A DNA stretch of 64,000 nucleotides. Source: Methanolobus profundi (GTDB lineage: Archaea; Halobacteriota; Methanosarcinia; Methanosarcinales; Methanosarcinaceae). The notes under the pieces are model-generated. The model had not been told where the DNA came from. It saw nothing but the letters and a program-made list of their open reading frames with translations, and made no database searches. The translations under genes and the position numbers were made by a program. Shown in pieces: positions 1-64,000 of this stretch. The stretch covers positions 142,374 through 206,373 of the forward strand of contig NZ_FOUJ01000002.1 of NCBI RefSeq assembly GCF_900114835.1. The letters are read 5' to 3'. How positions within the stretch are numbered: position 1 is the first letter of the stretch; each line of letters opens with the position of its first letter.

Positions 1-1770
1 TCCACAGCTTTGCAGAACATTGCTCATATGCTTGAGAAGGAAGGAAAGACCGATGAGGCATTCATGAAACTGGAAGAAGCACTTGAAACGGTTTCCAGAC
101 AGTTCGATGAGATGCCGGAAGAACCTGCGAACAGGAAGATGCTCATTGACATTCTCAGGGATATGAACAGGCTCCTGGAAAATGAAAACGACTCCGGAAG
201 GATGCTGGATAAGTATGAGCTAATACTGCAGATGTCCAGGAAACTGCTGGCTTCCATGCCTGAAAATATGTCATATCAGCTTAATGTTGCCTTTGCTCTT
301 GATATAATCGGCAACCTGCTAAAGGATGAAGGCAGGATCACTGAGGCAATAACAAGAATAGTGGAATCTGTTGATATTGCAGTCAGTGTACTGGAAAGTG
401 AAGGGGATGAACATTCTTCCCTGCAGGATATGATGATCATCATACAGGATATGGTCTCACTTATAGAGCTTACTGATAATGAAGATACAAGACTTGAACT
501 TTACAATGATCTGCTGACCAAGATAGAAAAGGCAGGTCAGGAGAACCTTGAACTCGGCCTTATCTGTGCAGAGATATACAATGAGACAGGCAGGATGCTT
601 GCCGAAAAAGGAAGAAGTGATAAAGCTATTGATGATCTCAGAAAAGCATTCTCTATCTATGAAACTGTCAGTCATGCCACTGGAGATAGCTCAAAGATGA
701 ATGCCATCAGGAAAGATATTGCCCAGATGCAGTTCACACTTGGACAGTATGATGATGCTCTGAATATCTACATGGAGCTTATCAGAGCAGGTAACATCGA
801 CGGAGAACATGCCAGCAGGATAGATGAGATACTGTCCGAAAAGGAAAAGATGGCAGATAACACCGGAAACGTCGATATACTGAAAAAAGAGTATGATTCG
901 ATCCTTGACATCAGGACGGAACTTCTCGGAATGATACCTGACAGGGACGGGAAGAATGCTGAAAAGATAAGGGTGATCCAGGAAAAGATAGCTGACCTGA
1001 TGGTTGCAATGGGAATGAACAGAGAGGCACTCCTAGCATATGAGCAACTTCAGGAGACAGGCACTGATAACAGATATCTGGACAGGATACTGAAACTCCT
1101 TGAGAAGATAAGAGTGGCTGCAGGAAGTTACAATGATGCTGAGAAACAGGAAGTACTGGAATTCCTGCTTTCAAGATATAACAGTCTTGCAGAAACTAAT
1201 GGCAATGACGCTGTCATCGTAGGTAACAGGGCATCTGTTATCGAGAATATAGCATACATCCTTTCTGAAAGACAGGAAGCTGAAGAATCAGGATATATGT
1301 ACAGCTATGCACTGGAAGCATATACCCAGCTCTCTGAACTTGAACCGGATAACTTCTTCCCTCATGAAAGGATCGCAGCGATCCATACAAGGATAGCTGA
1401 ACTCGCTGTAAATGTAGGAGACAGCGAAGAAGCTATTTCAAGATACGACATGGCACTTGGCACATATAGCTCACTTATCGATGCTGACCCTTCGAATATA
1501 GGATACCAGCTTGATCATGCCAGCGTCCTGGATGGTATGGGTGCTCTTTACCTCAGCCTTGAGAAACATGCCGAAGCAAAGTGGTGTTATGAAAATGCCC
1601 TTAAAGCCTATGGCCAGATCATGGAATATGACCCAGGGAACAAAGCATACCGTTCCAATGTTACAATAACCCTTGAGAACCTTGGCTATGTGCTTGAGCT
1701 CATGGGAAGAAAAGAAGATGCAATGTGGATGTATGAAAATGCCAGAAAGATAGATGAAGGCATTGAATAG
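1..1770 (+). CDS. Tetratricopeptide-repeat protein, 5' end outside window
   Basis: The reading frame is open from base 1 and continues upstream of the window, so this is the C-terminal part (about 589 residues) of a longer protein. The visible part is almost wholly alpha-helical, with repeated TPR-like helix pairs (for example the segments with GRSDKAIDDLRKAF, GQYDDALNIYMEL and GRKEDAMWMYENA), acidic overall and without membrane segments. Large TPR proteins of this kind are abundant in Methanosarcinaceae and act as protein-interaction scaffolds; the partner is unknown. The last repeats (about residues 440-580) are the most regular. A strong terminator follows directly. No catalytic domain is seen in the part present. 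Confidence 0.85.
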   Translation, partial: STALQNIAHMLEKEGKTDEAFMKLEEALETVSRQFDEMPEEPANRKMLIDILRDMNRLLENENDSGRMLDKYELILQMSRKLLASMPENMSYQLNVAFALDIIGNLLKDEGRITEAITRIVESVDIAVSVLESEGDEHSSLQDMMIIIQDMVSLIELTDNEDTRLELYNDLLTKIEKAGQENLELGLICAEIYNETGRMLAEKGRSDKAIDDLRKAFSIYETVSHATGDSSKMNAIRKDIAQMQFTLGQYDDALNIYMELIRAGNIDGEHASRIDEILSEKEKMADNTGNVDILKKEYDSILDIRTELLGMIPDRDGKNAEKIRVIQEKIADLMVAMGMNREALLAYEQLQETGTDNRYLDRILKLLEKIRVAAGSYNDAEKQEVLEFLLSRYNSLAETNGNDAVIVGNRASVIENIAYILSERQEAEESGYMYSYALEAYTQLSELEPDNFFPHERIAAIHTRIAELAVNVGDSEEAISRYDMALGTYSSLIDADPSNIGYQLDHASVLDGMGALYLSLEKHAEAKWCYENALKAYGQIMEYDPGNKAYRSNVTITLENLGYVLELMGRKEDAMWMYENARKIDEGIE

Positions 1771-1790
1771 GGCGAAATGACAATAACCCC

Positions 1791-1826
1791 GCATTCCTTA
1801 TAACAAGGAATGCAATCCCTTTTTTC
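1791..1826 (+). terminator. Terminator of the TPR gene
   Basis: A perfect 9-bp stem (1791-1799 with 1805-1813) closes a 5-base loop and is followed by AATCCC and a run of six T. It lies 20 bases after the TPR stop codon. On the minus strand it could also stop transcription arriving from the right. Confidence 0.75.
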
Positions 1827-1852
1827 GCTCATACTCCACTTGGTTGACGGAT

Positions 1853-1920
1853 GGAATGTGGACGGTGTGTGCAAACGTTTTTGAGAGATACTGAGGGGAA
1901 AGTAGCTCGGTCCACATTCC
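1853..1920 (-). other. Stem-loop A with C-rich apical loop, candidate RNA element
   Basis: A perfect 11-bp inverted repeat (1853-1863 with 1910-1920) encloses 46 bases. Inside, 1885-1892 pairs with 1901-1908 with one mismatch, leaving loop 1893-1900, which reads GAGGGGAA on the plus strand and TTCCCCTC on the minus strand. The surrounding gap 1827-2146 has no convincing gene. It also holds a 7-bp hairpin at 1985-2007, and TATA-like sequence near 2030-2060 that could drive minus-strand transcription through the element. Two overlapping minus-strand frames of about 62-65 codons cross the region, but neither has a ribosome binding site. Similar stem-loops occur at 11683-11749 and 54468-54525. 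Confidence 0.4.
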
Positions 1921-2146
1921 AGTGCAATCCAATTCCGTTTTTTGGCGGGTAATAATGTCCATATCGTACCATTTGGGACATTTGGTCACATCCATCTTGT
2001 ATGTGACACACTTCCAACTATCAAGACATACTATATAAATATATCTATACTATTATATCTAATCATTATCATCATTATGAGGTGCTTTATTGCATACTTT
2101 ACAGGACTAACCTACATGAAGCAATATTGAAAAGAAACATACAACT

Positions 2147-2608
2147 CTATTCCAGGGTCCCGGCATCCTTCAGGAACTGTAACCACCTGCGTGCTTCAAT
2201 AACGCGTTCCTGAGAAAAACGCTCTTCGAACTCTTTTTCTTTCTCTTTTGCAGTTCCATCCTCTATCTCTCTGAGATCCATGATAGCCCGGAGAAGACCA
2301 GCAGTCTCATTGAAGAGAGCTTTTGCTTCCTTTCGAGTGAGCTCCTTTGTCTTCAGATCGAGCTCATCCTCTTTTTCCTTTTCCCGAAGATAGGATACAT
2401 ATTTATCAATATGCTCGATATCCTCATCTGTCAATTCATCTTTATTGATGAGCTCCCAGACTATATCATGCAATCTGCATTTCTTTCCCTTTATCTCCAC
2501 GGAATATGGAACTTCCTCACCAACCCAGAAAAGACGGGCATGAAGTGCTGCAAGCAATTGCTTTCGTTCCCATTCAGAGAGCATATCCTCTTTGGTATTC
2601 CCTGTCAT
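2147..2608 (-). CDS. DUF5788-type hypothetical protein
   Basis: A 153-residue soluble, charged, helical protein with no signal peptide or membrane segment. The N-terminal ERKQLL pattern, a central VGEEVP..VEI.GK block and a C-terminal ARRWLQFLK block resemble the DUF5788 family of haloarchaea and methanogens; this family call is from memory of the pattern. The middle (about residues 75-125) is predicted coiled coil, very rich in E and K. No function is known. It is transcribed alone, with TATA-like sequence upstream near 2655. It converges with the TPR gene, with about 370 bases between them. Confidence 0.6.
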   Translation of the reverse strand: MTGNTKEDMLSEWERKQLLAALHARLFWVGEEVPYSVEIKGKKCRLHDIVWELINKDELTDEDIEHIDKYVSYLREKEKEDELDLKTKELTRKEAKALFNETAGLLRAIMDLREIEDGTAKEKEKEFEERFSQERVIEARRWLQFLKDAGTLE

Positions 2609-2807
2609 TTTGACAACTCCATGATAAGTGAATAGACCACACTATATGATCGCAAGTTATATTAAAAAGTCGAAGGAACAAAAATAGAGTTCATTTAAAT
2701 AAGGAAAACACAAATATTATTGAAGAAGTCCCAGATGGAACCGGTCATCAAAAAGCTGCATCCGGAACTGTTACAAAATACCAATAACAACAGGCAGAAA
2801 GCATACA

Positions 2808-3668
2808 ATGGAAGAACACGAGATATATAGTGGGAACGTGAAAGAAAGAAATCTATCCTGGCTCAAAGTATTCACAGGTGGGCTTCTACTATACATATTC
2901 GGAGTATTTGCACTTGCAGCAACACGCAATACCAACATATTCCCCACTGTGGTCATGCTCGGCAATTTCCTTGTCCCGATCACCTATGTAGCATTCTTCT
3001 ATCAGCGAAGGCACCTTAGCAAACTTGATATGCCCACAACAGCATGGGCTTTCTTCTACGGAGGGTTGTTAGGTGTCCTAGCTGCAGCAACTCTGGAACC
3101 TATATTCCTGTCACAGCACAAGCTGTACTTTTCCTTTGAGGTTGGATTGATAGAGGAGTTTGCCAAGATACTAGGAGTATTGATCATCGCCAAGCGTTGC
3201 TCCCATGATTCGGAAATGGACGGGCTTATCCTTGGTGCTGCATCGGGCATGGGTTTTGCTGCACTTGAAAGTACAGGATATGCATTCACTGCATTCCTGG
3301 CAAGTGATGGAAGCCTTACCCAGACAGTGATAATAACCCTTGTCAGAGGTGTTATCGCACCAATAGGACATGGCACATGGACAGCCATACTTGTGAGTAC
3401 AATGTTCAGGGAAAGCGGACCCCGGGCATTCCATATCAACTACAAGGTCATTGGAGCCTATCTCACTGTGGCTGCACTTCATGGGTTGTGGAACGGCCTG
3501 CCGGAGGTACTTTCAATATTCCCGATCCCTGCGGTGAACGTTTTCACCGGACAGGTACTGGTAGCAGCAGTCGGGTTCTTCCTTTTGTGGAGACGATATG
3601 AGGAAGCAAAGAAGCTTCAAATAGAACGTATGGAAAGTGGGATCCCACAATCTGATTGCTGGAAATGA
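2808..3668 (+). CDS. PrsW-family intramembrane metalloprotease
   Basis: A 286-residue polytopic membrane protein with about seven to eight hydrophobic segments. It carries the signature residues of the PrsW/CPBP-like family inside membrane helices: Glu116-Glu117 in EEFAK, Glu154 in ALESTGYAF, His188 in GHGTW and His225 in HGLWNG. In Bacillus PrsW the equivalent residues form a metal protease that cleaves an anti-sigma factor within the membrane; the archaeal substrate is unknown. The C-terminus (about 265-286) is cytosolic and charged. The start is the ATG at 2808 with only a weak ribosome binding site. It looks monocistronic. Confidence 0.8.
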   Translation: MEEHEIYSGNVKERNLSWLKVFTGGLLLYIFGVFALAATRNTNIFPTVVMLGNFLVPITYVAFFYQRRHLSKLDMPTTAWAFFYGGLLGVLAAATLEPIFLSQHKLYFSFEVGLIEEFAKILGVLIIAKRCSHDSEMDGLILGAASGMGFAALESTGYAFTAFLASDGSLTQTVIITLVRGVIAPIGHGTWTAILVSTMFRESGPRAFHINYKVIGAYLTVAALHGLWNGLPEVLSIFPIPAVNVFTGQVLVAAVGFFLLWRRYEEAKKLQIERMESGIPQSDCWK

Positions 3669-3790
3669 TGCTGTTTAGCACATGCAACCTCATTTCAAGA
3701 AATAATCATTTTATAGAAGTTTACCGTTGTTCTTATAGAATATATCAGGCTGGAACATACTGATATTCATTTTTGTGGTTGGTAAATTAC

Positions 3791-4399
3791 ATGAATACAG
3801 AGAACACGCTCGAATGGGATATCGATGTATCGATATTGAATAACAGGTTCGTCATGGGAGAACTGATGAAAGTACTTGGGATCGCTGCAGGCATAACCGC
3901 TGCCATTGTGCTCCTGATAAGTCTTCCTGCTATCCTTGAAGGAACTATCAGCTCTAACAGTAGTAATGCAAGGGGGATGAAATATGCTCTGATACTTTTG
4001 GGCATAACTTTTCTTTTGACAGCATTGTTCATATTCGCATATTATGGGAACAAGTATTCTCTATCATATACTATCGATAGCAAAGGTGTGAGCACCCTTA
4101 CCAGAGAGGATCAGAAGAGCAGGAACAATAAACTGAACTTCCTTATCGTGATCATAGCTATCCTTGCACGTAGTCCCTCTGCAGCAGGAGCAGGCTTCCT
4201 TGCAAGCTCACATCAGAACCAGGATGTGAAATGGAAGAAAATAAAAAAAGCGAAATTCTATCCTGACAAAAACACGATAGCGCTCTCTGCAGGATATGGA
4301 GAGAAGAGCATTGTTTTCTGTAAAGTTGAGAATTACAGCAGGGTTGCAGAGCTGGCCAGATCGAACTGTCCTGATACATGTAAGATAATTGAAAAATGA
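3791..4399 (+). CDS. Two-helix membrane protein, unknown function
   Basis: The protein is 202 residues from the ATG at 3791, chosen over a TTG 18 bases upstream that has no better ribosome site. It has two strong membrane helices (about residues 28-50 and 65-88) followed by a cytosolic domain, with a weaker hydrophobic stretch near 115-145. The topology and the C-terminal pattern of short strands (WKKIKKAKFY..NTIAL) resemble YcxB/PH-like membrane proteins in which a beta domain follows two helices, but this is only a fold-level impression. Its stop codon is buried in a hairpin shared with the convergent CBS gene. Confidence 0.6.
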   Translation: MNTENTLEWDIDVSILNNRFVMGELMKVLGIAAGITAAIVLLISLPAILEGTISSNSSNARGMKYALILLGITFLLTALFIFAYYGNKYSLSYTIDSKGVSTLTREDQKSRNNKLNFLIVIIAILARSPSAAGAGFLASSHQNQDVKWKKIKKAKFYPDKNTIALSAGYGEKSIVFCKVENYSRVAELARSNCPDTCKIIEK

Positions 4400-4414
4400 A
4401 GGGGAGACCCTTCA
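4397..4414. terminator. Hairpin joining the stop codons of two convergent genes
   Basis: A perfect 7-bp stem (4397-4403 with 4408-4414) closes on a GAGA tetraloop of the stable GNRA type. The left arm begins with the TGA of the plus-strand membrane protein, and the right arm contains the TGA of the minus-strand CBS protein. There is no long T-run on either side, so it may protect 3' ends rather than terminate. Confidence 0.6.
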
Positions 4415-5221
4415 GTCAAGACATGTACTGTCAAGGCATTCTCTTAGAAGGGAGAATCTGTCCACCATTCCTACAAGATGCTTGTCATCAGTGACACATA
4501 TACGTCCTATATTGTGGTCCACGAGTGCCTCGATGGCTTTTGAAACCGATGTTGTGGAACTGATAGAGTACAGAGGTGTTGACATCACACGCTCGACCTT
4601 CGGTGAATCACCTGACAGACTGTCATGTGTGTCGGCAGACCGGTTACCTGTCCGTATGAAACCAGCCTTCATGAGATTGCTCCGTGTTACGATACCAAGC
4701 GGCTCATCATCATGCGAGATAACAGGTATGCCTGAGTATTTCCATTCAAGCATGTTGCCCCATACTCTGGAAACGTTGTCGTCATTATATGCGGTAGTCA
4801 CCTTTGTGTTCATTATCTCACTGACCTCTTTGCGATGCAGTTTCATGAGATGGACATTGTGAAAGATGTCCTTGTCACTGATCATACCTGCGATGGACTT
4901 GTCGGTGGAAGAGTTCAGGACAGGAGCACGGTGCTGCCTTGAATCAAGGAGATGTCTGGCAGCATCCCGTACATCCATGTCAGGGGTTATTAGTGGGAAC
5001 TCGTGGGCATAGCCATTAACTGTGACACCTGACCTGTTGGACTGGAGCCTAAGGACATCATGGTCATCCAGTATGCCTGTTACCCGCCCATTGGCATCAA
5101 GTACCGGAAGACTATGCAGATGGTTATCGCGCAATACATGCCTGGCATGTGTCATCAGATCATTCTCCCTGATGCAGACAGGCTCACTTGTCATTATGTC
5201 CCCTACGATCATTTGTTTCAC
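4412..5221 (-). CDS. Four-CBS-domain protein
   Basis: The 269-residue protein is two tandem Bateman modules with no other domain. CBS1 starts at DIMTSEPV (residues 8-15), CBS2 follows near 70, CBS3 begins at EIMNTKV near 135 and CBS4 at RVMSTPLY near 213. CBS pairs bind adenine nucleotides or S-adenosyl ligands and usually report energy state to a partner; stand-alone four-CBS proteins are common in methanogens. No DNA-binding or catalytic domain is fused. A paralogue of the same design is at 56981-57835 in an operon with a universal stress protein. The two could form a sensor family, but no target is visible here. Confidence 0.85.
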   Translation of the reverse strand: MKQMIVGDIMTSEPVCIRENDLMTHARHVLRDNHLHSLPVLDANGRVTGILDDHDVLRLQSNRSGVTVNGYAHEFPLITPDMDVRDAARHLLDSRQHRAPVLNSSTDKSIAGMISDKDIFHNVHLMKLHRKEVSEIMNTKVTTAYNDDNVSRVWGNMLEWKYSGIPVISHDDEPLGIVTRSNLMKAGFIRTGNRSADTHDSLSGDSPKVERVMSTPLYSISSTTSVSKAIEALVDHNIGRICVTDDKHLVGMVDRFSLLRECLDSTCLD

Positions 5222-5402
5222 TCCCTAAAGTTAAGTATTCTGACAGGTCATGTTCCTCCATCCCAACGGAGAATACAGGCCTGTTCACTCCCAATTAATA
5301 TTAGTATCCAATAGTATTTGTAAATCCCGCCAGTCAAACCTACTAAAGACATTCAACCATTTACCCATAGACTATTATGTAAAAGGGTACAAGAACAGAT
5401 AT

Positions 5403-5789
5403 ATGACATTCGATATCGTGATGATAGTTATATTCCTGCTCCTGCTCGCAGGACTTGCTATGTCTTATTTTGCTTTCAAGCTCAAGAAGCAGGAATACGA
5501 AGCTACGGGGAAGTACCCGAGAGGACATTACATGGGACAGGGACTTGCCATTGGTATCGCTATCGGGATCCCCATAGCTTTTGCACTTGATAATATCTTC
5601 TTTGGATATATGGTGGGTCTGGTCATCGGCACGGTCATAGGTTCACGCAATGAGAGTAAACACGAGCATGAGCTAAGACCACTAACTCCAAGAGAAAGAG
5701 AACTGAGAAAGAAGACCATCCTCATATTCGGAGCGCTCTTTGCCATAGGACTGTTCATTTTTGCAGCAATGGTCTACTTCAATTTCTGA
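5403..5789 (+). CDS. Small three-helix membrane protein, unknown function
   Basis: A 128-residue protein from the ATG at 5403; upstream in-frame sequence is AT-rich and not protein-like. Hydrophobic segments lie at about residues 3-22, 47-75 (glycine-rich, GLAIGIAIGIPIAF) and 105-125. A charged cytosolic linker with HEHELRPLTPREREL separates the last two. No family is recognised. A Pro-Arg-Glu-rich loop before a final helix is typical of small archaeal membrane subunits, but no partner is adjacent. It faces the gamma-carbonic anhydrase gene convergently. Confidence 0.6.
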   Translation: MTFDIVMIVIFLLLLAGLAMSYFAFKLKKQEYEATGKYPRGHYMGQGLAIGIAIGIPIAFALDNIFFGYMVGLVIGTVIGSRNESKHEHELRPLTPRERELRKKTILIFGALFAIGLFIFAAMVYFNF

Positions 5790-5833
5790 AACGATCCCAT
5801 TAATAAAGAAAAGATAAGGTAAGGTGGCAGGAT

Positions 5834-6349
5834 CTACTCGTCCTGAGCCATCCTGTATTCTTTCAGCAAACTAACATACTCTGCTGCATTCTCTTTTACG
5901 TGAGTGATATCATCATCTGTCAGCGGTCTCTGAACCTTGCCCGGAACGCCTACTACAAGACTTCCTGCAGGTATCTTCTTTCCCGGTGGAACAAGGGCAT
6001 TTGCTCCGATGATACAGTTCTCACCTATCTCAGCACCATCCAGCACCGTTGCATTCATCCCGATGAGTACGTTGTTAGCTATCTTACAGCCATGCACTAC
6101 AGCACAGTGACCTATAGAGACATCGTCACCGATCTCAACACCATATTTGTCAGATGTGTGTATGACGACATTATCCTGCACGTTCGTTCTCTTGCCGATG
6201 ATGATAGAACTTACATCTCCACGGATGACCGCCCCGAACCAGACACTGGAATGATCTCCAAGTACAGTATCACCGATAACGGTTGCATTCGGAACTATGA
6301 AAGCTGTTGGAGAGATCGATGGGGTTTTTGACTTGAATGGAATTATCAT
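5834..6349 (-). CDS. Gamma-carbonic anhydrase family protein
   Basis: The 171-residue protein is a left-handed beta-helix of hexapeptide repeats (VIGDTV, SIIIGK, VEIGDD, VLIGMN, CIIGAN). The three zinc ligands of the family are present: His64 in VVIHTS, and His81 and His86 in GHCAVVHGC. It lacks the signal peptide and acidic loop of the Methanosarcina Cam enzyme, so it fits the cytosolic CamH/PaaY-like subgroup. It may hydrate CO2 or may only be a structural relative; the sequence cannot decide. The C-terminal helix (residues 145-171) caps the trimer in this family. Confidence 0.85.
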   Translation of the reverse strand: MIIPFKSKTPSISPTAFIVPNATVIGDTVLGDHSSVWFGAVIRGDVSSIIIGKRTNVQDNVVIHTSDKYGVEIGDDVSIGHCAVVHGCKIANNVLIGMNATVLDGAEIGENCIIGANALVPPGKKIPAGSLVVGVPGKVQRPLTDDDITHVKENAAEYVSLLKEYRMAQDE

Positions 6350-6394
6350 GATATCACTCTTTTAAAATGGTCATTATAGACAGCATAAAATCGA

Positions 6395-6526
6395 TCATTT
6401 TTGCTTTTCAGAGCTTTTATTTTCAGTCTTGTCCTTGTCTTCGGATCCCCCATTATTACCAAGGTCAACTACCAGGTGGTTGCATCTTCCACTTTTTGCT
6501 CCACATATTTTACAATATCTTGCCAT
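6395..6526 (-). CDS. 43-residue zinc-knuckle protein
   Basis: This small gene has 44 codons including the stop and begins MARYCKICGAKSGRCNH. The arrangement is C5-x2-C8-x6-C15-x-H17, a plausible single zinc site at the extreme N-terminus, followed by a hydrophilic K/E/D/S-rich tail. The ATG is preceded by AGAGGAG at proper spacing, which strongly supports translation. It stands alone between the gamma-carbonic anhydrase and nitrilase genes, both also on the minus strand. No family is recognised; it could be a nucleic-acid or protein adaptor. Confidence 0.65.
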   Translation of the reverse strand: MARYCKICGAKSGRCNHLVVDLGNNGGSEDKDKTENKSSEKQK

Positions 6527-6628
6527 GTAATTCTCCTCTTAGATAATTAGGGCATGTTTATAGAATAAACCTGTGGGTGTTTTGTGGAAAAGTGTTCCAA
6601 TTAACAAAAATAAATTAAAGTTTCAGCA

Positions 6629-7432
6629 TCAATAAAGATCAGTTCTAATATCATTGAGAATAGACCCTTTTTGTTTGATATCTTTTGCCTGGTCAAGGTC
6701 GATTTCCCCGATGAGAAAAGTTTCCGCATTTCCAGCTTCTTCCAAAACACGACCCCAGCCGTCCGCGATCAAAGACCCACCGGGATAGACCGTACGCTTT
6801 CCCTGTCCAACTCTATTGCAGGCGACATGAGGTAGCTGATTCTCGATAGCTCTGGAAATGGACATGATCCTCCATGGATGAGCATAAAAGTCAGGGATCT
6901 CGGCTGATGATACAAAAAGGTCTGCACCTTCAACAGCTAATTTTCGTGCAACTTCAGGATAGCGAAGTTCGTTACAGATAATGAGTCCGACTGAAAGGTC
7001 ATGTTTTTTCAACCTGATGGGAGCTATGCTGTCCCCGGATGCAAAATATTCTTTTTCCGGTCCGTAAAGCTGAACTTTGCGGTGTGAGCCTGCCAGTTTC
7101 CCCGATTCTATACAGAAACCCAGATTATACTGGGAAGGGAGATGATCATCTTTATTTATTGTGCCCTTCTCTCTTCTTTCTATTATTGAACCTGCAAGGA
7201 TACAGTCATGTTCTTTTGAAAAGTCGCAGAGAGCTTCAATTGTAGGACCAGGAACAGATTCGGCAATCTCCTCGATCCGCTCATAGCAAAATCCAGTGGA
7301 GAACACCTCAGGAAAAACAAGCAATTCAGCTTCTCTGAAAACTGCTTCTTCTGCCATTTGAAGAGCATGGTGCAGATTATCATTCTTTGAACAAACAGAG
7401 ACATTCATCTGGATGCAGGCAACTTTCACTGG
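6629..7432 (-). CDS. Carbon-nitrogen hydrolase (nitrilase superfamily)
   Basis: The protein has 267 residues from the GTG at 7432, which sits 9 bases after GGTGA; a GTG six bases upstream directly abuts that motif and is unlikely. The catalytic triad of the superfamily is clear: Glu41 (FPEVFSTG), Lys118 (HRKVQLYG) and Cys152 (IICNELRYPEV). These enzymes hydrolyse amides, carbamoyl groups or nitriles. The overall pattern resembles omega-amidase/NIT-type amidases rather than true nitrilases, but the substrate cannot be read from sequence. A 43-codon membrane-protein gene ends two bases upstream, so the two are probably cotranscribed from the divergent promoter shared with marR. Confidence 0.85.
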   Translation of the reverse strand, partial: PVKVACIQMNVSVCSKNDNLHHALQMAEEAVFREAELLVFPEVFSTGFCYERIEEIAESVPGPTIEALCDFSKEHDCILAGSIIERREKGTINKDDHLPSQYNLGFCIESGKLAGSHRKVQLYGPEKEYFASGDSIAPIRLKKHDLSVGLIICNELRYPEVARKLAVEGADLFVSSAEIPDFYAHPWRIMSISRAIENQLPHVACNRVGQGKRTVYPGGSLIADGWGRVLEEAGNAETFLIGEIDLDQAKDIKQKGSILNDIRTDLY

Positions 7433-7434
7433 TT

Positions 7435-7566
7435 TCACTCACCTTGAGATGAAGTATAAGAAATTGCACTAAATAAAGATAACCTGTAGTGATGATCATG
7501 TTTAGTTAATAGAAGCAAGATCATCAGAATCAGTCCCAATGTCAGCAGAAGAAGAGTGATCATCAT
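7435..7566 (-). CDS. 43-residue single-helix membrane protein
   Basis: The reading frame is 44 codons including the stop. Its N-terminus is one long hydrophobic helix (residues 1-20, mostly L/I/M) followed by TKHDHHYRLS and a polar tail. AAGGAG lies 11 bases before the chosen ATG; an in-frame ATG at 7599 would start upstream of the expected transcription start. The gene lies between the divergent marR promoter and the nitrilase gene and ends two bases before the latter's start. Translation is suggested by the ribosome site and tight coupling, but this has no known homologue to me. Confidence 0.5.
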   Translation of the reverse strand: MMITLLLLTLGLILMILLLLTKHDHHYRLSLFSAISYTSSQGE

Positions 7567-7600
7567 AGCTGTTATGGCTCCTTCTTTGATCCCATACATT

Positions 7601-7618
7601 TAGTTGCATCAGCAACTA
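7601..7618. promoter_or_regulatory. MarR-type operator 1
   Basis: An inverted repeat of TAGTTGC and GCAACTA around ATCA. Its core TTGCATC-A-GCAACTA recurs 50 bases away at 7650-7668. The site abuts the TATA-like stretch 7617-7623 and lies on the minus-strand leader side, so binding here would block the small membrane protein/nitrilase transcript. Confidence 0.7.
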
Positions 7619-7649
7619 TATATCTGATAGAGATGTATTCAAGCGAAAT

Positions 7650-7668
7650 TGGTTGCATCTGCAACTAA
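7650..7668. promoter_or_regulatory. MarR-type operator 2
   Basis: Second copy of the inverted repeat: GTTGC-ATCT-GCAAC at 7652-7665, flanked by matching bases (TTGCATC, GCAACTA). It lies about 30-45 bases after the TATA-like stretch 7617-7623 in the plus direction, over the expected start of the marR transcript. Copy spacing of 50 bases is close to five helical turns, so both sites would face the same side of DNA. Confidence 0.7.
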
Positions 7669-7705
7669 TTATCCATATATTCCAATGAACCTCAAAGGTG
7701 TACAA

Positions 7706-8143
7706 ATGCAGGATAATGAATTCAGTGGAAAGTTCATCTCATATCTCCACCGATATGGACAGATCTATATCGATAAAAAGATCGAACCATATGGAATAGG
7801 AAGTGGACAGTTCTCTTTTCTTGTGCGATTGTACCACGAGGATGGTGTCAATCAGGAATCTCTTTCAAATTACCTGATGATCGATAAGGCCACTACTACG
7901 AGGGCTATAAAAAAACTCGTTGATGAAGGCTATGTTATCAGGAAGACGGATGAAAAGGACAAACGGTCATACCTGATATTCCTTACTGATAAAGCGAAAG
8001 AACTGGAACCTGAGATGAAAAAGATAGCTTCCGAGTGGGAGAACATCCTCTTCTCTGGTTTTGATAAAAATGAAAGAGAAGATATCGTGAACTCACTTGA
8101 GATTATGTTCAAAAACGTGTCCGAAACAATGCAGGATAAATAG
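7706..8143 (+). CDS. MarR-family transcriptional regulator
   Basis: 145 residues from the ATG at 7706, which has AAAGGTG five bases upstream; an in-frame ATG at 7685 lacks this. The winged helix-turn-helix is typical: helices in VNQESLSNYLMIDKATTTRAIKKLVDEGYV, then the wing RKTDEKDKRSYLIFLT. The DKR motif after the recognition helix is the family hallmark. MarR dimers bind palindromes near their own promoters and release on binding a small ligand; two matching palindromes precede this gene. The MFS exporter gene starts 8 bases downstream, the usual pair for drug or metabolite efflux. Confidence 0.9.
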   Translation: MQDNEFSGKFISYLHRYGQIYIDKKIEPYGIGSGQFSFLVRLYHEDGVNQESLSNYLMIDKATTTRAIKKLVDEGYVIRKTDEKDKRSYLIFLTDKAKELEPEMKKIASEWENILFSGFDKNEREDIVNSLEIMFKNVSETMQDK

Positions 8144-8151
8144 GTCTTACA

Positions 8152-9390
8152 ATGCAATTTAAAAAAACTCATCTTCTAATGCTTTGTGTCACTGCCTTTT
8201 TTGCAATGGCAGGAAGTGCTATTTTAGCACCGGTATTACCAGAGATGGTAGCCCCTCTGGGTACAACATCCCATGAGATAGGACTAATGATATCGGTCTA
8301 CACGATATCGACAGCTATTTTCACTCTAGTTATCGGACATTTTATTGACCGTGTGAACCGTAAAAGCATACTTGTTCCCTGCCTTGTTATCTATGGCCTG
8401 ATGGGACTTATCAGTTATTTTGTCTCTTATCTGCAATTGCTTCTTGTCATGAGATTCATACAGGGTATTGGCGTAGCAGGAATGATGTCTTTGTCTATGC
8501 TGATCGTAGGAGATGTGTACAAAGGCCATGATAGTTTACATGCAATGAGCAGAGTCAGTATGGCTATTGCCATTGGAACGGTGTCTGCACCGCTTATAGG
8601 CGGAGGACTGGCAATTCTGGGGTGGAACTATCCATTTCTATTTTATGCACTTTCACTGCCATTCGCTGTTCTTGTGATATTTTTCCTTCCGGAAACAAGT
8701 GTAAAGAAAGAAAATGATAGCCATAGCGGCATAATCGATGTGTTCCCAGTACTCAGGGATCTGCGAATACTATATACGGTCTTCCTGAGCTTTGCTATTT
8801 TCTTCCTGTTGTTCTCAGTGATCATCTACATGCCATTCATGCTCAAGGCTGTGTTCGGTTATACGGCAAAGCAAGCAGGATATGTATTGGCTTTCGAGGG
8901 AACGGCAGTCATTATAATGGCATCCCGTGTAAAGACCCTTGTCACAAAGTATTCGATGATACAGGTTATTACCGCTGGTTTTGCACTTGTCGGGCTGGCA
9001 ATATTAGCTATTCCATTCACGAATTCAATTGTAACAGTTCTTCTCTTAATGCTGGTATTTGGTGCAGGTTACGGGCTTGCCCAAACCACGAATGATGCAC
9101 AGATCATTCGCATCTCCCCTTCTGGATCAAGAGGTGGAGTGTTATCTATGCACAACACTATGAAGTACACCGGTCAGAGTCTTTCACCTATAGTGCTTGG
9201 TATAGTCCTTCTGCATTCTGACATCAACACGGTCTTTACGTTATCAGGGATCCTGGGTTTGCTCATTGCTCTGACAACATACCTGATGAAAGGCCACTTT
9301 GAAAGAATAGATGAGGAGATACATGTCAAAAGTACGAAAACATCATTGCCTTATTCAGTTTCACCTGAACCTTTGGATGATAGGGTTTGA
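8152..9390 (+). CDS. MFS transporter, drug-efflux type
   Basis: 412 residues with twelve hydrophobic helices. The loop 2-3 signature of the major facilitator superfamily is present (GHFIDRVNRKSILVP, near residues 62-76), and helix 5 carries the proline/glycine-rich stretch AIGTVSAPLIGGGLAILGW typical of antiporter motif C of the 12- to 14-helix drug exporters. Likely a proton-driven exporter in the cell membrane. It is cotranscribed with marR just upstream and so probably induced by its own substrate. The C-terminal tail (from about 385) is hydrophilic and not conserved-looking. Confidence 0.9.
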   Translation: MQFKKTHLLMLCVTAFFAMAGSAILAPVLPEMVAPLGTTSHEIGLMISVYTISTAIFTLVIGHFIDRVNRKSILVPCLVIYGLMGLISYFVSYLQLLLVMRFIQGIGVAGMMSLSMLIVGDVYKGHDSLHAMSRVSMAIAIGTVSAPLIGGGLAILGWNYPFLFYALSLPFAVLVIFFLPETSVKKENDSHSGIIDVFPVLRDLRILYTVFLSFAIFFLLFSVIIYMPFMLKAVFGYTAKQAGYVLAFEGTAVIIMASRVKTLVTKYSMIQVITAGFALVGLAILAIPFTNSIVTVLLLMLVFGAGYGLAQTTNDAQIIRISPSGSRGGVLSMHNTMKYTGQSLSPIVLGIVLLHSDINTVFTLSGILGLLIALTTYLMKGHFERIDEEIHVKSTKTSLPYSVSPEPLDDRV

Positions 9391-9426
9391 ATCAGAGATC
9401 CAATCATTCTACAGTCATTGAGTAGT

Positions 9427-9467
9427 GGTTGGGTAATTTATGTACCCGACCATGCACACTTTTTTGA
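9427..9467 (+). terminator. Probable terminator of the marR-MFS operon
   Basis: A 9-bp stem (9427-9435 with 9443-9451, one G-T pair) with a 7-base loop, followed after ATGCACAC by six T. It lies 37 bases after the MFS stop. Confidence 0.55.
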
Positions 9468-9473
9468 AAATAG

Positions 9474-9710
9474 AGACTTAATCAGTATCTTGTTGAGAAG
9501 AGGATAATTCTTGATTTCAGTAAGCCTGTTTACTCAGTTGAAAGGCAGGATTCAGAGGCTATAAGGAAGAAGATACTGAGTATTCCATATTCTGACTGGA
9601 AGAAAATGGGATTTTCAAAAAGTACATTACACTACATGAAGAAGAATGCTGAAGCTGACAAACCGTTCACTCTTAATTCTCATGTTAGGAAAAGGTTGGA
9701 GATATGGTGA
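9474..9710 (+). pseudogene. cas1: cas1 C-terminal remnant
   Basis: This is an open stretch of 78 codons with no start codon of its own, beginning right after in-frame TGA and TAG codons. Its translation reads like the end of a type I-B Cas1: an LDFSKPV strand, IRKKILSIPYSDWKK, then GFSKSTLHYMKKNAEADKP and a final HVRKRLEIW before the stop. In archaeal Cas1 proteins this block follows the catalytic helical domain; the catalytic Glu/His/Asp residues would lie upstream and are absent. No cas2, effector genes or repeat array are visible nearby. The family call rests on remembered sequence pattern, not a search. Confidence 0.65.
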
Positions 9711-9875
9711 ACAGAATCATAAAAAAAACAATAATAGGGGATTTTAATACACCTGAGACTTTAAAGGATTTTTTCCTTCTTTCATTTGCAATGAAGTAAG
9801 GAATCTCAAAGATTATCGAAATCCTCTTGTAATTTATTGCTGCTGGTTATTTTACCTGAGGCTACCAGAATGTAA
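9711..9875. other. Gap downstream of the cas1 remnant
   Basis: AT-rich sequence with a 30-codon frame overlapping the cas1 stop (GTGA overlap) and a short hairpin near 9776-9800 (TTTCATT with AATGAAG). No recognised gene. It may be further debris of the lost cas locus. Confidence 0.3.
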
Positions 9876-10367
9876 TTATCTAACCATTATATTACCAGTA
9901 AAGGGATAGTATATATAAGGATCATCATCATCCTCATTGTCTGCAGGGCCTAGGTACACAACAACATTCTCTCTGTCGCTGTAATTATCAAAAGCCAGAT
10001 AAATGTTTCCATCATTAGTTTCCGATATACCGTTTATTCTTGCCTTTACATTATCACAACAGAGGTACAGATAATCCTCCTCTTCATCTACATATAAATA
10101 TTTCACATCAGCATTCATTGTAACAAGTCCAATTTCTTCCAAATTTGCTACAGCCTGCATTCTTCCTGTTACATCATCCCCGGTCTTTAGTGCTGTGAAG
10201 GACAGGGTTATCTTTGCACCACTTTCGTCTTCGATATAAAATCCTCCACCGGTTACTATGTTGCTTATTGCTGAATCTGGCAATGATACAGGCGGTGCTG
10301 CTGCTGTGCTTGCTGTTAATGAAAGCAAAACTAAAAGTCCAAGTATCAAAGTGTATATTTTCTTCAC
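9876..10367 (-). CDS. Secreted hypothetical protein
   Basis: 163 residues with GTG start, supported by AAGGAGGAG at good spacing. The N-terminus is a clear Sec signal peptide (MKKIYTLILGLLVLLSLTA, cleavage likely after STAAA, about residue 24). The mature part is a small beta-rich acidic domain with GGGFYIEDESG, a C-C pair (CCDN near residue 103) and a DNEDDDDP patch that could bind Ca2+. It resembles the repetitive beta domains found in archaeal surface proteins, without a C-terminal anchor. No family is named. It is monocistronic. Confidence 0.65.
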   Translation of the reverse strand: MKKIYTLILGLLVLLSLTASTAAAPPVSLPDSAISNIVTGGGFYIEDESGAKITLSFTALKTGDDVTGRMQAVANLEEIGLVTMNADVKYLYVDEEEDYLYLCCDNVKARINGISETNDGNIYLAFDNYSDRENVVVYLGPADNEDDDDPYIYYPFTGNIMVR

Positions 10368-10684
10368 TTATCATCTCCTCCTTCTAAATTCTACAATATA
10401 GTTATCTACATCTATAGAGACCACTATTAAGAAGGCAGGACATGCCAAGAATCACCACATTCAAAAAAAGAGGCAGTTATGCCTTACCAACCTCTAAAGA
10501 CCAAAATATACTCCCATATACAATTCGTATTTCATTGTATTTATTCATTTGCAATAAATTTAATGAGTAAAAGTACAATATATTTTTTGAAAAATCTGCT
10601 TTTTATTAGACAGATTTTTGCAGTGAGAGTATATTTATTTTAAGATTCCCCTTTTTTCTTGTTAACTATATCTCCAAAACAAAA
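10368..10684. other. Gap between secreted-protein gene and tRNA-Gly
   Basis: The 317 bases are AT-rich. The left part holds the promoter and leader of the secreted-protein gene. A hairpin formed by CTGCTTTT/AGACAG-like arms near 10595-10620 is weak. I see no gene, repeat unit or further RNA. The T-rich stretch read on the minus strand after the tRNA would end its transcript. Confidence 0.4.
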
Positions 10685-10756
10685 TGCGACTGCCGGGATT
10701 CGAACCCGAGTTCAGAGCTTGGGAAGCTCCGGTCATAGCCACTAAACCACAGTCGC
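10685..10756 (-). tRNA. tRNA-Gly (CCC)
   Basis: Read on the minus strand the acceptor stem GCGACTG pairs with CAGTCGC, followed by discriminator A. The D arm contains GGTTTAGTGGC, the anticodon loop is TTCCCAA (anticodon CCC) on stem GGAGC/GCTCT, and the T arm contains GGTTCGAATCC. The 3' CCA is not encoded. No intron is seen. Confidence 0.95.
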
Positions 10757-10921
10757 ACATTAAAAAGATCGTAATAAGTGATATTGCATCTGACATTATA
10801 GATTTTGTGGTAGTGAGAAAGACATTACACATGTGGTTTTTGGAAGCCACTGGCATGTAAATAAGTCCAAAACAAGAGGAATCGGTAAATTAGAAAAAAG
10901 AATGTGGGGTTGGAAGATGAA

Positions 10922-11455
10922 TTATGTCAATTCTCTCTTCAGGATCTTATGAGCAACATTGAGCTGCTTGAATTTCTCAGTGTCTCCGGTCGGTTTATCC
11001 GGGTGTAGCTCTCTTGCAAGCGTTTTATACTTTTCATTGATGACCGTGAAATCGGTCTCATCATAGTCGCAGCCAAAGAACTCGCGGGCTTCCTGACGCC
11101 TCTCATAGATATCTGCATCTTCCCTGAACTCGGAGATGAACTCGGACAACGTATTTTCCTCTGAAAGGACCCTGTTAGCCTCGATCTCAATTACCTTTGA
11201 CAGGACATAGAGATTCTCAACATAGTTCTTCTGCATATTGTGGCTGTAATGCATACGTTCGTCTGCTATCCACCAGGTTGCAGAAGCCTTGGTCTTCTTC
11301 ATTGCCATACGCTCAAGAGGGATCTCAATATCATTCTCATTGACACCGATCTTCCTTAGAACAGTAATTATATTATTCTGAAATTGCACAGCCCTTCTGG
11401 TACTGGCACCCTTAACAACCACAGAACCGAGCTCATGCCCTTTTATTTTAACCAT
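10922..11455 (-). CDS. J-domain protein with unknown N-terminal domain
   Basis: 177 residues from the ATG at 11455, which follows GAGTGGATC; an in-frame GTG nine bases upstream is an alternative. The last 60 residues are a J domain with the HPD tripeptide (ARELHPDKPTGDTEKFKQLN), which stimulates DnaK-type Hsp70 ATPase. The N-terminal 110 residues are charged and mixed alpha/beta, with KKTKASATWWIAD and no recognised family. They lack the G/F region, zinc fingers and client domains of DnaJ, so this is a type III J protein, probably a specialised recruiter. The gene is upstream of tRNA-Gly on the same strand. Confidence 0.8.
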   Translation of the reverse strand: MVKIKGHELGSVVVKGASTRRAVQFQNNIITVLRKIGVNENDIEIPLERMAMKKTKASATWWIADERMHYSHNMQKNYVENLYVLSKVIEIEANRVLSEENTLSEFISEFREDADIYERRQEAREFFGCDYDETDFTVINEKYKTLARELHPDKPTGDTEKFKQLNVAHKILKRELT

Positions 11456-11682
11456 TTGATCCACTCATTTTCGTTTTTAGAGACTTCACTAGTACCATGC
11501 TCCCTTATATAACCATATGCCTGATCAAAAATGACCATTCCCACCGACACGCACTAAAGCGCATTCGGAAGTAAAAAAGAGATGAACATCTCATCAGGAA
11601 ACAAGAACAAGATATTGAGATGATGGAAAATAGTATGCAGAAACAATAGGAGAAACAGTATTGGAAATACTAAGGGAAGATC

Positions 11683-11749
11683 GTATGAGAATACCCTATG
11701 GACCTGTGTGGGTGAAGGAGAGGGGATCAAAGGTCCGATATTCTCATAC
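11683..11749 (-). other. Stem-loop B with C-rich loop, candidate RNA element
   Basis: A perfect 11-bp outer stem (11683-11693 with 11739-11749) and a 5-bp inner stem (11699-11703 with 11732-11736) enclose a 28-base loop. On the minus strand the loop contains TTTGATCCCCTCTCC. The element sits in the gap 11456-11792 between two minus-strand genes, in the likely 3' untranslated region of the flavoprotein mRNA. A 67-codon minus-strand frame crosses it but has no ribosome site and is hydrophobic by composition. Nothing else is seen in this gap. Confidence 0.4.
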
Positions 11750-11792
11750 TTCATCATCGAAAAAGTAAGTCAGAGGTATTCTACCCCGACAT

Positions 11793-12446
11793 TCATTCCT
11801 TTGAGTTCAGGAACCCGGCTATGTTCTTACCAAGTTGCTTTGCACCCTCGAATGAGAGATCCTGATCCTCGATCTTGTTGATACCTACGGAATCCACCGT
11901 TGCGTCAGGGCCGTATATCATGGAGATACCACTAAGCTCGCACTCATCACCATAACCACAACTTACGCATGGGACATTTCCGAGGATCTTCACATCACCT
12001 ACGACCTCCATGCCCTCTTCCTGCATATACGCAGCAACAGCATTCACAGCAGTCTCAGCGACCGGTGGTGCCTCTGGCATGCATGGAACAGCCGAGGTTA
12101 TGATGATACCTCCGGGTTTTCCTCTCATGTAACCTTTCTTATGCCTGATGGCATACAAACGCTCAAGCATTGCCTTGGTCCCTGAATCGATGGATGAGTA
12201 AGGTGTGTAGCCTGCAACTATGAGTGCATCCGCATCCTTTACCTTCTCCGCGATAACGTTACCATCATCGCCAATGATACAGACATTTGTATTAACACAT
12301 TTCAGACATGCCAGACATGGCTTGATAGTGTACTCGCTGAGCTTGATGAACTCCGTTTCCAGACCGGTTGCATCCAGTGCAGCCTTAAGTGCCCTGTCAG
12401 TGTTACTTTCAGGGATAGGTGAACCTGATATTCCTATTACTTTCAT
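11793..12446 (-). CDS. Iron-sulfur flavoprotein (Isf-like)
   Basis: 217 residues with the flavodoxin-like FMN-binding fold: the phosphate loop SGSPIPESNT near residues 7-16 and TPYSSIDSGTKAMLER in the middle. The compact cysteine motif C44-x2-C47-x2-C50-x5-C56 is the 4Fe-4S ligand set of Methanosarcina iron-sulfur flavoproteins. More cysteines (CVSCGYGDEC) occur near residue 160. Isf proteins are dimers that pass electrons from ferredoxin to O2 or peroxide-like acceptors in vitro; their physiological role in oxidative stress is probable rather than proven. It is divergent from the polyprenol kinase gene. Confidence 0.85.
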   Translation of the reverse strand: MKVIGISGSPIPESNTDRALKAALDATGLETEFIKLSEYTIKPCLACLKCVNTNVCIIGDDGNVIAEKVKDADALIVAGYTPYSSIDSGTKAMLERLYAIRHKKGYMRGKPGGIIITSAVPCMPEAPPVAETAVNAVAAYMQEEGMEVVGDVKILGNVPCVSCGYGDECELSGISMIYGPDATVDSVGINKIEDQDLSFEGAKQLGKNIAGFLNSKE

Positions 12447-12706
12447 TTTTTAGCTCCCTTGATCGATATCTGCCCGCTACGGTTAAGCCCGGACATTTTT
12501 GTGATACCTGTATTTTGGGAGTGTACTGTAATATACTTAATCGGCACTGGAATGTACAAAGATATGTGCTGGTATAATGGAGTGACCATCGAAAGATATT
12601 GTCAGATCATATTGAACTGGTCTTCAATTTCTCATCTAACAGACCTTCCCATCATTTCCAGATAACATTGAACTCTATTTATATCTTGAAAAACAGAATA
12701 ACAAAT

Positions 12707-13297
12707 ATGGCACCCGGAACCTTCAAAGACGAGATATTTCGCAAGGCATTTCACCTTGCATCCGTTGCTATCGTTCTGGTATACTACTTTTTCGGAAAAA
12801 CGACTGTTCTCTACTTCATGACATCCTATCTTATCATTGTCCTGATCATCGAGCACTTGCGCCTGGACCGTGGATACAGATTGCCTTTCGTACATCACCT
12901 ACTGCGCAGGGAGGAAGAGACAACACTTGCAGGACATATCTACTTCACACTCGGAGCTATCGTAGCAGTTTCCATCTTCAGTGAGAACGTTGCCTATGCA
13001 GCATTGCTTATGGCAACCTTCGGGGACATGAGTGCAGCACTGATAGGCAAGAGGTTTGGCAGGAGAATGATATTCAGGAACGTAAAAACCCTTGAAGGCT
13101 GCATTGCCGAATTCATCGTTGACCTTGTTATTGGATGTGCACTGCTCTCTGACCCTGTTATCGCAATTGTCATGGCACTGGTTGCTACGGCTGTGGAAAC
13201 CGGCTTTGAGAAGATAGACGACAATCTTGCAATTCCTGTGTTCTCAGGCTTTGCAGGGGAACTGCTGGTGATACTTACAACCTACATGAACTTGTAG
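12707..13297 (+). CDS. Diacylglycerol/polyprenol kinase family membrane protein
   Basis: 196 residues from the ATG at 12707, which lies about 28 bases after TTTATATC and has no ribosome site, suggesting a nearly leaderless mRNA. Five to six membrane helices are present. The family signatures are FRKAFHL near residue 10, a mid-protein FGDMSAALIGKRFG (D..A..G..FG) and a KTLEG motif before the fifth helix. Members are CTP-dependent dolichol kinases or related lipid kinases such as the plant and archaeal enzymes acting on isoprenoid alcohols and diradylglycerol. A role in archaeal lipid or glycan-carrier phosphorylation is inferred. The upstream gap 12447-12706 holds only promoters. Confidence 0.75.
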   Translation: MAPGTFKDEIFRKAFHLASVAIVLVYYFFGKTTVLYFMTSYLIIVLIIEHLRLDRGYRLPFVHHLLRREEETTLAGHIYFTLGAIVAVSIFSENVAYAALLMATFGDMSAALIGKRFGRRMIFRNVKTLEGCIAEFIVDLVIGCALLSDPVIAIVMALVATAVETGFEKIDDNLAIPVFSGFAGELLVILTTYMNL

Positions 13298-13368
13298 AAT
13301 ATTATAGAATATAGTGAAAAAGATATCAATTTACAGATACATTCAACTTGTAATAGACGGAGAGAACA

Positions 13369-14079
13369 ATGATCGAACATGATATTCTTATCGATAACAT
13401 CCCGGCAATCCTATGGGGAGAGAGCAGCTCAAAGCTGTTTGTGGCAGTCCATGGGAACATGTCACACAAAAAGGACAGCCCTATTTCTATTCTCGCTGAA
13501 GAGGCAGTTCCTTTGGGTTATCAGGTACTTAGTTTTGATCTCCCCCAACATGGAGACCGAAAAGACGAAACAGCACCCTGTAAAGTTCAGAACAGCATCA
13601 ATGACCTTTATAAGATCATGAACTATGCACAAACAAATGCTACCGATATCTCACTATTTGCCTGCAGCATGGGAGCATATTTCAGCCTTCTTGCCTGTAA
13701 GGAAATTCCCTTACAACAGAGTCTATTTCTCTCTCCGGTAGTTAACATGGAACACATAATTGACAATATGATGACATGGTTCAACGTAACCGAGGAACAA
13801 TTGAAGGCTGACCAGGAAGTCCACACACCCATTGGACAAACATTGTACTGGGATCACTACTGCTACGTTAAAGAAAATCCGATCATTCAATGGGATTGCC
13901 CTACTGCGATCATTTATGGAGAAGAAGATAACATTTGCGAATATGACATCGTGAGTTCCTTTTCAAAGGAATTCAATTGTGATCTGACAGTAATGGAAAA
14001 TGGCGAACATTACTTTCACACACCAGACCAGCTCAGCTTTTACAGAAAATGGTTGACAGAACATCTTTGCAAGTTGTGA
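13369..14079 (+). CDS. Alpha/beta-hydrolase
   Basis: 236 residues, with GGAG seven bases before the ATG. The alpha/beta-hydrolase layout is complete: oxyanion region HGNMSHK near residue 28, nucleophile Ser100 in ACSMGAY, acid Asp187 in GEEDN and base His214 in NGEHYFH. The nucleophile elbow is C-S-M-G-A rather than the common G-x-S-x-G, which is tolerated in the family. It is most like small serine hydrolases/esterases of the peptidase S9/abhydrolase group. The substrate is unknown. It is monocistronic and convergent with the aminotransferase gene. Confidence 0.8.
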   Translation: MIEHDILIDNIPAILWGESSSKLFVAVHGNMSHKKDSPISILAEEAVPLGYQVLSFDLPQHGDRKDETAPCKVQNSINDLYKIMNYAQTNATDISLFACSMGAYFSLLACKEIPLQQSLFLSPVVNMEHIIDNMMTWFNVTEEQLKADQEVHTPIGQTLYWDHYCYVKENPIIQWDCPTAIIYGEEDNICEYDIVSSFSKEFNCDLTVMENGEHYFHTPDQLSFYRKWLTEHLCKL

Positions 14080-14103
14080 ATGATCGTCTGTGATCCTGAA
14101 TTA

Positions 14104-14147
14104 AAAAAGAGAAAAAAAATGAAGAGAATGGCGATCAAATGCCACTC
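14104..14147 (-). terminator. Terminator of the aminotransferase gene
   Basis: On the minus strand a 7-bp stem (14141-14147 with 14126-14132, one G-T pair) closes an 8-base loop that contains the aminotransferase stop codon. It is followed by TCTTCA and eight T, then more T-rich sequence to 14104. Confidence 0.65.
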
Positions 14148-15343
14148 TTCAATACACTTGCGATCGCATCTTCCATTATCTGCAAACCTTCTTCAAGTTC
14201 ATCCTCAGTGATATTCAGTGCAGGGAAGATCCTTATTCCAATACCCTGGGTCTGGGTGACAAGCAAACCTTTTTCCAGACATGAATCTTTAACCTTCGTG
14301 GCGATATCCTCATTCCGGAACTCGATCATAATAAGAAGTCCTTTACCTCTGACCTCTGCAACCACATCACTATATTCAGCCTGCCATTGTTCCATCCGGT
14401 CCAGAGCAATTTGACCCATTCTCTCTACATTCCCGGATATATCATTGTCGATCAGGTACTTGATAACTGCATATGAAACAGCACATCCAAGGGGATTTCC
14501 ACAGTAGGTACCGCCGTGGTCACCTATCTCGAACTTATCTGCTACCTCTTCAGAAACAGCGAATGCACCAAATGGGAAACCGCCTGCAATCCCTTTGGCC
14601 ATGGTCAGGAAATCTACTTCCACACCGCATTCACTGGTCAGAAAAGCAGGACCCGTCCTGAAGAATCCGGTCTGTATCTCATCTATTATCAACAGGCTGC
14701 CGTTCTTTTTACACAGATCACTGACACCTTTCAGATACTCACTGGAAGGTATGCGAATTCCACCCTCACCCTGAATAGGTTCTATTATCACTGCTGCCAC
14801 ATTCTCGTCCAGAGCTTCTTCCATTGCATTCAGGTCATTGTATGGAACAAAGCGATAATTCGGCATCAGAGGATGATACCTGTCCCTGCTCTTGGCCTGA
14901 CCTGTGGCAGATGCTGTACTGATCGTCCTGCCGTGGAAACTCTGATAGGTTGAAACTATCTCTGGCCTGCCTGTAACCTTTCGGGCCAGCTTGATAGCAG
15001 CATCGTTGGTCTCAGCCCCGCTGTTCGTGAAGAAAACCCTTGTCAGATTGGAAGGAAGGATCTCCTGCATCAGGGACAGCAAACGTGCACGTGCCGGAGA
15101 ATATGTCAAACCCGAATTAGGATTCTGTATGATCTTTTGCCCCTGTTCCACCAGAGCATCAGTGATGACAGGATTCGCATGTCCAATACATGTCACACCC
15201 CAGCCGGCTGTAAAGTCAAGGTATCTTCTTCCTTCTTCGTCCCAAACATAAACTCCCTCTCCCTTCTCAACGGAGATCTTTTGTTTCACGAAGAATGGTG
15301 CAAAATACTTGTCTTCTGCTTCAAATGTTTCCTTGCTTGGCAT
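14135..15343 (-). CDS. Class III pyridoxal-phosphate aminotransferase (ArgD-like)
   Basis: 402 residues, the usual length. Family marks are SGAETNDAAIKLAR (residues 108-121), FHGRT (136-140), EPIQGEGG (188-195), the DEIQTGFFRTG strand (221-231) and the PLP lysine Lys250 in TMAKGIAGGFPFG. This class includes acetylornithine, succinylornithine, 4-aminobutyrate and lysine-pathway aminotransferases; the sequence is nearest the acetylornithine/GABA branch but no arg gene is adjacent, so the substrate stays open. Start ATG at 15343 follows GTGATG. Monocistronic. Confidence 0.85.
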   Translation of the reverse strand: MPSKETFEAEDKYFAPFFVKQKISVEKGEGVYVWDEEGRRYLDFTAGWGVTCIGHANPVITDALVEQGQKIIQNPNSGLTYSPARARLLSLMQEILPSNLTRVFFTNSGAETNDAAIKLARKVTGRPEIVSTYQSFHGRTISTASATGQAKSRDRYHPLMPNYRFVPYNDLNAMEEALDENVAAVIIEPIQGEGGIRIPSSEYLKGVSDLCKKNGSLLIIDEIQTGFFRTGPAFLTSECGVEVDFLTMAKGIAGGFPFGAFAVSEEVADKFEIGDHGGTYCGNPLGCAVSYAVIKYLIDNDISGNVERMGQIALDRMEQWQAEYSDVVAEVRGKGLLIMIEFRNEDIATKVKDSCLEKGLLVTQTQGIGIRIFPALNITEDELEEGLQIMEDAIASVLKSGI

Positions 15344-15526
15344 TGTTCATCACTTCCCTATCAGGTAGGGTTACTTATGTGGAACGACCCCAATTTTTAT
15401 CAGGGATACGTTACAATGATCTGTAGAAGTTATTCCACCTTTATCAATCTATTGAGATGACCCGTCAAGTCTGCTATAAGACAGAGGACTTAAAGTAGGA
15501 TCGAGCCGCATCCCAAAAAATAAACA

Positions 15527-16423
15527 TCATTTACCGACGGGTCTCAGCTCATTGAGCATCATACTCGTTATCTGATGCCTGACCTGCTCCCTGCGGTCAT
15601 ATGTTGACTTGTAGTAGACGGTGATCTTAACACCATCTCTGTCAGAACCGAGGAAAAAGCTCACGCTGACATCAAGGGTGTTCCAGACCATTTCCTTCAA
15701 CGCCTCTACCTTTGCAGGCAGATCCTCTGGAAGGTCATCCATTTCAAAATACATATCGAACTCGTTCCTGAACTTTCCCCTGCCATGATTCTTGATAGGT
15801 TGCTCAAGGAAGACCTTGTTCGGGATCTTAAAGAAATCATCATAAGTATCAGGCGTGGGAGTTACAACCACATAGAAAAGCCCGATATGCTTCACCTGTC
15901 CTTCAAGGTAGTCATCCTCACCAACCCTGATATAGTCACCGATCTTGAAAGGCTTCTTTGTAAGCAGGATGAACCAGATGAAATAGGAAAGAATGATATC
16001 TCTGATAGCAAAGGCAAAACCCGTGGTGATCAGACCAAGGAAGATGGCTATGTTATTGACAGTAATACCAATATACCAGAAAACCGCCAGCGTAGCAAGA
16101 AGATATACGAACCAAAGGTACATCTTGCCCATAAGTATGCGTTCCTCGATCTCTCCCATTTCCTCAAAATAATTGAGAAAACGATTTACGGTCAGTTTCG
16201 TGAAAAGTGTAGCTACGGCATAAGACACAAAAATGACAACTAGGGCTTCCAGTGTACCTGTCACAGCTTCCGGAACAGATATCAGATGCCTCTTATCAGC
16301 AGCAATTATTCCAAGGGCAATGAGGATCATCACTGCAAAGAACATGAAGAAAGAGTTCAATGACTTGTGCATTAGTTTTGACCTTACATATATCAAGCCA
16401 CTTCTCGGTGTCTTTTTACCCAT
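15527..16423 (-). CDS. MscS-family mechanosensitive channel
   Basis: 298 residues from the ATG at 16423, chosen because AAGGAG lies nine bases before it; the ATG 18 bases upstream overlaps that motif. There are three to four membrane helices; the pore-lining helix includes NNIAIFLGLITTGFAFAIRDIILSYF, followed by the beta domain start KKPFKIGDYIRV, both diagnostic for MscS. The C-terminal cytosolic vestibule (about 210-298) has the usual alpha/beta pattern. The channel releases solutes on hypo-osmotic shock. Monocistronic; it faces away from the anchored-protein gene at 16601. Confidence 0.9.
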   Translation of the reverse strand: MGKKTPRSGLIYVRSKLMHKSLNSFFMFFAVMILIALGIIAADKRHLISVPEAVTGTLEALVVIFVSYAVATLFTKLTVNRFLNYFEEMGEIEERILMGKMYLWFVYLLATLAVFWYIGITVNNIAIFLGLITTGFAFAIRDIILSYFIWFILLTKKPFKIGDYIRVGEDDYLEGQVKHIGLFYVVVTPTPDTYDDFFKIPNKVFLEQPIKNHGRGKFRNEFDMYFEMDDLPEDLPAKVEALKEMVWNTLDVSVSFFLGSDRDGVKITVYYKSTYDRREQVRHQITSMMLNELRPVGK

Positions 16424-16600
16424 ATACAAATGCTCCTTCATCCAGATATTGACCTTCTATTTATCGATGGTCTATCTATATCAGATCATCGACATATTCT
16501 GACCGGAGCCAGATGCAACTTTTTTAATATCATGCACACATACGAATATTTACTTACGCTATTGAACGATTATATAGACAGTGGATAGGAGGGGAGTAGC

Positions 16601-17446
16601 ATAGACACAAAAAAGCTGATCATAGTCTTGATGATAATTCTGCTGTCTGTTATTTCAGTCAGTGCTTTCTTGCGTTCAGAAATGGAAGTGAATGATACAA
16701 ACAGTATTTCCAGAGTAGATGATACAGAACAAAATTCAGGCATCATTTCAAAAGTAGATATTGAAAGTGGTCTTATTGAAGTTTCAGATGACTGGGATTC
16801 TTATGAAACAGTACTTATCAGCTCAGAGAAACTAAATGTTTCCGCATGGGAGGGAAACATAAACCTGACGTTAATGGATAAGAATATCGACATCATGATC
16901 CAGACATCCGGTGAAAGAACGGACAGTATATGGTACAAAGGTTTTGCTGATGGCAACCCTGATAATAACGTCGATATTAGCATCAGAGATGAGGGAGTGT
17001 ACGCATCCATAACCACCTATGACCGGATGTACAACATATTTCCAACCGATATTGTTACCGACGGAGAGACCGTCCATCTGGTATCTGCGTACAATATTTT
17101 GGATACACGGGCACTGGAGGAAAAATACCCCATAGACCCTCTTACATTTGAGGTGATCAATGAGGACAACGTAGAACATGACTTTGCCATTGAGGTCTAT
17201 GACCCATATCGCAATCTCATATTCAATGAGAGCTATTCGCTGCAACCCGGCGAGACCATCCAGTCACCTGAGATCAGCAAGGAACTCGGTTTGCATCGTT
17301 ATGTGTACACACTTGACAATGATGAAAAATTCACAGAGAACGCTAGAGTTGAACGTTTGTCCGAGCTTGGTTCTTCTCAACGGGTCTCATTCATATTCAT
17401 AGATGACCCTGAGATCCAGATGGCGATCAGGACAGAACAGGCATAA
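16601..17446 (+). CDS. Membrane-anchored extracellular protein with probable ATA start
   Basis: 281 residues if translation starts at the ATA at 16601. GGAGGGG (16588-16594) lies six bases before that ATA, and the resulting N-terminus MDTKKLIIVLMIILLSVIS is a textbook signal anchor. The next canonical start, TTG at 16628, is over 30 bases from the ribosome site and would lose the two lysines. An in-frame TAG at 16586 excludes an upstream start. The exported part is acidic, beta-rich and repetitive in style (DDWDSYETVLISSEKLN), with no cysteine and no known family. It ends without a second anchor. Confidence 0.65.
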   Translation: MDTKKLIIVLMIILLSVISVSAFLRSEMEVNDTNSISRVDDTEQNSGIISKVDIESGLIEVSDDWDSYETVLISSEKLNVSAWEGNINLTLMDKNIDIMIQTSGERTDSIWYKGFADGNPDNNVDISIRDEGVYASITTYDRMYNIFPTDIVTDGETVHLVSAYNILDTRALEEKYPIDPLTFEVINEDNVEHDFAIEVYDPYRNLIFNESYSLQPGETIQSPEISKELGLHRYVYTLDNDEKFTENARVERLSELGSSQRVSFIFIDDPEIQMAIRTEQA

Positions 17447-17480
17447 AAGTCCGATAAAAATACAATACCTGAAAGCAGAT

Positions 17481-18671
<1,191 letters not shown>

Positions 18672-18794
18672 TCAATTTACAATATATAGGAATACTGAAC
18701 TTTCCAATACTAGTTAAAAATGTTCATTGTAAAATACTTGATTAATTTCACATTCATACAGAACATGCAAAGACAAAGCTAGCCAGAATATAAA

Positions 18795-18825
18795 AAGAAA
18801 ATAGATGAAAGAGCACCAGAGGTGC
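18795..18825 (-). terminator. Terminator after rpo11
   Basis: Minus-strand stem GCACC/GGTGC (18821-18825 with 18813-18817) with a 3-base loop, followed by a T-rich stretch down to about 18795. It ends the csl4-rpo11 transcript. Confidence 0.5.
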
Positions 18826-18839
18826 CAGTTCAAACCAAA

Positions 18840-19118
18840 TTAAATATCAATAGCTTTCCTGAAAATCGTCATGAACTCGTCACACTGGTTCATAAGACTT
18901 TTTGTAGCATCCTTCACGACATCAATTGGATCTGCACCATCTGTCTTAACAAAAAGTATAGGATCACTTATTGATACGTGTTTCATATCGTATGTTGCTA
19001 TCTGAACCCTCTGGTCATCGAGCAGAGCTGACTTGAGCATGTTGAGAAGAGTGTGGTTCTCACCTATGATCTCAAGGTGCATCTCATCCTCTGTTTTATC
19101 AATGATCTTCAATTCCAT
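18840..19118 (-). CDS. rpo11: RNA polymerase subunit Rpo11 (L)
   Basis: 92 residues, the normal length for archaeal RpoL, homologue of eukaryotic Rpb11 and the alpha N-terminal domain. The hallmark HTLLNMLKSALLDD at residues 22-35 is the dimerisation helix region that pairs with Rpo3, and ISDPILFVKTDGADP follows. It is part of the RNA polymerase assembly platform. It lies 44 bases downstream of csl4 on the same strand, a pairing common in euryarchaea. Confidence 0.95.
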   Translation of the reverse strand: MELKIIDKTEDEMHLEIIGENHTLLNMLKSALLDDQRVQIATYDMKHVSISDPILFVKTDGADPIDVVKDATKSLMNQCDEFMTIFRKAIDI

Positions 19119-19162
19119 CTTTATCTCACCTAAATTAAACGATAATCGTAATATATTCTATC

Positions 19163-19888
19163 TCAGAAGATGCCTGTTCCGTAGTCTGAGGAGAGCTTTC
19201 TCTTCTCAATACGTCCACATTCCGGGCATTTCAATCTGTTGTTATCCTTGTCCATAGGACTGTGGCATCTTGAGCAGTATGCCTTCATAACACCAAGGTC
19301 CTTACCATCTGTGGTCAGGCGCATGTTCTGGGTGTTGATGACCTTTGCCTTGACAACATCGGAAAGAGAGAACTCCTGTCCAAGGTTCTTGACATAGGAA
19401 TCCTTCACGTTGGAAACGTGGATAGCTGCTGCACCATTGGTCTGGAACTCACGTTCGCCTTTACCTTTGATAGCACCGACCTCTACAAGAGCAACGGACT
19501 CTCTCATGTTGACAACGCTACCTACAATGACATCACCCTCAACGATCTCAGGAGGAATGCTTGTCTGAGGCACCACTGATATGGTCCTTGACTTCCTGTT
19601 CACCTTTACGTATCCGGTATTGAGTGAATGGATATCTGCCACATTGACAAAGGTACCATTACCTGCCCTGAACTCTTCCGTAGTCCCTATTAAGTCTCCG
19701 GGCATTACAAAAACACTTTCCTCTGTGTTAACTTCGTCTTCTGCATCCATATCATCATCTTCCCTGGACCCATTCTCGGGTTGCATATTCTTCTTTCTTG
19801 CTCCGCCACGTTTGGAATGTTCCTTCTTTGGTCTGGCGGAACCTTTCTGAACCTCTGCCTGCACGTCAGCAGTTGCCTGTTCAGTCAC
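19163..19888 (-). CDS. csl4: Exosome subunit Csl4
   Basis: 241 residues from the GTG at 19888. Domains in order: a basic/acidic disordered leader (about 1-58), the N-terminal beta domain starting VMPGDLIGTTEEF, an S1 RNA-binding domain (about 105-185) and a C-terminal zinc ribbon (YCSRCHSP..KCPECG). Csl4 caps the archaeal RNA exosome and recruits DnaG. The frame stays open and highly basic 29 codons further upstream, up to an ATT at 19975 that lies six bases after GAGGG, with an ATA at 19969. There is no ATG in between, so the true start may be non-canonical. Confidence 0.9.
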   Translation of the reverse strand: MTEQATADVQAEVQKGSARPKKEHSKRGGARKKNMQPENGSREDDDMDAEDEVNTEESVFVMPGDLIGTTEEFRAGNGTFVNVADIHSLNTGYVKVNRKSRTISVVPQTSIPPEIVEGDVIVGSVVNMRESVALVEVGAIKGKGEREFQTNGAAAIHVSNVKDSYVKNLGQEFSLSDVVKAKVINTQNMRLTTDGKDLGVMKAYCSRCHSPMDKDNNRLKCPECGRIEKRKLSSDYGTGIF

Positions 19889-20057
19889 AGTAACTTCTTC
19901 ACCGGCAGCCTGATCCTCGGAATCAGATGGTTTTATCTTCCTGCGTGAAGTCTTTCTTCTATTTCTTATCCTAATTAGAATCCCTCATATGAGCTGAAAT
20001 TAATATAAAAATGTGCTGCGTCCATGAACTTTTAAGTAATAACGGTGATAGCTGGTG

Positions 20058-20651
20058 TTACCGCACTATGCGATAGATCTCTACCTTTATCATCTCTACT
20101 TCTTTTTTATGAAATTTAAATGTTCGTTTCATTGGAAAAGCCGTTGTATACCAGTCAGTTATTCTGGCATCACCTATGAACTTACTTATAAAATCATGGC
20201 TCCCACAATTATGAATGGAATATACCACATCACTGGTTTTCAACGCACTTAAAAGAAACGGTCGATCATTCCCTTTGGTCTGTGCACCGAATGGAGGGTT
20301 CATCACCACAGTATCGGCATGCCCTTCAATGTCATAGATATCACTCTGGACAAATTCAACATCTACTCCAAGCTTTTCTGCGTTCTTCCTGGCTACTTCA
20401 AGGGCCTTCCTGTCGATATCATAGCCAATTACCTCCTCAGCACCAAGCAATTTAGACCCAATTGCAAGCATCCCGGTACCACAGCCAAGATCGAACACAG
20501 TTCCTTCAAGGTCACCCTGCATATACGCAAAGTGTAACATCTCAGCAGCCAGCAGAGCAGGAGTTGCATACTGCTCAAGGTTAACGTTAGGCCTGTCGAA
20601 CCCTTCGACCTGTTCAAGTAACATCTCAAGTTTTCGCTGCTTCAAGTTCAT
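20058..20651 (-). CDS. METTL5-like RNA N6-adenine methyltransferase
   Basis: 197 residues. The N-terminus [26 protein letters not shown] is typical of the METTL5 family, followed by the SAM motif [15 protein letters not shown] (about 52-65) and the catalytic NPPF (about 118-121). The human homologue makes m6A in 18S rRNA; the archaeal protein presumably modifies the equivalent helix 44 region of 16S rRNA. Its start overlaps the end of dph2 by 4 bases, so it is the last gene of an hpt-dph2-methyltransferase operon. Confidence 0.85.
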
Positions 20652-21643
20652 TCACCTGTGATCTCATCGAAATGAAGGTCTTCCCATTCTCTCTCACCAA
20701 GGACGATCTCGAACTCCAGCGGAGTGAGCATTGGTGCATTGAAACGTCCTACCTCATCAATAGCAAGTCTCGGACATGCAGTATTAACAAAAGCATCCAC
20801 CTTGAACTGTAATAGCTGGTCAGGGGTCACAAGGTCCATTGTTAGAATATGAGCATCCTTCCCGTGCGTCTTTGCCAGAGCCTTCATTTCCTCAGCAAGC
20901 TGCATACGTTCCTGTCCCGGCTTTGAGGACACAACGATACCAAAGACCTCAGCATCAAGTGACTTTGCAATAGCGACACTTCTCTGCTTGAGGATCTTTT
21001 TGCTGTCAGCTTCACGCAGCTCATTGACAAATGGGTCTGCAATAAGGACATGTTTCTTAGTTGCCAGTGAAACACCAAGAGGATGGAACTGACCACTTCC
21101 AATGTAGAGATACTCATCACAATCCGCGTTCCTTGCTGCAGAGAAATTGCACCCAAGCACCTGTCCCGGATAGGCGATCTTGCTGTCACCACTACAGATG
21201 ACAGATTCCTTGCCATGTTCCTTCAGTACCGAAGCTACATCTTCCAGCTTATGAACGTGCTGAACAGTTGTGATCAGACCTATTCTCTTTCCCTTCAACT
21301 CAGGAACAGCAAGTTTCACAACATCCTTCACATCAACAGCAGAGCGTGTCTCAATGAAATAGACCTTCCTTGAAAGTTTATTGTCATCAAGATGAGCATG
21401 ACCAAAATGGAAAAGGATGTCAACATCATTGATCAATGCAACATCAAGGTCACATGCACCAAAGCATGGATTCCCTGAAATAGATACACTGACCCCAGTC
21501 TCATCCTCGATCCTTGAAGCAATGCCAAGTGACCTTCTCTTGAAACCTTCCGGGAACTGCAGACCTATAGCCTTTGCACCGGTATCCTTTACGATAGAGA
21601 TTATCCGGTCGATCTGAAAATCAAATGCTTCTCCATCACTCAT
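20648..21643 (-). CDS. dph2: Diphthamide synthase Dph2
   Basis: 331 residues. The enzyme is a non-classical radical SAM protein that transfers the 3-amino-3-carboxypropyl group from SAM to a histidine of elongation factor 2. The three widely spaced 4Fe-4S cysteines are Cys60 (NPCFGACD), Cys165 (VLGCNFSA) and Cys290 ([10 protein letters not shown]), one per domain as in the Pyrococcus enzyme. It overlaps hpt by 8 bases upstream and the METTL5-like gene by 4 bases downstream, so the three translation-related genes are coupled. Confidence 0.95.
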
Positions 21644-22199
21644 GAACAGCCTCTATGGAAACACCTTTCTCGGTCACATCGATCCGTACAAGGGTCTTGA
21701 CGTCGATACCCATGTCCCTTAATCTTGAGACACCATCGCCACGTTCTATAATTACAATATTGTCCGTTACAGTGGCACCAATACCTTCAAGCGCATTCAT
21801 GAGCGCCACAAGTGTACCACCCGTGCTGATAACATCATCTACGATAAGTACCCTGTCACCTTCTCTTACATCATTGATGTAGAGTTCTCCTTTTGAGTAA
21901 CCGGTCTCCTGAGAGAGCTTTATCTCACCCTCTAACTCATAGGGTCGTTTTCTGATAATTGTGAAAGGAATTCCGGTCTTCATGGACAGTGCAGTTGCAA
22001 GAGGGATCCCCATAGCCTCGATCGCAAGTATCTTATCAAAGTCCTTGGTGACCATTCCAAGTATGTGGTCAGTTACCTCATCAAGCAGTGCAGGCTCAAG
22101 CTGCGGAACGCCATCTGAGATGGGATGAATGAAATAATGATAAGCTCCCCTGTGAACGATAGGTGCATTCAGCAGGGATTCTTGAAGTATCGCTAACAT
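21636..22199 (-). CDS. hpt: Hypoxanthine/guanine phosphoribosyltransferase
   Basis: 187 residues. It salvages purine bases with PRPP. The PRPP-binding motif is [14 protein letters not shown] (about residues 116-129). The N-terminal hood [21 protein letters not shown] matches the archaeal Hpt subfamily, which is closer to adenine-type transferases and acts on hypoxanthine and guanine. First gene of the hpt-dph2-methyltransferase operon. Confidence 0.9.
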
Positions 22200-22259
22200 A
22201 GTTACCGCCTTACTACTTGCCAGTATATAAAGGCAGACCGTTGGAGAAAAACTCCATGG

Positions 22260-23858
22260 TCATACCGTGGCAAAAGCTGTCTTCTGATCCCTTTCCTGCT
22301 TAATAGCAGAATAAAGGGCTTCCTTGCTCAGTGATCTTGGATGATAGTAACTTCCATTACTATGCATGGCAACCTCTTTGGCAAGTCTTGAACCGGTGTT
22401 GCTTATATCCACCACAAGGAGATTTACATGATGATCTGATATCTGGTTACATATCTGCCTGATCTCTCTTTTGATATTGCCGCCAAGATGCAGAGGAGAA
22501 TTTGCGGTCCCGTCCGTTACAAGGATCATGATAGGAACAGCAGATGGTTCCTTCTTCACTTCCCTTACGAGGGTATCCAGACCCCTGAGCAGACCTGATG
22601 CCATTGGAGTTGTGCCTCCAAAGGGTACTTTCTCAAGATAGCGCTTAGCAGCTTCCACAGATGAAGTGAAAGGTAGCACAAGCTCACCGGAACGACCGCT
22701 GTATGTCACAAGTGAGACACGGTCCCTGCGCTGGTAAGCATCTTTGAGCAAAGCAAGTACCACGCTTGTGGTTATCTGGACCTTCTCCGTCTCGTCCATT
22801 GAACCTGAAGTGTCGAATACGATATTGATAAGACTGGAGATACGTCTCCTCCGTACCTTTTCCCTTATATCGCTCTTCCGGATCTCTATCTTCCCGTCCT
22901 TTGCATGATGTGCTGCTGCCCTTACAGTAGGAGCAATAGCGATATCAGTTATCTTCTCACCGGGCATTCTGTATCTTACATAACGCCCGCGCTTGCTCTT
23001 GGTAAGTACTTCTGCACGCCTTCCGGATTTCAGCCTGCCTGCTGCAAGTCTCTTCTTCTGGGAATTGCGGGCAAAATCATTGAGGATCTTACCAACGGTC
23101 TTGTCATCTTTGAGATCCTCCATCAACTTTTCAGAAGCTGACCTCTCATGAGCAGAACTAACTCCCAGATCATCCTCAAGTTCATCATGGCTGAGAACAT
23201 GAACATATTCCTTTGGAGTTAGCTCAACACATATCTCCGGCTCATAGAGGCAGACCTTTGCAGGAGTGGTCAAAGTCTCTTCCTCGAAGCTCACAGAACG
23301 TGGTTCTTCAAAACTGAACTCCTCGATATCTTCAACGGCCTCAACAGCTTCATCCGGCTCATCTATTAAGAGATAAGCTTCGTCTTCACTAACAGCATCA
23401 TTATCCTCAGCCTCTGGCTCAAGCAGACCTGCAAATGCAGACCTTTCCGGATCATCTTCTGAAAAGAAGTCAGTTACAACCGCATTTTCAGGTTCTGCAA
23501 CATCGTCAGAAAGTATGATCGCATCATCATCGGGAATTTCCTCCTGAGTATTTCTGATAACATCTGCAACAGCAGAGTCAGATACACCAAGGATCGGCCT
23601 GAAGAATACCTGAGGGTCCATTTGCAGATAGTCTGAGTCTGCAATGATGTAGACATCCCTTATCTCGTCTGGCCTTATCTGATCCATATTGGAATAGAGC
23701 TGATCATACAGGATACCATTATCTTCAGATGTTAGCTCGGAAACAGAGTTGCGAGGTATACGCAACCCGAGCACAGGAACACCTATGAACATTACCTTGA
23801 TGCCATATTCGCGGGGAAGGTTCCTGCGCAGGCGGTGAACAAGCTCACTCTCGCTCAT
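22260..23858 (-). CDS. ChlD/BchD-like chelatase subunit with VWA domain
   Basis: 532 residues. The C-terminal third is a von Willebrand A domain with the MIDAS motif DTSGSMDE (about residue 346) and TDGTANSP. A basic linker (KKRLAAGRLKSGRRAE) precedes it, and the N-terminal 270 residues are very acidic, as in ChlD. The AAA+ subunit gene lies 12 bases upstream. Such I/D pairs drive a large CobN/ChlH-type metal chelatase by ATP hydrolysis. No CobN-like subunit is present in the window, so the metal and substrate are inferred at most (cobalt into a corrinoid would fit the cbi operon 38 kb away). Confidence 0.8.
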   Translation of the reverse strand: MSESELVHRLRRNLPREYGIKVMFIGVPVLGLRIPRNSVSELTSEDNGILYDQLYSNMDQIRPDEIRDVYIIADSDYLQMDPQVFFRPILGVSDSAVADVIRNTQEEIPDDDAIILSDDVAEPENAVVTDFFSEDDPERSAFAGLLEPEAEDNDAVSEDEAYLLIDEPDEAVEAVEDIEEFSFEEPRSVSFEEETLTTPAKVCLYEPEICVELTPKEYVHVLSHDELEDDLGVSSAHERSASEKLMEDLKDDKTVGKILNDFARNSQKKRLAAGRLKSGRRAEVLTKSKRGRYVRYRMPGEKITDIAIAPTVRAAAHHAKDGKIEIRKSDIREKVRRRRISSLINIVFDTSGSMDETEKVQITTSVVLALLKDAYQRRDRVSLVTYSGRSGELVLPFTSSVEAAKRYLEKVPFGGTTPMASGLLRGLDTLVREVKKEPSAVPIMILVTDGTANSPLHLGGNIKREIRQICNQISDHHVNLLVVDISNTGSRLAKEVAMHSNGSYYHPRSLSKEALYSAIKQERDQKTAFATV

Positions 23859-23870
23859 CCTGCACCCCTA

Positions 23871-24992
23871 TCATACTTTTCCATCTACGACTGCCCTGAG
23901 CTGGTCCACACTGAACTCTTCTTCCTCAAAGGGCTTCTTACGCATTCTGTGTGGCAGTACCATCTCTGATGCCTCGATGATATCATCATTGGTGATACGT
24001 TCCCTGCCCTCATAAGCAGCATTGGTACGAGCTGCACGCTCTATCATGATATCGGCACGGTGTCCGTCAACATTGAATGCTATACATATCTCGGCAATGG
24101 TACGCAGGTTCTCCCTTGTGGTAGAGACCCTCGGAAGTAACTGCATAGCCTTGATGATCTTAGAGCGAAGCTTCTCCTGTTCAGGCTCGTAATCGCGGAT
24201 GAACTGTTTAGGGTCATCGTTGAACTGGTTACGTCTCTCCACGATCTCTATACGCTGCTCCACATCATAGATACCTGTGACCTCAACCTGTAATGCTATT
24301 CTGTCGAGAAGTTGCGGACGGAGTTCACCCTCTTCGGGGTTCATACTACCTACAATAATGAAATCTGCAGGGTGACTGACACTCACACCTTCACGTTCCA
24401 CAGTGTTAACGTTCATGGCAGCAGCATCAAGAAGTGCATCCACAACGAAATCATCAAGCAAATTGATCTCATCTACATAGAGGATACCACGGTTGGCCTG
24501 TGCAAGAATACCGGGGTCGAATGCCTGGACACCCTGGCGGACAGCCTTTTCTATATCAAGACTACCTACTACCCTGTCCTCAGTAGCCCCTACTGGAAGG
24601 TCAACCACCTTCATCTGACGTTTACTGATGTGAAGCGTGCCGTTCCTTTTCTTCTCCATACATTCCCAGCAGAATTTCTCTGGGTCATCGGGGTTACAGT
24701 TGAACTTACACCCATCGATGATCTCGATCTCAGGAAGTACCTCGGCCAAACCTCTTACTGCAGTTGATTTAGCTGTACCCTTCTGTCCTCGGATAAGCAC
24801 ACCACCGATCGAAGGGTTGATGGTGTTCAGTATAAGCGCCCTGAGCATTTTTTCCTGTCCTACGATGGCAGATATAGGGTAGAGTACCCTGTCTGTCCTT
24901 GTAGCCTTGCGTGCGATCTCCTCGAGGTATTGTGAGGGTTCTTCCGCAGCCTTTGGAACTTCTTTTATTGTCCCTGTGATACTTGAACTCAT
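23871..24992 (-). CDS. ChlI/BchI-like chelatase AAA+ ATPase
   Basis: 373 residues. Walker A is GQKGTAKST (about residues 69-77), Walker B is [11 protein letters not shown] (about 168-178), and the insert FCWECMEKK and the [15 protein letters not shown] hairpin are typical of magnesium/cobalt chelatase I subunits. The C-terminal AAA lid follows. It forms hexamers with the VWA subunit encoded 12 bases downstream. The start ATG is followed by [11 protein letters not shown]; no strong ribosome site is visible. Confidence 0.9.
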
Positions 24993-25056
24993 AAAATATC
25001 GCCTTTCCCAATATGAATTATTGTAACTTGTCTATCAGTTAGTTATTTTCAGATAA

Positions 25057-25464
25057 TTACAGATACCTCAGGATTATCGCTGATATGAGAGCGAGGAACA
25101 GCAGTACAAGACCACCTGCAAAAAAACCGAAGGCAATCCTGGTATGTACCTTCTTTTCAGGATTCTTTGAAAGCCCATTGAGCTCATACAGACAGAAAGA
25201 AGAGCTCAACAAGAAAAGTATCGATGATAACAGGAGCAATGAACCTGCTACAAGGATATACTCAGCTGTCCATGTAAGTGCCTTTGCATTCAGGAGATCA
25301 AGAAAGAAATCCTTTCCATGCCTTACATACGAAGCTGTGATCCATAACATCGTATAAGCTATTTCTGCGGCGCCCATTATCACGGAGCAGATCGCAGTTG
25401 TCATAAGCGTGACCATCATCCCTATATCGGGGATGTCAATATCGATTTTCCATTCATCACCCAC
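25057..25464 (-). CDS. Three-helix membrane protein, unknown function
   Basis: 135 residues with three hydrophobic helices (about 13-40, 68-90 and 110-133). The connecting loop HTRIAFGF and the hydrophobic pattern resemble small DUF-type integral membrane proteins; no family is recognised. It lies 64 bases upstream of the chelatase ATPase gene on the same strand and may be cotranscribed, which would make it a candidate accessory membrane factor, but there is no direct support. Confidence 0.55.
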   Translation of the reverse strand: MGDEWKIDIDIPDIGMMVTLMTTAICSVIMGAAEIAYTMLWITASYVRHGKDFFLDLLNAKALTWTAEYILVAGSLLLLSSILFLLSSSFCLYELNGLSKNPEKKVHTRIAFGFFAGGLVLLFLALISAIILRYL

Positions 25465-25601
25465 AATTTCACCTTGAGAGCCTGTTTTGTAAGTATACCC
25501 TATCTAATACAAGATACGCAATATATGTATTAAAATAATAAAAATATACCTATTAAATAGATTGTGGTGTGACCGGGACTAAAAAAGAGAGACAGAGAAG
25601 A

Positions 25602-26522
25602 TCAAATATCTCTGAATATTTCAAGTAATGTTAAAGAAAGGTCCCTGCTTATATCCACTGATCTCATCAATGTATCAGCCTTAGAAACATCAAGACCGAG
25701 CTCATTGAACCGATCCTCATCAATGGTATCACGCTCGTCGATGACCATGTGGTCAAGGAAGTCCGAGTAATATGATGCAACTCCATAAGAGGATACCTCG
25801 ATACCCCTTGCGATCATTAGTTTCCCGGCAGGTCCGCTGACAGGTTCGGTACCGATGATAGGACTTACTGCAACTACCTTTTTGTCCATCAGGATCTCAC
25901 GCATCCCTGGAAGTTCGATAACAGGACCAATGCTCGTGATAGGGTTGCTGGGTCCTAAAAGAACCTCGTCCTCTTTCTCAAGTGCATCCATGACAGCAGG
26001 AGATATCGATGCATTTTCAATTCCTTCCTGACATACTTCAAGGACCTCAGGTGCACCGTGTTTCCCTACCCAGAAATCCTGGAAATGCATTTTCCCTTCC
26101 GGTGTGCTGATCATGGAGGATACAGGGTCATCGGACATAGGTAATACTTTGATCTTCAGTCCGAATGACCGGCAAAGTTCCATTGTAGCCTCTGAAAGCG
26201 TCATTCCACCACGTATCAGGTCAGAACGCATGATATGTGTGGCGCGGTCAAGGTCACCAAGCATCATTACCTCATTGTGTCCCAGTTCCTTCATTGTCTC
26301 ATGGGTCCGGTATGTGTCGCCCTTTATACCCCACCAGCGGGAACTGTCAAGTCTTCCTGAGAAAAGATAGAGAACTGTGTCTATATCAGGAGTAATAAGG
26401 TTGCCTGATATCCATACATCCTCTGCCGTATTGACAACAACGTTTATCTCTTCCTCGGGAATTACCTCGCGAAGACCATTCAATAATTTAGGAGTTCCTG
26501 TTCCACCTGAAAATATGATCAT
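25602..26522 (-). CDS. cofD: 2-phospho-L-lactate transferase CofD
   Basis: 306 residues. The enzyme joins lactyl-2-diphospho-5'-guanosine (or its enolpyruvyl counterpart) with the deazaflavin Fo to give F420-0, an essential methanogenesis coenzyme. Family marks are the N-terminal FSGGTGTPKLLNGLR, NTAEDVWISG, DIDTVLYLFSGRLD, WWGIKGDT and LGPSNPITSIGP. Start at ATG 26522. It is divergent from the HD-hydrolase gene with 59 bases between, so both promoters overlap. Confidence 0.95.
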   Translation of the reverse strand: MIIFSGGTGTPKLLNGLREVIPEEEINVVVNTAEDVWISGNLITPDIDTVLYLFSGRLDSSRWWGIKGDTYRTHETMKELGHNEVMMLGDLDRATHIMRSDLIRGGMTLSEATMELCRSFGLKIKVLPMSDDPVSSMISTPEGKMHFQDFWVGKHGAPEVLEVCQEGIENASISPAVMDALEKEDEVLLGPSNPITSIGPVIELPGMREILMDKKVVAVSPIIGTEPVSGPAGKLMIARGIEVSSYGVASYYSDFLDHMVIDERDTIDEDRFNELGLDVSKADTLMRSVDISRDLSLTLLEIFRDI

Positions 26523-26581
26523 GTTCTACTCTCTTCCTGTTTATCGGAATATCATTATAAGATGAAGCGTATTTAAAATAT

Positions 26582-27784
26582 ATGAAAGTCATCCGTGACC
26601 CGATACATGGATATATTGAGCTTGACCCACTCACATTATCAATAATAGATTCGCCGCAAATGCAGCGATTGAGGAGAATAGGCCAGCTTGGGCTATCGAA
26701 CCTGGTCTACCCCGGAGCTAACCACTCCCGTTTCGAGCATTCCCTTGGTGTAATGCATCTTGCCACAATGCTGACAGAGAAGATAGATACTCTGAATGAA
26801 GATGAAAAGCAGGAACTTCGGGTTGCTGCTCTTCTTCATGATGTAGGGCACGGTCCTTTTTCCCACGTTACCGAGAACCTCACAAAGACCTATACAAGGC
26901 AGCGTCATGAGGATGTCAAAGAGATACTGAAAAAAGGGGAACTTGGGGAGATCCTAAAGGATAATGGACTCAACCCTGCAAGTATCGAGGACCATATACA
27001 GGGAAAGACGGACCTTGGAAAGATACTCAACAGCGAGATCGATGTTGACAGGATGGACTATCTTGTGAGAGATTCGCATTATACAGGAGTTGCATTCGGG
27101 CTTGTAGACCATGTCAGGCTCATCAATGAGATGAAGTTCTACGAGAACAATCTCGTGGTAACTGCCGGAGGGGTCAAGGCAGCCGAATCACTACTTGTAT
27201 CAAGGTTCCTGATGCATCCTTCGGTTTACTATCACCATGTCTCAAGAATAGCGGAGACCATGATCACAAGAGCAGTGGACGACCTAATTCAGAAGAAGAC
27301 ACTTGACCCCTTCGAGCTACGCAGGATGGATGATCCAAGGGTCTTCGAGATGATACGTAATGATGACGGTTATGCAGGAGAACTTGCACACCGGCTTGAC
27401 AACAGGAAACTCTACAAGAGAGCACTTTACGTCGGGTTCGACGAAGTTGGAGAAGGAGCTCTCAAACACCGAAAGAACATCGAGAGGGTCGAAGCTGAGA
27501 TAGCGGATGATGTAGGGATCGACCCGGAGTATGTTCTTATAGATATCCCGAGGAACCCGGAGATAGCAGAGATGAAGGCACTTGTCAAGGTCAATAACAG
27601 GATGTTACGACTTGATGAGGCATCCAATGTGGTTGCAACGCTCGAGCAGGCACATCGCGATAACTGGAAAATGGGAGTATATACTCCAAAAGAATACAGG
27701 GATGATGTAGCGAAAGCTGCCAGAAACTTCTTTGAGGTCAAAAGGACCATGAAGCAGTTCCGTCTGACAGATATAGAGGGATAG
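26582..27784 (+). CDS. HD-domain phosphohydrolase (dNTPase-like)
   Basis: 400 residues. The metal-binding HD set is His53 in SRFEHSLG, His86-Asp87 in LLHDVGHGPFSH and the later Asp of EIDVDRMDYL. The N-terminal DPIHGYIELD opening and the overall order match the SAMHD1/YpgF-like branch that hydrolyses dNTPs or nucleic acids, often regulated by nucleotides. The C-terminal 150 residues form the extended helical region of this branch. The start ATG sits at the probable transcription start (TATA-like TTTAAAATA just before), suggesting a leaderless mRNA. First gene of a four-gene run ending with the ABC permease. Confidence 0.85.
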   Translation: MKVIRDPIHGYIELDPLTLSIIDSPQMQRLRRIGQLGLSNLVYPGANHSRFEHSLGVMHLATMLTEKIDTLNEDEKQELRVAALLHDVGHGPFSHVTENLTKTYTRQRHEDVKEILKKGELGEILKDNGLNPASIEDHIQGKTDLGKILNSEIDVDRMDYLVRDSHYTGVAFGLVDHVRLINEMKFYENNLVVTAGGVKAAESLLVSRFLMHPSVYYHHVSRIAETMITRAVDDLIQKKTLDPFELRRMDDPRVFEMIRNDDGYAGELAHRLDNRKLYKRALYVGFDEVGEGALKHRKNIERVEAEIADDVGIDPEYVLIDIPRNPEIAEMKALVKVNNRMLRLDEASNVVATLEQAHRDNWKMGVYTPKEYRDDVAKAARNFFEVKRTMKQFRLTDIEG

Positions 27785-27785
27785 G

Positions 27786-28145
27786 ATGTACCAGATAAAG
27801 AAAATTGCAGGCAGAGCCAGCCTTATACTGGACTGGAAAAAAGTGGGTGATGATCACATTGCCTGCCTAACAGGTGGTGCTGAACATGTGGGTGCTGTGG
27901 CAGTAGGTTTCTACGATAAAGGATCGGGAAGAGCATCGTCTTCGGTAATTACGAGCCCCGGACACAGGGAGACCGATATCGCAATGGCCGGTGCAAAGGT
28001 TATCAGCGAGACCTGCAAAGCTACATCGGTATTTATAGTTGGCATTCATCTTGAGAATATAACAAAAGATGAGATAGAGGAAATAGTCTCTGTTTCAGAC
28101 GAAATGATCGATGAGCTGTCGGTCATAATTAAGGAGGGTTTCTAA
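27786..28145 (+). CDS. LpdD-like protein (possible prenyl-FMN chaperone)
   Basis: 119 residues, alpha/beta, with GGAEHVGAVAVGFYD, TSPGHRETDIA and a C-terminal helix. It overlaps ubiX by one base. In lactobacilli LpdD is a small protein encoded with UbiX/UbiD-type genes and proposed to handle prenylated flavin. The size, the GHRE-type motif and the tight link to ubiX suggest this is the archaeal counterpart, but the family assignment is from pattern memory. Confidence 0.5.
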   Translation: MYQIKKIAGRASLILDWKKVGDDHIACLTGGAEHVGAVAVGFYDKGSGRASSSVITSPGHRETDIAMAGAKVISETCKATSVFIVGIHLENITKDEIEEIVSVSDEMIDELSVIIKEGF

Positions 28146-28696
28146 TGGAAATAGTAATAGGCATCAGTGGAGCATCCGGCTCTGCATACGGGATAAGGAT
28201 ACTGGAAATATTATCAAAGACGGACATTATGACCCACCTTGTAATAACAAAAGCTGCAAAACAGATCATTGATATAGAGACCGACTACGAGCTAAGTTAT
28301 GTTGAAGGACTGGCGGATGCAGTATATGATGAGAGCGACTTCACAGCACCTGTTGCAAGTGGTTCCCACAGGTTCGATGGAATGATAGTTGCCCCGTGCA
28401 GTATGAAGACACTTGGAGAGATCGCTGGCGGAATGTCAGATAATCTGCTTGGAAGGGTGGCTGATGTCTGTCTCAAGGAAAGAAGGAAACTTGTCCTGAT
28501 GACACGTGAGACACCTCTGAACCAGATACATCTTGAGAATATGCTCAGGCTTGAAAGGGCCGGAGGAATAATAATGCCTGCAAGTCCTGGATTCTACTCA
28601 AGACCACAGACCATTGATGACATGGTCAATTCTATGGCAGGCCGTGCACTTGACCTCATAGGCATCGATAACGACGTATACAAGCGCTGGGAGTGA
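28145..28696 (+). CDS. ubiX: UbiX-type flavin prenyltransferase
   Basis: 183 residues. It makes prenylated FMN from FMN and dimethylallyl phosphate for UbiD-type decarboxylases. The flavin-binding ISGASGSAYGIRIL (residues 6-19), the GSHRFDGMIVAPCSMKTLGEIAGG block and the C-terminal RETPLNQIHLENM are family hallmarks. It overlaps the LpdD-like gene upstream by one base and is followed after one base by the ABC permease. The UbiD partner is not in this window. Confidence 0.9.
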   Translation: MEIVIGISGASGSAYGIRILEILSKTDIMTHLVITKAAKQIIDIETDYELSYVEGLADAVYDESDFTAPVASGSHRFDGMIVAPCSMKTLGEIAGGMSDNLLGRVADVCLKERRKLVLMTRETPLNQIHLENMLRLERAGGIIMPASPGFYSRPQTIDDMVNSMAGRALDLIGIDNDVYKRWE

Positions 28697-28697
28697 G

Positions 28698-29471
28698 ATG
28701 AGCCTCTCACGAATAAGGTTCTGCCTGAACACTGTATTCACCCTGTGGCTCAGGGAGATGTTACGCTATAAGCGTTCGCGTTCAAGGATAATAGGTTCCC
28801 TTGCAACGCCACTTTTTTTCCTTGTTATCATGGGCTCGGCCCTTGGAAGTTCCATGACCCTGCGAAGTGGCAGGTATATCGATTACATGGCTCCCGGCAT
28901 AATCGGGATGTCGATACTCTTTGCTTCCCTTATGGGAGGGATATCGATCATCTGGGACAGGGAGTTCGGTTTCCTGAAAGAGATACTTGTCGCTCCTGTT
29001 GATCGGTTTTATACAGCACTTGGAAAAGCGGCTGGCGGAGTGACAACTGCAATGATACAGGGAACATCGCTCATGATCATCAGCGGGTTCATCGGGATAG
29101 AATATGTATCAATATGGAGAGAACTCCTCTGCATCCCCATAATGTTCATGATGGGCCTGGGATTCATCGGACTTGGCATAACACTTGCATCAAGGATAGA
29201 GTCACATGAGGGATTCCAGATGATGATGACCTTCATCACATTACCAACGATAATGACAAGCACGGCATTCTACCCAATGGAGGACCTCCCTGGATGGCTG
29301 AGCATACCAGTACACCTCAATCCCCTTACATACGGCGTGGAAGCACTGAGATGGATGCTGCTGGATATTTCAGATGTACCTATCACATTGTCCCTGATGG
29401 TCATCACGGCCTTTGCCCTGACCATGATGGGAATTGGCAGCTGGGCCTTTGATAGGGCAGGTGACCAATGA
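28698..29471 (+). CDS. ABC-2 type permease
   Basis: 257 residues with six membrane helices. The N-terminal amphipathic WLREMLRYKRSRSRII and the GIIGMSILFASLMGGISIIWDREFGFLKEILVAPVDR block are typical of DrrB/NodJ-like ABC-2 permeases that export drugs or polysaccharides. No ATPase gene is adjacent, so the ATPase must be encoded elsewhere. The gene starts one base after the ubiX stop, indicating cotranscription rather than a natural functional tie. Confidence 0.85.
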   Translation: MSLSRIRFCLNTVFTLWLREMLRYKRSRSRIIGSLATPLFFLVIMGSALGSSMTLRSGRYIDYMAPGIIGMSILFASLMGGISIIWDREFGFLKEILVAPVDRFYTALGKAAGGVTTAMIQGTSLMIISGFIGIEYVSIWRELLCIPIMFMMGLGFIGLGITLASRIESHEGFQMMMTFITLPTIMTSTAFYPMEDLPGWLSIPVHLNPLTYGVEALRWMLLDISDVPITLSLMVITAFALTMMGIGSWAFDRAGDQ

Positions 29472-29636
29472 CAAAAAAACGATCTTGCCTATTATACACC
29501 CTATTTTCATTGCATTTTTCGCCATTATCATCCAATTTCACGGCATTTTTCGCTTCATTTATGTACAAAAAACCAGTTCCTGCGAAACCTTTTTATACCA
29601 TACTTGCCATGCAAGAGCTACCCTTCTAAGCTGATT
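29472..29636. other. Gap upstream of tRNA-Pro
   Basis: T-rich tracts (two copies of GCATTTTTCGC near 29514 and 29545) could end the ubiX-permease transcript. TTTTTATACC near 29590 is a good TATA box for tRNA-Pro. A 53-codon frame starting at the ATGA overlapping the permease stop runs through the tRNA promoter and is probably not a gene. Confidence 0.4.
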
Positions 29637-29714
29637 GGGATAGTAGGGTAGCTTGGTCCATCCTCGAGCGTTTGGGACGCTTGGACTGCGGTTCAAATCC
29701 GCGCTATCCCACCA
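29637..29714 (+). tRNA. tRNA-Pro (TGG)
   Basis: Acceptor stem GGGATAG pairs with CTATCCC, followed by A and an encoded CCA. The anticodon loop is TTTGGGA (anticodon TGG, G37 as expected for proline), and the T arm contains GGTTCAAATCC. The D arm carries GGTAGCTTGGTCC. No intron. Confidence 0.95.
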
Positions 29715-29819
29715 GATTCTTTTTACACTTTTCTTTAATTGTTTTGTGACCTTCAGTTAATTCTATCACGTTCTGACATGGATTAGTTTTATAACATATC
29801 TGCAAGGAATAATGACCCC

Positions 29820-30101
29820 ATGGCAAACGTTAATGTGAAACTCTTTGCGAACCTTAGAGAGATCGCACAAACATCATCATTATCAATTACAGGCGATACT
29901 GTAAAGGACGTACTTCTTTCGCTTACAGAACAGTATCCTCCCCTTAAAGAACTAATATTCGAATCCGGAGATGAGCTGAAACTCTGCGGTTACATCAATG
30001 TTTTTCTCAACGGGAACAACATCAAACACATGGAAGGAATGGACACGGTCCTCAACGATGGCGATGAGATGGGAGTATTTCCTCCGGTCTCCGGCGGCTG
30101 A
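29820..30101 (+). CDS. MoaD-family ubiquitin-like sulfur carrier
   Basis: 93 residues with the beta-grasp pattern VNVKLFANLREIA and the required C-terminal Gly-Gly (PPVSGG). The terminal glycine is adenylated and thiocarboxylated by an E1-like enzyme, serving either molybdopterin synthase or protein conjugation (SAMP) in archaea. It is 18 bases upstream of moeA, which favours the molybdenum/tungsten cofactor role. The E1-like partner is not in this window. Confidence 0.9.
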   Translation: MANVNVKLFANLREIAQTSSLSITGDTVKDVLLSLTEQYPPLKELIFESGDELKLCGYINVFLNGNNIKHMEGMDTVLNDGDEMGVFPPVSGG

Positions 30102-30119
30102 TCACAAGGTGGGAACACG

Positions 30120-31304
30120 ATGTTATTCAGAGAACGTACTGATGTAGGAGAAGCAAAGGAGATGTTCCTTGCTGCCATAAAAGGCATGGAAAGGACAGAA
30201 CTGCTTCCTGCAACATCATCAATTGGAAGAGTGCTCTCAACAAGCATACTTGCACCACGCAATGTCCCGCACTACCGCCGCTCTGCAATGGACGGATTCG
30301 CGGTAAGGTCGGTCGACCTCATAGGAGCATCACCCACAAACCCTGTAATGTTACAGATAGCAGATGATGTGTTGGAAGGAACCTGCGCCCCTGTGAACAC
30401 AGGGGACTATGTCCCTGATGAAGCCGATGCGGTCCTCATGATGGAAGATACCATCTCCATCGGAGATATGATCGAGATCCGCGCACAATTACACCCCGGA
30501 AAGAACGTGGGAGCGATCGGTGAGGATGTCAGGAAGAATGAGATCATATTCAACAAAGGTCATCTTCTCAGGCCATGTGACATCGCTGTACTGGCATCCC
30601 TTGGAATAAGTGATGTCAAGGTCTATGCAAAGCCTGTTGTTGCTATAATACCCACTGGCAATGACCTCTTACCCCTTCCAGGAGATGATGTCCCACCACC
30701 AGGAAAGACACTGGACATCAACAGCCTCATGATAGGCGAATATGTTGAAAAATGGGGAGGCATTGCACGTTATTGCGATATCGTTCCAGAAGATAAGCAG
30801 CTCATAGAAGATGCTATCAGATCCAATCTTGACGCTGACATGATAGTCGTGTCAGGCGGAACCTCCGTTGGAGACAAGGACTATGTTCCTGCAGTTGTCG
30901 AGAAACTTGGAAAGAAGCTCGTCCACGGAGTGGGTTTAAGCCCGGGAAAGCCAACAGCCCTTGGAGTTGCTGATAATGTCCCTATACTCTGTATGCCAGG
31001 ATATCCGGCAGCAGGACTTGTGGCACTTTTCGCATTTGGCAAGCCTGCGCTTAAGAAAGCGGGCACTATCCCACACACACCAGAGATCACGATCAAAGCC
31101 ACACTCAGCGGCAAGATCATGTCAAGGGAAGGATACGTCAGTTATGCCAGGGTCATCCTTGAAGGAGACATCGCACACCCTCTCATGACAGCAGGTGCCG
31201 GGATATTGAGCTCCATTGCAAAATCACATGGATTCGTAATTATCCCCGAGAACGTCGAGGGACACGAAGAAGGAAGCATAGTGGACGTTGTTCTTATTGA
31301 ATGA
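30120..31304 (+). CDS. moeA: Molybdopterin molybdenumtransferase MoeA
   Basis: 394 residues. It inserts molybdate (or tungstate) into adenylated molybdopterin. Family motifs are PHYRRSAMDGFAVRS (about residues 45-59), PVNTGDYVPDEADAV, the VSGGTSVGDKDYV active-site loop and GKPTALG/PGYPAAGLVAL near the end. It sits between the MoaD-like and FluC genes, overlapping the latter by 17 bases. Formylmethanofuran dehydrogenase in methanogens needs this cofactor. Confidence 0.95.
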   Translation: MLFRERTDVGEAKEMFLAAIKGMERTELLPATSSIGRVLSTSILAPRNVPHYRRSAMDGFAVRSVDLIGASPTNPVMLQIADDVLEGTCAPVNTGDYVPDEADAVLMMEDTISIGDMIEIRAQLHPGKNVGAIGEDVRKNEIIFNKGHLLRPCDIAVLASLGISDVKVYAKPVVAIIPTGNDLLPLPGDDVPPPGKTLDINSLMIGEYVEKWGGIARYCDIVPEDKQLIEDAIRSNLDADMIVVSGGTSVGDKDYVPAVVEKLGKKLVHGVGLSPGKPTALGVADNVPILCMPGYPAAGLVALFAFGKPALKKAGTIPHTPEITIKATLSGKIMSREGYVSYARVILEGDIAHPLMTAGAGILSSIAKSHGFVIIPENVEGHEEGSIVDVVLIE

Positions 31305-31695
31305 TCATATTTTCAAAGACCGGGCCCTTGAACTTTTAACAATCGGAGCAGGCGGGTTCTGCGGGGCGATCTCAAGATACCTCATAGCGGGGCTTTTTGA
31401 ACCTGCACCAGGGACACTTGTGGTCAACGTGCTTGGGAGCATCCTGCTCGGTTTTCTCATGTACAGTTCCGAATATCTTGGTTACGTATCCCCAAGAATG
31501 AGAATGTTCTTTGGCATCGGGTTCCTTGGATCACTTACCACATTTTCCACATTCACCGTACAGACGTTCCAGATGCCCCTGATAGAAGCAGGGTTCAATA
31601 TCTTTGCGAACCTGACACTTACCCTTGCAGGAGTGTTCACCGGAAGGAGTATCGTGATATATCTGGTGAAGAGGAGGGAAGGAAATGGTATCTGA
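31288..31695 (+). CDS. fluC: Fluoride exporter FluC (CrcB), first subunit
   Basis: 135 residues from the TTG at 31288; no ATG is available, and the gene overlaps the end of moeA, so a second TTG at 31297 is equally possible. Four membrane helices with NVLGSILLGF and FLGSLTTFSTFTVQ, the fluoride pore motifs. A second fluC follows with an 11-base overlap, indicating a heterodimeric two-gene channel. Fluoride export protects pyrophosphatases and enolase. Confidence 0.85.
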   Translation: MFLLNDHIFKDRALELLTIGAGGFCGAISRYLIAGLFEPAPGTLVVNVLGSILLGFLMYSSEYLGYVSPRMRMFFGIGFLGSLTTFSTFTVQTFQMPLIEAGFNIFANLTLTLAGVFTGRSIVIYLVKRREGNGI

Positions 31696-32041
31696 GATAA
31701 TGCTTGTAGGCATAGGCGGTTCCATCGGCGCCATACTCAGATATCTTGTGTCAGGCGCCATCCCAAAGGTAAACGGGATACCTGCCGGAACCCTTGCTGT
31801 GAACTCCATAGGCTCTTTCATACTTGCAGCATTCACATTCACTTCAGTGGAAGGAACACTACGCTTTTTTATTAGCGTAGGAATGCTTGGTTCATTTACA
31901 ACATTCTCGACCTTTGCTTTCGAGAGCTTCAAGCTGCTGGAAGAAGGAGAGAGCAGGTATTTTCTTTTGAATATAGCACTTAACGTAGTTGTATGTCTTT
32001 GTGCAGCAGCCCTGGCACATCTGATATTTGTACCTTACTAA
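31685..32041 (+). CDS. fluC: Fluoride exporter FluC (CrcB), second subunit
   Basis: 118 residues, four membrane helices, with GGSIGAILRYL, AVNSIGSFILAA and GMLGSFTTFSTFAFES. It overlaps the first fluC by 11 bases. In two-gene systems the subunits insert in opposite orientations: the two N-terminal helices differ in positive-inside charge here as expected, the first subunit ending KRREGN and this one ending in a short hydrophobic tail. No fluoride riboswitch fold is evident upstream, since the genes are embedded behind moeA. Confidence 0.85.
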   Translation: MVSEIMLVGIGGSIGAILRYLVSGAIPKVNGIPAGTLAVNSIGSFILAAFTFTSVEGTLRFFISVGMLGSFTTFSTFAFESFKLLEEGESRYFLLNIALNVVVCLCAAALAHLIFVPY

Positions 32042-32074
32042 AAAAAGAGGCGAGAGAAGAGGATATTACCCTTC

Positions 32075-33151
32075 TCAGATAATATTGAAATTGAGCAATG
32101 CTGCCAGCAATAGCAGGATGATACCGGTCACCAGACGAACTTCGACACGTCTTTTCTCCCTGAAATCATTGACCTTCTTCGGGTCAAGGCCAAAGGCAAG
32201 CAGCGCGCCGAGTATCAATATTGGGAGCACGACACCCAGATTATACAGACCCAGATAGAGTGCCCCTCCTACAACATCATCTCCCGTTATGAGCATCTCA
32301 AGGATCATTAGATAGACAGCACCCACACATGGAGCCTTGACAAGTGAAAAAAGGCCGCCTCCAATGAATGAGACCACAATGATATTCCTGCCTTCTGCCT
32401 TTCCCATGAAGTCCACAAAGGAATGAGGCGTTTTGAATGATGATCTTGAATGTTTCCTGATATAGTAAGCATCGTAAAGATGCCACAGCCCAAGGAAGGC
32501 CACTAAAAGGACCATCAATGTTGTGATGGTCTCCCGAATATCCGGGAAGTAGCTGATAGTGTTCAGGATACCGAAGCCTACGACCATATACGTCACAAAT
32601 ATGCCGGCACAGAATCCGGTCACCAGCACCAGCATATCTTTACGGGAGCCACCTGAAGATACAACAACAGATGCCAGAAAAGCCATTACTGCGATAAGGC
32701 AGGGATTGAACCCTGCAAGCAAGCCTGCAATGAAAATAACCAGTGGAGTGGAATCATCTGTAACCCACGATGAAGAAGGAAGATCATCCATATCTGCAGG
32801 ACCGGGGATAGGAGGTGCTGTCTCGATCGCTTTGGAGAGCATGGTCTCAAGCAGTTCTGTATTGCCCTTGTAATCACTATAGCTTATCACTATGCTCTGG
32901 TTGATAACTATAGCAGGGACAGCACTGACACCATATTGTTTTGCCAGACTGAAAGAAGATGTTATTTCATGAGCTGACAGGTTTGCAGAAGGATAACTGG
33001 AAACTACATTTTCAATTACCGGAGACGCCTGTGCGCATTTGAGACAGCCGTCCTCATAGAAGTAGTCCACCGATACATTCCCTGCATGAGCTGATCCGGT
33101 TGCAAGGATGAACAGCAACAACAGAGAAAGAAAGATCCTGCCTGAGTTCAT
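32075..33151 (-). CDS. Thioredoxin-like/CcdA fusion, extracytoplasmic disulfide relay
   Basis: 358 residues from the ATG at 33151, which overlaps nothing but follows the previous stop by one base (TGATATG). A signal peptide (residues 1-23) leads into a thioredoxin-like domain with Cys36-x2-Cys39 (GCLKC) and a cis-Pro motif (GVSAVPAIV). A CcdA/DsbD-type membrane domain of six helices follows with NPCLIAVMAF and KAPCVGAVYL, each with the conserved cysteine. Such fusions carry electrons from cytosolic thioredoxin across the membrane, for example to cytochrome c maturation. A separate CcdA and thioredoxin pair lies at 58673-59810. Confidence 0.85.
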   Translation of the reverse strand: MNSGRIFLSLLLLFILATGSAHAGNVSVDYFYEDGCLKCAQASPVIENVVSSYPSANLSAHEITSSFSLAKQYGVSAVPAIVINQSIVISYSDYKGNTELLETMLSKAIETAPPIPGPADMDDLPSSSWVTDDSTPLVIFIAGLLAGFNPCLIAVMAFLASVVVSSGGSRKDMLVLVTGFCAGIFVTYMVVGFGILNTISYFPDIRETITTLMVLLVAFLGLWHLYDAYYIRKHSRSSFKTPHSFVDFMGKAEGRNIIVVSFIGGGLFSLVKAPCVGAVYLMILEMLITGDDVVGGALYLGLYNLGVVLPILILGALLAFGLDPKKVNDFREKRRVEVRLVTGIILLLLAALLNFNII

Positions 33152-33152
33152 A

Positions 33153-33578
33153 TCAGTGGCAGGATGTAGATGAGCAGGTCTTTTTGTCATATTCACTTTC
33201 TGAAACGTATTTTGTGCTGACCTCGAAAAGTTCGCCGTCACTGGCTGAGACATAACCCTCTATCACATTCAGAGGCTTCACACTGGAACATGCACAGGTA
33301 CGTTCCATTATCTCGACCTTCCATACGCCTTCTTCAGATGTACTGCCATTTGGAGAGGAATCCACCAGAGTAGTGGCATTTACCCTCCAGTCAGGAACCC
33401 TGAAATTACTTGCATAGTATTCTGAAGCATTATTGTCGGTCATAACTATCCCTATTGCCTGCTCGCTGGTTATAGTAGTACCACCATTATCAGGACCAAG
33501 CAATATGTATGCACCAACCACGCCTACACACAACACCACAGCGATCGCTGCAATGATAGTTGATCTGCCTTTATCCAT
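33153..33578 (-). CDS. Membrane-anchored cysteine-rich extracellular protein
   Basis: 141 residues from the ATG at 33578, where MDKGRSTIIAAIAVVLCVGV gives a signal anchor; an upstream ATT/ATG-free extension of nine residues is less likely. The exported part contains ERTCACSSVKP and a C-terminal KKTCSSTSCH, four to five cysteines in two clusters that could form disulfides or bind metal. It ends one base before the thioredoxin-CcdA gene, so it is probably a substrate or partner of that redox relay. The family is unknown. Confidence 0.6.
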   Translation of the reverse strand: MDKGRSTIIAAIAVVLCVGVVGAYILLGPDNGGTTITSEQAIGIVMTDNNASEYYASNFRVPDWRVNATTLVDSSPNGSTSEEGVWKVEIMERTCACSSVKPLNVIEGYVSASDGELFEVSTKYVSESEYDKKTCSSTSCH

Positions 33579-33729
33579 ATTTTCCACAAGTAGTATGAAT
33601 ATCATTTATGCTATAAATGTTGCTGAATGAGCCAAAAATAAAGGATGATGATCTGCTATATATACACACAGGACAAATCAAAGAATGACTGATGTTTAGA
33701 ATAGGACCATGCAGCAGAGGGAACATATT

Positions 33730-34062
33730 ATGAGAACTTTACTTCTAAGGATATATCTCAGTGAGAACGACAAGTACAAAGGAAGAACAGCACACCATGC
33801 AGTTATCGAATTCCTGAAGGAGCAGGGAATTGCAGGAGCTACGGTCCACAACTGCATAGAAGGTTATGGGGTCCATCACAAGATACATACTGCAAGCGTT
33901 CTGAGACTTAGTACGGACCTGCCGGTCATCGTGCAGGCAGTTGACAGAGAAGAAAAGATAAGGGACCTCATCCCGAAACTCAAGGAAATGCTACCTACTG
34001 AACTGATGATCGTCCAGGAAGTAGAAGTTGTTTCAGGAGAAGGGTTCAGGGAAGGGATCTAA
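33730..34062 (+). CDS. DUF190-family protein
   Basis: 110 residues from the ATG at 33730, preceded by GAGGG; an ATG 21 bases upstream is a weaker candidate. The RTLLLRIYLSENDKYKGR opening, HHAVIEFLKEQGIAGATVH and GVHHKIH block define DUF190, a ferredoxin-like fold. DUF190 genes commonly accompany fluC genes in bacteria and archaea and are suspected of a role in fluoride response. The fluC pair is 1.7 kb away on the same strand. Confidence 0.75.
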   Translation: MRTLLLRIYLSENDKYKGRTAHHAVIEFLKEQGIAGATVHNCIEGYGVHHKIHTASVLRLSTDLPVIVQAVDREEKIRDLIPKLKEMLPTELMIVQEVEVVSGEGFREGI

Positions 34063-34067
34063 GCAGA

Positions 34068-34328
34068 TCACCTGTAAAGCACTACTGTGCTTCCCCTTAC
34101 ATCTATAAGAGTTGTCTTTGTGGCTTCTGCGAGTTTTTCTGCAGATGTCTTGATATCCTCGCCTTCTGCACTTGTCTTTAACATCTTGACCTTGATCAGG
34201 CGGTTAGCCTTGACCTGCTTTTTTATTTCTTCAAGTACAGGATCAGTGACCCCGTTCTTTCCAATATTGATGATAGGTTTGAGCTTTGTGGCTTCGCCCC
34301 TTAATTGATATATTTTTTCTTTATCCAT
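34068..34328 (-). CDS. YhbY-family RNA-binding protein (CRM domain)
   Basis: 86 residues, a single CRM domain: LRGEATKLKPIINIGKNGVTDPVLEEI then the GxxG-like loop and a C-terminal STVVLYR. YhbY binds pre-50S ribosomal RNA in bacteria; archaeal homologues are taken to act in ribosome assembly. It ends six bases from the convergent DUF190 gene. Confidence 0.85.
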   Translation of the reverse strand: MDKEKIYQLRGEATKLKPIINIGKNGVTDPVLEEIKKQVKANRLIKVKMLKTSAEGEDIKTSAEKLAEATKTTLIDVRGSTVVLYR

Positions 34329-34447
34329 GATAGATACACCTGATAAATAGTCCTGTATAAATGCTTTATCAATGATAGTATAAAAATGTCGAGTCAGAGA
34401 GAAATACCAGCAATTTCCAGATCACCGAATGTGACATAAAAAAGACA

Positions 34448-35146
34448 TTATGTTCTCTTGAGAGAAAGCTCGGTGCCTTCAATACTGTATTCGAACCAGG
34501 GTGTTGGCTTTGAGGTCAAACCTACTACCCTCATTGCATAGGAATCCCCTACTGCCTTTATCTCGATCATCCCGTCAAAGAGCTGTTTCAGAGTGGCTAT
34601 GGTCTGAGCGTCGTGCATCTCATCTTCAACTACATAAAGACCAAAACCGTTCGCTGCCTTTACACGACCTGTAAAGACATGAAGGAACCTGAACACGGTC
34701 TGTATGTTAGAATACATAAGAATAGTGGACAGTGAGTTGATACAGAGATGGATATGTTCTTTCTGCTTCCTTACAAGCATCTCTTCGAAGAACTGGCTTA
34801 TCTTGACACCTATCCCGGTAAGATCGACAGGACTTGAAGCCCTCTTTATCTTATCCGTATCTGCGGCTGCCATTCCAAGGGTCTTGGTGACACAGTCAAC
34901 CACACCGATATCGGCATCTGCAAGAGACATTCCATTATCTTCGAACCATCCAAGTACGCGTTCTCCGGGTTCGCGCGTAGAAACTATTATAGCCGAACCA
35001 TCAGGGGTCTGGCTGTTAAAAATGATCGCGTCCAGCAGATCATCTTTCCGGCTCATAGGCGGGCCTATCATCATCAGATTGGTTCCTTCCCGGATGCCGC
35101 CAAGCAGATCATCCAGTTCCTTGATGCCTAAAGAGTACCCGGACAT
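34448..35146 (-). CDS. KaiC/RadA-like protein with degenerate Walker A
   Basis: 232 residues, a single RecA-like domain as in archaeal KaiC-like/Rad55 proteins: SLGIKELDDLLGGIREGT at the start, STREPGERVLGWFEDNG in the middle. The nucleotide loop at residues 28-35 reads GPPMSRKD instead of G-x-x-G-x-G-K-T, so ATP binding is probably weak or absent. ICINSLSTILMYSN-like Walker B lacks the usual acid pair. It may be a regulatory pseudo-ATPase that pairs with an active KaiC-like protein such as the one at 38440. Monocistronic with TATA-like sequence upstream near 35250. Confidence 0.7.
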   Translation of the reverse strand: MSGYSLGIKELDDLLGGIREGTNLMMIGPPMSRKDDLLDAIIFNSQTPDGSAIIVSTREPGERVLGWFEDNGMSLADADIGVVDCVTKTLGMAAADTDKIKRASSPVDLTGIGVKISQFFEEMLVRKQKEHIHLCINSLSTILMYSNIQTVFRFLHVFTGRVKAANGFGLYVVEDEMHDAQTIATLKQLFDGMIEIKAVGDSYAMRVVGLTSKPTPWFEYSIEGTELSLKRT

Positions 35147-35326
35147 GCTTCCCTCTTCATTGGGATCGTATATAGGATTTGCCCCATCATAGCGATATGC
35201 AAATTTTGTGTATGGGACTGTCTATGTTATTATCGGATCCTATACAATATATAAATATTAACATATATAAATGTGCCTTCTGGCACATTCTAATTAAATA
35301 AAAGATACAATATAAACCTTTTTTGG

Positions 35327-35866
35327 TTATTGCCGAGCGTGTTTTACGAGATGACCAGCTTCAGGAAGGATTATCTCGCTCAGTGCAAGCTCAACTGCTG
35401 AAGGAGAACCAGGAAGACAGAACAACACTTTTCCCCTGAGCAATCCTGCTGCTGCCCTTGTAAGAATTACCGATGTGCCTATCTGCGCTATGCTCTTATG
35501 CCTGAAAAGTTCACCAAACCCAGGGATCTCCTTTTCGAACAGAGGCACCAGTGATTCAATGGTCACATCCTTGGAAGCAAGTCCTGTTCCACCACTTGTG
35601 ACTATGATATCAGCATCTGATTCTATAGCACGATGCACAGAACCCTTGATAAGGGAATCATCATCGGGGACCAGTTCATATTTGGCGACTGTATGCCCCT
35701 TTGAAAGTACAAGGTCCCTCATGAGTTTTCCAGAGCCATCATCTGCCTCATCAGGTGATGTGACGCTGCCATACTCCTCGAACCGGGAAGTCGACACTGT
35801 TACCAGATAGAATGAGTACGACCTCTCTGCACCTTTTTTATGCTCTGTTGTTGATGGACTGCTCAT
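35327..35866 (-). CDS. moaB: MoaB/MogA-family molybdenum cofactor protein
   Basis: 179 residues. The SGGTG motif (TSGGTGLASKDVTIE, about residues 90-104) and the C-terminal FCLPGSPSAVELALSEIILPE are diagnostic of the MoaB/MogA/MoeA-domain fold that adenylates molybdopterin. It acts before MoeA (30120-31304). The start is the ATG at 35866 (MSSPSTTEHKK); an N-terminal 15-residue tail may be disordered. Divergent from the DUF1786 gene. Confidence 0.9.
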   Translation of the reverse strand: MSSPSTTEHKKGAERSYSFYLVTVSTSRFEEYGSVTSPDEADDGSGKLMRDLVLSKGHTVAKYELVPDDDSLIKGSVHRAIESDADIIVTSGGTGLASKDVTIESLVPLFEKEIPGFGELFRHKSIAQIGTSVILTRAAAGLLRGKVLFCLPGSPSAVELALSEIILPEAGHLVKHARQ

Positions 35867-35913
35867 ACGAAGTATTTATACATTAATAAGTATAAGAACC
35901 ACTCGATTCAAGA

Positions 35914-36975
35914 ATGAGAACACTGGCTATAGATGTTGGTACCGGCACTCAGGACATACTCCTGTATGACACGGAAAAGGAAGTAGAGAACAGTCTTGTA
36001 ATGGTCATGCCATCACCCACGGTCATCATTGCCGGAAAGGTAAAGAAGGCAACTCAAGAAGGGAAGGATATTTTCCTCAAAGGTGATGTCATGGGAGGAG
36101 GACCATCTGTAAGAGCCATCAGATCCCACATCGATAGGGGATACAAAGTGTATGCTACCAGAAATGCCGCTCTCACAATAAAAGATGACCTTGAAAGGGT
36201 CAGGTCCATGGGTATTGAGATCGTAGATGAGGATCAGGCCCCTGCAGAAGTAGAAGAGATAATAATGCAGGATATAGACCAGGATGCCATTGGAAGAGCG
36301 CTCATGAACTTCGGAGTGGAGATGCCGGACAGTATCGCTGTAGCGGTCCAGGACCATGGGAATTCACCAGATATCAGTAATCGTATCTACCGGTTCAGGA
36401 TATTTGAAAGGCTGATCGACCAGGGAGGCGACCTAAGTCTTTTTGCATACAAAAGAGATGAGATCCCGGAGGAGTTCACCAGAATGGGGTCAGTAGCACG
36501 GAATCTGGACATAGGGGATATCATTGTAATGGACACAGGACCTGCGGCCATTTTCGGTGCATTGCTTGACCCGGAAGCAAAACAACCAGCTATTGTTGTG
36601 AACATCGGTAATGGACATACCCTTGCAGCAATAGTAAATGATAATAAGGTAGTAGCTCTTTTTGAGCACCATACCTCAGCCCTTGACGGTAAGAAACTGC
36701 AGGGCTACATCGCTGCCTTTGCAAGTGGAGAACTTGGTTTTGAAGAGGTATTCGACGATGGTGGACATGGATGTTACATAAAGGAAACTCCGGGAAAGGA
36801 TGCCATCAGGTCGATAATGATCACAGGACCAAGACGTAATATCCTTCAGAATATGGAAGAAGAAGAGAGGGATAGAGAGATATGGGGCAAGCTCCATTTT
36901 GCAGCACCTTACGGAAATATGATGCTTTCCGGCTGTTATGGATTACTTACATCTGAATTCATAGAGGATCTTTGA
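35914..36975 (+). CDS. DUF1786-family ASKHA-like protein
   Basis: 353 residues. The N-terminal AIDVGTGTQDILLYD is the phosphate-1 motif of the actin/Hsp70/hexokinase fold, and MDTGPAAIFGALLD and VVNIGNGHTLAAIV resemble phosphate-2 and later strands. These marks and the GGGPSVRAIRSH block match DUF1786, a family often misnamed pyruvate formate-lyase activating protein and of unknown function. ATP binding is likely; the reaction is not known. Start ATG lies near a TATA-like element at about 35880, so the mRNA leader is short. Confidence 0.7.
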   Translation: MRTLAIDVGTGTQDILLYDTEKEVENSLVMVMPSPTVIIAGKVKKATQEGKDIFLKGDVMGGGPSVRAIRSHIDRGYKVYATRNAALTIKDDLERVRSMGIEIVDEDQAPAEVEEIIMQDIDQDAIGRALMNFGVEMPDSIAVAVQDHGNSPDISNRIYRFRIFERLIDQGGDLSLFAYKRDEIPEEFTRMGSVARNLDIGDIIVMDTGPAAIFGALLDPEAKQPAIVVNIGNGHTLAAIVNDNKVVALFEHHTSALDGKKLQGYIAAFASGELGFEEVFDDGGHGCYIKETPGKDAIRSIMITGPRRNILQNMEEEERDREIWGKLHFAAPYGNMMLSGCYGLLTSEFIEDL

Positions 36976-37115
36976 ACCGGTGATAAAACTTATAAACTCC
37001 TAGGTAGTAGGAGGACAGCCATCGAGATTAATCCATATATATTGTTGACAGGCAACATCAACAAATACAAATATATACATATCAATTAGGATACAGATCC
37101 AGATGAGAAGGTCAA

Positions 37116-37137
37116 TGATACTTCAAGATAAGTATCA
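37116..37137 (+). promoter_or_regulatory. Leader hairpin of the L10e operon
   Basis: An 8-bp perfect stem (37116-37123 with 37130-37137) closes a 6-base loop 38 bases before the L10e start. It could be an autogenous control site, as is usual for ribosomal protein mRNAs, but no rRNA mimicry was identified. A second small hairpin (CTCCTA/TAGGAG) is near 36999-37015. Confidence 0.35.
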
Positions 37138-37175
37138 TACATTATTTCAATAATCAATTCAAGGAGATTTTATTC

Positions 37176-37694
37176 ATGGTAAGAAAACCAGCAAGTATGT
37201 ACAGGAACGTCAGACAACGTTCATTCACCAGAAGGAAATACATGGGCGGTGTCCCAGGCAGCCAGGTAATTCACTACGACATGGGTAACAGAAGCGCCGA
37301 ATTTCCGGTAAAGGTAACACTCATATCAAAAGAGAGATGCCAGCTCACACACAAGTCACTTGAAGCTGCACGTATCACTGCTAACAGAGCAATGACAAAC
37401 GCTGCAGGCCGTGCAGGATACCACATCAAGCTCAGAGTATACCCACACGAGGTACTTAGAGAGAACAAGCAGGCTACCGGAGCAGGTGCAGACCGTGTAT
37501 CCAGTGGTATGCGTGGTGCATTCGGAAAGAATGTTGGAACCGCAGCAAGGGTTTCAGCAGGTCAGAAGGTATTCACAATTTCAGTTAACAAAGAGCACTT
37601 TGCAGTAGCAAAGGATGCACTAAGAAAAGCTGGCCAGAAACTCCCAACTCCTGTCAGGATCGTAGTAGATCAGGGACAGGAACTTGTGCAGTGA
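37176..37694 (+). CDS. rpl10e: Ribosomal protein L10e (uL16)
   Basis: 172 residues, the typical archaeal length. [25 protein letters not shown] is the conserved opening, followed by a basic core and a loop with [21 protein letters not shown] near residue 110 that reaches the peptidyl transferase centre. AGGAG precedes the ATG by the right distance. The aIF2-beta gene follows after 26 bases. Confidence 0.97.
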
Positions 37695-37720
37695 ACAGAC
37701 CTAACAGCGAGGGATAAAAG

Positions 37721-38329
37721 ATGGAAGATTACGAAGCGCTTCTTGATCGTGCAATAGCAAACTTACCTGACATGGAGACTACGGATGCCCGTTTCGTAAT
37801 CCCTGAGCCTAAGATCATGGTGGAAGGTAAGACCACGATCCTTGATAATTTCAACAACATTGCAGATGTCCTGAACAGGGAACCTGACCACGTGATGAAA
37901 TATCTCACACGTGAAATGGGTACAGCAGGTAAGATCGACGGTATGAGAGCGGTTTTCCAGGGAAGGTTCTCAAAAGAGCAGATCAAGTCGAACATCGAAG
38001 CATATGTTGAAGAGTTCGTCATGTGTTCAGAATGTGGAAGACCTGATACCCAGCTTATGAAAATGGACCGTATCATGGTGTTGAAGTGTGCAGCATGTGG
38101 TGCACACAGACCTGTGAAGAAAAGACGTGCCAGTGCACCTGTCAAACAGGACGCCATTGAAGAAGGCAAAGAATACGATGTTCGTATCGATGCTGTTGGT
38201 TCCAAGGGTGACGGGATCGCTAAGATGGACAGGTTCACCATCTTCGTACCAGGTGCTGCAAAGGGTGAGACTCTCAAGATAAGGATCAAGAGGATCAGCG
38301 GAACCCTTGCATTCGCCGAAAAGGTCTGA
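37721..38329 (+). CDS. Initiation factor aIF2-beta with C-terminal TRAM domain
   Basis: 202 residues. The N-terminal helix and alpha/beta core are followed by the zinc ribbon Cys102-x2-Cys105 and Cys123-x2-Cys126. Residues about 148-202 are a TRAM domain ([32 protein letters not shown]), an RNA-binding module absent from aIF2-beta of most archaea. The factor joins the aIF2 complex that brings initiator tRNA to the ribosome. Methanosarcina homologues are, to my knowledge, also TRAM-fused. The L10e gene is just upstream. Confidence 0.9.
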
Positions 38330-38366
38330 TACCTGATAACAGGTATCATTTTTCTTCTTTTTTTTT
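38328..38366 (+). terminator. Terminator of the L10e-aIF2-beta operon
   Basis: A perfect 8-bp stem (38328-38335 with 38340-38347) on an ATAA tetraloop, followed by ATTTTTCTTC and eight T. Two bases of the stem belong to the aIF2-beta stop codon. Confidence 0.85.
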
Positions 38367-38439
38367 CAAAAGCAATTATTATATATTCATTGAGCCGTAT
38401 TTATATTAAAAACTCGAAATTAATCGCTCGAGGAAAGAT

Positions 38440-39225
38440 ATGGCACGAGTACCTACAGGAATACCAGGATTTGATGAGCTTATAGAAGGTGGGTTCATTG
38501 AGAATGATGTAATTCTCCTTACCGGAGGGCCCGGTGCAGGAAAATCAACTTTTGGATCGCAGTACCTGTATGCAGGAATTATGAACCATGATGAACCGGG
38601 AGTCTACGTCACATTTGAAGAGACACCTGCCCGGATCATGAGAAATATGTGGAGACATGGATGGGACATGGAACGTCTCATCAAAGAGGACAAGCTTCGC
38701 GTAATAAGGGCTGACCCAATTGCATATGACCGTTACATCAAGAAGACAATGGAGCCTGAAAAGGTAGGGGACCATGAGAATGCCACTCTTGAGACAGTGC
38801 TGAAGCAGATCTATGCAAGTGTCAGGGAAATAGATGCAAAGCGTCTTTTCATTGATTCACTGACATCCCTGAAGATATCTTCCGATCCGGTACATGTAAG
38901 ACATATAATACTCGAGTTCATCAAGAACGTTGAAAGCTTTGACTGCACTACTCTCATCACCAGTGAGATCAACAAGGATCCTGAGAATTTCAGTGTTGAG
39001 GAATACCTTGCCGAAGGAGTTATCTGCCTTAAGGTCAACAGGATTGGCGGAGAAAGGATCAGATCCCTTGAGATACTGAAAATGAGAGGCGTAAAGCATG
39101 ATGAAGTGCTTCGTCCATACATAATAGCCGACAAAGGCATAATTGTCTATTCATCCGAATCTGTTATAGGTAAGGAAGCTGATGTATTCTCCCTCGATAG
39201 GTGTACAATCCCTGGGGAAGAGTAA
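38440..39225 (+). CDS. KaiC-like ATPase
   Basis: 261 residues, one RecA-type domain. Walker A is GGPGAGKST (residues 29-37), and the family marks VPTGIPGFDELIEGGF at the start, a YVTFEETPARIMRNM block near 65-80 and RLFIDSLTSLK (Walker B) are present. Archaeal single-domain KaiC-like proteins are signalling ATPases, often regulatory, and this one is not tied to a clock. The stop TAA is followed with no gap by the ATG of the radical SAM gene, so translation is coupled and the two proteins probably work together. Confidence 0.9.
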   Translation: MARVPTGIPGFDELIEGGFIENDVILLTGGPGAGKSTFGSQYLYAGIMNHDEPGVYVTFEETPARIMRNMWRHGWDMERLIKEDKLRVIRADPIAYDRYIKKTMEPEKVGDHENATLETVLKQIYASVREIDAKRLFIDSLTSLKISSDPVHVRHIILEFIKNVESFDCTTLITSEINKDPENFSVEEYLAEGVICLKVNRIGGERIRSLEILKMRGVKHDEVLRPYIIADKGIIVYSSESVIGKEADVFSLDRCTIPGEE

Positions 39226-40428
39226 ATGAAATCCGATAAAAAAGATTCAGATAACAAAGACATTACATTGGTTTCAATACCCGGACTCTCGATCAAAATG
39301 GACAAAAAAGCCGATTTTGTCCACTTGAAGGCGCATGGACCTTTACGAAAAGCATGTGCCCCTTTTTTGAAAAGGATCAATGAAAGGTTGAAAGAGGAAA
39401 AACCTGCCTTTGTAGATGAGGATAAGGTCATAGCGTCAACATGGCTGCCACCGATCCCAAGTAAGGCTTTCAACAGGTTGCTCCTTGCAGAAACACAGAT
39501 AGCACTTGGAAGATACATCCCGGAAACTGTTTCCTTTGAGATCACACGCAACTGCAAGTGTGATTGTGAGCACTGTGTTGTCAGTGGAGGAGAAGGAGAC
39601 CTTGATATTGACACCGTTAAGAGAGCTATCGATGATGTACTTGACATGGGTGCAATGGTGATCGTATTCACCGAAGGCGATCCTATGCTCCGTGAGGATA
39701 TCTACGAGCTCATCGATTATGTGGACAAGGAACGCGCAATTGTCAATATGTACACCCCGGGCACTGAGATGACACCTGAGAATGCAAGACGTCTCAAGGA
39801 AGCAGGACTTCATAATCTCCTTATCAGCGTTTACTCAACTGAACCTGAAAAGCATGATGCTGTACGTCGTCTTGATGGCGCCTATGAAATGGCTACCAAT
39901 GCCATGAAGATGGGATTAGATGCAGGATTACTTGTTACAATGACAACCCACGTGTCACCAAAGAACATCGATGAACTGCCTGCAATGTACGAACTTGCAA
40001 AAGAGATAGGAGTACACGAGTTCTCACTCTGGGAGTCAGTTCCCAAGAAAAAGGGTGATGCGATCATCAGCGATGATGACAGGAAGAAAGTACTGGAAAT
40101 GTACCACCGCATCAATTCAACCAAAGGTGGACCACGTATATTTGCCAACACGTACTTTGAGGGAGAGATGCTTGGATGTATGGCAGGACAGCGCTGGCTG
40201 AATGTCTGCGTTGATGGTCTTGTAAAACCATGCTGTTACATTCCTTTCCACTATGGGAACATACAGGAAAGTTCCGTAAAGGATATCTGGACAAAGATCC
40301 GCAAGGACAAACATTTCAGAGGTCAGAGAAGCAGATGCCTTATGCAGGAAACTGAGTATCTCCAGCTTGTTGACAAGATACCTGAAGATGCATCAAAGCC
40401 TTATGATATCGATAAACTCGAAGTATAA
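39226..40428 (+). CDS. Radical SAM/SPASM enzyme
   Basis: 400 residues. The SAM-binding cluster motif is Cys110-x3-Cys114-x2-Cys117 (NCKCDCEHC), with GGEGD-like and FTEGDPML strands behind it. A SPASM-type auxiliary cluster is suggested by cysteines in GCMAGQRWLN, NVCVDG, KPCCYIPFHYGN and SRCLMQ. The first 95 residues are an unusual domain (STWLPPIPSKAFNRLL). SPASM enzymes modify peptides or act in cofactor synthesis. Being fused by position to a KaiC-like ATPase is unusual; no peptide substrate gene is adjacent. The exact reaction is unknown. Confidence 0.85.
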   Translation: MKSDKKDSDNKDITLVSIPGLSIKMDKKADFVHLKAHGPLRKACAPFLKRINERLKEEKPAFVDEDKVIASTWLPPIPSKAFNRLLLAETQIALGRYIPETVSFEITRNCKCDCEHCVVSGGEGDLDIDTVKRAIDDVLDMGAMVIVFTEGDPMLREDIYELIDYVDKERAIVNMYTPGTEMTPENARRLKEAGLHNLLISVYSTEPEKHDAVRRLDGAYEMATNAMKMGLDAGLLVTMTTHVSPKNIDELPAMYELAKEIGVHEFSLWESVPKKKGDAIISDDDRKKVLEMYHRINSTKGGPRIFANTYFEGEMLGCMAGQRWLNVCVDGLVKPCCYIPFHYGNIQESSVKDIWTKIRKDKHFRGQRSRCLMQETEYLQLVDKIPEDASKPYDIDKLEV

Positions 40429-40437
40429 TTCAGTTTA

Positions 40438-40989
40438 TCAACTTGTTTTTTCTGAAATGGACTCTTTCATTGCCAGGAATTTCCTGAAATAGCCATGCAT
40501 CTGGTAATAAGACATCATTAGATAGGTTCCGCAAAAGAACACTATAAAACCCATATCCGGCTTAATGAAAGTATCCATTGTGCGCATAAGATACAGAATG
40601 AAAAATATAGAGCCGCTCAACCATAATGAGTATATTAGTGCTGCTTTTTTTGCACCGTATTCCAGAGCCAGTTTTCCCCATAATTTATTACCAACAAGGA
40701 TCTCTTTGATCTTCAGCTCTTTTGAATAGTCATTTTTATTAAAACTAGCCATCATTCTTTGTTCCTGGAACAGAAGGATATTCTTTCTTTTACTGATGGC
40801 AAACAGAAATGACACCATTAAACATAAAATACCCAATAGAGGACTGAAATACATTGCAGTAAATGACATGAGTATCAGGAAAGAAACAATCACAGGAAGA
40901 TAGCTTTCATGATCCCTACGTGTACGATATAGATTGTAAGATCCAATTATCAGAAAGAAAACTGCTGCCAGCAAAAATATTATATTCAT
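40438..40989 (-). CDS. Four-helix membrane protein, unknown function
   Basis: 183 residues, with hydrophobic helices at about 3-20, 30-62, 120-140 and 148-168. A central cytosolic loop (SKRKNILLFQEQRMMASFNKNDYSKELKIKEILVGNK) links the second and third helices. No family is recognised. It is AT-richer than its neighbours, converges on the radical SAM gene and has a TATA-like promoter near 41040. Confidence 0.6.
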   Translation of the reverse strand: MNIIFLLAAVFFLIIGSYNLYRTRRDHESYLPVIVSFLILMSFTAMYFSPLLGILCLMVSFLFAISKRKNILLFQEQRMMASFNKNDYSKELKIKEILVGNKLWGKLALEYGAKKAALIYSLWLSGSIFFILYLMRTMDTFIKPDMGFIVFFCGTYLMMSYYQMHGYFRKFLAMKESISEKTS

Positions 40990-41194
40990 CGCAAATACCT
41001 ACCATAAAAATCGGGGCAATATTACAAATATTTAATGCTTATTTGATTTATTTTGTACAGATGAATGGCCAACCATCCAATTTTCCTGATAAGAACATTT
41101 ACATATCACTAGGTATTTTTACTAACAATTTCATGTGCAGGTATTAATTTAAAAAAGGCATGAATATTAACTTAATTTGATCAAGAGGCAATAT

Positions 41195-42493
41195 ATGAAC
41201 ATGAAGATCGACCCCTGGAGCGCATTGAACATTGATGATTATTCCAAATTATTCGATGAATTCGGAATACTGCCATTTGATGATATGGTCCGGGAAATAG
41301 AGGATCCTCACAAGTTCATGAACCGTAAGATAATCTTCGGACATCGTAGCTATGACCTCATCACCGATGCAATGAAGAACAACAAACCGTTCTCAGTAAT
41401 GAGCGGGTTCATGCCATCCGGAAAGATCCATCTCGGACATAAGATGGTTATGGAAGAGATCATCTGGCATCAGCAGCAGGGTGGCGATGCTTTTGTGGGT
41501 ATTGCAGACCGTGAGGCGCATTCCGTCAGAGGGATGTCCTGGGAAAGATGCAGGGACATCGGAATAAATGAATACATAATATCTCTAATTGCACTGGGTC
41601 TCGAACCTGATGGACATATCTACTTCCAGTCAGGCTCTGAGCAGGTGAAGGACCTTGCATTCGAACTTGCAGCAAAGGCAAATTACTCAGAGCTCAGCGC
41701 GATCTATGGGTTCACAGGTGAGACCAATGTCGCACACATGCTCAGTGCAGTGACCCAGAGTGCGGACATACTTCACCCACAACTTGAGGAGTACGGCGGA
41801 CCAAAACCAACTGTTGTACCTGCCGGCGCTGATCAGGACCCACACATACGTCTGACAAGAGGACTTGGACACAAGATGAACATGTTCAAGATCGAAGGCA
41901 GGGAAGACAAGAGCGGCAACAAATACTTCAGTGTCCGCAGCAAGGGTGCACCTGAAGAAGCAATGAAGGAATTAAGCCAGCGCATCCCTGGAAAGACAAA
42001 GCTCTTTGAAGGGCATGTTGATGTATTCAGTGCGGATAACTTTGAAATGCTTTTAAAGACCGTAAGGGATGTTGAACTGGAATTTGGAGGATACGCATTC
42101 GTACCACCATCATCTACATATCATCGATTCATGTCAGGACTGCAGGGCGGAAAGATGTCAAGCAGTGTACCTGACAGCTATATATCGCTCACAGAGGAAA
42201 CAAAGGGTGCTGCAAAGAAGGTCAAGAGAGCAAAGACCGGCGGCAGGATGACACTTGAGGAACAGAAGAAGCTTGGCGGTGAACCAGAAAACTGCTCTGT
42301 CTATGAGATGTTCCTTTTCCACCTGATAGATGACGACGAGGAACTGGCACAGATATACACTGAATGTCGTGAAGGAACCAGAATGTGCGGTAACTGTAAG
42401 GCTCTTGCAGCTGAAAGGACAGAAAAGTTCCTCAAAGAACATCAGGAACTGCGTGAAGTGGCAAAGGACAGACTTGATGAATACGGATTATAA
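41195..42493 (+). CDS. trpS: Tryptophanyl-tRNA synthetase
   Basis: 432 residues from the ATG at 41195 with AAGAGG six bases before it. Class I synthetase motifs: SGKIHLGHK (the HIGH equivalent) and GGKMSSSVP (the KMSKS equivalent). It is the archaeal/eukaryotic type with the N-terminal HRSYDLI region and [11 protein letters not shown], and charges tRNA(Trp). The C-terminal anticodon-binding region contains NCKALAAER. pheS follows 33 bases later; the two synthetases probably share a transcript. Confidence 0.95.
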
Positions 42494-42526
42494 GTATCAA
42501 TAACACAGGCAATAACAGGTGTGATC

Positions 42527-44005
42527 ATGAGCTCCCAATACAACCTTACATCCAATGAGAAGAATGCACTCATCGCATTGGAAACATTAAATGATGCAAG
42601 CCCAAAAGAGCTGGCTGACAAAGTAGAAATGAAAATGGAAACTGCAATGCAGGCTGCTTTTCTGCTTGAAGAGAAAGGACTTACAAAAGTAGAGGAAACT
42701 GTAACTGAGATATTCGAACTTACAAAGGAAGGCAAGAAATACGCAGAAGAGGGCCTTCCTGAAAGACAGATCATCGACTCTATCTCAGGCCCAACTCCTA
42801 TGGACGAACTCAAGGAGAAGTTCAATCCGGCAGTAGCAGGCATTGCAACTGGATGGCTGCGCCGCAAAGGATGGGCAGGCATTGAGAAAGGAATGATAGT
42901 TCCAACCGGCAATGCTGAAAAAGGTTCAGATGAGATCGTACTTGAAGCGTTTTCCGGAGAGCAGAAGACATTTGAGGAACTTGGAGCGGATAAGAATGTC
43001 ATCAACGACCTGATCAAAAGAAAGCTTGTAGCCAAGACGGAGGACAAGCAGAGGAAAATAGTGATCACAGCAGAAGGTAAGGGTCTCGTTGCAGCAGGAA
43101 TTACTGTGGAAGAGGAAGTCGCACAGGTAACTTCCGAACTCCTGAAGAGTGGAGAATGGAAGGAAAAGAAGTTCAGACCATACAATATCCACACTGTTCC
43201 AAAGCCAATATATGGAGCAAAGATCCACCCATACCAGCGCCTGATCGATGAGATGAGACGTATTTTCCTTGACATGGGATTCACTGAGATCAAGGGCGAA
43301 GCAGTACAAAGCTCATTCTGGAACTTCGATTCATTGTTCCAGCCACAGGATCACCCTGCAAGAGAGATGCAGGACACATTCCACCTTTCAACCACATCTG
43401 ATCTGCCAGTGGAATACAAGGACAACGTATGTGCTATGCACGAACACGGAGGCGAGACCGAATCCACCGGATGGGGAAGTAAATGGAGTGAAGAGATCGC
43501 CTGCAAGAATGTACTGAGGACACATACCACAGCACTGACAATAAAATATCTTGCAGACAACCCTGAAGCTCCGGTCAAGGCATTCTCTATTGACAGGGCT
43601 TACCGCAGAGAGACCATTGACCCCACTCACACACCAGAGTTCGAACAGCTCGAAGGTGTCGTAATGGACAAGGATATGTCATTCTCAAACCTCCTGGGAT
43701 GCCTTTCTGAGTTCTATCACAGAATGGGATTCGAAGATGTACGTTTCAGACCAGGATATTTCCCATATACAGAACCAAGTGTAGAACCGGAAGTTTATGT
43801 GGACGGACTTGGTTGGGTCGAACTCGGCGGAGCAGGAGTATTTAGAAAAGAAGTCACTGCGCCACTTGGAATCAAATACCCAGTACTTGCATGGGGACTT
43901 GGCGTCAGCCGTCTTGCAATGCTTAAACTGGGACTCAAGGACCTGCGTCAGTTATACCACTCAGATATCGACTGGCTCCGCAAGAGCGAGGTATGCCAGC
44001 TGTAA
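42527..44005 (+). CDS. pheS: Phenylalanyl-tRNA synthetase alpha subunit
   Basis: 492 residues from the ATG at 42527, just after GGTGTGATC; an ATC/GTG two codons upstream is less favoured. The N-terminal third has winged-helix DNA-binding-like domains typical of archaeal PheS. The catalytic class II core has motif 2 [34 protein letters not shown] and motif 3 [13 protein letters not shown]. It pairs with PheT, which is not in this window. It follows trpS closely and ends in a hairpin that contains its stop codon. Confidence 0.95.
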
Positions 44006-44043
44006 GCTGGTACACCATTTATTTCTTTTTTCCTTTTTCTTTT
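43996..44043 (+). terminator. Terminator of the trpS-pheS operon
   Basis: A 5-bp stem (43996-44000 with 44006-44010) whose loop contains the pheS stop codon, followed by a T-rich stretch with runs of five to six T. Confidence 0.55.
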
Positions 44044-44048
44044 AAAAA

Positions 44049-45176
44049 TCATCTTCTAGCAGATATTATTATTTTTGCCAGCAATGACATGTCTATGTCT
44101 ACTGCATCTTCAGGACAGAGCTCACGACAGCAATAGCACATGATGCATTTATCCCTGTCGATCTCAAGATGCGTTCCCACTTCTCCTATAGCATGAACTG
44201 AACAGTTCATGGCACATGCACCACAAAGGACACATCTGGAAGTATCTATCTTTGGACGCATTTCAAAGTACCTGCCAAACATACGAGTGATGGAAGGTGG
44301 AAATGTGGATGTTACGCCACCGGATGAAGGTTTATATTTCATTTTCACTTCATCCAGTAATGTACCAACTATCACCGGATCCTTTGAACCAAGACCCCTT
44401 TCAATTGCAGCACTTGTAGTCGGAATTACCATCGGATCGAAACCAATGAGCTCTGAAGCAACCACATCAAGGGATACACAGTCATAACTTGCCAGTATCA
44501 CTCCTGTGTTAACAGGTGTGCCATGGGACGGACCATTACCTTCCATGCCAACAACCCCATCCATGACTGCAAGATGAGGTTTGACAACTGAATAAAGATC
44601 AACTACAGCCTCGCCGAACAGTTGCCTTTTTGCAAGCAGATGAATCTCCTTGCGGGTCCGAAGAGGCAGGGCACCAAACATGTTCTTCACAGCACCTGTG
44701 TAATAGCTGAGCTCATGGGTCTTGAGTTTGGGAAGGGAAATTATCACATCAGCATCAATAACTGCTTTTGAGACAAAAAGCCGTGGGAAATGAAGAGCTT
44801 TGGGAACATCCACCTCTTCAAAACCAGCAGTCTGGAAATTGACCAGTTCTGCACCACATTCCCTGGCAACTGCACTGATCCCCGATGTTTCAAATGCATC
44901 TGCTGTCGCTCCGGGATGGGTCATACCTGCACCATCACCGATAATAGGGCTACCTCCAGCTTCTTTGACCAGTTCACACATTGCAGCAACGATGGAGGGA
45001 TGAGTTGTTACGGCTTCTTCGGGTTTTCGGGCGGCAAGGACATTGGGTTTTAGCAGGACATGGTCACCTGCGGATATCACTGATCCCAGACCACCAATGA
45101 GAGAAAGGGACTCTGTAATGCACTTGTAAACATCTGAATAGTCATCACATTTTACGATGGAAACCTTGTTACCCAT
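44049..45176 (-). CDS. DUF362 protein with two 4Fe-4S clusters
   Basis: 375 residues. The N-terminal 300 residues are DUF362 (LLKPNVLAARKPEEAVTTHPSIV; ISLPKLKTHELSYYTGAVKNMFG), an iron-sulfur-associated domain of unknown function. The C-terminus is a bacterial-type ferredoxin with CVLCGACAMNC and CIMCYCCRELC, giving two 4Fe-4S clusters. Methanogens hold several such proteins, and a role in electron transfer or cluster handling is likely. Start ATG (MGNKVSIVKCDD). Monocistronic. Confidence 0.85.
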   Translation of the reverse strand: MGNKVSIVKCDDYSDVYKCITESLSLIGGLGSVISAGDHVLLKPNVLAARKPEEAVTTHPSIVAAMCELVKEAGGSPIIGDGAGMTHPGATADAFETSGISAVARECGAELVNFQTAGFEEVDVPKALHFPRLFVSKAVIDADVIISLPKLKTHELSYYTGAVKNMFGALPLRTRKEIHLLAKRQLFGEAVVDLYSVVKPHLAVMDGVVGMEGNGPSHGTPVNTGVILASYDCVSLDVVASELIGFDPMVIPTTSAAIERGLGSKDPVIVGTLLDEVKMKYKPSSGGVTSTFPPSITRMFGRYFEMRPKIDTSRCVLCGACAMNCSVHAIGEVGTHLEIDRDKCIMCYCCRELCPEDAVDIDMSLLAKIIISARR

Positions 45177-45385
45177 AATACAGCCATAAGCATAAGAGAT
45201 TGAAATATATGTTGAACAATAATAAAATACTGATAGCTTCTATTGACAAATACATTGAGAGAAACACACCCTCATAATGATGAGTATAATGACATTTTTG
45301 ATTTATGAGGAAAGTATATGAATAAGGATGACAGAATAAAAAGTAACTAAAAGGTATCTAGTATACAAAGTAGGTGGTACATAGA

Positions 45386-45880
45386 ATGAAAAGAGTAGTG
45401 ATAATAACACTTGTAATGATGCTGGCACTTATGCAAGTGGCAGCAGCAGCAACAGCTGCTACGCTTTCGCCCCTGGAATGGGATGGAGTAAAAGGTACAG
45501 ACAGTACTCAGGAATGTGACGATCCTAAATTCGGCGGCGATGCAGGAATCCATTGGGTTGCCACCGGGCACGACCCTGCTGCCAGTAACTACAACCTTAC
45601 GATCTATGTAGATGATGTATTGGTAGAGTGGGTAAGCCCAGATGGGATCCAGGGCAATAATGTAGATTTCTACACGAAATATTACAATTGGACTGAAGTT
45701 AAGCTAAATGCAAGCTTGGAATTCGACGGATTTATGGATTCGAATGCGGATCTGAAGATATCCCACTATTGTGAAGATGGTAATGGTGGTATCACGGAAA
45801 TTCCCGAATTCCCACTAATTGCACTTCCAGTAGCAGCAATAATCGGACTTGCATTCTTCTTCCAGCGCAGAAAGGAGTAA
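45386..45880 (+). CDS. PEF-CTERM surface protein
   Basis: 164 residues from the ATG at 45386, preceded by AGGTGG; a GTG 12 bases upstream overlaps that site. A signal peptide (MKRVVIITLVMMLALMQVA) is followed by a beta-rich extracellular domain of about 115 residues with two cysteines. The C-terminus is the sorting signal of the PEF-CTERM class: IPEFPLIALPVAAIIG, a hydrophobic helix and the basic tail FQRRKE, cleaved by archaeosortase. The protein is thus a lipid-linked surface protein, possibly adhesive. The function of its domain is unknown. Confidence 0.85.
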   Translation: MKRVVIITLVMMLALMQVAAAATAATLSPLEWDGVKGTDSTQECDDPKFGGDAGIHWVATGHDPAASNYNLTIYVDDVLVEWVSPDGIQGNNVDFYTKYYNWTEVKLNASLEFDGFMDSNADLKISHYCEDGNGGITEIPEFPLIALPVAAIIGLAFFFQRRKE

Positions 45881-45906
45881 ATTTACTCCTTTGAACTTTC
45901 TTTTTT
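45871..45906 (+). terminator. Palindromic terminator of the PEF-CTERM gene
   Basis: A perfect 22-base palindrome (45871-45892), containing the stop codon at 45878-45880, is followed by GAACTTTC and six T. It can form an 8- to 9-bp stem with a minimal loop. Confidence 0.6.
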
Positions 45907-45910
45907 AAAA

Positions 45911-46657
45911 CTAGTTCTTTTCCATTGCATCTTCTACGCTTTTTCGGATGATATATCCGGCCTCATGAAGAATGGTATCGCCTATTTGGGTATCCTTTTC
46001 CATACTTGCAGTACATGGATATGAATGATGAGCACTGGAAATAGTCTCTTTGTAGTCCTTAATATCAGACCACTTCAATTTTTTAGCGACGAACCATGTT
46101 GCACCGCAGGGAGCATCCCTCAGCACCTCAACATGAGTGAATATACCATTCACGAGGTCGGTCGCGATCTTCAACAATGGACGTCCGAATCCCATCCCTA
46201 CGAATTCATCGATCACAGGTTTTCCGGTGAGATCCAGAGAACAGAAGGGTTTGGGACATTCACATTCAACATCATTTGCCTCAAGTTTGCCTTTTACCTG
46301 TTCAGTAAGACCTGCTGGCACCAGGCGGGAGTCATCCACCGGAATTATAACAGCCTTTGCATTTGTCATCTCTGCAATATCCGGCACGGACATCAACAGA
46401 TCAGGATGAAGGTCTATGGCAATGATAAGGTCGGTAAGAGGAAGATTCCCGGGAATATATTCTGCAGGGTCCTCCACAAAATCAGGAAGGTCGGTACGCA
46501 GCTCAAAAAGACCTACTATCATGGGTGCAAAACTTGCCCTTGGCTCGCGGCAATGGTCACAAAGGTCACCACATGATACACAGAAGCTATCCGAGTTGAC
46601 AAGATTCCCAACAACCTTCCTGCCAAACTCCCCTGAATAAAAAATGCTCAGACGCAT
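45911..46657 (-). CDS. DUF166-family cysteine-rich protein
   Basis: 248 residues. The N-terminus FYSGEFGRKVVGNLV..SFCVSCGDLCDHCR holds four cysteines that could bind a cluster or zinc, with later cysteines in VECECPKPFC and DAPCGATWF. This matches DUF166, archaeal proteins sometimes mis-annotated as thymidylate synthase. The fold suggests a metal-dependent enzyme; the reaction is unknown. The start is ATG (MRLSIFYSG) with the transcript running away from the PEF-CTERM gene. Confidence 0.65.
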   Translation of the reverse strand: MRLSIFYSGEFGRKVVGNLVNSDSFCVSCGDLCDHCREPRASFAPMIVGLFELRTDLPDFVEDPAEYIPGNLPLTDLIIAIDLHPDLLMSVPDIAEMTNAKAVIIPVDDSRLVPAGLTEQVKGKLEANDVECECPKPFCSLDLTGKPVIDEFVGMGFGRPLLKIATDLVNGIFTHVEVLRDAPCGATWFVAKKLKWSDIKDYKETISSAHHSYPCTASMEKDTQIGDTILHEAGYIIRKSVEDAMEKN

Positions 46658-46697
46658 GAAACTAAGTATACATATGATACTTAATAAAGTTCCCTGC

Positions 46698-47234
46698 CTA
46701 TTTATCAGCTCTTTTAGTATTCACAATTCCCATTATGTAAGAAGGTATACACCCTATGGCCGTACATGTTTCCAGAGAAACGCCCTGGGATGTTATATCA
46801 AGATGATATCTCGCAAGACCGAAAAGGTCCTTAGGAAGTCCTTTGCGTCCAAGTCCTACCAGCACAAGGAATGACTTATTGTGCAGGATCTCATCCGCGA
46901 ATGTTTCAGGGGTCATTGCAAACTTCTTTTCCGGCTTAGAGGTTGTCACGATCACAGAACCGAACTGGGGCTGGAATCCTTTCTTTGGAAGGTCGAAAAC
47001 GAATAGATGACGCTTTTCATGAAGCATCTTCAGATACTTGCCGGATTCACCGATCGTCGTCTTATCTGCTACATAATCTACCAGTTCATCGGCATCCATC
47101 TTGAAAGGGAAATCAAAAAGAGCAAGAGAGAAACCAAAAGCATGACATATAGGTGCAGCCCTTGCTATTGCCCTGTAATGAGCATCCAGTACTTTGATCT
47201 TGTCGTACGTATTTACAATACCTAATGTCAGCAA
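46698..47234 (-). CDS. DUF531-family protein (SPOUT-like)
   Basis: 178 residues from the TTG at 47234, which lies a few bases after AGGTGAT; the GTG at 47243 is inside that motif. The sequence LTLGIVNTYDKIKVLDAHYRAIARAAPICHAFGF is typical of the archaeal DUF531 family, whose fold is close to SPOUT methyltransferases; LVGLGRKGLP near residue 135 could belong to the knotted SAM site. A tRNA-modification role is plausible only. It overlaps the end of the GNAT gene. Confidence 0.7.
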   Translation of the reverse strand: MLTLGIVNTYDKIKVLDAHYRAIARAAPICHAFGFSLALFDFPFKMDADELVDYVADKTTIGESGKYLKMLHEKRHLFVFDLPKKGFQPQFGSVIVTTSKPEKKFAMTPETFADEILHNKSFLVLVGLGRKGLPKDLFGLARYHLDITSQGVSLETCTAIGCIPSYIMGIVNTKRADK

Positions 47235-47239
47235 ACATA

Positions 47240-47686
47240 TCACCTGATCTTATTCCTTATATCCAGACGCAACACAGATTGCTTACAGTTATTAAACCTG
47301 TTGCAGTCTGCACAATCATCCCACAATTCTTTCTTTTCTGAGTCATCCAGGCGAACAAAGCCTGCCTTTTCAAAAAAGACAGGTGATGTGGTCCTAGTAA
47401 AAATAAAGTCATCATCAAGTCCTGAAACAAGATCCTCTATCAACAAGCTGCCAATTCCCTTTTCACGATGATCGGGATGAACAGCTATGGAATGGATCTC
47501 AGGGATCTTTCCCACCTCCAGACACACAGCCCCAACTATCCGGTTACCAGACACTGCAACTAGGACATCATCTATTGAAACCCCATCTATATCATGATAA
47601 TAAGTTGACATCAGGATCTCGATCGCCCCTTCATCCTGAAGTTCTGCCTTTCGTATAATGATAGCTTCATTCGCATTTGAGATCAT
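47240..47686 (-). CDS. GNAT-family N-acetyltransferase
   Basis: 148 residues. The acetyl-CoA loop is VHPDHREKGIGSLLIEDL (about residues 72-89, the R/Q-x-x-G-x-G/A motif), preceded by the EIHSIAV strand. The C-terminal WDDCADCNRFNNCKQSVLR has four cysteines and could bind zinc, unusual for the family. ArgA-like GNATs lacking the kinase domain look similar, so N-acetylglutamate synthesis is one option. It overlaps larE by 4 bases. Confidence 0.8.
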   Translation of the reverse strand: MISNANEAIIIRKAELQDEGAIEILMSTYYHDIDGVSIDDVLVAVSGNRIVGAVCLEVGKIPEIHSIAVHPDHREKGIGSLLIEDLVSGLDDDFIFTRTTSPVFFEKAGFVRLDDSEKKELWDDCADCNRFNNCKQSVLRLDIRNKIR

Positions 47687-48483
47687 AGCACTTCATCCAT
47701 ACTACCACTTCTGAAACCTTCCAGGTCCAATGTAACATAGGAGAAGCCGGCCTCCTTCAAATATGAGACAATGGTTTCCCTCATAACCAACAATGTTGAC
47801 ATCTGGTCCACAGGGACCTCTATACGTGCAATTCCTTTGTGGTCCCTTACCCTTAGTTCCTGAAAGCCCAGACCAATAAGAAGATCCTCTGCCAGCTCAA
47901 CCCTTTTAATGCCTTCTTCCGTCAGAACATCACCATATGGAAAACGAGATGCAAGACACGGAGATGGAGTTTTGTCTGCAACCGACAGGCCAAGTTCTCG
48001 TGCGATCTGACGGATCTCATCTTTTGTTACATCAAATTCCAGAAAAGGAGAGTATACTTTGTCTCCGGCTTCTTCAATAACTCTTTTACCCGGCCTGTAT
48101 GCAGCAGAATCAGAAGCGTTGCTTCCTTCAATTATAACATTAAAACCGAGTTCATTCTTTAAGGAATTAAGAAGACCTATTATCTCCTTTTTACAATAAT
48201 AACACCTGTTGGGACTATTTTCAGTGATCAGAGGGAACTGCAGTTCATCCAGATAGACTACCTTGTGTTCAATTCCAATTTCCTGTGCTACTTTTTTTGC
48301 ACAATCCAGTTCCCTTTCAGGGAATGAATGGTTCTTAATTGTTACAGCGACCGCCTTTTCTCCAAGGACATCAGATGCTATGGATGCAAGGACCGAACTG
48401 TCCACACCTCCTGAAAAGGCAATGATGACACTTTCCTTTTCGGATATCCCTTTTTTCAATAATTCCAGTTTTTCAATGACCAT
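47683..48483 (-). CDS. larE: LarE-family sulfur transferase, three-cysteine type
   Basis: 266 residues. The PP-loop SGGVDSS (residues 24-30) binds ATP. Cys94 and Cys97 in NRCYYCKKE and Cys176 in PSPCLASR are arranged as in LarE enzymes that use a 4Fe-4S cluster instead of a sacrificial cysteine. LarE makes the thiocarboxylates of the nickel-pincer cofactor of lactate racemase. LarB, LarC and LarA are not in the window, so a different sulfur acceptor is possible. It heads a three-gene run with GNAT and DUF531. Confidence 0.85.
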   Translation of the reverse strand: MVIEKLELLKKGISEKESVIIAFSGGVDSSVLASIASDVLGEKAVAVTIKNHSFPERELDCAKKVAQEIGIEHKVVYLDELQFPLITENSPNRCYYCKKEIIGLLNSLKNELGFNVIIEGSNASDSAAYRPGKRVIEEAGDKVYSPFLEFDVTKDEIRQIARELGLSVADKTPSPCLASRFPYGDVLTEEGIKRVELAEDLLIGLGFQELRVRDHKGIARIEVPVDQMSTLLVMRETIVSYLKEAGFSYVTLDLEGFRSGSMDEVL

Positions 48484-48584
48484 TTGTTAATAATATGCAG
48501 AATACCCTATTAAGCATATTCTTACAAAAAATAAAATAGGATCCTGACCTATACATGCAATACTTTTGATAACGGTGATAATAG

Positions 48585-49925
48585 ATGGCATTTTTTGGAA
48601 CTAATGGCGTAAGGGGAATAGCGAACGAATACATAACTCCACAACTGGCGATCGATGTTGCAAGAAGCCTTGGAACATACATGGGATCAACAGGAGTTGT
48701 TGCGATCGGCAGGGATACAAGGGCTTCAGGAGAGATGCTCAAGTCAGCTGCTATCGCAGGTGCACTTTCAGCAGGACTTACAGTAATAGATGTTGGGATA
48801 TGTCCGACACCTTCAGTGCAGTATTACGTGAAAGAATATGCAGATGCAGGAATAGTTGTTACTGCATCCCACAACCCAAGAGAATACAACGGTATCAAGC
48901 TCATAGCTGCTGATGGCAGTGAGATGTCACGTGAAGGAGAAAGAGAGATAGAGAAGATATATTATTCCAAGGAATTCAATGCCGCACCATGGGAGAGAAC
49001 AGGAGACCTGCGCCATGACAGTAATGCCAATGAATTTTACATCAGCGGCATAATCAATTCCGTGGACCATGAGCTTATCCGTGAGAAAAGGTTCAAGGTT
49101 GTCGTAGATACAGGATGTGGAGCAGGTTCTGTCACATTACCATTCCTTCTCCAGAGACTTGGATGTGAGGTCATCACGATCAATGGACAGGTAGATGGAA
49201 CATTCCCATGGAGGAATCCGGAACCAACTCCAGATGTGCTTACAGAGCTTGCTGACATAGTCAGGAAGTCAGGTGCCAATATGGGAGTTGCACAGGACGG
49301 AGATGCCGACCGTGCAGTGTTCTTTGATGAGAATGGAGAGTTCATCGAAGAAGAGATACAGCTTGCTATGATGGCAAAATATGTACTCGCAAGGAAAAAA
49401 GGACCAATAGTCACACCTGTGAGCTCATCCTCACGTATGCTTGATGTTGCAAAGGAAGCGGGCGTGGAACTTAACTGGACCGCTGTAGGTTCCATCAATG
49501 TTGCACGTAAAATGATGGAAATTGACGCTGTATTTGGCGGAGAGGGCAATGGCGGACTTATCTTCCCTGAACATCAGTATTGCCGTGACGGTGCCATGGC
49601 ATGTGCAAAGTTCCTTGAGATCATTGCCAACGGACAGAAATTGTCCGAGCTTGCACAAAGCGTGCCTGAATACTTCAATTCGAAGACAAAGGTCAGGATA
49701 GAGGACCTTCCGGGAGCTATGGAGAAGGTAAAGGAAGTAGTTCTCTCAAAGGACAATGAAGTAGACACCAGAGATGGAGTGAAGATATGGTACGATGACG
49801 GATGGGTACTCATCAGACCTTCAGGAACAGAGCCGATCATCAGGATATTTGCAGAATCAAAGACAAAGGAAAGAGCAGATGAATTGATGAATGAAGGTGT
49901 CGAGCTGGTGAACAGCTCCAAATGA
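48585..49925 (+). CDS. glmM: Phosphoglucosamine mutase (GlmM-type)
   Basis: 446 residues. The phosphoserine active site is Ser95 in TASHNPREYNG, with the metal loop QDGDADRAVFFD (about 236-247), the sugar loop FGGEGNGG (about 310) and phosphate-binding RPSGTEPIIRI (about 412-422). It interconverts glucosamine-6-P and glucosamine-1-P (some archaeal homologues also act on mannose) for UDP-GlcNAc synthesis. It is divergent from larE and abuts the convergent DUF99 gene end to end. Confidence 0.9.
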   Translation: MAFFGTNGVRGIANEYITPQLAIDVARSLGTYMGSTGVVAIGRDTRASGEMLKSAAIAGALSAGLTVIDVGICPTPSVQYYVKEYADAGIVVTASHNPREYNGIKLIAADGSEMSREGEREIEKIYYSKEFNAAPWERTGDLRHDSNANEFYISGIINSVDHELIREKRFKVVVDTGCGAGSVTLPFLLQRLGCEVITINGQVDGTFPWRNPEPTPDVLTELADIVRKSGANMGVAQDGDADRAVFFDENGEFIEEEIQLAMMAKYVLARKKGPIVTPVSSSSRMLDVAKEAGVELNWTAVGSINVARKMMEIDAVFGGEGNGGLIFPEHQYCRDGAMACAKFLEIIANGQKLSELAQSVPEYFNSKTKVRIEDLPGAMEKVKEVVLSKDNEVDTRDGVKIWYDDGWVLIRPSGTEPIIRIFAESKTKERADELMNEGVELVNSSK

Positions 49926-50522
49926 TCAGGCCTTACCCCTTGATTCACCAAGGACAATTCCCGTAGCGATCAAATGAGCCACTCTCAGTGGCTCAGGAAT
50001 ATTGCTTCTGGTAGATGATATTTTTACTATCTTTGCAGCAAATTCAGGTTCAATTCCACAGCACTGGATAAAAACAGGATTTGATCTATCCTTTGTTACA
50101 ACTTTATGGATAGGACCTGCATTCTTTATGATCTCGGTCCTTTTTTCTTTCTCTGGAAGAAAAGAAAGGGCATCTTCTATTTTTTCAAAGTTTGGCAGGT
50201 CACGCATAAGAACGATCACCGGAATATCGGTCTCTTTGTTGAGATGGATGATGTCAACAGGATTGAAACCGCCATATGTGATCCCATCAAGCATAATAGC
50301 ACGGATCTGCGGAAAGTGTTTGCTCCGAAGGACCATTTCAACGATCTTATCTGTTGCATCCAGGCCATCTCTTGTGATCTCAGAACGAAGGACGCCATCA
50401 AGCCATTGCCCGCCACGAAAGAAGGCTCCGACTATTGTTATAGTATCAGTTATAAGCGCAGAATCATCTATCCCTAAGATGCGGATCTCATCTTTGATAT
50501 GGAATGGTCTTACCGAACCCAC
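49926..50522 (-). CDS. DUF99-family protein
   Basis: 198 residues from a GTG. The IKDEIRILGIDDSAL opening, GVLRSEITRDGLDAT and AIMLDGITYGGFNPVDI motifs match DUF99, an archaeal family with an endonuclease-V-like (EndodU) fold containing acidic metal-binding residues. DNA repair or nucleic-acid processing is suspected but unproved. Its stop codon directly touches that of glmM with no spacing. Confidence 0.75.
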   Translation of the reverse strand: MGSVRPFHIKDEIRILGIDDSALITDTITIVGAFFRGGQWLDGVLRSEITRDGLDATDKIVEMVLRSKHFPQIRAIMLDGITYGGFNPVDIIHLNKETDIPVIVLMRDLPNFEKIEDALSFLPEKEKRTEIIKNAGPIHKVVTKDRSNPVFIQCCGIEPEFAAKIVKISSTRSNIPEPLRVAHLIATGIVLGESRGKA

Positions 50523-50571
50523 AAAGAATTATATGAAAAAAGGTAATGAAGTAACTTGCCAGCAGAAATGT

Positions 50572-51858
50572 TCAGATGAACATTCCTTCCGGAAGAACTT
50601 CCTTTTTATTTTCTGTTTTTGACATTACTTTCTGTACGGACTCGAGGAACTCTGCCATGCTCACAGAATCCTTATCGAACCTGACCGCAAGCATACCGGC
50701 CTCCATAGCGATAGCATTGAGGTCTGCACCACTTGCACTCTCTGTAAGCTTTGCCAGTTTCTTGTAGTCGATGTCATCTGCAACGGACATGAAGCGAGTG
50801 TGTATCCTGAAGATATTCTCACGAGCCTCTGCATCCGGCATTGGTACATTGACTATCCTGTCAAACCTTCCGGGCCTCAGTATCGCAGGGTCAAGAACAT
50901 CCAGCCTGTTCGTAGCTGCAATTATCCTTATGTCACCCCTGTTATCAAAACCATCCATTTCAGCAAGCAACTGCATGAGAGTTCTCTGAACCTCACGGTC
51001 AGCGCCATTCGTATCGTTCAGGCGCCTTGAAGCTATTGCATCCAGTTCATCGATGAAGACGATACTTGGTGACTTCTTCCTTGCCATATCGAACATTTCC
51101 CTGACAAGCTTTGCACCATCACCGATATATTTCTGGATCAGTTCGGAACCTACCACCCTGATGAATGTGGCATCCGTCCTGTGTGCAACGGCCTTTGCAA
51201 GCATGGTCTTTCCGGTACCAGGCTCTCCATAAAGAAGAACTCCTTTTGGCGGAGTGATACCTATGCGTTCGAAAGATTCAGGTTTTGTCAAAGGTAATTC
51301 AACGGATTCGATCAGTTCCTGTATCTGCGGTTCCAGTCCACCGATATCCTCGTAATTGACATCCTGGGACTCCAATACCTCCATTGCTGAAACATCCGGA
51401 TCCTCGGTCGTTGGGATCACTTCCACAATGGCAAGCGTCTGCTGGTTCAACGCAACCTTCACACCCGGAACCAGTGAATCCTCATTGAGGTACTGTGATA
51501 CGTTCACCATGAACTGCGGACCTGTCGAACTCCTTACAAGCACCTTTTCCTCACTGATGACATCCATTATGGTTGCCACTACAAGAGGAACGGTCTTTAA
51601 GCGGTCGATCTCTGCCTGCAGTCTTCTTACCTCACGTTCATATTTGAGCTTCTGGCTCTCAACAAAACGTTTTTCAGACTCTATCTGGTCACATTGTTCT
51701 TTCAGAAGATTGTTCCGGGACTCAAGCTGCCTCATACGATCAAGCAGATATTTGGAAAAATCTTCCTCGCTGTCTGAGCCGACATAATCATAGTCTGCCT
51801 TGTTCACAGAAGTAAAATCATACCTTCTGTGTTCAAATTCGTCGCTGGTTTCGCTCAT
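50572..51858 (-). CDS. pan: Proteasome-activating nucleotidase PAN
   Basis: 428 residues. Order: an N-terminal coiled coil (about 40-90), an OB fold (about 92-155), and the AAA+ domain with Walker A GEPGTGKT (211-218), Walker [10 protein letters not shown] and the second-region motif RPGRFDR. PAN hexamers unfold proteins for the 20S proteasome. The C-terminus ends GMFI, i.e. hydrophobic-Phe-x where most PAN proteins end hydrophobic-Tyr-x; this tail docks into the 20S alpha ring. Divergent from the aMBF1 gene. Confidence 0.95.
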
Positions 51859-51940
51859 GTGCCTCCGAATAATATTTAAGTGCGAAGGGTATATAGCCCT
51901 TTCGTAAAGAAGAGATCAGTCTTTTTATGAGTTGAGACCC

Positions 51941-52429
51941 ATGCAGTGTGAAATATGTGGCGCCGAAATAAGAGGCGGTTCTTTTAAAGTCAGTATTGAC
52001 GGAAGTGAACTTACCGTTTGTGGAAACTGTTCACAATATGGGAATGCAGTTGGAAAGCGTACCCCAGTATCAAGAAAGGTTGCACCTGTTGGCCGTGCAC
52101 CTGTGACCACAGGAACCCGCAGACCTCCGAGAAAAACACCAGGAATGGTAGTTGACGAGCTTGTAGACGAATACGGACATGCAATAAAAGAAGCAAGAGA
52201 AAGAAAGAAATGGACACATGACCAGCTTGCTTCGAAGATCAAGGAAAAAGCAACACTTATCAAGAAGATCGAACGTGAGGAGATCGTTCCTGAGGATGAT
52301 GTTCGCCAGAAGATAGAGAAGGCCCTTGATATCAAGCTCACAGAGAGGAGCGGAGATGATGAATGGACCGGTGATCGCCTGAACAGAGGTACAACCCTTG
52401 GTGACATTGTTACCATAAAACGCAAATAA
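51941..52429 (+). CDS. Multiprotein bridging factor aMBF1
   Basis: 162 residues from the ATG at 51941; a TTG nine bases upstream is less likely. The N-terminal zinc ribbon (QCEICGAEI..CGNCSQYG) and the C-terminal Cro-type helix-turn-helix (IKEARERKKWTHDQLASKIKEKATLIKKIERE) are joined by a basic Pro/Arg-rich linker. aMBF1 is the archaeal homologue of eukaryotic MBF1 and associates with 30S ribosomes in archaea; its transcription role is not established. The proC gene follows after 30 bases. Confidence 0.95.
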   Translation: MQCEICGAEIRGGSFKVSIDGSELTVCGNCSQYGNAVGKRTPVSRKVAPVGRAPVTTGTRRPPRKTPGMVVDELVDEYGHAIKEARERKKWTHDQLASKIKEKATLIKKIEREEIVPEDDVRQKIEKALDIKLTERSGDDEWTGDRLNRGTTLGDIVTIKRK

Positions 52430-52459
52430 ATATCAAATTTAGGATAATAGAGTGATAAA

Positions 52460-53275
52460 ATGAGTCTTGAAGGCAAAAAACTGGGATTTATAGGAACAGG
52501 AAAGATGGGCAGTGCATTGATCAGTGGTATCTGCAATGCAGGACTATTTTCCGCATCTGACGTATATGCAAGTGATCTGTATGAACCTTCACTTGAGGCA
52601 TTGGAACAGAGTGTAGGAGTGAACGTTTCAACGGACAACAAGATCACAGTCACAAATTCCAATATTATAGTCCTTGCAGTAAAGCCACAGATACTCAAAA
52701 AGGTCATATCCACTATCAAAGATGACGTGACCGAAGAAAAGCTTATCATATCTATTGCAGCCGGTGTCAAACTGGAGGATATAGAGAAAGAGTTCAATGC
52801 AGGAACACGTGTCGTAAGGGTCATGCCTAACATAGCTGCAACAGTAGCAGAGGCAGCTTCTGCGATCACACAGGGAACAAATGCATCAAAAGAGGATGCT
52901 GAGGATGCCCTTGCAATATTCCGTTCAGTGGGAAGTGCCATACAGGTCACTGAGAACCTGATGGATGCTGTGACCGGACTTTCCGGAAGCGGACCTGCAT
53001 ATATATTCCCTATCATTGAGGCAATGGCTGACGGTGCTGTATATGAAGGACTTGACAGAAGCAGCGCAATGGTCCTTGCAGCCCAGACAGTGATAGGTGC
53101 GGCAAAGATGGCACTTGAAACTGAAATGCACCCAGGGGAACTGAAGGATATGGTCACATCACCTGCAGGAACCACCATCCGCGGAATTCGTGTGCTTGAA
53201 GAATGCGGAGTAAGGGCAGCTTTCATGAAGGCTGTGATCGAATCATCCAATCGTTCAAAAGAACTTGGTAAATAA
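52460..53275 (+). CDS. proC: Pyrroline-5-carboxylate reductase
   Basis: 271 residues. N-terminal Rossmann loop LGFIGTGKMGSALISG (residues 8-23) binds NAD(P)H, and the C-terminal dimerisation region includes AVTGLSGSGPAYIFPIIEAMADG and SPAGTTIRGIRVLEE, the substrate-binding signature. It reduces pyrroline-5-carboxylate to proline. The gene lies 30 bases after aMBF1. Confidence 0.95.
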   Translation: MSLEGKKLGFIGTGKMGSALISGICNAGLFSASDVYASDLYEPSLEALEQSVGVNVSTDNKITVTNSNIIVLAVKPQILKKVISTIKDDVTEEKLIISIAAGVKLEDIEKEFNAGTRVVRVMPNIAATVAEAASAITQGTNASKEDAEDALAIFRSVGSAIQVTENLMDAVTGLSGSGPAYIFPIIEAMADGAVYEGLDRSSAMVLAAQTVIGAAKMALETEMHPGELKDMVTSPAGTTIRGIRVLEECGVRAAFMKAVIESSNRSKELGK

Positions 53276-53344
53276 CTAACATTTACAAAAAAATATATTA
53301 TACACTTCTCCCTATAGAAAAGTTTATAATACTAAAAACTTTTA

Positions 53345-53448
53345 ATTATATATATAGGCTAGGAAATCCAGACACATTAGGTCCGGGAACCTAAAAACGT
53401 GACGAAGAGATAATATTATGAAAAAATTATATAAGGGGATTTTCTGGA
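53345..53448 (+). promoter_or_regulatory. Promoter and structured leader of the DUF356 gene
   Basis: The TATA-like AATTATATATATAGG (53344-53358) precedes a leader of about 70 bases. The leader contains a hairpin (53377-53382 with 53389-53394, loop CCGGGA) and a 15-codon open frame starting at the ATG at 53418 that overlaps the DUF356 start at 53449. This arrangement could couple or attenuate translation; no ligand-binding fold is recognised. Confidence 0.4.
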
Positions 53449-53817
53449 ATGGGGATTGGAGTTAAATCTTTTGCCGTCATCAGGGGCGATAATGCAGATA
53501 AGGTCAATGTAGCCTTACATGACCTTGAGCACTATGGTAGAATGAGATTCGTTTCAAAACCGAAACGTATCGAACCTATTTATGCCGATAATCTTCTGGT
53601 AAGTGTCGCAGGTGTACCACTCCGGGCCAGATGCAATTCCGCAGCATTGGTGGAACTTGACAATAATGCAGGTGCCGCCATAAGCAAGCTAAGGAAGATA
53701 CATCCACCAGCCCATGTAGTGATCGTAAGTCCAAGGCATGATGTCTATGAAGAACTCATAGACAAATCAGAGCTTTACCCTGAATTCGAACGCAGTTTTG
53801 AACCTCAACACCATTAA
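53449..53817 (+). CDS. DUF356-family methanogen protein
   Basis: 122 residues. The VALHDLEHYGRMRFVSKPKRIEPIYADNLLV block and the closing HPPAHVVIVSPRH match DUF356, a small family I know only from methanogenic archaea. No membrane segment or cysteine pattern; a single cysteine in RARCNSA. Function unknown. GGGG precedes the ATG. It converges with the Toprim gene, and its stop codon falls in a short 5-bp hairpin (53811-53823). Confidence 0.65.
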   Translation: MGIGVKSFAVIRGDNADKVNVALHDLEHYGRMRFVSKPKRIEPIYADNLLVSVAGVPLRARCNSAALVELDNNAGAAISKLRKIHPPAHVVIVSPRHDVYEELIDKSELYPEFERSFEPQHH

Positions 53818-53831
53818 GAATGGAGCCTGCC

Positions 53832-54299
53832 TTAAAGAAGGTCAGTTGCATCATTAGCTTTGGTTATCTCCCTTAGTTTCCTGACATAACCAGGAAGACT
53901 TTCAACATCTTTTATTTCCTTTTGCACCAGAGAGACCATCAGGTCCCTTATCCTTGTTTCAGGATCAGTACCCAGTGAATGCAGATTTTCAACAAGCTTG
54001 GAAGCAAGAAGATTCCCGCGTCGGTCCCAGTCAGTGAGGATGACAATATCCCTACCTGTACCTGCAAGCCCTTCTGAGAAATTAATGAGAGAATGATGGG
54101 TTGCAAGACGGAAGTCACCATCAAGACCTAAAGAATTGAGAGCCGCAACATCCCTTTTGCCTTCAACAACTATGATCGCATCCTGTTTTATTAGTTCCTG
54201 CAATTGGTCCAGCAATTCTTCGACCATCTCCAGCCTTTTCTGATAGACCTCCAGAGGTGCCTTTAATGATCTTTTAGAGTACTGTCGTTTTCGTTGCAT
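53832..54299 (-). CDS. Toprim-domain protein (UPF0292-like)
   Basis: 155 residues. The Toprim motif is present as VVEGKRDVAAL (Glu near residue 46) and VILTDWDRRG (Asp-x-Asp near 89-91), the metal-binding acids. The fold resembles the bacterial RNase M5/small primase-like Toprim proteins of the UPF0292 family. A role in RNA maturation is plausible. The N-terminal 30 residues are basic and helical. Transcribed alone; the start region has no clear ribosome site. Confidence 0.8.
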   Translation of the reverse strand: MQRKRQYSKRSLKAPLEVYQKRLEMVEELLDQLQELIKQDAIIVVEGKRDVAALNSLGLDGDFRLATHHSLINFSEGLAGTGRDIVILTDWDRRGNLLASKLVENLHSLGTDPETRIRDLMVSLVQKEIKDVESLPGYVRKLREITKANDATDLL

Positions 54300-54467
54300 G
54301 AGAATATCCGACCCTTCTTTTAAAAATAGCCGCTGATATTATTCGTTTATCAGATTAAAGTATGACCTTCAAAAATGAAACAAAACAAAAGACAAGAGGG
54401 ATACGCATTATCGAAACAGATAAGCGATCAAATATGCTATACACCAGAAATGTTAGTTACAAGCAGT

Positions 54468-54525
54468 GCCCTGTCGCAATGAAAGCAAATGATTCGGGGA
54501 TCGGAGGGGATCGTTGCGACAGGGC
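54468..54525 (-). ncRNA. Stem-loop C with C-rich loop, candidate small RNA
   Basis: A perfect 12-bp outer stem (54468-54479 with 54514-54525) encloses 34 bases. On the minus strand the loop carries GATCCCCTCC, which differs by one base from GATCACCTCC at the archaeal 16S rRNA 3' end. An inner GATC/GATC pair would present CCCTCC (GGAGGG on the plus strand) in the loop. It lies just downstream (minus strand) of a 26-codon ORF with its own promoter. The gap 54300-54703 has no other gene. Confidence 0.45.
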
Positions 54526-54534
54526 TTATAATAT

Positions 54535-54615
54535 TCACTTGTAATAACGAACGAATTCTTCAAACTGTTCGAAGTAAGTCGCTCTGTTTACCAGATTTTC
54601 GAAATATTCATCCAT
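54535..54615 (-). CDS. 26-residue peptide with strong ribosome site
   Basis: A 27-codon frame with stop begins MDEYFENLVNRATYF and ends in EEFVRYYK. GAGGTG lies six bases before the ATG. The peptide is acidic and aromatic-rich, probably one amphipathic helix. A TATA-like stretch (54650-54656 on the minus strand, ATATATT) and a palindrome lie just upstream, so it may be its own transcription unit, ending in stem-loop C. Confidence 0.5.
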   Translation of the reverse strand: MDEYFENLVNRATYFEQFEEFVRYYK

Positions 54616-54636
54616 GTATTTCACCTCAGATACTAC

Positions 54637-54650
54637 ATTCTCATAAGAAT
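54637..54650. promoter_or_regulatory. Palindrome in the small-peptide promoter
   Basis: ATTCT-CATA-AGAAT, a 5-bp inverted repeat beside the minus-strand TATA-like element and about 22 bases before the peptide start codon. A repressor could bind here; no regulator is assigned. Confidence 0.35.
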
Positions 54651-54703
54651 ATATTAATGGAAGGCAAGCAGGGTGAAAGTATTATACACAACAAGGACAT
54701 CGA

Positions 54704-55033
54704 TCATATATCACAGTGCTCCGGCATCTTCTCCTTTAAAATATCCACCACAGCAGAGTATTCAATACCCTCAAGAAGAAGTGATTTCTTCGAATTATGC
54801 ATGCCATTGACAATAGATATACCAGATGATCTCAGACCGAATAGATCTGCGAGGCTTGCAATTAGCTGCTCATTGGCCTTGCCTTTCTGGGCATTCTGTG
54901 ACAAACGTACCTCAATGCGCTTTCTCCAGAGATTGTAACCACTTGGAACGCAAAGGGACTTTGAACCGGGAGTAACCTCGATATCAATAATAACCCCTTC
55001 AGCGATCTCTTTCAATGCATCTTCAAAGGACAT
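54704..55033 (-). CDS. DUF167/YggU-family protein
   Basis: 109 residues from the ATG at 55033, with GGTG before it; the extra ten residues upstream (rich in V, Q, S) are unlikely. The VTPGSKSLCVPSGYNLWRKRIEVRLSQNAQKGKANEQLIASLADLFG pattern is DUF167, a small alpha/beta fold. Function unknown; in other genomes it often sits near proC or yggS genes, and proC is 1.4 kb away here. Confidence 0.75.
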   Translation of the reverse strand: MSFEDALKEIAEGVIIDIEVTPGSKSLCVPSGYNLWRKRIEVRLSQNAQKGKANEQLIASLADLFGLRSSGISIVNGMHNSKKSLLLEGIEYSAVVDILKEKMPEHCDI

Positions 55034-55153
55034 ACAGGACACCAACTGAAAAACAATTATCAATAGGACAAAATGAGAAATAGATAGATGAGCAGTAGGA
55101 TAATGCTGTCGTCTGACGCACTAACTCCGGGATATCACCCTATGGATTCTCCG

Positions 55154-55274
55154 CTGTCCATCCCAGTTTCCCTCGTGACAGGCTTTATTGCACTATCCAG
55201 TGTATCGCATTGAGGTTGTCTGTACAATCACAGATAGGCTCTGCCATGTTCTCATGCAAGGACCTAACAATGCG
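55154..55274. other. Structured, GC-enriched noncoding region
   Basis: The gap 55034-55385 is unusual in being richer in G+C than other gaps here. An 11-bp stem with a 2-base bulge (55206-55216 with 55262-55274) encloses 45 bases; a 5-bp stem (55154-55158 with 55177-55181), CACT/AGTG near 55190 and GGG/CCC near 55124 give a chain of hairpins. TATA-like sequence at about 55300 could drive either strand. A 30-codon minus-strand frame lies inside. It does not match the conserved cores of tRNA, RNase P or SRP RNA that I know. Confidence 0.35.
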
Positions 55275-55385
55275 CATGTCCAATACTACATGACAGACAT
55301 ATAAATATAGCGACACATGGTGGTCTAATTCCTATATGATCTTGATAAGTGCTTATAAACGATAACAACCATAGTATATTTGTCC

Positions 55386-56483
55386 ATGCCATGCGAACAG
55401 ACCATCTCCGGCAAGATAATATACGGACCTGAAGCAGAGGTCATTGAAGGATATATAGTAGTAGAGGATGGCATCATCAAAGAGGTCCATGAAAAAAGGA
55501 CCGATTCCAACAACATAATAGCACCCTGTTTTGTAAATGCCCATACACACATCGGAGATTCTGTCCTTAAGGACCCGGTACTTGGCGAGCTCTCGGGACA
55601 TTATGTTAAAAGGGACCTCAGCCAACTGGTACAGCCACCTCATGGTCTGAAACACAGGATACTCAACAGAACCTCACACAAGGATATGGTAAAGGCAATG
55701 CAGGGATCTTTGCAGGACATGCATGATACAGGGACATGTGCCTTTGCAGACTTCAGAGAAGGAGGTATGAAGGGAGTACTTGCCTTAAAAGAAGCACTTG
55801 AAGGCTCAGAGATAGAAGGACGGATATTTGGAAGACCTGTTTCAAGCGAAACAAAGGACCTTTCAAAAGAGTTGACAGAACTTCTTGATTATGCAGACGG
55901 ACTCGGAATGAGCGGTGCAAATGATATTGACATGGAGTTCATAGAAAAAGCAAGGAAATGTTCACAGGACAAATACAGGACCTTTGCAATACATTCCGGA
56001 GAGAACAACAGAAGCGATATCGAAAAAGCATTGTCACTTGATCCGGATATACTAATACACATGACCCAGGCAAACCCTTCTGACCTAAGAGAAGTTGCTG
56101 ACAGGGACATACCAATTGTAGTGTGCCCAAGGTCTAATTTTATCACAGGGGTTGGGATGGCGCCTGTTATTGAAATGTTAGATCAGGGGATCAAGGTCGC
56201 GGTTGGAACGGATAATGTAATGCTGAACTCAGGCAACATGTTTGCTGAGATGGAATTTTTATCCAAAATTTTTGGCATAGAGGACAGACAAGTATTTATG
56301 ATGTGTACGCTTATGGGTGCAACAATATTAGAACTTGACACAACAGGTTCTATTCTTGAAGGAAATTTGGCTAAATTAATGATCATCAACGGGAATTCGA
56401 ACAATCTCACAGGCATCAGGGACCCGATCAGTGGAATTGTAAGGAGAGGGCGACCTGATGACATACTATCAGTAATGATATAA
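55386..56483 (+). CDS. Amidohydrolase-family protein (cytosine/SAH-deaminase-like)
   Basis: 365 residues from the ATG at 55386; a TTG six bases upstream is an alternative. The metal-binding set of the ATZ/TRZ subgroup is present: His-x-His in NAHTHIGDS (about residues 52-54), His in AIHSGE (about 200), His in IHMTQ and Asp in VGTDNVM. These enzymes hydrolyse or deaminate ring substrates; the substrate here is unknown. The USP gene follows after 27 bases. Confidence 0.75.
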   Translation: MPCEQTISGKIIYGPEAEVIEGYIVVEDGIIKEVHEKRTDSNNIIAPCFVNAHTHIGDSVLKDPVLGELSGHYVKRDLSQLVQPPHGLKHRILNRTSHKDMVKAMQGSLQDMHDTGTCAFADFREGGMKGVLALKEALEGSEIEGRIFGRPVSSETKDLSKELTELLDYADGLGMSGANDIDMEFIEKARKCSQDKYRTFAIHSGENNRSDIEKALSLDPDILIHMTQANPSDLREVADRDIPIVVCPRSNFITGVGMAPVIEMLDQGIKVAVGTDNVMLNSGNMFAEMEFLSKIFGIEDRQVFMMCTLMGATILELDTTGSILEGNLAKLMIINGNSNNLTGIRDPISGIVRRGRPDDILSVMI

Positions 56484-56510
56484 CAGGGATATTCACAAAG
56501 GAGAGGGATT

Positions 56511-56969
56511 ATGACAAGTACTCTGTATAAAAATATATTTATTGCGACCGACGGATCCAAACAGAATGAAAGAGCAGTTCAGCACAGTGTTGAGCTAGCA
56601 AAACTGAGTGGAGCAAAATTGTATGCAGGATATGTTGTTGATACTGCAGCGTTTGCTTCAATTCCAATGGATGCCGGATGGGAAATGATGTATGAGCTCC
56701 TTGAAAAGGAAGCAAATGTCGCAACAGAGTCAGTAGAAGAACTGGCAAAGAAAGCAGGTGTACCTTTTGAAACGGTTGTCCTCGAAGGAAATCCAAGTCA
56801 TGAGATCATTGAATTCGCGGATAACAACAATATCAGTCTTATAGTAATGGGAACCCTTGGAAAGACAGGGCTTGACAGGTTCCTTCTTGGAAGCGTAGCA
56901 GAGAAGGTCACAAGGAACTCAAAGGTCCCTGTACTGGTAGTACGCGGAGACTCCGAAGAGGACGAATAA
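56511..56969 (+). CDS. Universal stress protein
   Basis: 152 residues. The ATP-binding UspA signature G-x2-G-x9-G-S is present in MGTLGKTGLDRFLLGSVAEK, after the N-terminal strand NIFIATDGSKQNERAV. Such proteins accumulate under stress and bind nucleotides as dimers. It is 11 bases upstream of a four-CBS-domain gene, so both nucleotide-sensing proteins are coexpressed. Confidence 0.9.
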   Translation: MTSTLYKNIFIATDGSKQNERAVQHSVELAKLSGAKLYAGYVVDTAAFASIPMDAGWEMMYELLEKEANVATESVEELAKKAGVPFETVVLEGNPSHEIIEFADNNNISLIVMGTLGKTGLDRFLLGSVAEKVTRNSKVPVLVVRGDSEEDE

Positions 56970-56980
56970 GGAGTTATAAC

Positions 56981-57835
56981 ATGCCAAAAAACATCAAAGT
57001 CTCAGACATTATGAGAAAGGAAGTTGCATTTGCCACACTTCCAGGTTCAAGAGATGAAGTTCACACACTCCTTAAAGAGAAAAAAGTATCAGGAGTGCCA
57101 GTATTAAAAGATGGAAAGGTAGTGGGTGTTGTCAGCAGGGCCAACCTTCTTAACAACCCTGAGGAAGAACAGCTCGCACTCCTTATGACACGTGATCCAC
57201 TGACAATAGACCCTGATGTGGATATGACCGTCGCTGCAAAGACACTGCTGGAGCACAATATCAGAAGATTACCAGTTGTCAAGGATGACAAGCTTATGGG
57301 AATAATCTCCGTTGCAGATATTGTCGCTGCGATCGCAGAGATGGAGATCACAGACCATGTTGGACAGTACCTGAACCCAACGGTCGTACCTATATGGACA
57401 GAAACACCACTGAACGTTGCAGCAAGGGTAATGGAACTTGCAAGGTCCAAAGCAGCTCCTGTTATTGACAGCAACCTTGAGGTCGTAGGTATAATCACAG
57501 ACCGTGATGTCATCAGCGCAAGTGTCATCGAGGACTCAGTGGAAATGTCTGACATGTCCAATGGGTCAGATGATGATGAATGGACATGGGAATCCATGAG
57601 AGATACCATGAGCATTTACTACAGCGTTTCAAGGGTCAAAGTACCTGACATACCTGTAAAGGACGTAATGGTCTCAGATCTTGTAAAAGCTGCATACATA
57701 TCAGGTGTCAGCGAATGTGCCCTTAAGATGAAAAGGAACAAGATCGACCAGATACCTATCGTTAATGCAAATCAGAGATTCCTGGGACTTCTTCGTGACC
57801 GTAATCTCATGAAAGCTATTATTGACAGCGAATAA
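56981..57835 (+). CDS. Four-CBS-domain protein, paralogue
   Basis: 284 residues. CBS motifs begin at DIMRKEV (residue 8), LLMTRDPL (about 66), VVPIWTETPL (about 130) and DVMVSDLV (about 225). The linker between CBS3 and CBS4 (SDMSNGSDDDEWTWESM) is unusually acidic. Same architecture as the protein at 4412-5221 but with a different linker. Cotranscribed with the USP gene, so an adenylate-sensing function is likely; the target is unknown. A terminator follows. Confidence 0.85.
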   Translation: MPKNIKVSDIMRKEVAFATLPGSRDEVHTLLKEKKVSGVPVLKDGKVVGVVSRANLLNNPEEEQLALLMTRDPLTIDPDVDMTVAAKTLLEHNIRRLPVVKDDKLMGIISVADIVAAIAEMEITDHVGQYLNPTVVPIWTETPLNVAARVMELARSKAAPVIDSNLEVVGIITDRDVISASVIEDSVEMSDMSNGSDDDEWTWESMRDTMSIYYSVSRVKVPDIPVKDVMVSDLVKAAYISGVSECALKMKRNKIDQIPIVNANQRFLGLLRDRNLMKAIIDSE

Positions 57836-57850
57836 ACATTATCTATCTAG

Positions 57851-57880
57851 TGGGGCAATACCCCAACTCTTTTTTTATTC
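57851..57880 (+). terminator. Terminator after the USP-CBS operon
   Basis: A 5-bp stem TGGGG/CCCCA (57851-57855 with 57861-57865) with a 5-base loop, followed by ACTC and seven T. Confidence 0.75.
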
Positions 57881-57891
57881 AAGTGATCCAA

Positions 57892-58572
57892 ATGGAACGC
57901 CCATTCATATTCATAAATTCAGCGATGTCTGCCGACGGTAAGATATCCACAAAAGAAAGAAAACAGGTCAGGATCTCCGGAAATATTGATTTTAAACGCA
58001 TGGACCAGCTTCGGGCAGGAGCCGATGCGATCATGGTCGGGATCGGAACGGTCATGGCAGATGACCCGAGCCTGACAGTGAAATCCCCCGAGCTTAAAAA
58101 ACAAAGACTTGAAGCCGGACTTGATGAGAACCCTGCAAGAGTGATCGTTGACAGTAAAGCCAGAACCCCTGTTGATGCAGATATCTTCAAAAAAGGAGAG
58201 GGAAAACGCATTATTCTGGTTTCAGAGTCTGCACCACATGATAAAGTGGCAGAGCTGAAGAAAAAGGCAGATGTCATTATAACCGGAAAGGAGTCGGTCG
58301 ACCTCCCGGCAGCCATGGGACAGCTCAGGGAAAATGGCATCAAGCGACTGATGGTAGAAGGCGGAGCGACCCTCAACTGGGGAATGATATCCAATGGCCT
58401 TGTGGATGAGATATACACCTTTGTAGGGAACCTCATAATAGGTGGAAAGACCGCACCTACATTTGTAGATGGAGAAGGATCCACAGAAGATAACATCATC
58501 AAAATGGAACTCCTTGATGCTGAAAAGATAGAGGAAGGAATTCTTTTGAAATGGAAGGTCACTGGAAAATAG
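57892..58572 (+). CDS. RibD-C-type reductase for riboflavin/Fo pathway
   Basis: 226 residues from the ATG at 57892, preceded by GTGATC. The FIFINSAMSADGKISTKERK opening, ADAIMVGIGTVMADDPSLTV and MVEGGATLNWGMISNGLVDE blocks are typical of 2,5-diamino-6-ribosylamino-4(3H)-pyrimidinone 5'-phosphate reductases (archaeal RibD C-terminal domain/ArfC). It uses NADPH in the early riboflavin/F420-precursor pathway. CofD of F420 synthesis is elsewhere in the window. Confidence 0.9.
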   Translation: MERPFIFINSAMSADGKISTKERKQVRISGNIDFKRMDQLRAGADAIMVGIGTVMADDPSLTVKSPELKKQRLEAGLDENPARVIVDSKARTPVDADIFKKGEGKRIILVSESAPHDKVAELKKKADVIITGKESVDLPAAMGQLRENGIKRLMVEGGATLNWGMISNGLVDEIYTFVGNLIIGGKTAPTFVDGEGSTEDNIIKMELLDAEKIEEGILLKWKVTGK

Positions 58573-58672
58573 ATCAGGGACCATATCTTGTCTGAAGATA
58601 CCAGCAGTCAAACAAATGTGATACCAACCCAAAAACAATATAGTTTTATAGTTGACGAACAATTTAGATAGC

Positions 58673-59137
58673 ATGAACAAATTGATCCTGCCCGCAATTG
58701 CAGTGATAGCTGTACTTTTCGTTCTGGCTGGCACCCAGGGTGATCCAGCCGAGGAGACTGAGATCACCACTGCCATCAATGTGCAGCACCTGAACGATGC
58801 AATAGCAGAAGGTCCTGTACTGGTTGAGATCGGCACTGACAGTTGCCCTGCATGTATCGCCCAGAAACCTATTCTGAAAGATATTGCAAATGACTATAAC
58901 GGTAAAGCATCTGTCATGTATATCAATGCTGAAGAAACAAGAGCACTTGCCGCCAGTTTCAATATATACTCCATACCGGATATGTTCGTCATTGCCGAGA
59001 TCACAGATGAAGGGTACATCTACATGGGTGCTGACGGGCAGACCACAACTGACAGAAATCGTGCAAGGTTCATTGGACTTACATCCAAGGGAACACTGAC
59101 AGATGTCCTTGATGCTGCAATAGAATACAGAGAATAA
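58673..59137 (+). CDS. Membrane-anchored thioredoxin-like protein
   Basis: 154 residues from the ATG at 58673; MNKLILPAIAVIAVLFVLA is an uncleaved or cleaved signal helix. The thioredoxin domain has the redox motif C-x2-C as DSCPACIAQKP (Cys near 59 and 62) and the cis-Pro motif SIPDMFVI. It lies 19 bases before a CcdA gene, giving a complete extracytoplasmic disulfide-reduction pair. Confidence 0.85.
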   Translation: MNKLILPAIAVIAVLFVLAGTQGDPAEETEITTAINVQHLNDAIAEGPVLVEIGTDSCPACIAQKPILKDIANDYNGKASVMYINAEETRALAASFNIYSIPDMFVIAEITDEGYIYMGADGQTTTDRNRARFIGLTSKGTLTDVLDAAIEYRE

Positions 59138-59156
59138 TTCACGGTAATAGGATAAT

Positions 59157-59810
59157 ATGCTGGAAACTACATCGCTCACACCCATAGCCGCCTTTTTTGC
59201 AGGTATTGTGAGCGTGATGTCTCCCTGCGTACTGCCATTATTACCTATAGTACTTGCCTATTCCACAGGCAACAGTAAGCTTAGACCCCTTGCGATAATT
59301 CTGGGACTTACGATATCATTCACAGCAATGGGAATTGCTGCCTCGGCCTTTGGAGAATATTTCCTGCCACACCTTGGCGAACTGAGGATAATTGCAGAAT
59401 TAATGATAATCCTAATGGGCATCTCAATGCTCATGGACAAGGAACTATTTGCTTTTCTTTTACATTACACCGGGAAGATACATGCCGAAGGTAAAGGATT
59501 GTTCGGTGGCCTGGTAATAGGTGCTTCACTGGGAATCGTATGGATCCCATGTGTCGGACCCATACTTGCATCCATATTGACCCTTGTAGCACTTGAAAGC
59601 AATATCACATACGGAGCTACACTTCTTATCATATACTCCATTGGTTTTGCGATCCCTATGATCATGATAGCTTATTCTGCAAAACTATCAGGTGATAAAC
59701 TACACAGGCTATCTGAAATTGATATGGAGCTCAAGAAAATAGCAGGCCTGATACTTGTAGCAGTAGGACTTTGGATGGTATACACTAACCATCTTGCAGG
59801 ATATTTTTAA
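59157..59810 (+). CDS. ccdA: CcdA-family thiol-disulfide transporter
   Basis: 217 residues, six membrane helices. The two essential cysteines lie in MSPCVLPLLP (about residue 24) and WIPCVGPILAS (about 130), as in CcdA/DsbD. It carries reducing equivalents from cytosolic thioredoxin to the outside, where the upstream thioredoxin-like protein is the likely acceptor. This is a second such system in the window, besides the fused form at 32075-33151. Confidence 0.9.
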   Translation: MLETTSLTPIAAFFAGIVSVMSPCVLPLLPIVLAYSTGNSKLRPLAIILGLTISFTAMGIAASAFGEYFLPHLGELRIIAELMIILMGISMLMDKELFAFLLHYTGKIHAEGKGLFGGLVIGASLGIVWIPCVGPILASILTLVALESNITYGATLLIIYSIGFAIPMIMIAYSAKLSGDKLHRLSEIDMELKKIAGLILVAVGLWMVYTNHLAGYF

Positions 59811-59858
59811 GAAAAAAATGCGGTCAGAAAAAGTGAATGTGCCCCTTTAAGGAACACA

Positions 59859-60563
59859 TCAATCTTCATTCGCTATTGTAACAAGTTCATTGATACAGGC
59901 AACTGCCATCGGTGTTCCGCCACGTGTACCTACACATGTAATGGATGGTACCGGTGCGCCCCTGACAACTTCCTTTGATTCTGCTGCGTTGACAAAACCT
60001 ACAGGAGTACCTACAATGATAGCTGGCTTGATGCCATGCTCGATCATCCTGCAAACTGCAAATGCAGCGGATGGTGCATTGCCTATTGCGACAATTGAAC
60101 CTTCAAGAATGTCCTTGCATTTCAGGAATCCTGCTGCAGTCCTTGTGATACCATACTTCTTGGCAAGTTCTGCATCCTCATCCTTATCAAGCACACAGAT
60201 GATCTCACAGTTGTGACCTCTCTTTGTGATACCTGACTTGACCATGTTGATATCAACGAGAATAGGAGCACCTTTTCTAATTGCCTCAACACCTGCATTT
60301 ATAGGGTCATTGACAAAGCGCATGATATCTGCAACAGCAGGGTCACCAGTTGAGGTTACACAACGCTGCTTAACACGATCCTCAGGAGTCTCATCACCTA
60401 CGAGTTTGCGGGCAATGTTACGGCTGGTCATGTAGATCGCCTTGGCCTCATCGGTCTGTGACCCAAGATCATTACAGATAGCAACGAGATCAGGGTCGAT
60501 CTCGGTTGTCATCTCTACAAGCTCTTCGATACTTGTATCTTCCTTTTTGGATTCAGTAGTCAT
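59859..60563 (-). CDS. cbiC: Precorrin-8X methylmutase CbiC
   Basis: 234 residues. It moves the C-11 methyl group to C-12 to form hydrogenobyrinate/cobyrinate. Signatures: RCVTSTGDPAVADIMRF, VDINMVKSGI, IGNAPSAAFAVCRMIEHG and GVPVGFVNAAESKEV. An acidic extra N-terminus (TTESKKEDTSIEEL) precedes it. The start overlaps cbiH by 11 bases, and this is the last gene of the operon in the transcription direction. Confidence 0.95.
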   Translation of the reverse strand: MTTESKKEDTSIEELVEMTTEIDPDLVAICNDLGSQTDEAKAIYMTSRNIARKLVGDETPEDRVKQRCVTSTGDPAVADIMRFVNDPINAGVEAIRKGAPILVDINMVKSGITKRGHNCEIICVLDKDEDAELAKKYGITRTAAGFLKCKDILEGSIVAIGNAPSAAFAVCRMIEHGIKPAIIVGTPVGFVNAAESKEVVRGAPVPSITCVGTRGGTPMAVACINELVTIANED

Positions 60564-61344
60564 ATTTTCGATGATACCCCCTTGGAGTTATTATCCTCTT
60601 GCCGTATGGGGACTCCCATATGCGAGAATCATTTGTTGTGATAAGGATAGTTGTGCTCATGTCCACCCAGTCGTTATACTCCATAACCTCACCAAGTGTT
60701 GTGACGATGTAATCCTGACCTTCGTCCCTCAGGGCGTTCTTCACAAGACCAACAGGCACGGAGTCATCCTTGTGCTTCCTGATGATCTCAATAGCCCTTG
60801 AGAAATTGGATTTGCGCTGGCGGCTCTTAGGATTGTACAGGGACATGACGAAGTCTGCAGATGAAGCTCCTTCCAGTCTTTTCTCGATAACTTCCCATGG
60901 TGTCAGAAGGTCACTGAGACTTACAGTACACATGTCATTGACAATAGGTGCACCGAGAACACTTGCTGCTGCTGTGATAGCGGTCACACCTGGCAGAACC
61001 TCGATCTCAACATCAAGACCTGCATGTTCTGCAACTTCAAGGACAAGACCGGCCATACCATAAATGTTAGCGTCTCCGCCACTTATCATGGAAACAACAT
61101 TATCCTGTGCAAGCTCCACTGCCTTGCTTGAACGGTCGACCTCCTTACCCATGGCACTGCGAACGATCTCCTGTTTGTCCAGCAGACTTGCCATCTGGTC
61201 AAGATAGGTACCGTTTCCGACAATGTAATCAGAGGTAAGTATTACATCCCTTGCCTTCACTGTCAGCTGCTCAACTGAACCCGGACCTATACCAATAATG
61301 TAAAGTTTTCCTTTACTCTGCGATTGCGATTGTGACCCTTCCAT
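60553..61344 (-). CDS. cbiH: Precorrin/cobalt-factor C17-methyltransferase CbiH
   Basis: 263 residues. The SAM-dependent methyltransferase fold of the corrin family: KLYIIGIGPGSVEQLT at the start, VSMISGGDANIYGMAGL, VLPGVTAITAAASVLGAP and a SLSDLLTPWEVIEKRL signature. The methyl goes to C-17 with ring contraction. The first ATG gives a leading EGSQSQSQSKGK of low complexity because it overlaps cbiG(C) by 32 bases; a non-canonical start just before KLYIIG is possible. Confidence 0.9.
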   Translation of the reverse strand: MEGSQSQSQSKGKLYIIGIGPGSVEQLTVKARDVILTSDYIVGNGTYLDQMASLLDKQEIVRSAMGKEVDRSSKAVELAQDNVVSMISGGDANIYGMAGLVLEVAEHAGLDVEIEVLPGVTAITAAASVLGAPIVNDMCTVSLSDLLTPWEVIEKRLEGASSADFVMSLYNPKSRQRKSNFSRAIEIIRKHKDDSVPVGLVKNALRDEGQDYIVTTLGEVMEYNDWVDMSTTILITTNDSRIWESPYGKRIITPRGYHRKYDY

Positions 61345-61666
61345 ATGCCTTCTTCCTTAGTATCAATTCCTTTTTTTTCGACAACGCCAATGCGGCAGGC
61401 TCTGCCACACCCTTAAGCCCGAAGCGTTTTGCCTGCGAAGCCGACGGCGCATCATAGTTATTCAATTCGTCGTGATCTATGAATGTAATAGTGAGCCCGA
61501 AGAACTCGGCTGCCTCATGCAGACCTGTCTCGTTCTCTTTCAATTTTGCTGATGCCAGTCCTTCCACATCATCGATACTTCTGCCTGCCTCTGCAAGCGC
61601 ACTGTTTATCGCATCGATGGCTTCCTGACTGTCAATACCCCTTCGGGCCCCCATACCTATGATCAT
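61313..61666 (-). CDS. cbiG: CbiG C-terminal domain as a separate protein
   Basis: 117 residues, equivalent to the C-terminal domain of CbiG: GMGARRGIDSQEAIDAIN, ASAKLKENETGLHEAAEFFG and KGVAEPAALALS. CbiG opens the lactone of cobalt-precorrin-5A. In most organisms it is one protein; here the N-terminal part is the preceding gene, overlapping by 4 bases (ATGA). The two halves presumably form a complex. Confidence 0.9.
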   Translation of the reverse strand: MIIGMGARRGIDSQEAIDAINSALAEAGRSIDDVEGLASAKLKENETGLHEAAEFFGLTITFIDHDELNNYDAPSASQAKRFGLKGVAEPAALALSKKKELILRKKAYGRVTIAIAE

Positions 61667-62208
61667 TTGTCCTCAGCCTTTACTTCATCTCTTTTTAAGA
61701 CCGAAACATCGTCCCCGACAATAACTATCTTGGGACCTTTGATCTCGAGGACCTCCACATCCTCATCAAGCAGAGCACAGTTCACCTGCACCGTAGAAGG
61801 CTTGTTAACAATATCACATCCCAATGACTTGGCAATGCCTTCAACAGAGTTACGATTATGGACCTCGGTGGCTGTTGTGACCACAGGTACCGGACCGATC
61901 TCGGCTATCTTCCTGACAACCTCATTGCCACCATGATGGCCGCCAAGCAGAGGGATTGCGAAATTCATGTTGGAATCAACCACAATGACCGCAGGGTCCT
62001 TCCACTTGTCCTCGATGAGAGGTGCGATCTCTCGCACAACAATGCCAGTGGCAAATACAGCCACAATAGCATCGTACTCCTCGAATGCCTTTTTGAAGAT
62101 GGTCTTGTCATACATCAGGACATCAGCATTCAGATGTCCTGCCAGGCGCTCTGCAACCTCAAGATTTCTCTCAAAGGTTATGATAGCGGTTCTTGTGCCA
62201 CTCCGTAT
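61663..62208 (-). CDS. cbiG: CbiG N-terminal and central domains, probable ATA start
   Basis: 181 residues if translation starts at the ATA at 62208. The central core ([54 protein letters not shown]) is typical of CbiG. The upstream codons encode [16 protein letters not shown], equivalent to the first strand and helix of CbiG, so the ATG at 62115 is too late. No ATG, GTG or TTG lies between the in-frame TAA and 62115. GGGAGGT, inside cbiF, ends 7 bases before the ATA. The gene overlaps cbiF by 31 bases. Confidence 0.85.
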
Positions 62209-62921
62209 AAGTAAGACCTCCCGAAGTTACCATATTCCACAGGTTCTACAACCCCGCCAATAAGGATCATTGCGGAGCGCTTGATGCCTGCTTCCTTGAC
62301 CTTGCCGGCAATGTCAGCAACAGTGCCCTTAATGATCTTCTGGTCTGGCCATGATGCATGGAAGACAACTGCCACAGGAGTGTCATCAGGATATTCCACC
62401 TTCTCCATGATCTGCTCGATCTTCTGAGTTCCCAGGAAAACAGCCATTGTGGCACCATGTCTGGAAAGCTCCGTGATCTTGTCCTCATCAAGTGTCTTAC
62501 CTGCAGGACGCGTAATAATAAGGGTTTCTGAAACCTCGTTAAGTGTAAGCTGGGTCTGTAATGCAGCCGCTGTTGCAAATACAGAGGATACACCAGGAAT
62601 TACCTCAACCTCTACATCGAACTTCTTCAGTTCCTCGAACTGCTCAACGATGGAGCCGTAGAGTGAAGGATCACCGCTGTGTAACCTTACTACCTTCTTA
62701 CCTGCTTCAAGATTATCGACTATGAGCTTGGTGGTCTCAGTAAGAGTAAGTCCGTAACTGTCTATCTTCTCACCTTTACAGTAATTGACAACTTCAGGAT
62801 TTACAAGGGAACCTGCATAAATTACAAGGTCTGCACCTTCAAGAAGTTCTTTACCCATCACAGTGATGTATTTTGCATTTCCCGGACCGGACCCTACGAA
62901 ATATACTTTTTTATCTGTCAT
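62178..62921 (-). CDS. cbiF: Precorrin-4 C11-methyltransferase CbiF
   Basis: 247 residues from the ATG at 62921, preceded by GGTGGATC; a GTG nine bases upstream is weaker. Signatures: [46 protein letters not shown] and [14 protein letters not shown]. It methylates C-11 of the corrin precursor with SAM. The last codons carry the ribosome site used by the next gene. Confidence 0.95.
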
Positions 62922-62936
62922 TTGATCCACCCTGTA

Positions 62937-63551
62937 TCATTCTTCCTTCTCAGCGAAGACTATACTGAAGTAGTTACCTTTCTCAGGGATATTCTCCCTT
63001 TCTGTGATTATGACTTCCCTGTCACTGAAAAGGCGTTCACAGAATGTGAATTTGTTGAAACCTTCCTTTTCATAGGATTCTATTATCTCAACTGGTTTGC
63101 TTGCCTTCAACCTGATCCTGTACTTGCTGTCAGATCCGTCACTCACCTCAAAAGATGAGTCGACCTCTGCTCCGGTCTGGGCAGCGAATGATGTGATAGA
63201 ACTGATACCAGGAATGGTTGCAGTCTCAACATCTGGATAGAACTTCTTCATCACACGCTTCAGGTGAGTGAATGTTGAGAAGAAATTAGGGTCACCGATA
63301 AGACCAAAGACAACAAGGTTATCCTTTGATTCCTCAGCAAGCATGTCAGCATTCTTCTTCCAGACAGCATTGAGAACATCGTAATCCGTCAACATTGGGA
63401 ACTCAAGGATCTCTGCTTCTGCATAAGGTGCCACCAGATCAGCTGCCATGCGACCGGGAACGTATACTTTATATGCATTTTTCAGGCTTTCAACAGCTTT
63501 CAACGTAAGAAGCTCCGGATCTCCCGGGCCAAGTCCAACTCCAACAAGCAT
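62937..63551 (-). CDS. cbiL: Precorrin-2 C20-methyltransferase CbiL
   Basis: 204 residues. Signatures: MLVGVGLGPGDPELLTLKAVE, VFGLIGDPNFFSTFTHL and TIPGISSITSFAAQTG, typical of CbiL/CobI, the enzyme that adds the C-20 methyl group. The length is slightly under the usual 220-240, with a short C-terminal tail. It lies between cbiT and cbiF. Confidence 0.95.
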   Translation of the reverse strand: MLVGVGLGPGDPELLTLKAVESLKNAYKVYVPGRMAADLVAPYAEAEILEFPMLTDYDVLNAVWKKNADMLAEESKDNLVVFGLIGDPNFFSTFTHLKRVMKKFYPDVETATIPGISSITSFAAQTGAEVDSSFEVSDGSDSKYRIRLKASKPVEIIESYEKEGFNKFTFCERLFSDREVIITERENIPEKGNYFSIVFAEKEE

Positions 63552-63571
63552 TTTTTTATCACCATTAAAGA

Positions 63572-64000
63572 TTAATTTTTACCTGATCTGCCAACTACAA
63601 TATAGATCGGATTCTCAGGTTTGAACATTGTTTCACCGGTAATCGGTGCACCTCGCGAAACTATCACGTGCAGTACCTCATCGAATAAGTCAAGTTCTTT
63701 CATCTTATTTATTACATTTACGACAGTTTCGATCCTGACTGCATTCAATACAATACTCTTTGCCTTTTTCTCAGCAAGTACTTCAAGTACACGGGAAATG
63801 TTTTTTGTGCCTCCAATGAATGCACAGTCGATAGAACCAACTTCCTGTTTTTCAAGGATCTCGGATGATTCACCGGAAAACACTTGGGCATTGCTAATCT
63901 TAAATGCTTCGAAATTTTTCTTCGTTACATTGATCGCCTCTTCCCTTGCATCCATGGCGCATATGCTAATATCACGCACCATTTTTGAAGCTTCAATTGA
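63572..64000 (-). CDS. cbiT: Precorrin-6Y/7 methyltransferase CbiT, 5' end outside window
   Basis: The frame is open to base 64000, so this is about the last 142 residues of a roughly 190-residue protein. The visible start SIEASKMVRDISICAMDA is the end of the SAM motif I region, followed by NVTKKNFEAFKISNAQVF and a DCAFIGGTKN strand. CbiT decarboxylates and methylates at C-15. It is upstream of cbiL, spaced by 20 bases, and is the first cbi gene seen. Confidence 0.95.
   Translation of the reverse strand, partial: SIEASKMVRDISICAMDAREEAINVTKKNFEAFKISNAQVFSGESSEILEKQEVGSIDCAFIGGTKNISRVLEVLAEKKAKSIVLNAVRIETVVNVINKMKELDLFDEVLHVIVSRGAPITGETMFKPENPIYIVVGRSGKN

Follow-up and report, generated by a model that had tools for sequence, protein, structure and literature searches.

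Translation does not normally start at AUA, a codon that is usually rejected in this role. Near-cognate starts are nevertheless known from the bacterial infC genes, which begin with AUU in E. coli and with AUA in S. aureus. Two other S. aureus genes, ccpN (AUA) and cvfC1 (AUU), each carry a conserved extended Shine-Dalgarno sequence (SD), and their starts yield about 10% of the output of AUG, rising to as much as 30% for ccpN in rich medium (PMC13009471). In archaea, non-canonical starts are discriminated against by aIF1 (PMC6237735, PMC8211752). When the histories of prokaryotic start codons were traced, only one of 61,358 AUG starts had changed to AUU, and none was listed as having changed to AUA (PMC5622118). 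In a literature search we found no report of archaeal AUA starts, of conserved AUH starts (AUA, AUC or AUU) in archaea or of the start codon of RadB, which does not prove that none exists.

Here, we analyse a gene of Methanolobus profundi (GCF_900114835.1) that appears to start with AUA. It lies in a stretch of 64,000 nucleotides, referred to as the window, which spans positions 142,374-206,373 of contig NZ_FOUJ01000002.1. Coordinates without further specification are those of the window.

Results

A putative AUA start in front of a signal anchor

The gene is found on the plus strand between two genes on the minus strand, a mechanosensitive-channel gene upstream (15527-16441) and a SepSecS-family gene, probably SepCysS, downstream (17481-18644). 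An earlier note, made from the sequence alone, had proposed that the frame starts at an ATA six bases behind a GGAGGGG motif and that an in-frame TAG closes it upstream. Direct reading bears this out: the SD GGAGGGG occupies 16588-16594, the ATA 16601-16603 and the TAG 16586-16588, five codons before the ATA. The codons that follow the ATA are GAC, ACA, AAA, AAG, CTG, ATC, ATA and GTC, after which come TTG (16628) and ATG (16631). No ATG, GTG or TTG was read in the frame of the gene between the TAG at 16586 and the TTG at 16628.

Starting from the ATA, the coding sequence (16601-17446) comprises 281 amino acids and a stop codon. Its first part (16601-16690) is predicted to encode a signal anchor or signal peptide of the charged-then-hydrophobic kind that the earlier note had described, with the residues DTKK followed by a hydrophobic helix (residues 3-30 in the model), and the hydrophobic segment is conserved. 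The objection raised there to the TTG at 16628, that it is too far from the SD and removes the charges, also holds: the TTG and the ATG lie 33-36 bases after the SD, the TTG falls within the membrane helix of the predicted protein, and a start at this codon would strip the charged residues from the anchor.

In the AlphaFold model (mean pLDDT 84.6), the N-terminal helix is connected by a disordered linker to two beta-sandwich domains. The first has middling structural matches, ADAM17 prodomain-like and others. The second, C-terminal domain (residues 179-281) gives a transthyretin/HIUase-like match with a Z score of about 8, and many unrelated beta sandwiches score equally high. No functional family could be assigned by comparison with Pfam, NCBIfam or the PDB. 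Judged from the model, the protein is most likely exported and membrane-anchored, with a partner that is unknown.

AUH is conserved at the aligned start position

Homologues were searched for in 27 genomes of the genus Methanolobus and fall into orthologues (group A) and paralogues (group B). The intact orthologues are those of G019 (72% identity), G024 (58%), G007 (57%) and G023 (56%), while the paralogues, present in six genomes, share 35-38%. Many of the 27 genomes lack the gene. In G012, the orthologue is broken by frameshifts, and the gene thus seems to be dispensable in that lineage. A search of genome contigs for related loci with the single protein as query gave no match.

At the position aligned with the ATA, three of the four intact orthologues also have ATA (G019, G024 and G023) and the fourth, G007, has ATG. 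Among the paralogues, ATA occurs four times, with ATC in G022 and ATT in G021, so that AUH stands at the start in 10 of the 11 Methanolobus members of both groups and AUG in one. More distant relatives, from the genus Methanosarcina, have ATG at the aligned position; in one of them (L058 in G101), ACG is found where its kin have the ATG start, and the frame looks internally deleted. Upstream of the start codon, the frame is free of ATG, GTG and TTG in every group A member, and in four of the five it contains a stop (5, 9, 5 and 18 codons upstream).

A maximum-likelihood tree separates groups A and B, with strong support, from the relatives that use ATG. The only ATG gene within them, that of G007, is nested among ATA genes. 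The simplest reading of this tree is that an AUH start was already present in the common ancestor of both groups and reverted once to AUG. With this, a sequencing error is excluded and a start at the downstream TTG or ATG becomes very unlikely. The earlier note had suggested looking at the codon in related genomes, and had named, among the outcomes that would refute it, orthologues starting 27-30 bases further in and an ATG misread as ATA. In the orthologues, the ATA or ATG stands exactly here, and a conserved start further in is absent from all of them. An isolated sequencing error is excluded because the ATA is kept at the homologous position in three of the four intact orthologues.

The G007 locus (L006, reverse strand) has a feature of its own. 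Some 14 bases upstream of the ATG lies a short ORF (MKGNLHENKE) that overlaps the start and is equipped with a strong SD of its own. This is possibly another way of keeping the output low.

The Shine-Dalgarno sequence is unusually strong

As a reference for SD strength, we used 172 genes with a conserved ATG, sampled from 463 kb of the same genome, for which the median duplex energy is -6.3 kcal/mol. The SD of the AUA gene pairs with the 16S tail at -11.0 kcal/mol, a value that only 4% of these genes reach. The other AUA orthologues have similar energies (-10.3, -11.4 and -10.6 kcal/mol), and the AUG orthologue in G007 has -6.2 kcal/mol. These values fit the idea that a strong SD compensates for a weak start codon, which rests, however, on a single AUG case. 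A strong SD is not universal among AUH genes, given that the SD of group B is only average (-6.9).

The combination of a strong SD with an in-frame ATA is not beyond chance on its own, and several such sites lie inside ordinary genes in the same type of scan. As a detector it was rejected, with many hits internal to ordinary ATG genes (for example at 18581 in the SepSecS-family gene, and in L067 and L074). The AUA site rises above chance because AUH is conserved at the aligned position in orthologues and paralogues and because the frame is closed, or lacks a canonical start, upstream.

Other genes with AUH starts in the Methanosarcinaceae

We scanned 307 genes in 463 kb (about 15%) of the same genome and aligned 238 genes with the regions syntenic to them in three other Methanolobus genomes. 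Hits were kept only where AUH was conserved, sequence identity was lost upstream and no better canonical column was available. This yielded two further clear cases, radB and the gene of an ABC-transporter ATPase, and two possible ones, csl4 and cbiG_N. The view of the earlier note that ATA starts are very rare stands for genes overall. The start at 16601 is not unique in this genome, as radB, the ABC ATPase gene and probably one or two more in the sampled stretch share the trait.

RadB (TIGR02237; L063:6765-7427, equivalent to C16:86765-87427 of the same genome, plus strand) has an ATA start after AAGAGGTGTAAAAT. The gene starts with ATA in all 26 Methanolobus genomes and, in 60 of 60 genomes of other Methanosarcinaceae genera, with ATA or, in Methanimicrococcus, with ATC; in two Methanohalophilus-type genomes the ATA lies one codon earlier. 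In these 60 genomes no AUG, GUG or UUG start of RadB was found, and AUG is absent from the RadB start in all 86 genomes of the family examined. Named records with the ATA start include Methanosarcina, Methanococcoides, Methanohalophilus and Methanomethylovorans. RadB relatives in the Methanotrichaceae and ANME-1 have an ATG nearby. In many radB frames, a stop separates the SD (GAGGTG) from the ATA, and in 25 of the 26 Methanolobus genomes an in-frame stop lies at most 10 codons upstream of it.

For the ABC-transporter ATPase gene (L071:1555-2457, equivalent to C16:311555-312457, minus strand), the start could be read in 26 Methanolobus genomes, of which 25 have ATA and one has ATG. The 20 genomes of other genera all have ATT, ATA or ATC, in one case a codon earlier, which brings the AUH start to 45 of 46 genomes.

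In the Csl4-like exosome gene (19169-19969, minus strand), the conserved GGGATTCTAATTAGGATAAG block suggests that translation starts at ATT or ATA, which compete for this role. A conserved ATG, GTG or TTG start is lacking in the four Methanolobus species aligned, and an ATG is close by in most Methanosarcina. An AUH start is probable here on comparative grounds, with the exact codon uncertain. The short CbiG_N gene (61669-62208, minus strand) has ATA with GGGAGGT in 27 of 27 genomes. It was downgraded, since the cobM-like gene upstream overlaps it and covers the ATA with its 3' end, which confounds the conservation of this codon. A further gene, Band-7/HflK-like (L076:11020-11781, minus strand), has an ATC after GGAGAGTGATCAT, and its canonical alternatives are weak, as judged from the sequence of this locus alone.

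Discussion

The conserved odd start suggests a deliberately weak start codon, which gene annotation would miss. We consider it very likely that translation of the surface-protein gene starts at AUA 16601, directed by the SD, and that the ordinary initiator tRNA decodes a near-cognate codon that is kept for low output, even though protein, ribosome-profiling and reporter data are lacking. The parts of this proposal differ in their footing. The comparison of genomes gives good support to where translation starts and to the conservation of AUH, with AUG being rare. Decoding by the initiator tRNA, low output and regulation are inferred, the latter two by analogy with bacteria and without any measurement in archaea.

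In the proposed mechanism, the strong SD would set the AUA into the P site of the small ribosomal subunit, where the normal initiator tRNA would pair through its CAU anticodon with the A and the U and tolerate the mismatch at the third base. The protein would presumably begin with methionine (Met-Asp-Thr-Lys-Lys...). The genome has two identical, ordinary initiator tRNA genes with a CAU anticodon; a special initiator tRNA for AUH was considered, and none was found beyond these two. Because archaeal aIF1 discriminates against non-canonical starts, AUH would be expected to give little output and to be sensitive to the factor. The weak codon would be there by design, with selection retaining AUA, AUC or AUU and disfavouring AUG, and it may hold synthesis of the surface protein low and sensitive to aIF1 stringency or ribosome supply. 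Within the family, radB and the ABC-transporter ATPase gene would share the same device. With its AUG, G007 shows that the gene can do without the weak codon.

The AUA start could also be real and yet functionless, a product of drift that is tolerated where expression is low and ribosomes accept AUH. The change to AUG in G007 and the absence of the gene from many Methanolobus genomes speak for drift, and the presence of AUH in several unrelated genes means that such tolerance may be general. A single transition, however, turns AUA into AUG, and yet AUG is found at the start of RadB in 0 of 86 genomes and of the ABC gene in 1 of 46, while the third base does interchange between A, U and C. We therefore think drift unlikely, without being able to set it aside.

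Less room is left for initiation on a leaderless mRNA, in which transcription would begin a few bases from the ATA and the ribosome would start on a 5'-terminal AUA without any SD. The nearest TATA-like sequence on the plus strand (16570-16578) lies about 20 bases upstream of 16598. In Methanolobus psychrophilus, the TATA box lies 19-22 nt from the transcription start site (TSS) and about 16% of transcripts are leaderless (PMC5378194). With this spacing, a transcript from the element, if it is used, would begin only a few bases from the ATA and lack the SD, which counts against an SD-directed start; use of the element is not proven. An alternative TATA-like sequence, AATATTTA at 16544-16551 on the plus strand, would by inference give a leader of about 28 nt that includes the SD. 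Against a leaderless start stands the SD, which is present at the right distance in all orthologues. In group B, moreover, the block GGAGTGGAG looks like a conserved SD with a TATA box upstream of it, and likewise the conserved block TGGAGTGGAGTAAAATH like an SD below a conserved TTTAAATA box. The conserved TATA box of the paralogues is placed for an SD-containing leader. TSS data for the AUA gene itself are lacking. Taken together, we regard a leaderless start as improbable.

A start at the TTG at 16628 or the ATG at 16631, with the conserved AUH as an untranslated or unimportant triplet, is what automatic annotation would choose, as these are the first canonical codons and the TTG ORF appears in a list of the reading frames. 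Apart from their distance from the SD and their place inside the helix, these codons are not conserved in the orthologues, whose alignment has no canonical column at all. Moreover, an in-frame three-base insertion in G019, together with the charged residues kept before the helix, indicates coding from the ATA, and we give this alternative very little credence.

Weakest is the proposal that AUH is an internal Ile codon of a longer protein, which would show the same interchange of AUA, AUC and AUU and, in the paralogues, might start at the in-frame GTG or TTG found five codons upstream (at -15) in five of the six group B genes; for group A it is excluded by the upstream stops, the lack of upstream starts (as in the AUA gene itself, likewise in G024 and G007) and the ATG at the AUH column in G007 and the outgroups, and it also runs counter to the in-frame TAA immediately before the ATA, between GTG and ATA, in the G024 paralogue, to the SD-like reading of GGAGTGGAG and to the stops upstream of radB.

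An SD-directed start at AUA thus remains our preferred reading. Extending it to the family, the AUH genes of the Methanosarcinaceae (radB, the ABC ATPase gene, the surface-protein family and probably csl4 and cbiG_N) might form a layer of translational control that tracks aIF1 stringency or the state of the ribosomes, with N-termini that are wrongly annotated. We put this forward tentatively and with more doubt than conviction; that the AUH genes form a regulated set is possible but unproven.

That AUA is kept throughout the genus, and in radB throughout the family without AUG, points to a start that is weak on purpose or to ribosomes that accept AUH more readily, and both options can be tested directly in the genetically tractable Methanosarcina. 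For annotation, it also means that N-termini predicted from ATG, GTG and TTG alone are wrong for a recurring fraction of genes, at least 3 of the 238 compared, among them the DNA-repair factor RadB. In the AUA surface-protein gene, the signal anchor loses its charged part through this error.

Comparison with described non-AUG starts

The AUH device is known in bacteria (infC, ccpN and cvfC1), and no description of its conserved use in archaea was found in the literature searched. Archaeal GUG and UUG starts are likewise examples of non-AUG initiation by the initiator tRNA. They involve a mismatch at the first base and are common and annotated, whereas AUH is a third-base mismatch that is normally discriminated against by aIF1 or IF3. 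With infC, the archaeal genes share an AUH start, a good SD and conservation between species. The gene described here does not, however, qualify as infC-type, since its product, a signal anchor with two beta-sandwich domains and no Pfam or NCBIfam hit, matches no initiation factor. In infC the product is IF3 itself, which leads to autoregulation, while here the products are a surface protein, RadB and an ABC ATPase, and the archaeal ribosome has aIF1 in place of IF3. In ccpN of S. aureus and B. subtilis and cvfC1 of S. aureus, as here, a conserved AUH codon is combined with a strong SD and was missed by annotation (PMC13009471). Those bacterial starts were established by profiling and reporters, while the archaeal ones rest on comparison only and, in the case of radB, are conserved across the whole family.

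Follow-up and report, generated by a model that had tools for sequence, protein, structure and literature searches.

Three related radical SAM/SPASM genes, termed A, B and C here, probably take part in the biosynthesis of methanophenazine or of a closely related compound, and the KaiC-like ATPase encoded directly 5' of A in Methanolobus profundi would, in the same reading of the sequence evidence, probably be a dispensable, ATP-dependent gate. In cytochrome-containing methanogens, and probably in several ANME groups too, methanophenazine serves as the prenylated redox carrier. In the available passages of three papers its biosynthesis is stated as unknown (PMC6315138, PMC8546582, PMC4683180), and according to the last of these genomes can therefore not be mined for it. 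Among the proposals for this pathway in the excerpts available to us, PhzF was judged unclear (PMC5244752), UbiX-UbiD with AcoX were suggested (PMC5852551), and homologues of UbiE, UbiA, UbiD and UbiB were put forward (PMC6315138). The trio genes were nowhere named for methanophenazine in the available portions of the open-licence literature, preprints lying outside this scope. The enzyme superfamilies of the trio and of KaiC are already known. The trio is almost confined to archaea believed to use methanophenazine, and the synthesis of its ring is unsolved, so A is a strong candidate for a missing step.

The window, the whole stretch of DNA analyzed, comprises 64,000 nucleotides of M. profundi contig NZ_FOUJ01000002.1 and contains A, one member of the trio, together with the KaiC-like gene. 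The features of this locus are as follows.

38358-38366: poly-T run after the aIF2-beta gene and ahead of the TATA-like box, a reading of the sequence
38400..38409, + strand: TATA-like box, 30 bases upstream of the KaiC start, seen in the sequence, with a putative function
38440..39225, + strand: gene for the KaiC-like single-domain RecA-type ATPase, 261 aa
39226..40428, + strand: gene for the radical SAM/SPASM protein A, member of the trio A/B/C, 400 aa
39226..39510, + strand: N-terminal domain of A, three strands and a helix followed by an STWLPPIPS motif (secondary structure of the model)
39553..39576, + strand: CxxxCxxC codons (CKCDCEHC), radical SAM cluster ligands, residues 110-117
39670..39684, + strand: TEGDP of A, in the position of the usual SAM-binding GGEP motif
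40174..40344, + strand: SPASM region of A with three family-conserved Cys (residues 318, 336 and 371)
40446..40451, + strand: poly-T run 18 bases past A, putatively terminator-like

The TAA of the KaiC-like gene stands immediately before the ATG of A, as the ORF coordinates confirmed. The original prediction had described the two as fused by position, which holds for position only, KaiC-like and A being two separate ORFs. It had also considered them translationally coupled, which is plausible from the layout; the gap is 0 in the window, and spacing elsewhere varied from a 4-base overlap (L079) to gaps of several to tens of bases in other genomes. With a TATA-like box and a poly-T run before KaiC and a further poly-T run after A, the pair looks like its own transcription unit. 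The order aIF2-beta - [KaiC] - A - TrpRS was observed in most Methanosarcinaceae stretches examined. The aIF2-beta encoded in the window (37721-38329, +) has a TRAM domain at its C terminus, a combination that is already known and that NCBIfam covers by a dedicated model (PRK12336). A DUF7504 RecA/KaiC-like protein without the Walker A lysine-serine/threonine (GPPMSRKD) is encoded at 34448-35146 (-), and many Methanosarcinaceae stretches among those examined encode a protein of this type close to A.

Protein A contains a Radical_SAM domain (PF04055, 3.1e-18, residues 105-257), its barrel being evident from the profile, the AlphaFold model (mean pLDDT 93.2) and the fold matches alike, as well as a SPASM domain above its cut-off (PF13186, 7e-8, residues 318-365). 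The canonical SPASM set consists of seven Cys, a fuller set than the three family-conserved Cys of A. The SAM-binding GGEP motif was not found in A, which has TEGDP instead; such EGDP variants may still bind SAM. This position reads TEGDP, TENDP, AEGDP or AEGEP in all A proteins, D/EGGEP in B, and mostly D/EGGEP or DGGET in C. Structural comparison with VIA-align, spanning residues 62-385 of the model, placed SkfB (Z 25.3, rmsd 3.6 over 284 residues), SuiB (23.6, 3.5 over 292), PqqE (23.3, 3.2 over 257) and BlsE (23.0, 3.3 over 264) closest to A. These enzymes have the same barrel plus SPASM fold and the CxxxCxxC motif, but share only 13-20% identity with A, whose N-terminal 60 residues fall outside the alignments and which differs by EGDP in place of GGEP and by its three conserved SPASM-region Cys. 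The best NCBIfam profile neighbors of the core were AhbD (TIGR04545, 154 bits) and NirJ2 (TIGR04055, 135 bits), both with cut-offs of 500 and neither with a counterpart of the N-terminal domain in the matched range. This domain had been predicted to belong to no known family, and indeed it had no Pfam match at E<=5, while a search with ten family members against Pfam returned two sub-threshold matches only (E 0.21 and 0.33). It is not unique to A, however, but common to A, B and C, with hhalign probabilities of 99.8-99.9 between them.

All three A-related genes are full length in the genome from which the window derives. Counting matches to A at E<=1e-60, three copies were present in 74/80 genomes of the family and two copies in the other six, all of which are incomplete. 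A itself was found in 79 of these 80 genomes; the one without it (G052), 73% complete, has a C-type copy as its best match. The phylum sample of 294 genomes contained 68 with matches at E<=1e-50, 63 of them with three copies and five with one or two; G097 showed two copies at this threshold and three in further searches. The matches listed (80 of 142 relatives) include the family as well as the order and class with ANME-2 and Methanothrix, and in addition Methanonatronarchaeia (Ca. Methanohalarchaeum, SCG-AAA382B04) and metagenome-assembled genomes labelled Methanocellales or UBA148. A formed a single clade in the A/B/C tree (SH-aLRT 98), in which the second and third copies of outlying genomes were not clearly B or C. 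One further genome (G210, L172:7708-10295), which has no MqnC over cut-off, carries only one trio-like gene; it adjoins a radical SAM gene of the B12-binding type that is nearest to BchE/HpnJ, under cut-offs.

The menaquinone futalosine (Mqn) pathway makes a prenylated redox carrier, for which it relies on radical SAM enzymes together with a prenyl diphosphate synthase and a prenyltransferase of the UbiA type, and its gene mqnC sits in genomes complementary to those with the trio. MqnC exceeded its curated cut-off in 82 of the 294 phylum genomes, only one of which (G153) had any trio copy, namely one B-like gene. This lone gene (L109/L171) matches Methanolobus B at 58% and may represent contamination or transfer. 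Within the Methanoperedens family (L300), MqnC was over cut-off in 29/34 genomes, and the trio was present, with three copies, in 1/34, a genome that gave no MqnC match. The available text of PMC4683180 reports menaquinone-like spectra and no methanophenazine spectra for lipids of a Methanoperedens enrichment, and that of PMC7374477 models Methanonatronarchaeia with methanophenazine and HdrDE. With methanophenazine users assigned from such passages, the UBA148 group not being among them, the trio was present in methanophenazine users and absent from menaquinone users apart from the lone B of G153. The exclusion between the trio and mqnC partly reflects shared ancestry; its strongest part is the single switch inside the Methanoperedens family, resting on one genome.

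The main context, which the original prediction had overlooked, lies in the isoprenoid electron-carrier genes that adjoin the paralogues. In the window's own genome A, B and C do not form one operon; UbiA and a flavoprotein of the geranylgeranyl reductase family precede B, and a polyprenyl diphosphate synthase precedes C. The prenyl reductase was located directly 5' of B in 16/16 Methanosarcinaceae loci compared to 0/7 elsewhere, with UbiA upstream of the B-adjacent reductase, and of the 24 loci around C, 22 had a prenyl diphosphate synthase 5' of this gene (16/16 Methanosarcinaceae, 6/6 Methanothrix-class and 0/2 ANME-2). The neighbor of C in Methanosarcina exceeded the cut-off of the geranylfarnesyl diphosphate synthase model NF040627 (615 bits), which the control genome of Methanosarcina acetivorans also passed. 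In Methanolobus the same model was the best hit of this neighbor, under cut-off (331 bits); hits to this synthase family in the phylum family f6 reached about 240-295 bits, likewise under cut-off, and were left out. The M. mazei geranylfarnesyl diphosphate synthase MM_0789 was assigned to methanophenazine by Ogawa et al., as cited in the available part of PMC3017947, and MM0779-MM0786 are described as ATP synthase genes with AtpH last in that of PMC4350412. Given this numbering and the order synthase, C, AtpH-like and AtpI-like in locus L163, C probably corresponds to MM_0788 or MM_0787.

A direct link of A to prenyl genes was confined to distant genomes (Methanonatronarchaeia and the UBA148 group), where a prenyl reductase is encoded no more than 5 kb from A in all six outlying genomes (G084, G132, G093, G126, G097 and G088). 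Four of these six encode, in the same stretch as A, a membrane protein of 308 aa that resembles UbiA and whose fold matches archaeal UbiA/DGGGP synthase (TM 0.62-0.72); profile comparison of this protein with UbiA by hhalign gave a probability of 0.4%. The same four carry an NMT1/THI5-type protein in this stretch (one scanned), and in all six a fourth radical SAM gene, nearest to TIGR03961 and under its cut-off, is located beside the second paralogue. In these loci (L156:7697-15254, L155, L157, L158 and L159-L162) A, the second trio member, the fourth radical SAM gene and the prenyl reductase are clustered; the third trio member, the UbiA-fold protein, which lacks an annotation, and the NMT1/THI5-type protein come next in this stretch, or are located elsewhere in G097 and G088. 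Gene calls at the paralogue, A-neighbor and Met33H loci are greedy longest ORFs, the starts of which may be too early. Linkage to the C25 synthase, UbiA and the prenyl reductase was thus observed via the paralogues in Methanosarcinaceae, and directly with the reductase for outlying A.

The CxxxCxxC motif was kept in 36/36 B and 40/40 C sequences, whereas 107 of the 136 distinct A sequences retained it (two AhbD-like rows, L004 and L005, were excluded from 138). B and C look like active radical SAM enzymes. The remaining 29 A sequences also lacked all three SPASM-region Cys and belonged to Methanosarcina and related genera as well as to genera with small genomes. These ligand-less genes are full length (L072:8133-9347, L073:7745-8998 and 27 more). 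Selection on them is purifying, with a dN/dS of 0.10-0.26 in the closest 14 of 78 pairs, and intact A is more strongly constrained (0.02-0.06, 14 closest pairs). When a tree was built from 70 A rows alone, one branch with support 96 had all 21 degenerate rows on one side, so that a single loss is preferred; two independent cluster losses, as suggested by the A/B/C tree, were set aside given this branch. None of the degenerate A genes in the 80 family genomes and the A loci examined had an adjoining KaiC. A fold kept with its cluster lost would parallel the haloarchaeal pseudo-SAM/SPASM proteins of TIGR04347, "pseudo" being this family's own name, although A falls outside it (102 bits against a cut-off of 525). 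Since Methanosarcina makes methanophenazine with a ligand-less A, the radical chemistry of A cannot be needed there, and a role of A as a partner protein would explain the ligand loss with retained selection.

The KaiC-like protein is covered over its entire length by the Pfam KaiC domain (PF06745, 2.2e-65). Its Walker A is located at residue 29 and its Walker B begins at 137, while the FEET and LKMRG motifs start at 59 and 213. Proteins of this kind bind and hydrolyse ATP, and Walker A, Walker B and the catalytic EE are all intact. It scored below the cut-off of every NCBIfam KaiC model and has one domain in 261 aa, unlike circadian KaiC with its two fused domains (CI-CII). Its closest known counterparts in architecture are the single-domain KaiC-like ATPases PH0284, PH0186 and SSO2452, in which the KaiC domain likewise extends over the whole protein.

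Orthologues of this gene, defined by at least 61% identity (the next KaiC proteins reach at most 41%), were present in 27 of the 80 family genomes, one copy being broken (G043), and in 27/27 A followed immediately downstream, encoded on the same strand. Their dN/dS of 0.03-0.085 in the 15 usable pairs among six plus-oriented loci indicates purifying selection. Taken together, placement and selection argue that the pair is more than a chance arrangement. The original prediction was to be abandoned if the pair were not conserved even in close relatives; the pair was conserved in all 14 genomes sampled from the genus as well as in five other genera. As a partner of A, KaiC is conserved across six genera but not general (27/80 genomes compared to 79/80 for A). 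Remnants of KaiC were detected between aIF2-beta and A in Methanococcoides and Methanomethylovorans-type genomes that lack the intact gene, with 90.9% identity over 33 residues in L030 (G014) and E values of about 1e-10 to 2e-4 at several Methanococcoides-type loci; a control with one shuffle per stretch gave zero matches. The corresponding interval contained no KaiC remnant in Methanosarcina, Methanohalophilus and other loci. The simplest reading of this pattern is that KaiC was gained once at the site 5' of A and then lost several times. Horizontal scatter is unneeded as the remnants sit at a single ancestral site, and the view of KaiC as an ancient obligate partner of A was rejected on the basis of its limited presence relative to A and the decayed copies in relatives. 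By its sequence record, KaiC is a real but lineage-specific, repeatedly lost companion of A. In Met33H (L226:4349-6628) the A cluster is directly preceded by genes of the DUF7504-like and KaiC-like kinds and by a third, small ORF that resembles a roadblock/LC7 protein by eye; KaiC-like proteins may have become paired with A independently here.

From these distributions and linkages we infer a pathway in which geranylfarnesyl diphosphate synthase would first make the C25 tail. B and C, as intact radical SAM enzymes, would then build or oxidatively couple the aromatic head, to which UbiA would attach the tail before the prenyl reductase saturates part of it. A would work alongside these two, whether as a further catalyst or as their partner in a putative complex. 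The KaiC-like ATPase, which the common ancestor of Methanolobus and related genera acquired and which is presumably co-transcribed with A, may gate A or the pathway by ATP and so link carrier synthesis to the energy state, while being dispensable.

Other products of the trio were considered. It is unlikely that A, B and C modify another prenyl lipid of Methanosarcinia, for instance an ether-lipid variant like hydroxyarchaeol, with the prenyl neighbors serving that purpose. The prenyl genes have near NCBIfam hits to geranylgeranylglycerol-phosphate geranylgeranyltransferase and digeranylgeranylglycerophospholipid reductase, both families that serve ether lipids, and the radical SAM lipid enzyme GDGT-MAS was among the structural neighbors of A, ranked low; however, the C neighbor is a C25 synthase (NF040627) and not a C20 lipid enzyme. 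The Methanoperedens family shares its general lipid chemistry with Methanosarcinales, yet the trio is absent from 33 of its 34 genomes, and this absence tracks mqnC. Maturation of a peptide (RiPP-type) into a peptide-derived cofactor has still less in its favor and appears improbable: the closest solved folds (SkfB, SuiB and PqqE) point in this direction, but B and C adjoin prenyl genes and an unsystematic look through the ORF list noticed no short precursor gene near A in the window. Since SkfB, SuiB and PqqE act on peptides and BlsE on a small molecule, a PQQ-like, peptide-derived phenazine head is possible, and such an origin would merge this alternative with the methanophenazine reading. 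Least probable of all is a function in heme or cytochrome synthesis of the AhbC/AhbD kind, despite AhbD and NirJ2 being the best NCBIfam neighbors of A and an AhbD-like gene lying about 2 kb from C in the window's own genome. That genome has separate AhbD-like and other radical SAM genes, and the trio is missing where cytochromes coexist with menaquinone, as in the Methanoperedens family (cytochromes according to the available text of PMC4683180). Heme synthesis was therefore rejected.

For the KaiC-like gene, the chance is close to even that it merely shares a promoter with A and acts elsewhere. Its sole tie to the pathway is its place beside A; it was repeatedly lost while A was retained, and the outlying A clusters lack KaiC, except for the distant KaiC-like genes in Met33H. 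Against this stands the location of 27/27 orthologues directly 5' of A and nowhere else, across six genera.

The methanophenazine reading can be extended to a fuller model, which we put forward tentatively: A, B and C, with UbiA, the prenyl reductase and geranylfarnesyl diphosphate synthase, may constitute the missing anaerobic route to the phenazine head, unrelated to bacterial Phz, with A a cluster-free pseudoenzyme in Methanosarcina and the KaiC-like protein an ATP gate in the Methanolobus lineage that couples carrier synthesis to the energy state. The loss of the ligands from conserved A in the best-studied genus is an unusual change from enzyme to pseudoenzyme. The trio makes the open methanophenazine pathway testable by providing three named knock-out targets and, as a conserved set of three marker genes mutually exclusive with those for menaquinone, would allow genomes to be scored for methanophenazine.
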